From positions 1 to 24,548 of the IMG/VR virus record IMGVR_UViG_3300032213_000061: 24,548 bases of DNA; one strand, given 5' to 3'. Numbering within the stretch: position 1 is the first letter of the stretch; every line of letters begins with the position of its first letter. The notes below the pieces were generated by a model. The model saw only the letters and a program-made list of their open reading frames with translations, was not told the DNA's origin and ran no database searches. The stretch comes from a virus. The translations under genes were made by a program, and so were the position numbers. Positions 1 to 24,548 of this stretch are shown one piece after another.

Positions 1-43
1 CCCAATCTTTCACAAAAGGGGTTTTGAAAGGGGGGTGTCTGTA

Positions 44-517
44 ATGAGCGCAAGAATACCAGCCGAAGTCCATTTAATTCATGGCACTAAAGGCGAAAAA
101 ATGGGAACGCTCCTTCCCGAATCAGTTAAGCGAAGAATTCCCGAATCCGAGTGGATGGACAATCCTGAAGCTTGGAGCAAAAAAAGATTTTACGATGAAA
201 CCTCTGAATATCTTTACGATGTTTATGGCATAGGCTCGGATCAAGAGCGTCATGTCTTAACCATGCTAACAGATCAGATTGACACCTATGTGGATTGCAA
301 CCGCCATATTGCAGTTGAAGGATTAGTAACAACCTTTAATGATGGAAAGACTATTGGTCCATCGCCTTATGTATCTATTCGCAAAGAAGCTCTTAAACAA
401 ATTATTCTTTTGATGAATGAGCTTGGACTTACTCCAAAATCTAGGCTTGCTAAAACTAGCTCAATACCAACTTCAACTTTAGGAAAACTAATGTTAGGAC
501 CACAGGTTAAGAGATGA
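44..517 (+). CDS. terS: Terminase small subunit (P27 family)
   Basis: DNA-recognition subunit that hands phage DNA to the large terminase for packaging. The C-terminal half carries the P27-family pattern: a helix around HVLTMLTDQIDTYV, a short beta segment ending in GPSPYVSIRKEALK, and then ELGLTPKSRLAK, the 'LGLTPxSR' signature common at the end of this family. Length (157 residues) is normal. An in-frame GTG lies at 35, but ATG 44 is preferred because the purine-rich AAAGGGGGG at 27-35 sits about 8 nt upstream of it, while the GTG lies inside that ribosome binding site. The gene overlaps the large terminase start by 4 nt (ATGA), which suggests translational coupling. It opens the late structural operon in this window. 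Identification rests on motif pattern plus position next to terL. Confidence 0.85.
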   Translation: MSARIPAEVHLIHGTKGEKMGTLLPESVKRRIPESEWMDNPEAWSKKRFYDETSEYLYDVYGIGSDQERHVLTMLTDQIDTYVDCNRHIAVEGLVTTFNDGKTIGPSPYVSIRKEALKQIILLMNELGLTPKSRLAKTSSIPTSTLGKLMLGPQVKR

Positions 518-2172
518 GTTTTTTAACAGGTGTTCAATATGCTCAAGATGTAGTTAAGGGCAATATTGAAGTTTGCAATAATATAAAATTAGCATGTCAG
601 CGTTTCCTAAATTTTATGGAAGACAAGCATTGGGAATATGAATTCTTTCCTGAATATGTTGAACATGTATTAGATTTTGTATCTGTTCTTAAACACACTA
701 AAGGTCCTGACGCTGGGCAACCAATAGTTCTTGAACCTTTTCAAGTTTTACTTCTTTGCGGTATCTATGGATTCCGTCACAAGAAAGACCATGAAAAAAG
801 AATGACAACTGATGTCATTGTTTTTATTCCTCGCAAAGCTGGCAAATCAACTCTTACTGCAATTATAGGCTTATATGAATTAGCATTTAATGAAGCTGGC
901 GCTGAAGTTTTTACTCTTGCGACTAACAGAGAACAAGCCACTATTGTTTTTGATGCAGCTCGCTCAATGGTTGAATCTATGCCCGATGAAATTAAAGAAT
1001 GGTATCGAGTAAGCAAATATGAAATTGGCAAAGCTAATGATAGTCAAACAATGTTTAGAGCTTTATCTCGCGACAATAAAAAATCAGGTGACGGAAAAAA
1101 TGCATCATGCGCTATTATAGATGAAGCGGCTCAAATTGCTGATCGCAATAGTATAGAAGTTATATTTTCAGGCATGGTTGCTCGAAAAAATCCATTAAGG
1201 ATTTATATTACTACCGCATCATTTACTAAAGACACAAAGTTTTTTGAAGACCTAACTGCTTTTGAAACAATACTCAATGGCGATGCGCCTGACAATCCAC
1301 ATTGGTTTGGTTTGCTATATGGACTTGATCCGCAAGATAATTGGAAAGATGAAACTACTTGGGCTAAAGCTAATCCAATGCATGGCATATCTGTTTATCA
1401 AGAAGCAATCAAAGAAAGATGCGAACAAGCTAAATCAAAACCCGCAGCTCTTAACGAATTTCTTTGTAAAAGTCTTAATGTATATGTATCCGCTAACACC
1501 GCATGGATTGATCGTGACTACTGGGATAAATCTATAGGCGAAGATCAAGGCGATCCCGAAGAAGTGTTTATTGGATTTGACTTGGCTGCAACTCGCGACT
1601 TAAATGCAGTTTGCACTTTAAAACGATATGCTTCCGAAGATTATTATGCTGAATTCAAATTCTTTTTACCTGAAGAAGCGTTATCCTTGATTCCAACTCA
1701 TTATCGTGGTATATTTGACCAAGCCGTTCAATCTAAAATATTGCATATTACAGAAGGCAATGTTATGGATGATCGCGAGATTTCCGAATATATAAAACAA
1801 CAAGCTAGTTTATATAATGTCAAAGAAGTAGGCTATGACGCTTACAATGCAGCATCTTTAGTTGCTCGACTACATGATAATAGTATTCCCGTTAAAAAAG
1901 TTGGACAGGGTATGGCGGTTTTAAATAACCCATCCAAGCATGTTGAAAAGCTCATCATGCAAAACGCTATTAAACACAATGGCAATCCATTTGTGGGTTG
2001 GCAATTAGGCAATTGCGAAGTTTATACTGATGTCAATGGAAACATTAAGATCAGAAAAAACGAAGCAGATAAGTCAGCAAAGGTTGATGGTATAATAGCC
2101 CTTATTATTGCAATGCATTGCTCACTAGATCATCCATTGACTTCTACCTCATTTGGTTTTAGAAGCATATAA
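514..2172 (+). CDS. terL: Terminase large subunit (packaging ATPase/nuclease)
   Basis: Motor ATPase and endonuclease that translocates DNA into the prohead through the portal and cuts the concatemer. Visible in order: the adenine/Q-motif region EPFQ (about 74-77); Walker A PRKAGKST (106-113); a TLATNREQA segment; Walker B CAIIDEAA (199-206) with the catalytic Glu following Asp; coupling motif ITTAS (232-236). The C-terminal RNase H-like nuclease has acidic residues in IGFDLAAT (Asp356), VGYDAYNA (Asp442) and KVDGIIAL (Asp525). At 552 residues it is full length for the HK97/Terminase_1-type family. It starts at the ATGA overlap with terS. No intein or frameshift is apparent and all key residues are present, so it should be active. 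Confidence 0.97.
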   Translation: MSFLTGVQYAQDVVKGNIEVCNNIKLACQRFLNFMEDKHWEYEFFPEYVEHVLDFVSVLKHTKGPDAGQPIVLEPFQVLLLCGIYGFRHKKDHEKRMTTDVIVFIPRKAGKSTLTAIIGLYELAFNEAGAEVFTLATNREQATIVFDAARSMVESMPDEIKEWYRVSKYEIGKANDSQTMFRALSRDNKKSGDGKNASCAIIDEAAQIADRNSIEVIFSGMVARKNPLRIYITTASFTKDTKFFEDLTAFETILNGDAPDNPHWFGLLYGLDPQDNWKDETTWAKANPMHGISVYQEAIKERCEQAKSKPAALNEFLCKSLNVYVSANTAWIDRDYWDKSIGEDQGDPEEVFIGFDLAATRDLNAVCTLKRYASEDYYAEFKFFLPEEALSLIPTHYRGIFDQAVQSKILHITEGNVMDDREISEYIKQQASLYNVKEVGYDAYNAASLVARLHDNSIPVKKVGQGMAVLNNPSKHVEKLIMQNAIKHNGNPFVGWQLGNCEVYTDVNGNIKIRKNEADKSAKVDGIIALIIAMHCSLDHPLTSTSFGFRSI

Positions 2173-2181
2173 AGGAAAAAC

Positions 2182-3591
2182 ATGGCTATACTAGATATAT
2201 TCAAAAGAAAACCAAATCAAAACGCGCAAGAAAGTAATACTCTTTTTGGTCAAACTGCCCTAGGAAATAACATTCTACGCAATGTTAAAGGACTAGGAAC
2301 TCAATCAAATAACCAATTATTATATGTAACGACATCATCCGTTAATACCGCAGGTCGAGTATTGGATATGTCCACATTATCCCGTAACTCTACTGTTATG
2401 GCTTGTGTGAATGCAAAAGCTAGAGCATTAGCTCAATTACCTATTAAGATCATGGCTTATGACGCTGATGGCAAAATGGTTGATGCAATAACCGATCCTA
2501 ATGTTTCAACTCGCGACAAAGCTAAAGCTAAAGCCGTATATAACTTACTAAATAATCCTAATAACTATCAATCTTCATACGAGTTTTGGTATCAATGGTC
2601 AATGTGGTATGACTTATCAGGCGAAACATTTACTGCTTTATGGCGTAAAGAGCAAACAAACTCTACGCTAACACCAATGGAAATGTATCTTTTAGATTCA
2701 ACTTTAATTACCGCTCAAATTACTCCTACTCGTTATCCTACTTATAGATTATCGACTAGCACTTATGGTTTTAATAAAGATGAGCCATTAGATTATTTCC
2801 AAGTTATTCATGCTTCAGAAATGGCTTGGCAAGGTAGCGCTGGTTTTAATAAAGGTATTCTAGCAACTGAATTAGTATCACTAGATCAAGATATTGATTT
2901 ATATAGTAATTTTATTATGCTTAATGGTGCTAAACCTAGCGGCATGTTTGTTACAGACCAGGTTATTCCTGATGCTAAATTTAAAGAAATAGCAGCAAGA
3001 TTAAAAGAAGCATGGACTTCTTTAACAGGATCGCGTTCTACTGACTTATCTAAACCAGGACAAGGTATGTTGTTAGATAACGGCATGAAATATATGCCAT
3101 TAGAAATGCTAACACTTCAAGATGCGGATGCAAGAGCATTGAAACAACAAACTATGAAGCGCATTTGCGGCTTGTTTGGTGTTCCGCCTGCAATGATTGG
3201 AATTGAAGAAGGCAAGTATAATAACACACAAACAATGCTTGACGAATTCTATAAATCAACAATGCTTCCGATTATTACTAACATTCAACAAAAATTTAAA
3301 GCAAACTTACTTGCTGGCTATCCAAACCTCTGTATTGAATTTCAAACTCAAGATTTTCTTAAAGGCGCACCGCTAGATCAAATGAATTATGCGGTTGCTG
3401 GTGTGAATAATGGTATAATGACACCTAATGAAGCGCGCGAATATCTTGGTAAGCAAAATATGGCAGGCGCTGACGAATTAAAAGATACATCAAAACAAGC
3501 TAAACCTATAAGTGGCACTTCACCTCAAGATACAGGTGGCGGTGGAAATACTTCTAGCGTTAATCGCACAGGTCAGGCAGGTAAAGCCTAA
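2182..3591 (+). CDS. Portal protein (HK97 type)
   Basis: Dodecameric ring at the capsid vertex through which DNA enters and leaves, and to which the connector docks. The protein has the HK97/Phage_portal layout: an N-terminal region with NSTVMACVNAKARALAQLP (start of the wing), LYDLSGE-type 'WYDLSGETFTALWR', the stem region, then KRICGLFGVPPAMIGIEEG and NNTQTMLDEFYKSTMLP. The latter is the portal crown/clip signature ('fgvPp.liG' followed by 'e.....f....l.P'). The C-terminal tail (from about residue 435) is low-complexity, Gly/Ser/Thr-rich. Length 469 is typical. An AAAGGAAA ribosome site lies just upstream of ATG 2182. The stop codon overlaps the next mini-gene by one base (TAATG). Confidence 0.95.
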   Translation: MAILDIFKRKPNQNAQESNTLFGQTALGNNILRNVKGLGTQSNNQLLYVTTSSVNTAGRVLDMSTLSRNSTVMACVNAKARALAQLPIKIMAYDADGKMVDAITDPNVSTRDKAKAKAVYNLLNNPNNYQSSYEFWYQWSMWYDLSGETFTALWRKEQTNSTLTPMEMYLLDSTLITAQITPTRYPTYRLSTSTYGFNKDEPLDYFQVIHASEMAWQGSAGFNKGILATELVSLDQDIDLYSNFIMLNGAKPSGMFVTDQVIPDAKFKEIAARLKEAWTSLTGSRSTDLSKPGQGMLLDNGMKYMPLEMLTLQDADARALKQQTMKRICGLFGVPPAMIGIEEGKYNNTQTMLDEFYKSTMLPIITNIQQKFKANLLAGYPNLCIEFQTQDFLKGAPLDQMNYAVAGVNNGIMTPNEAREYLGKQNMAGADELKDTSKQAKPISGTSPQDTGGGGNTSSVNRTGQAGKA

Positions 3592-3701
3592 TGACATTAA
3601 AAGAGTTGCTCGATAAATTAACCCAACAGGCTAAAAAAAGAAAACCTAAACCTGTTGATACTAACGGAATGAAAAAAAAGGGAGTTCCAATCCATGACTA
3701 A
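3591..3701 (+). CDS. Candidate mini-gene between portal and protease (36 aa)
   Basis: A 36-codon reading frame starts at the portal stop (TAATG at 3589-3593). It has a good ribosome site, GGCAGG at 3576-3581, about 9 nt before the ATG. It reads MTLKELLDKLTQQ, then a strongly basic stretch (AKKRKPKP), and ends in KKKGVPIHD, with its stop inside the first codons of the protease gene (8-nt overlap). I do not recognise a family. The coupling at both ends and coherent helical-then-basic composition support translation. Its role may be a small basic head protein, or simply a leader that couples portal and protease translation. A small unassigned gene also lies at this place in some HK97-like and gene-transfer-agent clusters, which is only a positional parallel. 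Confidence 0.45.
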   Translation: MTLKELLDKLTQQAKKRKPKPVDTNGMKKKGVPIHD

Positions 3702-4488
3702 AGATATTAAATTTTTATTTGAATCAAAAGTAGCTCTAGGTGTTTCTGCCGATGAAGCTTCTGATGTTATGGGGGCTATTGAAGCTACTGTAACAACTTG
3801 GGGTGCTAGAGAAGGCGCTGATGGTCGTAAATTCAATTATATGCCTGAAGGTTTTGCACAATGGGCTGATGAGTTTGCTAAATCAGGTAAACCACTTCCA
3901 ATGTATTTCCAACACAATGATATGTCAATGCCTGTAGGCGAATGGCAGGAATTTACATTTACCGATGAAGGAATGGATGCTAAAGGCAGATTATTTACAA
4001 ACACAAGTGCTGGTAAAGACCTTTATACAATTATGAAAGAATCACCAGCTATGGTTGGCGGTGTATCAGTAGGTGCTTATGCTGATGAATATTGTATGGT
4101 TGATGCTGAAGGCATGGAAGTAGGCGCTGATGAAGATGGTTTCTTCCAAATTAAAAAAGGCGGTTTAAGAGAAGTGTCAATTGTTATGAATCCTAACAAT
4201 TTAGAATGCAATATCTCGAAATTAGAGTGCTTTAGAGCTGATGGTTCTTTAGACTTAAAACTAATCGAGAAAGCATTGCGTGATGCAAAACTTTCAAGAA
4301 AAGATGCGACCACCGCGTCTTCAATTTTCAAACAAATTTTAGCAACTCGTGATGAGCCTGAAATTGAAATTGAAAATACACCTATTCAGAGTGAAGCTGA
4401 TGCGGTGGTAAATGAAAATGAGGAAATTCTTAAAGCATTAGCTGAAAGAGAATTACTCAAAAAACTTAACAATCGTTTAAAAGGATAA
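3694..4488 (+). CDS. Prohead protease (HK97 gp4-like, S78 family)
   Basis: Serine protease of the herpesvirus-assemblin/HK97 type that clips the scaffold arm off the capsid protein inside the prohead. The catalytic-type residues are visible: His74 in YFQHND, Ser125 in VGGVSVGA, and Glu160 in LREVSIVMNPNN. These match the spacing and local sequence of the HK97 His-Ser-Glu arrangement. The catalytic core occupies about residues 25-175. The tail (about 180-264) is charged and helical, rich in Glu/Lys, which in this family often contacts scaffold and is autocleaved. It starts 8 nt inside the preceding mini-gene with a AAGGGAG ribosome site, and is followed by the capsid gene after 3 nt. Likely active. 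Confidence 0.93.
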   Translation: MTKDIKFLFESKVALGVSADEASDVMGAIEATVTTWGAREGADGRKFNYMPEGFAQWADEFAKSGKPLPMYFQHNDMSMPVGEWQEFTFTDEGMDAKGRLFTNTSAGKDLYTIMKESPAMVGGVSVGAYADEYCMVDAEGMEVGADEDGFFQIKKGGLREVSIVMNPNNLECNISKLECFRADGSLDLKLIEKALRDAKLSRKDATTASSIFKQILATRDEPEIEIENTPIQSEADAVVNENEEILKALAERELLKKLNNRLKG

Positions 4489-4491
4489 ATC

Positions 4492-5853
4492 ATGTCAGAA
4501 AAAATTATTGAAAAATTAGACGCTATTGAAGCAGCTAATTTAGCAAAAGTAGAAGAAATCACTTCTTCTGTTGATGCTAAACTTGCTGAAACAGTAGCTT
4601 CTTTCGATGAAAAGGTTGCAGCTCTTGAAGCTAAAGTAGCTTCAGTTAGAGAATCAGCTCCAGTAATCAAAACATACAAAACTATCTCTCAAGAAATCAA
4701 TCGTTCTGTTAAAGAACAATTAAAAGGTTTCCTTGGTAGCCGCGTAGAAAAAGAACTTAAAATGTTTGCAGACGAATCACATTATGATGCTTACATGAAG
4801 GAAGCTTCAGCATTAACAGGTTCAGGCGCTGGCATCGGCGGTGTAACTGCTTACGATCCAGTATTTGTTACACTTCGTTTAGCTAATCCACTTCGTGGCG
4901 TATCTCGTTCTGTTGCAACTGATGGCGCAACATATCAATTCCGCGCTAAAGTAGGTAATGCTGGTGTGGGTTGGGGCTATACAATTAATAACAACACAAC
5001 TGGCGGTGTTAATCCAACTACTATTGATACAAACATTTGGCAATTAACATTGCAAGATTTGAATGTTCAATTTCCAATCAGAACTGCAGCTCTTGACGAC
5101 ATCGATGGTTTAGAAAGCAATGTTGTATCAGACATGTTAGCTGAATTTGCACAAAACGAAGCTCTCTCTATGATCCAAAATAATGATCAAGCTGCTCAAT
5201 CAGCAACTAATCCTTATGGTGGCACAAATGGCTTACGCGGTTTAGATCAATACGCTGGCTCTAATGCAACATACGCTGGTGGCACAGTTTCTACTGCTGC
5301 TTTTGGCACAACAGGCACAGGTTCATCAAGTGGCTTACATTCATTGGCTACTTATGACCAAATCACAACAAACGCTAACACAGTAGGCGCTGCTAATATC
5401 AAGTATAAAGATGTAGTGAATTTTATCTATTCTTTACCACAACAATATTGGACAGAATCAGCAAAATTTGTTGTAAACCCAGTTTTACTTCAACAAATTC
5501 GTGGTTTAGTGGATGACCAAGGTCGCCCTATCTATGTTGATGGTTTAGCTAGAACTGATGGCATTGTTGGCACATTGTTAGGCTTTGATGTTGTTGTCAA
5601 TAAATATCTTGACAATCCTTCACAAGCTGCTACTGGCTCTGCTGGAACAACTAGCTTGTATCCAATGTATTTCGGTGATTGGCAAAGAGGTCATACAATC
5701 GTGGATCGTTTAAATATGGTTCTACGAAGATACGACCAAACGCTGCCAGGATCGATAACATTCTATGGTGAAAAGCGTTTAGCAACTTCTGTTGTTGATC
5801 CTTTTGCTATTATTCGTTATAGATCAACAGGCACTTCTACTAACCCTGCGTAG
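4492..5853 (+). CDS. Major capsid protein with scaffold (delta) domain, HK97 fold
   Basis: Main shell subunit. Residues about 1-60 form an Ala/Glu/Lys-rich coiled coil (KLDAIEAANLAKVEEI and following), followed by a basic linker. This matches the HK97 delta domain, which acts as internal scaffold and is removed by the protease. The mature fold probably begins near KEASALTGSG (103-112), strikingly close to the HK97 cleavage point after residue 103. Downstream hallmarks are FPIRTAALDDIDGL, GGTNGLRGLDQY, the NPVLLQQIRGL/VDDQGRPIYV segment, and a C-terminal RRYDQTLPGSITFYGEKR domain. Length 453. A strong intrinsic terminator follows directly, so this is likely the distal gene of a highly expressed transcript. 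It has a tandem paralogue downstream. Confidence 0.95.
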   Translation: MSEKIIEKLDAIEAANLAKVEEITSSVDAKLAETVASFDEKVAALEAKVASVRESAPVIKTYKTISQEINRSVKEQLKGFLGSRVEKELKMFADESHYDAYMKEASALTGSGAGIGGVTAYDPVFVTLRLANPLRGVSRSVATDGATYQFRAKVGNAGVGWGYTINNNTTGGVNPTTIDTNIWQLTLQDLNVQFPIRTAALDDIDGLESNVVSDMLAEFAQNEALSMIQNNDQAAQSATNPYGGTNGLRGLDQYAGSNATYAGGTVSTAAFGTTGTGSSSGLHSLATYDQITTNANTVGAANIKYKDVVNFIYSLPQQYWTESAKFVVNPVLLQQIRGLVDDQGRPIYVDGLARTDGIVGTLLGFDVVVNKYLDNPSQAATGSAGTTSLYPMYFGDWQRGHTIVDRLNMVLRRYDQTLPGSITFYGEKRLATSVVDPFAIIRYRSTGTSTNPA

Positions 5854-5862
5854 TGGATTGGG

Positions 5863-5892
5863 AAAGGGCGGAGCAATCCGCCCCTTCTTTTT
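5863..5892 (+). terminator. Rho-independent terminator between the two capsid genes
   Basis: A perfect 7-bp GC-rich stem, GGGCGGA (5866-5872) with TCCGCCC (5877-5883), closes a GCAA tetraloop (GNRA type, very stable). After a one-base bulge (C5884) the stem can extend through A-T pairs. The T-rich tract TTCTTTTT (5885-5892) follows at once. It lies 9-40 nt after the stop of the first capsid gene, on the coding strand. Its position suggests partial termination that makes the first capsid product far more abundant than the genes beyond it. Confidence 0.85.
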
Positions 5893-5912
5893 AACTTATT
5901 TAGGAAAGAAAA

Positions 5913-6968
5913 ATGAATACAACCGAAAGAATTTATAACGGAATCAAACAAGCTTTAACGGAAGGCGAAGCCAAAGTTAAGTTATTTGAGGAAGCAAAAG
6001 AAGTAGAAGAAGCTTCTGCTTTGACAGGTAGTGGTTTAAATATTGGTGGTAGAACATTTTTTGATGATTCTTTTGCAGCATTAAGATATGCAAATCCTTT
6101 CAGAATTGGAAGTCGCCAAATTATTTCTACTAGCACCTCTGCTGCTCAATTTGTAGCTAAAACTGGTAACGCAGCAAATTCAACAAATCCTTGGCTATAT
6201 GCCGTAACACCTGATAGTGGTAGCCCAAATATTGCTACTTCATTTTGGCAATTACCAACAAGAGTTATCGCTGCTCAACTACCTATTCGTAGCGCAGTAT
6301 TAGATGACATCAATTATTTAGAAGAAACTGTTGTTCAAGATTTAATGCTTGAATTTAGTCAATTAGAAGCAGCAAGTATGGCGCTTAACAACGATCAGGC
6401 TGGTTCTGTAACAACATCAACTGGCGGAACTAATGGTTTAAGAGGTTTGGCTTATTACAATGAAAGCACTTCAGCCGCTTCTTATGGTTCAAGTGGCAAT
6501 GCAATTACTGATGGCATTCATACAGTATTAAAAGAAGAATTTCCAAATGCAGCTATTACTTATGATGACATTGTAAATACGGCAAATCTATTACCAAGTC
6601 AATATTGGGCTTTACCTACTACTGCTTGGCATTTACATCCAGCATTAATAGCACAATTAAGAAAATTAAAAGGTTCTACAGGTGGCGCTCCAATGTTTGT
6701 AGAAACAGGAACAGAAGATGGTGGCTCATTAGTGTTTTTATTTGGATTCCCTGTAATTGCAAATCCATATTTAGAAACACCAGCTGCTGGTTCTTTATCA
6801 GGCGTGTTAGCAAATTGGGATAGATTCTTAACTATTGCTGATGCAGAAGAAATGATTATTAAACGCTTTGACCAAACACAACCAGGCACAGTAACGCTTT
6901 ATGCAGAGAAAAGATTAGCAAGCTCAATTCGCGATCCATTTGCTGGAGTTTATTTAATAGGGGCGTAA
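5913..6968 (+). CDS. Second HK97-fold capsid protein (paralogue without long scaffold arm)
   Basis: Clearly homologous to the upstream major capsid protein along its whole mature part. Shared segments are EASALTGSG (33-41 here, 104-112 upstream), a LRxANPxR segment, QLPIRSAVLDDINYLE against FPIRTAALDDIDGLE, an identical GGTNGLRGL, and C-terminal KRFDQTQPGTVTLYAEKRLASS against RRYDQTLPGSITFYGEKRLATS. It keeps only about 32 residues before EASALTGSG, so the long coiled-coil scaffold domain is absent. It sits behind a terminator and has its own ribosome site (AGGAAAG, about 8 nt before ATG). It could be a pentamer/vertex subunit in the manner of T4 gp24, a minor shell component, or a decoration-like protein. 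The fold assignment is firm; the role is inference. Confidence 0.9.
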   Translation: MNTTERIYNGIKQALTEGEAKVKLFEEAKEVEEASALTGSGLNIGGRTFFDDSFAALRYANPFRIGSRQIISTSTSAAQFVAKTGNAANSTNPWLYAVTPDSGSPNIATSFWQLPTRVIAAQLPIRSAVLDDINYLEETVVQDLMLEFSQLEAASMALNNDQAGSVTTSTGGTNGLRGLAYYNESTSAASYGSSGNAITDGIHTVLKEEFPNAAITYDDIVNTANLLPSQYWALPTTAWHLHPALIAQLRKLKGSTGGAPMFVETGTEDGGSLVFLFGFPVIANPYLETPAAGSLSGVLANWDRFLTIADAEEMIIKRFDQTQPGTVTLYAEKRLASSIRDPFAGVYLIGA

Positions 6969-6971
6969 TAA

Positions 6972-7637
6972 ATGAGTGATACATTAGGACAGGTTCAATA
7001 TGGAAGCACTCGTAATCCGTTCAACTATGATAAGTTTGAGCAGATTAATCGTGCTTTAACGACAGGATGGCTAACATTAGAAGAAATTACCCAACAATTA
7101 AATTTGTTTGGTGACGAATCTCAAGATGCTTATTTAGAAGGCTTGGAGTTAGCAGTTCGTATGCATATCGAAGATTATCTTGGTATGCCTATATTTCCTG
7201 TTTCGTATCGCGCGTATTATGGTATAAGTTCTATCTATGCAAGCCCTGTTTGTTTAGATTTGCCACAAGTATCTTATAAAGATAGTTACAATTCAGGTGG
7301 CGTTGTTATTAATAGTGTTAAATATTATAACGATGACACTCCTGTTACCCTTACTACTTTAGCAAGCTCTAACTATTCTTACGATCCTACAGGTAACAAA
7401 GTAATTTTACCTAATGGCACTCCGTCAGATGTAAATGTAAATGTAACATCGCCTATTGTTATTGAATATACAGTTAATCCTAACTTTTTACAGGCTTATC
7501 CTGTTATTAAACAAGCGGCTTTATTATTGCTAACTCATCTATATAACAACAGATCAGAAACAACTTTAAGTAAGTTACAAAATATTCCTTATGGAGTGGA
7601 TGCTCTTTTAAGACCTTATAAACCATTGGTGATGTAA
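6972..7637 (+). CDS. Head-tail connector / adaptor protein (HK97 gp6-like)
   Basis: Ring protein that docks under the portal and starts the neck. The N-terminal region WLTLEEITQQLNLFGDESQDAYLEGLELAVRMHIEDYLGMP is the helical hallmark of gp6-like connectors ('lit.eeak..l......d..i..li..A...ie.ylg'). The middle is a beta insertion. The C-terminus, YPVIKQAALLLLTHLYNNR then YGVDALLRPYKPLVM, is the classic ending of the family ('aillla..ly..R......p.gv..LL.pyr'). Length 221 is at the long end because of the beta insertion (about 75-165). Position right after the capsid genes agrees. It directly precedes the head-closure gene with no gap. Confidence 0.85.
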   Translation: MSDTLGQVQYGSTRNPFNYDKFEQINRALTTGWLTLEEITQQLNLFGDESQDAYLEGLELAVRMHIEDYLGMPIFPVSYRAYYGISSIYASPVCLDLPQVSYKDSYNSGGVVINSVKYYNDDTPVTLTTLASSNYSYDPTGNKVILPNGTPSDVNVNVTSPIVIEYTVNPNFLQAYPVIKQAALLLLTHLYNNRSETTLSKLQNIPYGVDALLRPYKPLVM

Positions 7638-7982
7638 ATGGCTATTAAACGCTACGAGAATGTGGATGTTAATGATTTAACATTTGGCACTAATGCCTAT
7701 GGTGATTATACAACTACAATAACAAAGAAATTTACTACTAGACCATTGGTTTCTGATGTAAAGAATTCTCTTGCTATTACAGAAAGGTATCGTATATACC
7801 AAGATTTAATTCAATTTACTTTTAATTACACACCTAATTTAAAAGCTATTGTTGATAATCAAAATTTATATTCGATTACTTGGCGAAATAAAGATTGGCG
7901 TATTACTGATGCTATAGAAGCTAACGACAGAATGTCAGTAACTTTAATGTGTTACCGATCCGATCCAGTAACAAGGGTATAA
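7638..7982 (+). CDS. Head closure / head-tail joining protein
   Basis: A small all-beta protein (114 residues) that starts at the base after the connector stop. Its ending, LYSITWRNKDWRITDAIEANDR followed by VTLMCYRSDPV, is the pattern of head-tail adaptor/stopper proteins (HK97 gp7, SPP1 gp16, lambda gpFII type): a beta barrel with 'i.wrgk.w.I..v...dr....l.cyr.'. Such proteins plug the portal channel after packaging and make the tail docking surface. The assignment rests on this pattern and strict synteny; overall sequence conservation in this family is low. Confidence 0.72.
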   Translation: MAIKRYENVDVNDLTFGTNAYGDYTTTITKKFTTRPLVSDVKNSLAITERYRIYQDLIQFTFNYTPNLKAIVDNQNLYSITWRNKDWRITDAIEANDRMSVTLMCYRSDPVTRV

Positions 7983-7983
7983 A

Positions 7984-8403
7984 ATGGCTACTCAACAAAA
8001 TGTCAATCAGTATGCAAAGGCTATACAGGCGCAATTAAGTGGTATAATACCAACTGTTCCTGTGTATGCTAACTTCAACAGAAATTTTGCTACACAAAAT
8101 GACTTTGTTACTTGGCAATTAAGAAATGTGCATCAACCTGTTTATACAGGGCAAACGCAAAGTGTAAAGGGTATTGATACACCTACTTTTCAAATAAGTG
8201 TATTTTCTACCACAATGGAAAATAGTTTTTTAACTGCAAATACTATATTGCAGTCATTACATGGTTATAGTGGATTATTTGGTGGCGCTACTTATGGTTT
8301 TCAAATATCTAAAGCGGATGTAATGTGGTTATATAATGGATACGACAATGAAATCAATCTGTTTAATATATTTATGGATTGCACGATATATATACCAACA
8401 TAA
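7984..8403 (+). CDS. Tail terminator-like neck protein
   Basis: A 139-residue protein between head closure and tail tube genes, the place of the tail terminator (lambda gpU/DUF3168-like), which caps the tube and joins it to the head. Visible features agree with that alpha/beta fold: an N-terminal helix (NVNQYAKAIQAQLSGII), a strand region with FQISVFSTTMENSFLTANTILQSL (strand plus long helix), and a final beta strand NLFNIFMDCTIYIPT, resembling the last strand of the family that returns to the sheet. No catalytic motif is expected. The exact family name is uncertain; the synteny is good. Confidence 0.62.
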   Translation: MATQQNVNQYAKAIQAQLSGIIPTVPVYANFNRNFATQNDFVTWQLRNVHQPVYTGQTQSVKGIDTPTFQISVFSTTMENSFLTANTILQSLHGYSGLFGGATYGFQISKADVMWLYNGYDNEINLFNIFMDCTIYIPT

Positions 8404-8435
8404 GATTTTTTAATTTTTAATGTGGAGAAATAATT

Positions 8436-8930
8436 ATGGCATTACCAAATAAAGTTTTACCAGGGTTTAGCGCATCGCTTTATGCACAATCAGGCGCAAC
8501 ACCAACTGCTCTTTCAACGGCTAATCTTTCTGTTTATGCTTCAACATCAGGCATTGCAGTTTCAGGAAACTTATTACCTGTAGAAGCTATCCCAGCATTT
8601 GGTCAAGATGATGCAGTAGCAAACTTTAATGTGGCTGGTTCTCGTCAATCTGACAAGATTCCTACACAAGCTGCTCCTACTTCAATGACAATTACTGCTG
8701 CTTGGAATCCTTCTGATGCAAATCTTCTTCAAATGAGAGCTGATGCTTACAATGGCACTATTGATAGAACATTTGTTATATCTGCTACTGATGGCACAAA
8801 TATTGTAAATTACGCATTTAATGGTCGCGTAGGTCAATTCACAGTTGATCCTAATCCAACTGCTGAAGCAAAATGTATGTTTACTGTGCATCCGCGCGGC
8901 AATCAATATGGTTGGTCAAACAACGCTTAA
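8436..8930 (+). CDS. Major tail tube protein
   Basis: Subunit of the hexameric-ring tail tube. At 164 residues it is compact and beta-rich, with the recurrent tail-tube segment SMTITAAWNPSDANLLQMRA followed by a TFVISATDGTNIVNYAFNG strand pair and GRVGQFTVDPNPTAEAKCMF. This resembles 'd......a....r.f.i.l.dg.....f.g.v........v......' of lambda gpV-like and gene-transfer-agent tube proteins. It has the best-spaced ribosome site of the region (GTGGAGAAA before ATG 8436), in keeping with high expression. The 32-nt leader before it is AT-rich with no hairpin. Position after the terminator-like gene supports the call. Confidence 0.8.
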   Translation: MALPNKVLPGFSASLYAQSGATPTALSTANLSVYASTSGIAVSGNLLPVEAIPAFGQDDAVANFNVAGSRQSDKIPTQAAPTSMTITAAWNPSDANLLQMRADAYNGTIDRTFVISATDGTNIVNYAFNGRVGQFTVDPNPTAEAKCMFTVHPRGNQYGWSNNA

Positions 8931-8942
8931 TAAGGATTAATA

Positions 8943-9167
8943 ATGAAATTATCTGAAGCTATTGAGTTATTAACAACGACTTATCAAAGCCTTGATTCTG
9001 TGGCTTCAGGTTTGTCAGTTGATGCTAAAGAAGTTAATGACGCTTTAAATAAAGCCGATAAAGATAGCGCAGAATATGTTGCGTTACAAGCTTTAGCAAA
9101 ATTTAATCCTTATGAAAACACAAAAAAAGAAAAGGTAAAAAAAGATGACGACTACGATCAAGAATAG
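8943..9167 (+). CDS. Small unknown tail-module protein (74 aa)
   Basis: Not recognised. It is a helical protein (KLSEAIELLTTTYQSLDSVASGL, then an acidic helix) whose last 15 residues are a charged Lys/Asp tail, KKEKVKKDDDYDQE. It follows the tail tube gene after 12 nt with an AAGGATT ribosome site. The next gene begins inside its 3' end in another frame, at a run of seven A (9137-9143). Placement after the tube gene is where small tail-assembly factors lie, but the real chaperone pair appears to be the one at 9917-10734. It may be a separate tail or neck factor. Confidence 0.65.
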   Translation: MKLSEAIELLTTTYQSLDSVASGLSVDAKEVNDALNKADKDSAEYVALQALAKFNPYENTKKEKVKKDDDYDQE

Positions 9168-9372
9168 TGATGACTTATTAAGTTATTTGGTATCCCAAGC
9201 TAATTCAGGTCAAAAAAATTGGTTTGGGTTTGCCCAACAACGCTTAACAGGTATTAATTTAGCGCATGAGATAGCAAAGAATCATGCGGATAAAATGTCG
9301 CCTGAAGAATGTGTTGATTATGCTATTAAACTTAATAATGCGGTTTACCATAAAATAATTAAGGCAGATTAA
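9145..9372 (+). CDS. Small unknown tail-module protein (75 aa)
   Basis: Not recognised. It is a mainly helical protein (NSDDLLSYLVSQANS, then ALAHEIAKNHADKMSPEE-like segments and LNNAVYHKIIKAD). The start ATG 9145 lies 23 nt inside the preceding gene, with AAAAGG about 9 nt upstream as ribosome site, so ordinary translational coupling is enough to explain its expression. Its frame is +1 (equally -2) relative to the upstream gene, and the overlap begins at A7. A fused product by an unusual slip is possible in principle but not needed. Its stop overlaps the next start by one base (TAATG). Confidence 0.65.
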   Translation: MTTTIKNSDDLLSYLVSQANSGQKNWFGFAQQRLTGINLAHEIAKNHADKMSPEECVDYAIKLNNAVYHKIIKAD

Positions 9373-9920
9373 TGGCTACAACCTTTGAAATAAAAGGTTT
9401 AAAAGAAACCCTTGAAGTCTTTGAAGAATTAAGAAATGACATTGGGGATAAAAAAGCTACAAGTAAAGTTTTAATCCCAGCAGTTAGAGATGCTATGAAG
9501 CCTGTATTGGCTATGGCAAAAGCATTATCACCTAAAGATACAGGAACATTGGATCGTTCGCTTTATATTACCGCAAGGCGACCAAGTGGAAAAGATAAAC
9601 AATCAAGATATGTAAAATACCAAGATTCTGTCATATCTTTAGTTTCTACCAAACCAATTCCTAAATCTTTAAAAAATAAATTTAAGGCTTCTCATGGACA
9701 CCTTAAAGGCGCTGAATATAAACAAGCTAGAAAAGCTTATTTTACAGAACAAGGTTATCTTGCTGATGGCAGAGCGGCAGCTAATGAATTTGGAACTGCC
9801 AAAATGTCAGCTCAACCATTTTTAAGAACATCTTTAGAATCACAAGCGCAATCAGTAAGTGCAACACTAGGTCAAATTTTAAAACAAAAGATTGAACAAT
9901 ATAAGGCAAAAAATATATGA
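9372..9920 (+). CDS. HK97 gp10-like tail completion protein
   Basis: Neck/tail completion factor of the HK97-gp10 family. Signature parts: N-terminal FEIKGLKETLEVFEELRNDI; the helix with AVRDAMKPVLAMAKALSPKDTGTL (family 'a......ak.laP.dTG.L'); and near the C-terminus NEFGTAKMSAQPFLRTSLE ('E.GT...pa.PFlrpa.e'). A loop of about 40 residues (about 90-130) with HLKGAEYKQARKAYF is inserted before the final motif. Length 182. In most phages this gene is upstream of the tube protein; here it follows it by two genes. It overlaps the next gene by 4 nt (ATGA). Confidence 0.85.
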   Translation: MATTFEIKGLKETLEVFEELRNDIGDKKATSKVLIPAVRDAMKPVLAMAKALSPKDTGTLDRSLYITARRPSGKDKQSRYVKYQDSVISLVSTKPIPKSLKNKFKASHGHLKGAEYKQARKAYFTEQGYLADGRAAANEFGTAKMSAQPFLRTSLESQAQSVSATLGQILKQKIEQYKAKNI

Positions 9921-10396
9921 GTAAATTAGGATCAGCATTAGGTAAGAAATATGAAGAAAACAAAATTTCAATTCTTACTAGAACTTTTGAATTAGGCAAT
10001 CATACTTTTAAAGTTAGAGTGCCAAGTGTAAAAGAAATTGAATCTATTTATGAATACTTTAAAAATCCTGACGAAAAAGAAATAGAAGAAATTTATCAAG
10101 AATTAAGTAAAGATTTAATTAAGTTTAAAGACGAAGCTGGCGATAATGTAGAATTTAAAGATAATGACATTATTGTTGATGGCAGATCAATTAAAGAAGC
10201 GGCTAAAAATAAAGCCACCATTCAACACAGAATTGTTGAATATATTAAATTTTTAATTCCTGAAGATGGACAAACATTAGAAGGCATTGAATACAAAGAT
10301 GTGGAAGCTGAATTTCCATTAGCTATTCAATTAACTTTAGTGGATAAAATTAATGAAGTTATAGCGCCTGATTATAAGGAAGCTCGTTTAAAGTAA
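9917..10396 (+). CDS. Tail assembly chaperone, short form (gpG-like)
   Basis: Positional and structural counterpart of lambda gpG: an acidic, helical 159-residue protein just upstream of the tape measure gene. It begins at an ATGA overlap with the gp10-like gene. A beta start (ILTRTFELGNHTFKVRVPS) leads to a long charged helical body (KEIESIYEYFKNPDEKEIEEIYQELSK) and a C-terminus DYKEARLK. The last codons CGT TTA AAG TAA contain a perfect T_TTA_AAG heptamer, and the -1 frame beyond is open for 113 codons to the next gene. That is the classic G/GT layout. Such chaperones coat the tape measure during tail assembly. No sequence identity to lambda gpG can be claimed; the call rests on place, composition and frameshift site. 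Confidence 0.75.
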   Translation: MSKLGSALGKKYEENKISILTRTFELGNHTFKVRVPSVKEIESIYEYFKNPDEKEIEEIYQELSKDLIKFKDEAGDNVEFKDNDIIVDGRSIKEAAKNKATIQHRIVEYIKFLIPEDGQTLEGIEYKDVEAEFPLAIQLTLVDKINEVIAPDYKEARLK

Positions 10397-10734
10397 TTGG
10401 CTCATTAAGAACTCAAGTTCGCGCAGCACTTATTTTTAATGGGCATACACAAGATACTATAAACGCACTAGATGAAGCTACAATGCATGAAATTATGGTT
10501 ATGTATGCTGATGGTGCTTTAGGAAATAAAAGTGTAGCAGTAGGGCTAGGAACACTTACCGCAGGCGTTTTTAATTATCTGCGAGCAAGCAATAGTCAAA
10601 CTTATAAACTTAAAGATATATTAGGCGCAACTTATCAATATTATTATAATGAGCCTGAATTATCCGCAAGTGAAGCACTACTCACCTTTATAAGCCAAGC
10701 ACAAGGGTTTGATGTAAACAAATTTAAAAGGTAA
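9917..10734 (+). CDS. Tail assembly chaperone, frameshifted long form (gpGT-like)
   Basis: Joined product: codons 9917-10393 (159 residues, ending EARLK), a -1 slip at T_TTA_AAG, then 10393-10731 (113 residues starting VIGSLRTQVRAALIFNG), stop at 10732-10734, giving 272 residues. The T part contains LDEATMHEIMVMYADGALG, then LASNSQ-like loop and KLKDILGATYQYYYNEPE. It ends SQAQGFDVNKFKR six bases before the tape measure ATG. The first ATG in this frame (10483) has no ribosome site and would drop 30 well-formed codons, so frameshifting explains the region better than a separate gene. In lambda the T part recruits tail tube subunits to the chaperone-coated tape measure. Confidence 0.75.
10387..10393 (+). 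other. Predicted -1 ribosomal frameshift site (T_TTA_AAG)
   Basis: The canonical X_XXY_YYZ heptamer lies in the zero frame of the gpG-like gene (codons TTA AAG), immediately before its TAA stop at 10394-10396. A shift of -1 re-pairs TTT AAA and continues GTA ATT GGC in a frame open from 10378 to the stop at 10732-10734. An AAGGAAG Shine-Dalgarno-like element (10376-10382) lies a few bases upstream and could act as stimulator. No strong downstream hairpin is evident (only GAAC/GTTC, 4 bp). Confidence 0.75.
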
Positions 10735-10739
10735 GTAAA

Positions 10740-12461
10740 ATGTCTTTAATTTCGAGATTAGGTGTTGTTTTAGGACTTGATGCTGGCGAATTCAATAAGA
10801 ATTTAGGCATAGCTCAAGAACGCCTTAAAGGATTTAATCAATCTATAATTACCTCTCGATTAGGTCTTGCTGCAATTGCCACAGGTTTTGCAGTAGCCGC
10901 AACTTCAGCAGTTCGCTTTGCTGATGGTATTAATGATGTTGCTCAATCTTCCGAACTTTCTGTTCAAACTGTTTTAAGACTTAACGAAGCTTTAGTAACT
11001 AATGGTGGTAAATCTGATGCCGCCGCTCAAATGGTTACTAAATTTAGCCGTAGCGTTTATGAAGCTAATCATCAAAATGAAGACATGCAAAAAGCTTTTC
11101 GAAAGCTTGGCATATCTATGGAAGATTTACGCACCAAATCTATGGAGCAATTGCTTTCTAAAGGGCTTAAAGGATTTAAAGAATTAAGAGATGTAACTGA
11201 AAGAACAGGTGTTGCTTTTGATGTATTTGGAAGATCAGCTAAAGGTGTTGATTTAAGTGGCGCAGCAGATACATTTGAAAGAAATAAAAAATCTTATAAA
11301 GACGCGCAAGCAGCTTTTGAATCAATAGGCAATGCACTAGATAATCTTCAAAGAATATCAGACACTATGAAGACAGGCTTTGCTATTCAAATAGGTGGGG
11401 CTTTTGAATACATAACAGATAAAGCTATTGAATTTTATAATACGATGGCAAAAATTAAGAATTTTCTTAATGAGAATTTAGGTGCTTTTGCTAAATTTGT
11501 TCCTGGCGCTGCTTATATGCCTAACCAAGAAATTGCAACAAAGGGCAAAGGAAAATCTGTTAATTTTGAAGAAGAAATAAATAGAGAGCAAGAAGTAAAT
11601 AAAGAAATTCTTAAAAGAATGAAAATGCAAGAAGAATTTTATAAAAAAGAAATTCAAATATCCGAAGCCAAAAGACAAAGAAACCAAAAAGAAGCAGAGT
11701 TAATTTTCTTAACAGAAAATGAAAGAAAGCTACAACTTGATCTATTTGACATTGAACAAAAGCGTCAATTACTTCTTGTTGAAAAGAAAATGAATAAAGA
11801 ACAAGCTGCTGAATGGGCGCAATCAGAAAAGAAAAGAGCGCAAGAAGAATATCAAACTGCACAATCACAAAGAACTTTTGAATTTGGTTGGCGCAAAGCT
11901 TATGCTTCTTATGTTGAAAATGCTACCAATGCAGCCAAAATGGGCGAACAAGCTTTTGTATCTGTAACTCAAAATCTTGAAGCTGCTTTAGATAATTTTG
12001 TATCAACAGGCAAACTTAAATTTGGTGATCTTGCTAGAAGCATTATTGCTGATCTTATTAAGATTCAAATGCGCGCTCAAATGACTTCTATTTTTGGTTC
12101 TATTGGAAAGTTATTAGGTTTAGGCGGTGGTGGTAGTAGTAGTGGATTATTTGCAACTGCACCAAGCGCTGGCGGACTTAAATTATTTGCTGATGGCGGA
12201 TCGCCACCTGTTGGAGTGCCTTCTATTGTAGGTGAAAGAGGTCCTGAATTATTTGTGCCTAGCACTTCAGGAACTATTATTCCTAACAATCAACTAGGAT
12301 CAGCTATGGGTGGACAACCTCAAGTGGTGTATAATGGACCTTACATTGCTAATATGAATGCTATTGATACACAAAGCGCTACGCAATTTTTAGCTAAAAA
12401 TAAAACCGCAGTATTCGCAGCTAATCAATCTGCACAAAGGTCATTGCCACAAAGCAGATAA
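10740..12461 (+). CDS. Tape measure protein (lambda gpH-like)
   Basis: Sets tail length and is ejected into the host envelope with DNA. Parts in order: N-terminal LDAGEFNKNLGIAQERLKGF (typical 'g.d...F...l..a...l'); a hydrophobic segment LGLAAIATGFAVAATSAV (41-58); helical domain with VAFDVFGRSAKGVD; long coiled coil about 274-382 rich in Glu/Lys/Gln; KFGDLARSIIADLIKIQMRAQM; a Gly-rich hinge; and the gpH-type C-terminus ADGG...VGERGPELFVPS (about 495-507) ending IIPNNQ. At 573 residues it is short; using about 0.15 nm per residue the tail would be near 85 nm (inference). No lysozyme or peptidase domain is seen. It follows the GT frame by 5 nt. Confidence 0.92.
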   Translation: MSLISRLGVVLGLDAGEFNKNLGIAQERLKGFNQSIITSRLGLAAIATGFAVAATSAVRFADGINDVAQSSELSVQTVLRLNEALVTNGGKSDAAAQMVTKFSRSVYEANHQNEDMQKAFRKLGISMEDLRTKSMEQLLSKGLKGFKELRDVTERTGVAFDVFGRSAKGVDLSGAADTFERNKKSYKDAQAAFESIGNALDNLQRISDTMKTGFAIQIGGAFEYITDKAIEFYNTMAKIKNFLNENLGAFAKFVPGAAYMPNQEIATKGKGKSVNFEEEINREQEVNKEILKRMKMQEEFYKKEIQISEAKRQRNQKEAELIFLTENERKLQLDLFDIEQKRQLLLVEKKMNKEQAAEWAQSEKKRAQEEYQTAQSQRTFEFGWRKAYASYVENATNAAKMGEQAFVSVTQNLEAALDNFVSTGKLKFGDLARSIIADLIKIQMRAQMTSIFGSIGKLLGLGGGGSSSGLFATAPSAGGLKLFADGGSPPVGVPSIVGERGPELFVPSTSGTIIPNNQLGSAMGGQPQVVYNGPYIANMNAIDTQSATQFLAKNKTAVFAANQSAQRSLPQSR

Positions 12462-12479
12462 TACAAAGGATAAGATAAG

Positions 12480-13004
12480 ATGATTGACAATTGGTTTGAT
12501 CGCGAAAATGCTTTAGAACAAAATGATGAGTTATCTAACTTTTTAAAATATTGGTTAGAACATAAACCCTTTCAACCACCATTTGATTCTAATGCAGTTA
12601 ATATTACTGAAGATAATGTTATTGCAACTGTTCTTTATCGAGAAGATAATTTTCAAGTGCAATTAGTTACAGTTAGACCTAATACAGAAATTATTGATCA
12701 TATTCATCCTAATGTGGATAGCTTTGAAGTTTATCTATCAGGTGAGATTGCATTTAGGCGTAATCAAAAAAAGATTACAGGCAAAAAGTTTTGGCGTGAA
12801 CATAATAAAACTTGCGCTTATTTTGGATACTTTATTCGAGTGAATGCTAATGATTGGCATGGTGCTACAGTAGGCAATATGGGCGGATCATTTTTAAGTG
12901 TGCAACATTGGAAAAATGGAGCTAACCCATCTTCAGTCCATTGGGATTGGGAATATAAAGATAAAACAAAAACTACAAGAACAAGAAGACTTGTTAATTC
13001 TTAA
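12480..13004 (+). CDS. Cupin-fold protein in tail module
   Basis: A small protein (174 residues) with one cupin beta-barrel. Motif 1 is in RPNTEIIDHIHPNVDSFEVY with LSGEI: His74, His76 and Glu83, a standard HxH(x)nE metal site followed by the Gly of the turn. Motif 2 is IRVNANDWHGATVG with His127, the fourth metal ligand. SFLSVQHW closes the barrel and the last 20 residues are basic. All ligands are present, so metal binding is likely. Known cupins include dioxygenases, isomerases and sugar-binding proteins; the substrate cannot be told. It lies between tape measure and tip genes with its own AAAGGATAAG ribosome site, so it is co-expressed with the tail. It could be a structural beta-barrel, a glycan-binding tip part or an enzyme. 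Confidence 0.75.
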   Translation: MIDNWFDRENALEQNDELSNFLKYWLEHKPFQPPFDSNAVNITEDNVIATVLYREDNFQVQLVTVRPNTEIIDHIHPNVDSFEVYLSGEIAFRRNQKKITGKKFWREHNKTCAYFGYFIRVNANDWHGATVGNMGGSFLSVQHWKNGANPSSVHWDWEYKDKTKTTRTRRLVNS

Positions 13005-13019
13005 TTAGAAATTATAACT

Positions 13020-13703
13020 ATGGCTACATTAAATCAAATATTAGCAATTGCAGAATCCGTTGGCATTAATGACCATCGCTTTATTGGTCAAACTATGAGC
13101 CGAAATCAGCGTATTGCTACTTCAGAAATTATCACAGTTCAACCTTTTATGTTTGACATGAAGCCAATGAATTATTTGCTTTATAGTCAAAATAGAGCTT
13201 TATTATCTAACTTGCGTTCTGTGGATCGCCAATTTGAATCTTACTTAAATTTTGGTTCTACAGGCTGGTGGAATTATATTGCTTATCAAGGCGATATGTC
13301 CTCTGCTCAAATTAGCGCTTGTCAATATCAAACATCTTCAGCAAACAAAACTATTGTATTGGGTTCGCTTCCAAGCATATCTTCAACTGCATACATTGTT
13401 AAGACTGGAGATTTCTTACAAATTAATCGTTATGCTTATATAGCAACTGCTGATGTTTTGCGAGGGACTGGATCAACTGTTAATATTCCTGTTCACAGAA
13501 CCATTATGACTACATTAACAAGCGCTATGACCGCAGTTATAGGTCAATATGGCATAACTCAATCATTAGGTGGCAACACTTACATTGGCGTTACCTTTCC
13601 TGTTATTTTGCAAGAATATCCAACTTACTCATTTGTTCCAATGACTAACGATTCATTCATAGCATGGAATGGATCATTTAAAGCGGTAGAAGCGGTTTTA
13701 TAA
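13020..13703 (+). CDS. Minor tail protein, probably distal tail/tip (unclassified)
   Basis: No firm family. This 227-residue, beta-rich protein lies in the slot of lambda gpM or the distal tail protein of gene-transfer-agent clusters, right before the hub-like gene. Visible features: N-terminal FIGQTMSRNQRIATSEII with VQPFMFDMKPMNYLLYSQNR, a middle segment GDFLQINRYAYIATADVLRG followed by TVNIPVHRTIMT, and a C-terminal beta region YPTYSFVPMTNDSFIAWNG. The 'gDfIqi..y.Y.vt.dVlrg.g..v.vpvHR' segment recurs in phage tail proteins as I remember them. It shares its last base with the start of the next gene (TAATG), so both are likely made in fixed ratio. Only the tail-tip location is well supported. 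Confidence 0.6.
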   Translation: MATLNQILAIAESVGINDHRFIGQTMSRNQRIATSEIITVQPFMFDMKPMNYLLYSQNRALLSNLRSVDRQFESYLNFGSTGWWNYIAYQGDMSSAQISACQYQTSSANKTIVLGSLPSISSTAYIVKTGDFLQINRYAYIATADVLRGTGSTVNIPVHRTIMTTLTSAMTAVIGQYGITQSLGGNTYIGVTFPVILQEYPTYSFVPMTNDSFIAWNGSFKAVEAVL

Positions 13704-14296
13704 TGGATAATATAGTTCCATTACAAAATACGAATAATATAAGGATTGCAGACTTTGTAAGAATTACAACTGCTTCCGCTACCTATCGTTCTGCTACAAC
13801 CGCAGTTCCATTAACAATCCCAGCCGTTGATGCACTTCCATTTGATGCACTTGGCACGCTAGTTAAAATTGGTGATGTTCAACGCGACATTAAATCAACC
13901 GCAAACGAAACATCAATTACTTTAGTTGGTCTTGATACCGCACAATTAGGATGGGTATTAGGACATGATATTAAAGGTTCTTTAATTGAAATGTGGCATG
14001 GTTTCTTTAATGATAATAACGAATTAATTACCACAGGCGGCACAGGCGGTCTTTATAAATTCTTTACAGGCTATATTAGTTCTTTCCAAATATCAGAACA
14101 ATATATGGAAGAAGCTAAAATGTATGTAGGCGTTATAACTGCTTCAGCATCTAGTATTCAAATTATTCTTCAAAATAGAACCGCAGGTCGTTATACCAAT
14201 GATAATGCTTGGCAATATTGGAATAGTGGCGATACATCTATGAATCGAGTTAATTTTATTGAAACCATTAACTATGCTTTTGGGAAAGATGTTTGA
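13703..14296 (+). CDS. Tail tip / baseplate hub-like protein
   Basis: 197 residues. N-terminal strand IRIADFVRITTASATYRSA and then ALGTLVKIGDVQRDIKSTANE resemble the first beta domain of hub proteins (lambda gpL, DUF2163/DUF1833-type), where the tube end is sealed. IEMWHGFFNDNNELI and FTGYISSFQISEQ form the second beta layer. The C-terminus has the frequent tip signature ILQNRTAGRYTNDNAWQYW followed by GDTSMNRVNFI, ending FGKDV. No cysteine cluster (iron-sulfur, as in lambda gpL) is seen. Located between the distal-tail-like gene and the tip protein, the same order as M-L-(K-I)-J or gene-transfer-agent g12-g13. It overlaps the next gene by 4 nt through a TTG start. Confidence 0.65.
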   Translation: MDNIVPLQNTNNIRIADFVRITTASATYRSATTAVPLTIPAVDALPFDALGTLVKIGDVQRDIKSTANETSITLVGLDTAQLGWVLGHDIKGSLIEMWHGFFNDNNELITTGGTGGLYKFFTGYISSFQISEQYMEEAKMYVGVITASASSIQIILQNRTAGRYTNDNAWQYWNSGDTSMNRVNFIETINYAFGKDV

Positions 14297-14718
14297 TAAG
14301 ATTAGCTAACAGATACGATAACGATAAGATAATGGAATTGTTAAGGGAGTTTTGTTTTAATTCAAATAACCCGATAACTAACGATTCATTTAATTGGTCA
14401 AAAACTTATACGGAACAAATATTAAATACTTTATACGCTGGGCGTGGATTTGTATTAATAGATGAAAAGCAAACAGGTATTTTAATAGCGGCTAAATTTC
14501 AATCATTTTGGCGGCAAGATAAAATCCAATTACAAGAAATAATGCTTCATAGTAATAACAAATTTGTTATTGTTAGATTGATAAAAGAGTATATAAAGAT
14601 AGCAAAAGAAATGCTTAATAAAAATGAAATACAACAAGCTATTATGGCTTCTTATGAAGATTATGGATTTGAAAGATTTGGTATGGTTAAACTAGAACAA
14701 CATTGGGAAATTAAATGA
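14293..14718 (+). CDS. GNAT-like acetyltransferase, divergent
   Basis: A 141-residue protein with the outline of a GNAT fold: N-terminal MIRLANRYDNDKIMELLREF (strand 1 plus first helix), central strand pair GFVLIDEKQTGILIAAK, strand QLQEIMLHSNN with helix VIVRLIKEYIKIAKEM (acetyl-CoA side), and C-terminal SYEDYGFERFGMVKLEQHWE. The usual pyrophosphate-binding Q/RxxGxG/A turn is replaced by SNNKFVIV, so acetyl-CoA binding may be altered or lost. The start is TTG (14293) in a TTGA overlap with the upstream stop, with GGGAAAG about 5 nt before it; the next ATG is 48 nt downstream at 14332-14334 (in frame after AACGATAAGATA) and would truncate strand 1. It sits where many tails carry an NlpC/P60 peptidase. 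It ends in an ATGA overlap. Confidence 0.62.
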   Translation: MIRLANRYDNDKIMELLREFCFNSNNPITNDSFNWSKTYTEQILNTLYAGRGFVLIDEKQTGILIAAKFQSFWRQDKIQLQEIMLHSNNKFVIVRLIKEYIKIAKEMLNKNEIQQAIMASYEDYGFERFGMVKLEQHWEIK

Positions 14719-17700
14719 TTGGTTTTATAATCAATTTTATTTTATTTTATACCATTTGCAGTAATGCCTATGCTGGTGGAGCTATTGTTGCCGCATTAGT
14801 AAGTGAAGCATTTGCCGCAACTGTTATGGGGCAAATTGTAGCTTTTGCAATTAATATGGTTGCATCATCTATTCTTTCTAAAGTCTTTGCGCCTAGCGCA
14901 CCTGGTCAAGATAATCTTAATGCCCAACAACCTAATCCTGGCAATCGCCAACAATTAAGCCCTGCTGGTGATAATAAACTTCCTGTTGTTTATGGATCAG
15001 CTTATGTAGGCGGAATTATTACTGATATGTCTATCTCTGAAGATAATCAAGATATTTATTGGGTAATGGCATTATCTGAAGTAACCAATTCTGAATCAGG
15101 TGGCACGCCTGATGTTATAACTTTTGGAAATATTTATTGGGGCGGTAAAAAGGTTGTATTTAGCACAACTGCTGGGCAATTATCAAAAGTAACAGGTCTT
15201 TTAGATGAATCCACAGGCGAAACTCAAGATGTAACAGGATATATGGATATATATCTTTATAACAATGGATCAGAAAGTCCAACTAATACATCGCAACCTG
15301 CCTATGATGTATTAAGCGCAACTAATCTAATTTATAAATGGAATAATACAAAGCTAATGAGTTCATCCGCTTTTGCTATTGTTCATATTAAATACAATCA
15401 AGATAGAAATTTAACAGGATTAAATCAAACTCGTTTTCAATTAACCAATTCTCGTCATGCGCCAGGCGATTGTTTTTTAGATTACTTTACAAGCACAAGA
15501 TATGGCGCGGCAATACCTTTAGCTAATATTAATACAAGCTCATTAACTGCTTTAAATACTTATTCTAACGCATCATTTACTTATACTGATTACAATGGCA
15601 ATACAACTACTCAACCTAGATTTACATTTAATGGATCAATAGATACTAATCTAAAGATTATGCAAAACATTCAAGCAATGTCAGATTGTTGTGATTGCTT
15701 GGTTAAATACAATGAAATAGCTGGAACATGGGGAGTGGTTGTTCAAACTCCAACTTATACAGTAGCTATGGACATTAATGATACTAATATGATTGGTGGC
15801 ATTACAGTAAGCCCTATTGATCTTAATAACTCATTTAATGTTATTGAATGTAAGTTTCCTGACGGAACGGCTAAAGACAGTTTTAATTCTGCTACCTTTG
15901 ATTTGGCTACAGTTAATCCAAGTCTTTTATTTGCTAACGAGCCTGTCAATAAACAATCTGTTAATTTATATTTAACAAACAATTCTGTAACTGCTCAATA
16001 TCTTGCAAATAGAATGCTTGAAGCGGCAAGAGAAGATTTGCAACTTCAAGTAGAAATTAACTTTACAGGTCTTCAATTAGAAGCAGGTGATATAGTTACA
16101 GTAACTAATGCTAACTATAGTTGGGCAGCCAAACTATTCCGCATTAATAAAGTTATTCAAAAATTTAGTGATGATGGAAAAGTAACTGCAACATTAAACT
16201 TAATGGAATTTAATCCAGCCGTTTATGATGATATTAATGTTACCGAATTTACACCTAGCCCAAATACAGGCATTGGTAGCCCTGTTACATTTGGAACTGT
16301 TCCCGCACCTGTAGTTAGCGCATCATATCCATCAATTACAATTCCTAGCATTTTTGTAACGCCTACAACTTCAAGCGCAGGTATTACACAATATGTTGAG
16401 ATATGGTATTCAGTTTATCAATACCCTACAACTAGCCAATTAATATTTGGTGGCACTACCGCTATTCAACCTAATGGCAATCCTTATACAATTAACTATA
16501 CAACATCACCTGTTGAATTATCAGGATTACCTTCAGGCGATTATTATTTCTTTAGTAGAATGGTCAATAGCCTTGCTACAAGTCCATTTAGTTTAGCTTC
16601 TACAGTATTAAAATGGCGACCAAGAACATTTCAATTTCCATTTCAATATATATCCGTAGCTTATGCAGACGATATAAATGGCGGTGGTTTTAATTTAAAT
16701 CCTAGAAACAAACTTTATTATGGTATTTATAATCAAGCAGGCACAACGCCTTCAAGTAATCCAGCAGATTATTATTGGACTTTAGCCGATCCAGCTTTTG
16801 GCACTAATATATATTTAATCTTTGCTAATCGTCAAAATCAAACCTTTAGTTTTGATACAGACTTTGCAACATACGCTTCAGGATCAGGTTCTTTTGTTCC
16901 TACAACTACTGCTAAATTTGATCCTAAACTATGGTCAGCTTTACCTGATGGCACAAATATTATTGACTTGCAACCAACGACAGGTCAGTTTATTGGCACA
17001 GGAACAACAACAACAGGCACAGGACAGATTAGAGTTATTAATACAGGCGATGGTCAAGTCGTAGCGTCATTAGATCAATTCCTAGATTTTGGTGGACCAA
17101 CTACAAAGACAGGATCAGCTTCAACATTAACGATTGATATCTATGGTCGAGTGGTAGGCTTTACAACGCCTGATGACTTTTTTATGACTATTCAAAACTT
17201 TACGGCAACAAGTGGTCAAACAGTCTTTACGCCTTCATCAAGGGTTGCAGGTTATATTGCAGGTCAAGATTTAATCTTTATTAATGGTGCATTATTATCC
17301 ACTTCAGATTACACAGAAACAACATCAATATTTACTTTAAATGTAGGTGCAACTGTAGGTGATATAGTAACTTCAGTTTCAATGAGAGCGGTATCAAGCG
17401 GTGTTTACTATGCCCCAACTTATCTAATTGTTTCAAATGTTGCTTCTAATGTTGTTACTTATGATTCAGCACAATTGCCATTCCAATTAATTAATGTTGG
17501 CGATCAATTAAGCTTTACTAATGTTGGCACACCGACACTTTACACAGTCACAGGTATTAATTATACAACTAGACAAATAACTTTTAGTGGAGCAGTAACG
17601 GCTTCTGTAGGCGATAGCATATTTAACTATAGAGCTTCAGGTGCATCTTATCCTGTATTTAGCCGATATGAAGTTGATTTAACTTCAGCTTCATCTTACA

Positions 17701-18092
17701 CACCTACCGAATGGGCTTTTGAATCAGGTTACGAAATACCATTTATGAATGGCACAATTGTTCCCGATCAGGATTATGACATTGTAGGAAATACTTATAC
17801 AAACTTGCCTTCTACCACTACAGGCAAATTAGCTATTATTCAATTTAGTGGAAATAATACGACAACACCAACAGGAACGCCTGTGAATGCAATCACTTTC
17901 ACTAATGTTGGTCAAACTAGCTATTCATTTAATTTTACAAGTGGGGCTTTAAATATATACGCAAATGGTGTATTATACAAAACAGGGGTGGATTATACGA
18001 CTGCTACAAATAGCTATACCCTAGCGAATACACCGAATAATAATATTACTGTTTTACAACAACAATCATTCGCTCGCGCAGGTGCGGCATAA
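14715..18092 (+). CDS. Tail tip protein, J-like, with C-terminal adhesin modules
   Basis: Large central tip protein (1125 residues) that makes host contact. Residues 1-20 look like a signal peptide (MIGFIINFILFYTICSNAYA) followed by a second hydrophobic stretch to about 56; a GGGAAA ribosome site supports this start. Then comes the J/gene-transfer-agent pattern: LSPAGDNKLPVVYGSAYVGG (about 81-100). Around 315-507 lies a Phage-tail_3-like part with MQNIQAMSDCCDCLVKYN and LQLEAGDIVTVTNANYSW. About 530-640 resembles a fibronectin-III/Ig domain ending VLKWRP. The distal third is Thr/Ser/Gly-rich beta. It carries a module with ATSGQTVF (from about 829) that also occurs twice at the end of the collagen-like fibre, and a diverged copy near 1066-1118. 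Confidence 0.85.
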   Translation: MIGFIINFILFYTICSNAYAGGAIVAALVSEAFAATVMGQIVAFAINMVASSILSKVFAPSAPGQDNLNAQQPNPGNRQQLSPAGDNKLPVVYGSAYVGGIITDMSISEDNQDIYWVMALSEVTNSESGGTPDVITFGNIYWGGKKVVFSTTAGQLSKVTGLLDESTGETQDVTGYMDIYLYNNGSESPTNTSQPAYDVLSATNLIYKWNNTKLMSSSAFAIVHIKYNQDRNLTGLNQTRFQLTNSRHAPGDCFLDYFTSTRYGAAIPLANINTSSLTALNTYSNASFTYTDYNGNTTTQPRFTFNGSIDTNLKIMQNIQAMSDCCDCLVKYNEIAGTWGVVVQTPTYTVAMDINDTNMIGGITVSPIDLNNSFNVIECKFPDGTAKDSFNSATFDLATVNPSLLFANEPVNKQSVNLYLTNNSVTAQYLANRMLEAAREDLQLQVEINFTGLQLEAGDIVTVTNANYSWAAKLFRINKVIQKFSDDGKVTATLNLMEFNPAVYDDINVTEFTPSPNTGIGSPVTFGTVPAPVVSASYPSITIPSIFVTPTTSSAGITQYVEIWYSVYQYPTTSQLIFGGTTAIQPNGNPYTINYTTSPVELSGLPSGDYYFFSRMVNSLATSPFSLASTVLKWRPRTFQFPFQYISVAYADDINGGGFNLNPRNKLYYGIYNQAGTTPSSNPADYYWTLADPAFGTNIYLIFANRQNQTFSFDTDFATYASGSGSFVPTTTAKFDPKLWSALPDGTNIIDLQPTTGQFIGTGTTTTGTGQIRVINTGDGQVVASLDQFLDFGGPTTKTGSASTLTIDIYGRVVGFTTPDDFFMTIQNFTATSGQTVFTPSSRVAGYIAGQDLIFINGALLSTSDYTETTSIFTLNVGATVGDIVTSVSMRAVSSGVYYAPTYLIVSNVASNVVTYDSAQLPFQLINVGDQLSFTNVGTPTLYTVTGINYTTRQITFSGAVTASVGDSIFNYRASGASYPVFSRYEVDLTSASSYTPTEWAFESGYEIPFMNGTIVPDQDYDIVGNTYTNLPSTTTGKLAIIQFSGNNTTTPTGTPVNAITFTNVGQTSYSFNFTSGALNIYANGVLYKTGVDYTTATNSYTLANTPNNNITVLQQQSFARAGAA

Positions 18093-18101
18093 GGGGAAAA
18101 A

Positions 18102-18599
18102 ATGACACAAGCCTTTAATTTATCACAATTTGCAAACAATGTTAATACAAGTGGATTAGCAAGTTTAACCACAGGTGTTACAGGCACTTTGCCAACCGCT
18201 AATGGCGGAACAGGAACAACATCATGGGTAGCTGGCACAAACTATGTAGCACCCGCAACTGCCACTAACTTTACTGCTCAACAATATTTTGGCAATGTAG
18301 CCCTAACCGATGCGGCTACAGTAGCATGGGCGGCTTCAACTGCACAAACGGCTACTTTTACTTTTGTTACATCCAATAGAACTATGGGCGCACCTTCAGG
18401 ATTAGTGAATGGCGCTTTCTATGCTCTAGCCGTTATTCAAAATGGTGGCTCAAATACTTTAACTTGGAATGCAGTATTCAAATGGACAGGTGGCGTTGCG
18501 CCTACATTATCTACAGGTGCGGCAGCAAGAGATTATTTTGTATTTAGATCAGACGGCACAAATCTATACGAACAAGGTCGCTCATTAGGTGTTGCATAA
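18102..18599 (+). CDS. Short tail fibre-like protein
   Basis: 165 residues, Ala/Thr/Gly-rich, with no membrane or catalytic motif. The segment GVTGTLPTANGGTGTTSW is the 'tGtLp..nGGTGtt' unit frequent in phage tail fibres, usually a turn in a trimeric beta-structure. The C-terminal half, NALYA-like VNGAFYALAVIQNGGSNTLTW and DYFVFRSDGTNLYEQGRS, is the closing beta domain commonly found after it. It follows the J-like gene after 9 nt with a AGGGGAAAA ribosome site. It probably attaches to the tip as a small fibre or fibre tip. The exact function and host receptor are unknown. Confidence 0.7.
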   Translation: MTQAFNLSQFANNVNTSGLASLTTGVTGTLPTANGGTGTTSWVAGTNYVAPATATNFTAQQYFGNVALTDAATVAWAASTAQTATFTFVTSNRTMGAPSGLVNGAFYALAVIQNGGSNTLTWNAVFKWTGGVAPTLSTGAAARDYFVFRSDGTNLYEQGRSLGVA

Positions 18600-18622
18600 G
18601 ATAAATTTAAAAGGATAAAACA

Positions 18623-20992
18623 ATGCTTAATTATAGTGCCAATGGTCCTTCAGGTTATAACTTAACTAATTCTTTAAGAATTAGAAATAGTGCATCCGCT
18701 TATTTAGAAAGAACGCCATCAACAACAAGTGGAAATCAAATTTTTACTGTAAGTTTTTGGGTAAAAAGAGGATTGCTAGGTGTAAATACAGGTGCGGGAC
18801 AAAATATATTTTTTGCTTTCCAAGATGGAAGCAATGCAGATGCAATAGGTTTTGATGCTTCAGATAGATTTCAAATTCCATTTTTTGATGGTGGTGCATA
18901 TAACATATTTTTAGCAACTACACAAGTATTTAGAGATCCATCAGCTTGGTATCACATTGTTGTTGCTATTGATACTACGCAAGCTACAGCATCAAATAGG
19001 GCAAAAATATATGTTAATGGAAATCAAATAACATCATTTAGCACAGCCACTTATCCTTCTCAAAATGCAACATTTGCATTTAATAAAAATGTATTGCATG
19101 TATTAGGTGCTGGTTATTATTTTGGATACAGTTCATATTCCGATTTATATTTAACCGAAATTAATTGGATAACAGGACAAGCCCTAACGCCATCATCATT
19201 TGGCAATTACAATTCAGTAACAGGTGTATGGCAACCAGCTAAATACACAGGCACTTATGGCACTAATGGATTCTATTTGCCGTTTACTGATATAGCTTTA
19301 ACAAGTGGCTCTAACGCAGGTCTAGGTAAAGATTTTAGCGGTAACGGAAACTATTGGAATACTACCAACATATCTGTAACTGCTGGCACAACCTATGATG
19401 CTATGATTGATGTGCCTACTTTGACATCATTAACAGTTGCTAATTATTGTGTTTTAAATCCTTTAAATAAAGACACTTCTATTACTGTTACAAACGGAAA
19501 TTTAGCCGCTTCTGCTGGCGGAACTAATATTGGTGTTACAGGATCGTTTGCAATTTCTAGTGGCAAATGGTATTGGGAAATTACACAAACTGCTGGCGGA
19601 GTGGCAACATCTAATATTATAGGTATTACAGATTCAACACTTCCAGCTAAAACTGCTGGATTAACTACAAACAGTTATGGTTATGGAACAGGCACTACTG
19701 CATTTAAATGGAATGCTGGAACTAATACTGCTTATGGTGCAAATTGGACTAATGGTGATGTTATTAGTGTAGCTTTTGATGCCGATGCTGGAACAATTAC
19801 ATTCTATAAAAATAATGTAAGTCAAGGAACTGCATTTACAGGAATATCAGGAACATTTTATCCTGCATTTGGTTTTCAAAATACTTCTGCTTATGCAGTA
19901 AACTTTGGACAACGACCTTTTGCTTATACTCCACCTAGCGGCTATTTAGCATTAAACGCATTTAACTTACCTTCAAGCACCATTCCTAAAGGTAATACTG
20001 TGATGAATGCTATATTAAAAACTGGGACTGCTTCTGCATTTACAGTATCTTCTTTAAATTTTAAACCTGATTTTTTATGGGCAAAATCAAGAGCTACTGC
20101 TTTTAGCAATCTTTTAATTGATAGTGTTAGAGGTGGCGATTCTTATCTAGTTTCTGATGCTAATTCAGCAGAAGTAACTGGACAAGATGCAGTTACATCA
20201 TGGAATTCTAATGGATATACTGGCGGAACTTTAGGTGGTAGTTTTAATGCTAATGGTGATTCAGAAGTAAATTGGTTATGGCAAGCTGGACAAGGAACAA
20301 CATCATCTAATACTTCAGGCACTATTACATCTACTGTATCTGTAAACGCAACTGCTGGATTTAGTATTGTTAGTTTTGCATATCCCGCAGTTGGGGGTCA
20401 AACTATTGGACATGGACTTGGTGTTGCGCCTAAAATGATTTTTCTTAAATCAAGAAGCACCGCAACTTTATGGGTTGTTTATCATGCTTCAACGGGAAAT
20501 ACAGGATATTTCTCATTAAATACATCAGATGCTTTTTCAACAAATATCACAGTATGGAATAATACAAGTCCAACTTCTTCTGTATTTACACTTGGCTCGG
20601 GTTTTACATCTGCGGGATACGGAGCTAATGGCATTGCTTATTGCTGGGCAGAAATAGCAGGGTTTAGTAAGTTTACGAGCTATACTGGTAATGGAAGTGC
20701 TGATGGACCATTTGTATATTGTAATTTCAGACCTAAATTTGTTATGATTAAAAGAACAGTAAATGCTGGTGGTAGTTGGGCAATTTATGATTCTGCTAGA
20801 AACACATACAATGTGGCAAACTTAAGTTTATATCCAAATTTAAGTAGTGCAGATGATACTTATGATGTGCTTGATTTTACTTCCAATGGCTTTAAAATAA
20901 GAACTTCTTCATTAGGTGTAAACCAAAGTGGGGATACATTTATAGTAGCTGCATTTGCAGAAAACCCATTTAAAAACGCTTTAGCAAGATAA
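18623..20992 (+). CDS. Multidomain adhesin: LamG-like + SPRY-like + triplicated C-terminal units
   Basis: 789 residues. About 17-200 is a LamG/concanavalin-like jelly roll: YLERTPS, FTVSFWVKRG, WYHIVVAIDTTQ, KIYVNGNQ. About 313-430 is SPRY-like: SGKWYWEITQ, GDVISVAFDADAGTITFYKN, GTFYPAFGFQN, ending NFGQRPFAY. From about 470 three related units follow (tentatively the domain listed as DUF7483): KPDFLWAKSRATAFSNLLID, APKMIFLKSRSTATLWVVYH and RPKFVMIKRTVNAGGSWAIYD, each followed by a loop and Ser/Asn-rich strand. The third ends FIVAAFAENPFK. These are carbohydrate- or surface-binding folds, so a receptor-binding fibre or lateral appendage is likely. No trimerisation or autocleavage domain is obvious. 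It has an AAAAGGATAA ribosome site. Confidence 0.8.
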   Translation: MLNYSANGPSGYNLTNSLRIRNSASAYLERTPSTTSGNQIFTVSFWVKRGLLGVNTGAGQNIFFAFQDGSNADAIGFDASDRFQIPFFDGGAYNIFLATTQVFRDPSAWYHIVVAIDTTQATASNRAKIYVNGNQITSFSTATYPSQNATFAFNKNVLHVLGAGYYFGYSSYSDLYLTEINWITGQALTPSSFGNYNSVTGVWQPAKYTGTYGTNGFYLPFTDIALTSGSNAGLGKDFSGNGNYWNTTNISVTAGTTYDAMIDVPTLTSLTVANYCVLNPLNKDTSITVTNGNLAASAGGTNIGVTGSFAISSGKWYWEITQTAGGVATSNIIGITDSTLPAKTAGLTTNSYGYGTGTTAFKWNAGTNTAYGANWTNGDVISVAFDADAGTITFYKNNVSQGTAFTGISGTFYPAFGFQNTSAYAVNFGQRPFAYTPPSGYLALNAFNLPSSTIPKGNTVMNAILKTGTASAFTVSSLNFKPDFLWAKSRATAFSNLLIDSVRGGDSYLVSDANSAEVTGQDAVTSWNSNGYTGGTLGGSFNANGDSEVNWLWQAGQGTTSSNTSGTITSTVSVNATAGFSIVSFAYPAVGGQTIGHGLGVAPKMIFLKSRSTATLWVVYHASTGNTGYFSLNTSDAFSTNITVWNNTSPTSSVFTLGSGFTSAGYGANGIAYCWAEIAGFSKFTSYTGNGSADGPFVYCNFRPKFVMIKRTVNAGGSWAIYDSARNTYNVANLSLYPNLSSADDTYDVLDFTSNGFKIRTSSLGVNQSGDTFIVAAFAENPFKNALAR

Positions 20993-21009
20993 TTAACAAA
21001 GGAAAAATT

Positions 21010-21471
21010 ATGGCTTTTTTATTAGACGGAAAAACAATTCAACAAGGTGTAGCTTTTACAGACGCAGATGGCAATCAATATCCTGCTAATTGGCTTAACC
21101 TTTCAAGCGCAGAGGAAAAAGAAGCTATTGGTATTACTGAAATAGCTGATCCTGAAATCTTTGATAACAGATTTTATTGGGATGCTGGCTTACCTAAAGC
21201 ACTTGATGACAAAGAAGAAGAAGATGAATCAGTCACTAAAGGTCTTAAAACTAACTTTGTTGCACAAATTAAAGATACAACTAACAAATTACTAGCTTCT
21301 ACAGATTGGTATGTCATTCGTAAAGCAGAAAGAAATATTGATATTCCTACTGACATTGCTGACAAAAGAAATGCTATAATTACAGAATCAAATAGATTAG
21401 AAACTGAAATCAATAAAGTAAAAGATGTTGAAGCATTGATTGAAGTATTAAACACACAAAACTTTAAATAA
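21010..21471 (+). CDS. Tail fibre assembly-like protein
   Basis: 153 residues. The N-terminal part (FLLDGKTIQQGVAFTDADGN, YPANWLNLSSAEEKEAIGIT, then DNRFYWDAGLP) and C-terminal helix LLASTDWYVIRKAERNIDIP followed by ADKRNAIITESNRLETEI give the layout seen in phage fibre-assembly/DUF4376-like proteins: a beta 'reading head' and a 'LL..TDWy.iR..E....iP..i...R' helix. Such proteins help adhesins fold or attach, or remain at the fibre tip. It lies between the large adhesin and the collagen-like fibre genes, so either may be its client. It is followed by a 62-nt gap with a possible weak promoter. Confidence 0.65.
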   Translation: MAFLLDGKTIQQGVAFTDADGNQYPANWLNLSSAEEKEAIGITEIADPEIFDNRFYWDAGLPKALDDKEEEDESVTKGLKTNFVAQIKDTTNKLLASTDWYVIRKAERNIDIPTDIADKRNAIITESNRLETEINKVKDVEALIEVLNTQNFK

Positions 21472-21487
21472 GATAATACCATCCGCA

Positions 21488-21516
21488 TTGCGTCAGAGAG
21501 ATGCTTGCGTTATTAA
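21488..21516 (+). promoter_or_regulatory. Weak sigma70-like promoter candidate
   Basis: TTGCGT (21488-21493) and TATTAA (21511-21516) are spaced by exactly 17 nt, 17 nt before the start codon at 21534, inside the widest intergenic gap of the window (62 nt). It matches the -35 at 3 of 6 and the -10 at 4 of 6, so chance is quite possible in AT-rich DNA. If real it would give the anchor and collagen-like fibre genes their own transcript. Confidence 0.22.
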
Positions 21517-21533
21517 CCTTGTAAGGAAACCAA

Positions 21534-22013
21534 ATGGCTATCTTTAATAAAAATACACTTCAACAGGTATCGGGCTTTGATAATGAAATTATTGCTGGCG
21601 AACTTGTTTATAATCAAAAAACTTTTTGGAATTTAGCATTTAATTCTGATGGCACACCTGTTAATTTAACAGGCGCTACTATTGATGCTTCTATTATTCG
21701 CAGACAGTTATCTAACATCCATGATTCTCGCTATGGTCTTACTTTTGATATAGCAGATTACTCACCACCACCAAGTCCTGTATCTTTAACTATTGCAAAT
21801 AGGGTTGATGCTTCAGGAACTTTTACTCTTATTATTGACGAATCAACATGGTCAGTTATATCAACTGATCCACAATTAGATATTAACGCTGAAAACTGCG
21901 TAGGCTTTTCAGGTCGCATTAAAATTTCATTCCCAGTTTCAGGTTCAACTCCCGCTCAAGATATGATTATCTTTTTACTATTCCTAGTTCGTTCTGATGG
22001 CGTGGTGAACTAA
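21534..22013 (+). CDS. BppU-like fibre anchor protein (tentative)
   Basis: 159 residues, all-beta prediction by eye. GELVYNQKTFWNLAFNSDGT followed by VNLTGATIDASIIRR resembles the N-terminal domain of upper baseplate proteins ('...g.d..i.f.l.d.dG.pvdLTGat....ir'), which clamp fibres to the tail. It ends FSGRIKISFPVSG with DMIIFLLFLVRSDG. The stop is one base before the collagen-like gene start, so the two are made together and probably interact, the present protein as anchor or cap of the fibre. A AAGGAAA ribosome site precedes it. The similarity is weak and domain-level; an unrelated beta-sandwich structural protein is the alternative. Confidence 0.5.
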   Translation: MAIFNKNTLQQVSGFDNEIIAGELVYNQKTFWNLAFNSDGTPVNLTGATIDASIIRRQLSNIHDSRYGLTFDIADYSPPPSPVSLTIANRVDASGTFTLIIDESTWSVISTDPQLDINAENCVGFSGRIKISFPVSGSTPAQDMIIFLLFLVRSDGVVN

Positions 22014-22014
22014 C

Positions 22015-24315
22015 ATGGCTAATTATTCTATTGATGTTGTTGATAGCAACAATATAACAGTAGAAGTAACGCCTACTTCTACAACTGAAATTACTATTGA
22101 TCGTGGAGTGCAAGGCGCTTCAGGTCAATCAGGTTATAGTGGTTATTCAGGCTATAGCGGTGTATCAGGCGCTTCAGGTATATCAGGATTTAGTGGCATA
22201 AGCGGTTATTCAGGTTTTTCAGGAATTAGTGGTTGGTCAGGCGCTAGTGGTATAAGTGGAGCTTCAGGCATATCAGGTTGGAGTGGTGCAAGTGGCACAA
22301 GCGGATTTAGTGGTATATCAGGATGGAGTGGTATATCAGGATTTTCAGGATATAGCGGAAGTGGCATTAGTGGATGGAGTGGCTTTAGCGGAATATCAGG
22401 TTGGTCAGGATTTAGTGGCATTAATGGTTTAAGTGGATATAGCGGACAAAATGGCGCAGAGGGTATAAGCGGCTATTCAGGTTTTTCAGGATTTAGTGGC
22501 GAGGTTGGAACTTCAGGATTTAGCGGCTATTCAGGCATTTCAGGCTATAGCGGAATTAGCGGAACTAATGGCGTAAGTGGAGCTAGTGGTTTTAGCGGAT
22601 ATTCAGGTGCGGTTGGTGCAAGCGGAACTTCAGGCTATTCAGGATTTAGTGGTATAAATGGCGAAAGCGGATATTCAGGAATAAATGGTTCAAGCGGTCT
22701 ATCAGGTTATAGCGGATATAGCGGACTGGTCGGCGCTTCAGGCATATCAGGATTTAGTGGCTATAGTGGAACAAGTGGCTATAGTGGCGCAGTAGGCGCA
22801 AGCGGAACAAGTGGTATATCAGGCTATAGCGGATTTAGTGGCGCACAAGGTCAATCATCAAGCTTTTTTGAATATGATGCTCATACAACATCAACTTCAG
22901 GCTACCCAGGCAATGGTAAAATTAGTTGGGATAATGCAACTCAAGCAAGTGCAACTATAGTTAATGTTTCACACTTAACTAAAACTAATGTTGATATAGA
23001 TATTTATTTAGCTTTATTAACCAACACAGAACAATTTGTAATTCAAGATCAAAATGCAAGTATTAATTCTCAAACTTGGCAAATTAATGGCACACCAATT
23101 AATTACAATGCTGGCACTTCAACCTCTTATTGGGCTTATCCTGTTACTTTAGTATCAAGTAGTGGCACAGGCACTACAAACTTTGCAAACAATCATAATT
23201 TAATTTTAGCACTTGTTAATGGTGTATCAGGCGTATCAGGGTTTAGCGGATATAGTGGCTATAGTGGATTTTCAGGCGCACAAGGAACTAGCGGATTTTC
23301 AGGTTATAGCGGTGCAGTTGGAACTCCAGGTCTTTCAGGTTATAGCGGATATTCAGGATATTCAGGCGAACAAGGTTTGTCAGGCTTTAGCGGAATCAAT
23401 GGTGCTAGTGGAACAAGCGGATTTAGCGGAACTAACGGAACAAGCGGCGCATCAGGCTTTTCAGGATATTCAGGTTTTAGTGGAGCAGTAGGCACAAGTG
23501 GGTTTAGTGGCTATAGCGGAACTAATGGAACTAATGGTGATTCAGGCTTTAGTGGATATTCAGGTCTTTCAGGATTTTCAGGAATAAGCGGATATTCAGG
23601 TTGGAGTGGCGAACAAGGCTTTTCAGGCTATAGTGGTATTAACGGAACTTCAGGCATTAGCGGATTTAGTGGCGCTAACGGAACATCGGGTTTTAGTGGA
23701 TATTCAGGAAGTGGATTTAGTGGCTATTCGGGATATAGTGGTTATAGTGGTGCTGATGGAGCATCAGGCATAAGTGGTTATTCAGGCTTTAGTGGTGCGA
23801 ATGGCGCAAGTGGTTTTTCAGGTTGGAGTGGCATAAGCGGTTATAGTGGCACATCAGGGTATTCAGGTTATAGCGGCGTAGCTCCCAATGCAACTTATAT
23901 TAGAACTCAATTTGCTGCAACGGCTGGGCAAACTGTATTTACTGTTGCTTATACTGTTGGCTATCTTGAAGTATTCCAAAACGGAACATTCCTAAAATTA
24001 GGCACAGATTATACTGCAACTAATGGCACTTCATTTACTTTAGCTACAGGTGCTACACTTAATGATGTTGTTGAAGCGATTGCTTATAACACAATTAATA
24101 TTGCCACACCTGCAATGATTTACAATACATTTACTGCAACGGCTGGACAAACATCATTTACAACAAGCAATACTTATACTGCAAATAAAATTCAAATATC
24201 AGTTAATGGTGTAGAATTAGTTAATGGAAGTGATTGCACAGTTAGCGGTGGCACTACATTTACAACAACTGCATTAGCACTAAACGACAGGGTATCAGCA
24301 ATATATCCAATATAA
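22015..24315 (+). CDS. Collagen-like Gly-X-Ser tail fibre
   Basis: 766 residues. Layout: a short beta head (1-30, NYSIDVVDSNNITVEV); a Gly-X-Y block of 251 residues (31-281, 83 triplets plus a two-residue break); a globular insert of about 121 residues (282-402) containing SGYPGNGKISWDNATQAS, of the kind that interrupts collagen-like phage fibres; a second Gly-X-Y block of 221 residues (403-623, 73 triplets plus a break); and two copies of a beta module starting FAATAGQTVF (633) and FTATAGQTSF (706). The Y position is mostly Ser, X is often Tyr, Phe, Trp or Ile, and there is a single Pro, unlike animal collagen. Likely a trimeric rod with terminal adhesin. It has no strong ribosome site, which fits coupling to the gene ending one base upstream. 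Confidence 0.85.
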   Translation: MANYSIDVVDSNNITVEVTPTSTTEITIDRGVQGASGQSGYSGYSGYSGVSGASGISGFSGISGYSGFSGISGWSGASGISGASGISGWSGASGTSGFSGISGWSGISGFSGYSGSGISGWSGFSGISGWSGFSGINGLSGYSGQNGAEGISGYSGFSGFSGEVGTSGFSGYSGISGYSGISGTNGVSGASGFSGYSGAVGASGTSGYSGFSGINGESGYSGINGSSGLSGYSGYSGLVGASGISGFSGYSGTSGYSGAVGASGTSGISGYSGFSGAQGQSSSFFEYDAHTTSTSGYPGNGKISWDNATQASATIVNVSHLTKTNVDIDIYLALLTNTEQFVIQDQNASINSQTWQINGTPINYNAGTSTSYWAYPVTLVSSSGTGTTNFANNHNLILALVNGVSGVSGFSGYSGYSGFSGAQGTSGFSGYSGAVGTPGLSGYSGYSGYSGEQGLSGFSGINGASGTSGFSGTNGTSGASGFSGYSGFSGAVGTSGFSGYSGTNGTNGDSGFSGYSGLSGFSGISGYSGWSGEQGFSGYSGINGTSGISGFSGANGTSGFSGYSGSGFSGYSGYSGYSGADGASGISGYSGFSGANGASGFSGWSGISGYSGTSGYSGYSGVAPNATYIRTQFAATAGQTVFTVAYTVGYLEVFQNGTFLKLGTDYTATNGTSFTLATGATLNDVVEAIAYNTINIATPAMIYNTFTATAGQTSFTTSNTYTANKIQISVNGVELVNGSDCTVSGGTTFTTTALALNDRVSAIYPI
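22105..22857 (+). repeat. Gly-X-Ser triplet repeat, block 1
   Basis: 753 nt encode 83 Gly-X-Y triplets plus one two-residue Gly-Ser break at 22357-22362. Nine-base periodicity is visible as alternating TCAGGA/AGTGGT-type units, with Ser codons mixed among TCA, AGT and AGC and Gly codons among GGT, GGC and GGA. Occasional triplets (GINGxxG, GAVGAS, GTNGVS) replace the dominant Gly-aromatic-Ser. It is part of the fibre gene, not a CRISPR. Confidence 0.95.
23221..23883 (+). repeat. Gly-X-Ser triplet repeat, block 2
   Basis: 663 nt encode 73 triplets plus one two-residue Gly-Ser break at 23707-23712, in the same local context (GYSGSG) as the break in block 1. It holds the only proline of the two blocks (GTPGLS near 23323). 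Composition and codon mixing are as in block 1, so the two blocks probably arose by internal duplication and then drifted. Confidence 0.95.
23911..24312 (+). repeat. Tandem C-terminal adhesin module (two copies)
   Basis: Copy 1 begins at 23911 (FAATAGQTVF, then a YLEVFQNGTFLKLGTDYTAT segment and TLNDVVEAI). Copy 2 begins at 24130 (FTATAGQTSF, then IQISVNGVELVNGSD and ALNDRVSAI). Each is about 60 residues of beta type with pattern F.ATAGQT.F ... NG..L..G.D ... L.D.V. A related copy lies in the J-like protein from 17199. Confidence 0.85.
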
Positions 24316-24324
24316 AGGATTAAC

Positions 24325-24548
24325 ATGGACAAGATAACACAAGATGCTTTAGCATACTTTAAGAAGTATGATCGAAATCATTACAGATTTTTACTGACAA
24401 ACAATTATGAGCGGGCAGTTTTTTTAAAAGGCGATCCAGTCTTTCCTAGAGAAACCACTCGTTATCTATGGGCTAACCGCAATCTATTAGGCAAGAATAT
24501 TCTTGAGATAGGTTGTTCTACAGGTTACGGCTCTCAATTCCTTCCTAA
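24325..24548 (+). CDS. SAM-dependent methyltransferase (5' part, cut by window end)
   Basis: The reading frame starts at ATG 24325, preceded by AAAGGATT about 5 nt upstream, and stays open to the end of the window (74 codons). After an N-terminal helical part (MDKITQDALAYFKKYDRNHY) and RETTRYLWANRNLLG, the sequence NILEIGCSTGYGSQFLP is motif I of class I methyltransferases (the E/DxGxGxG-type S-adenosylmethionine loop). The substrate domain is missing from the window, so the target (DNA, glycan or protein) is unknown. It lies 9 nt after the fibre gene and is read in the same direction, so it may modify a fibre, a surface sugar or be a separate late function. Confidence 0.8.
   Translation, partial: MDKITQDALAYFKKYDRNHYRFLLTNNYERAVFLKGDPVFPRETTRYLWANRNLLGKNILEIGCSTGYGSQFLP

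Follow-up and report, generated by a model that had tools for sequence, protein, structure and literature searches.

Through quasi-equivalence, one HK97-fold protein can supply pentamers as well as hexamers, an economy on which small phages are believed to rely. T4 has two shell proteins, of which the vertex protein is shorter than the main one and has a shorter propeptide. The T4 pentamers are formed by gp24 and the hexamers by gp23, the two proteins having probably arisen by duplication, and a gp23 mutant is able to replace gp24 (PMC3185693). Phages of about 40 kb, such as HK97 and P22, need just one coat protein for their T=7 shells, two being used only in rare cases, and separate penton genes are rare, with T4 as the example (PMC13185644, a 2026 review); an earlier, sequence-only reading of the present locus had called its second shell gene unusual, in agreement with this survey.

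The window, i.e., the whole 24.5-kb stretch of DNA analyzed here, comes from a virus record and is a genome fragment of a tailed phage closely related to Methylophilaceae phage P19250A (95% identity in the terminase large subunit, TerL, and 93% in the portal protein). Its head module reads, from 5' to 3', small terminase, TerL, portal, S78 prohead protease, MCP1, MCP2, and connector (Table 1); as for HK97-fold capsid genes, the genes for portal, S78 protease, and connector (Pfam, PHROGs) adjoin the MCP1/MCP2 pair, and the S78 protease is presumed to remove the capsid arms. The HK97-type heads of Bcep176 and SfIV are encoded in the same order of portal, protease, capsid with built-in arm, and connector; unlike the window, these two genomes and those of RHph_X2_25 and PHTowN, all four taken as outgroups, each contain exactly one PF05065 gene. 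The phage had been described as lambda-like, which fits the tail, with its lambda-type tape-measure domain (PF09718), but not the head, which is of the HK97 type to judge from TerL, portal, S78 protease, and a capsid with built-in arm, the nearest solved capsid being that of the Rhodobacter gene transfer agent (GTA).

The same pair is found in the same order in P19250A (KX815270, genes 0005 and 0006, each 72% identical to its counterpart in the window), and the organization does not differ; the record labels 0005 as capsid and 0006, the MCP2 gene, as "hypothetical protein." A search of the searchable literature, whose scope leaves out most subscription papers, found neither a siphophage with two capsid genes nor a paper describing the P19250A genome, so that, as far as this literature shows, the pair has been visible in a published genome yet unrecognized. 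For phage Venkman a gene order resembling that of P19250A has been reported (PMC8163748); in the present comparison its genome (MT375522) has an unrelated, podovirus-type head, a podovirus-type tail, and no PF05065 match, and it was rejected as a member.

Table 1. Coordinates of head-module features in the window
Feature	Position	Strand	Evidence or remark
Terminase large subunit (TerL)	514..2172	+	PF20441/PF03354; 95% identical to P19250A, next phage ~33%
Portal protein	2182..3591	+	PF04860 6.8e-61
S78-type prohead maturation protease	3694..4488	+	PF04586 7.7e-9; PHROG head maturation protease
MCP1, main HK97-fold capsid protein, 453 aa	4492..5853	+	PF05065 1.5e-29; proposed hexon subunit
MCP1 scaffold (delta-like) arm, residues 1-103	4492..4800	+	Sequence; AF2 helices, low-confidence model
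EASALTGSG, MCP1 residues 104-112	4801..4827	+	Inferred start of mature protein; E104 invariant
GC-rich hairpin and T-run, terminator/attenuator-like, in MCP1-MCP2 gap	5860..5893	+	Stem 5866-5883; MFE -19.9
Shine-Dalgarno-like AGGAAAG of MCP2	5902..5908	+	Sequence
MCP2, paralogous HK97-fold capsid protein, 351 aa	5913..6968	+	PF05065 3.3e-18; proposed penton (vertex) subunit
MCP2 short conserved N-arm, residues 1-32	5913..6008	+	Alignment; arm-length distribution
EASALTGSG, MCP2 residues 33-41	6009..6035	+	Invariant E shared (E104/E33)
Head-tail connector (Ad1/gp6-like), directly 3' of MCP2	6972..7637	+	PF05135, PHROG 40

Several other frames of the window deserve mention. A 766-aa protein (22015-24315) consists mostly of collagen-like triplets of the GFSGYSG type and is probably a tail or surface fiber, and a 789-aa protein with a SPRY domain and DUF7483 (18623-20992) is probably related to receptor binding or tail fibers. 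A 174-aa protein of cupin-like look (12480-13004; HIHPN...E..G) separates the tape-measure gene from the tail gene that follows; it has no Pfam match, and P19250A has no gene at the corresponding place. A 141-aa frame overlapping its neighbors (14293-14718) resembles GNAT acetyltransferases by eye, also without a Pfam match; a frame of equal length occupies the equivalent place in P19250A.

The tandem paralogous HK97-fold capsid genes proposed earlier were recovered as two open reading frames, both of which match PF05065 well above the cut-off of 24.2 bits (103.7 bits for MCP1 and 66.5 bits for MCP2), and PHROG 10, "major head protein," matches the two alike. The proteins share 143 of 360 residues in a BLASTP alignment (40% over the mature region, E = 4e-72), and their profile-profile alignment (probability 100%, E 4.5e-85) spans the region from the EASALTGSG motif to the C terminus; all four shared segments quoted in the sequence-only reading are present in both. 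Like T4 with gp23 and gp24, the phage encodes a paralogous pair of HK97-fold shell proteins, and it resembles the T4 way of working in that a second paralogous shell gene always lies beside the main one (at least 144 pairs). Unlike in T4, the genome is far smaller, at about 38 kb, the two genes lie only 59 nt apart in one operon, and the 40% identity of MCP1 and MCP2 compares with the 21% similarity quoted for gp23 and gp24. PF05065 is the sole Pfam family reported for MCP1 and MCP2, and neither falls into a T4 capsid family, which argues for an independent duplication. The best explanation of the pair is a duplication of an HK97-fold major capsid protein that is ancient and functionally split.

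AF2 models were built from the sequences of 25 relatives, with the P19250A rows left out, and reached moderate confidence for MCP2 (pLDDT 65, pTM 0.70) and poor confidence for MCP1 (pLDDT 48). MCP2 is modeled with the HK97 fold in full, including the E-loop and the P and A domains; over about 240 residues the model matches the Rhodobacter capsulatus GTA capsid (Z 21.1, 248 residues), the cf-PICI capsid EcCI2 (19.9), and HK97 (15-17), whereas the same fold is assigned to MCP1 from its sequence alone. The GTA capsid (6tb9/6tsu) is also the closest solved relative by sequence, with E-values of 3.4e-11 for MCP1 and 3.8e-7 for MCP2; the GTA, with one capsid protein against two here, forms both pentamers and hexamers from it. 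Both proteins of the two-component family 2B encapsulins, which have two HK97-fold proteins per shell, appear among the fold matches of the MCP2 model as well, but they are only 11-12% identical in the structural alignment, and these encapsulins are cellular compartments without portal or protease.

The two proteins differ most in their N-terminal arms. The lengths of 103 and 32 residues before the motif given in the sequence-only reading agree with its position in the two proteins, but its description of one protein as lacking the scaffold arm holds only in part: the MCP2 arm is much shorter, yet a short conserved arm is kept, with the pattern M..(T)E.IL.GIK.AL..G.... Across the pairs, the arm measures 22-47 residues in MCP2 and 103-111 in MCP1 (5-95% of pairs), with medians of 27 and 104 residues before the motif, and the MCP1 arm is mostly helical in its low-confidence AF2 model (residues 2-53, 65-89, and 95-106). 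If the arms are removed as propeptides, MCP2 would have the shorter propeptide, as gp24 does in T4. The structural alignment of the MCP2 model with HK97 begins at MCP2 residue 56 and HK97 residue 128, which places E33 near HK97 residue 105; the known HK97 cleavage site, K103/S104, adjoins the position matched by E33 and likewise by MCP1 residue 104. This proximity, together with the invariance of E104/E33 across both families, makes it plausible that MCP1 and MCP2 are both cut by the protease to give matching ends, with removal of about 103 and 32 residues, respectively.

Conservation of the pair in related genomes was examined with several IMG/VR scans, each covering the best 80 loci. Scans with MCP2 and with MCP1 gave at least 99 distinct complete pairs, and at least 144 distinct complete pairs were collected overall, with no loss among the listed contigs that extend across the site. 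Wherever MCP1 stands without a listed MCP2 among the IMG/VR matches listed, the contig ends within 1.1 kb, and in the MCP1-only contig with the most room (L118) an MCP2 frame is open to the contig end. An independent scan anchored on the downstream connector, which avoids anchoring on a capsid gene, placed MCP2 directly upstream in 78 of the best 80 loci, the remaining two contigs stopping too early, and in these loci MCP1 precedes MCP2 wherever the contig reaches. Nineteen long records (36-41 kb) have one MCP1 and one MCP2 each, MCP1 being split by the record ends in one of them, and a scan of genome contigs yielded five loci, all from metagenome bins and all with the pair. Median dN/dS over 312 comparisons is 0.195 for MCP1 and 0.225 for MCP2, and both genes are therefore under purifying selection. 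Routine decay in relatives would have pointed to a relic duplication; no decayed relatives were seen, and the idea that MCP2 is a relic on its way to decay, for which we found no evidence in favor, is rejected by its retention in every listed contig that covers the site, its open frames, and a dN/dS of about 0.22.

In a maximum-likelihood tree of 48 representatives of each family, with long outgroup branches, the MCP1 sequences and the MCP2 sequences fall into one group apiece (support values of 96 and 94), indicating a single duplication that predates the entire clade; no homogenization is apparent. A close sister lineage with a single capsid gene was not found, the next sequenced phages being about 33% identical in TerL and 24% in the portal; as the IMG/VR scans cover the best 80 loci, more distant single-gene relatives could be missed. 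The distances of MCP1 and MCP2 correlate with r = 0.38, no better than with neighboring genes, and those of MCP2 and the connector with r = 0.54; the mirror-tree analysis gave no specific signal of MCP1-MCP2 coevolution, which weighs against the hexon/penton reading favored below. The two trees disagree, for instance at L151, L192, and L249, which indicates that partners have been swapped by recombination. The shell genes have thus apparently been exchanged separately between lineages, although their products would have to coassemble.

The junction between the two genes contains a GC-rich hairpin followed by a T-run. A terminator-like hairpin is present at this junction in 90% of the 144 pairs listed, compared with 1% of protease-MCP1 junctions, 2% of MCP2-connector junctions, 0-1% of the interiors of either gene, and about 1% of shuffled MCP1-MCP2 junctions. 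The 128 hairpins have 69 different stem sequences, and the distance from the stem end to the MCP2 start is 21-30 nt in 5-95% of cases; with so many stems at a near-constant place, the structure is conserved and the sequence is not. A plain terminator scan of the whole window gave no more matches than shuffles, so that what speaks for the hairpin is how regularly it recurs between these two genes. Read most simply, the arrangement points to an excess of MCP1, with MCP2 and the downstream genes expressed by read-through. In the window about 20 nt separate the end of the T-run from the MCP2 ATG, too short a space for a promoter, but a promoter inside the end of MCP1 may be a source of MCP2; the window has fewer matches to sigma-70-type promoters than its shuffles have, and these matches are uninformative. 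It is possible, if somewhat unlikely, that the hairpin is not a terminator and instead serves the processing or stability of the MCP1 message, or influences how MCP2 is translated: the tight spacing to the MCP2 start would suit such a role, but a GC stem followed by a T-run is the form of an intrinsic terminator, and the many different stems at one place argue for structure plus T-run as what is kept. In locus L061 (2078-2421), and also in L062, an HNH-endonuclease-like frame lies between MCP1 and MCP2, giving a pair with a 344-nt gap; it was recognized by eye from its CxxC pairs and a DVDHKDGDRKNN...LCANCH stretch.

Synonymous codon bias, taken here as a proxy of expression only, is strongest for MCP1 among the genes measured (0.48), followed by the major tail protein (0.34), MCP2 (0.30), portal (0.21), connector (0.20), and protease (0.18), and MCP1 exceeds MCP2 in 109 of 111 genomes. 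Such an order would suit proteins present in hundreds of copies, in tens to hundreds, and in about a dozen, respectively. Together, hairpin and codon bias suggest that MCP2 is made in smaller amounts than MCP1 but in larger amounts than a 12-copy part, as would be expected of a protein of which tens of copies are required. The same codon bias could also reflect low-copy roles other than that of a penton. A terminator at this place would moreover lower all downstream genes and not single out MCP2, a point that we count against a penton role.

Comparison of the two families revealed 50 positions invariant in both, 98 invariant in MCP1 only, and 25 in MCP2 only, as well as three positions fixed to different residues (R151/V81, F326/W239, and F394/L299, in MCP1 and MCP2, respectively). 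By this measure MCP1 is under the tighter constraint, which would be expected of a protein that has to fit six hexon environments when MCP2 has to fit only one, though fewer invariant positions in MCP2 also fit any minor role. Extra domains are found in some lineages, on MCP2 only. One lineage (L172, L174, L183, L187, L189, and L191) has an insert of about 75 residues in the E-loop region of MCP2, which matches PHROGs 21413 and 38233 (tail-fiber proteins and unknown proteins) and resembles a beta motif of tail-fiber proteins, and MCP1 of these loci is of normal length; in L172 and L183, the shared motif of MCP1 is itself altered (KETGSQLGNPAGYGSGYN). Three further loci (L151, L203, and L249) have a domain of about 95 residues ahead of the short MCP2 arm, which is PHROG 2859, a family without assigned function, in the two tested (L203, 1326-1628, and L249, 2659-2955) and would lie inside the procapsid if the arm faces the lumen. 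That MCP2 tolerates extra domains fits a subunit at limited positions. The conserved hairpin, the codon-bias ranking, and the inserts and fusions confined to MCP2 are new here.

Taking expected abundance, selection, fold, and the T4 precedent together, we consider it probable, at roughly 0.6, that MCP1 forms the hexons and MCP2 the pentons. The abundant MCP1, with its scaffold arm of about 103 residues, would build the hexamers and drive procapsid assembly, and MCP2, whose arm is largely gone but whose fold is complete, would form the pentamers at the vertices without portal. For a shell that we infer to be T=7, this would amount to about 55 copies of MCP2 and about 360 of MCP1. In this scheme, the hairpin would stop most transcription after MCP1 and leave MCP2 and the connector and tail genes to read-through, and the S78 protease would trim both shell proteins near the common EASALTGSG motif. 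The wider proposition, that a widespread clade of siphophages of about 38 kb has evolved a dedicated penton of its own, sets the stoichiometry by an intrinsic terminator, and in some lineages lets the penton alone mount an extra domain on the surface or the lumen side, stands in our view at about even odds.

Other roles for MCP2 were weighed against the same observations. It might be a minor subunit elsewhere in the shell: around the portal vertex as a ring, at one set position within mixed hexamers, or as a cap if the head is prolate. Any low-copy shell position would agree with its intermediate codon bias and with the lower expression expected of it, and MCP2 adjoins the connector, whose distances it follows more closely than those of MCP1. 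A 12-copy role, however, predicts a codon bias like that of portal or connector, and MCP2 lies higher, while for the ring in particular no shell protein dedicated to it is known to us from HK97-fold phages; we regard such placements as unlikely. Capsid size can also be redirected by a separate shell protein, a device of satellites and capsid-forming PICIs, and the largely lost arm of MCP2 and the presence of the cf-PICI capsid EcCI2 among the nearest solved structures would agree with an assembly or size-control factor, or a builder of alternative particles, that mature virions lack or contain only in substoichiometric amounts. Yet both genes belong to one operon of one phage in every member, with no second set of packaging genes seen, and MCP2 has a complete shell fold, a conserved motif at the presumed mature N terminus, and in some cases an insert in the E-loop region, all of which make this role quite improbable. 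Free mixing of MCP2 into hexamers as a second, interchangeable hexon type is conceivable from the 40% identity of the cores, but the split of conserved residues and the universal retention of both genes speak against redundancy, and the conserved hairpin and codon-bias gap imply unequal amounts; we hold it to be very improbable.

A dedicated penton made by MCP2 would be of interest beyond this locus. By devoting another 1 kb or so of its 38 kb to a second shell protein, a large and widespread freshwater clade offers a natural experiment on what makes a dedicated vertex subunit worthwhile. If the assignment of hexons to MCP1 and pentons to MCP2 is true, it would be a second origin of a T4-like division of labor, in a phage fit for simple coexpression. 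With one cultured member, two short genes, and a built-in scaffold, the P19250A system is far easier to test than T4, and the hexon/penton split, the control of stoichiometry, and the use of vertices for extra domains are all testable there.
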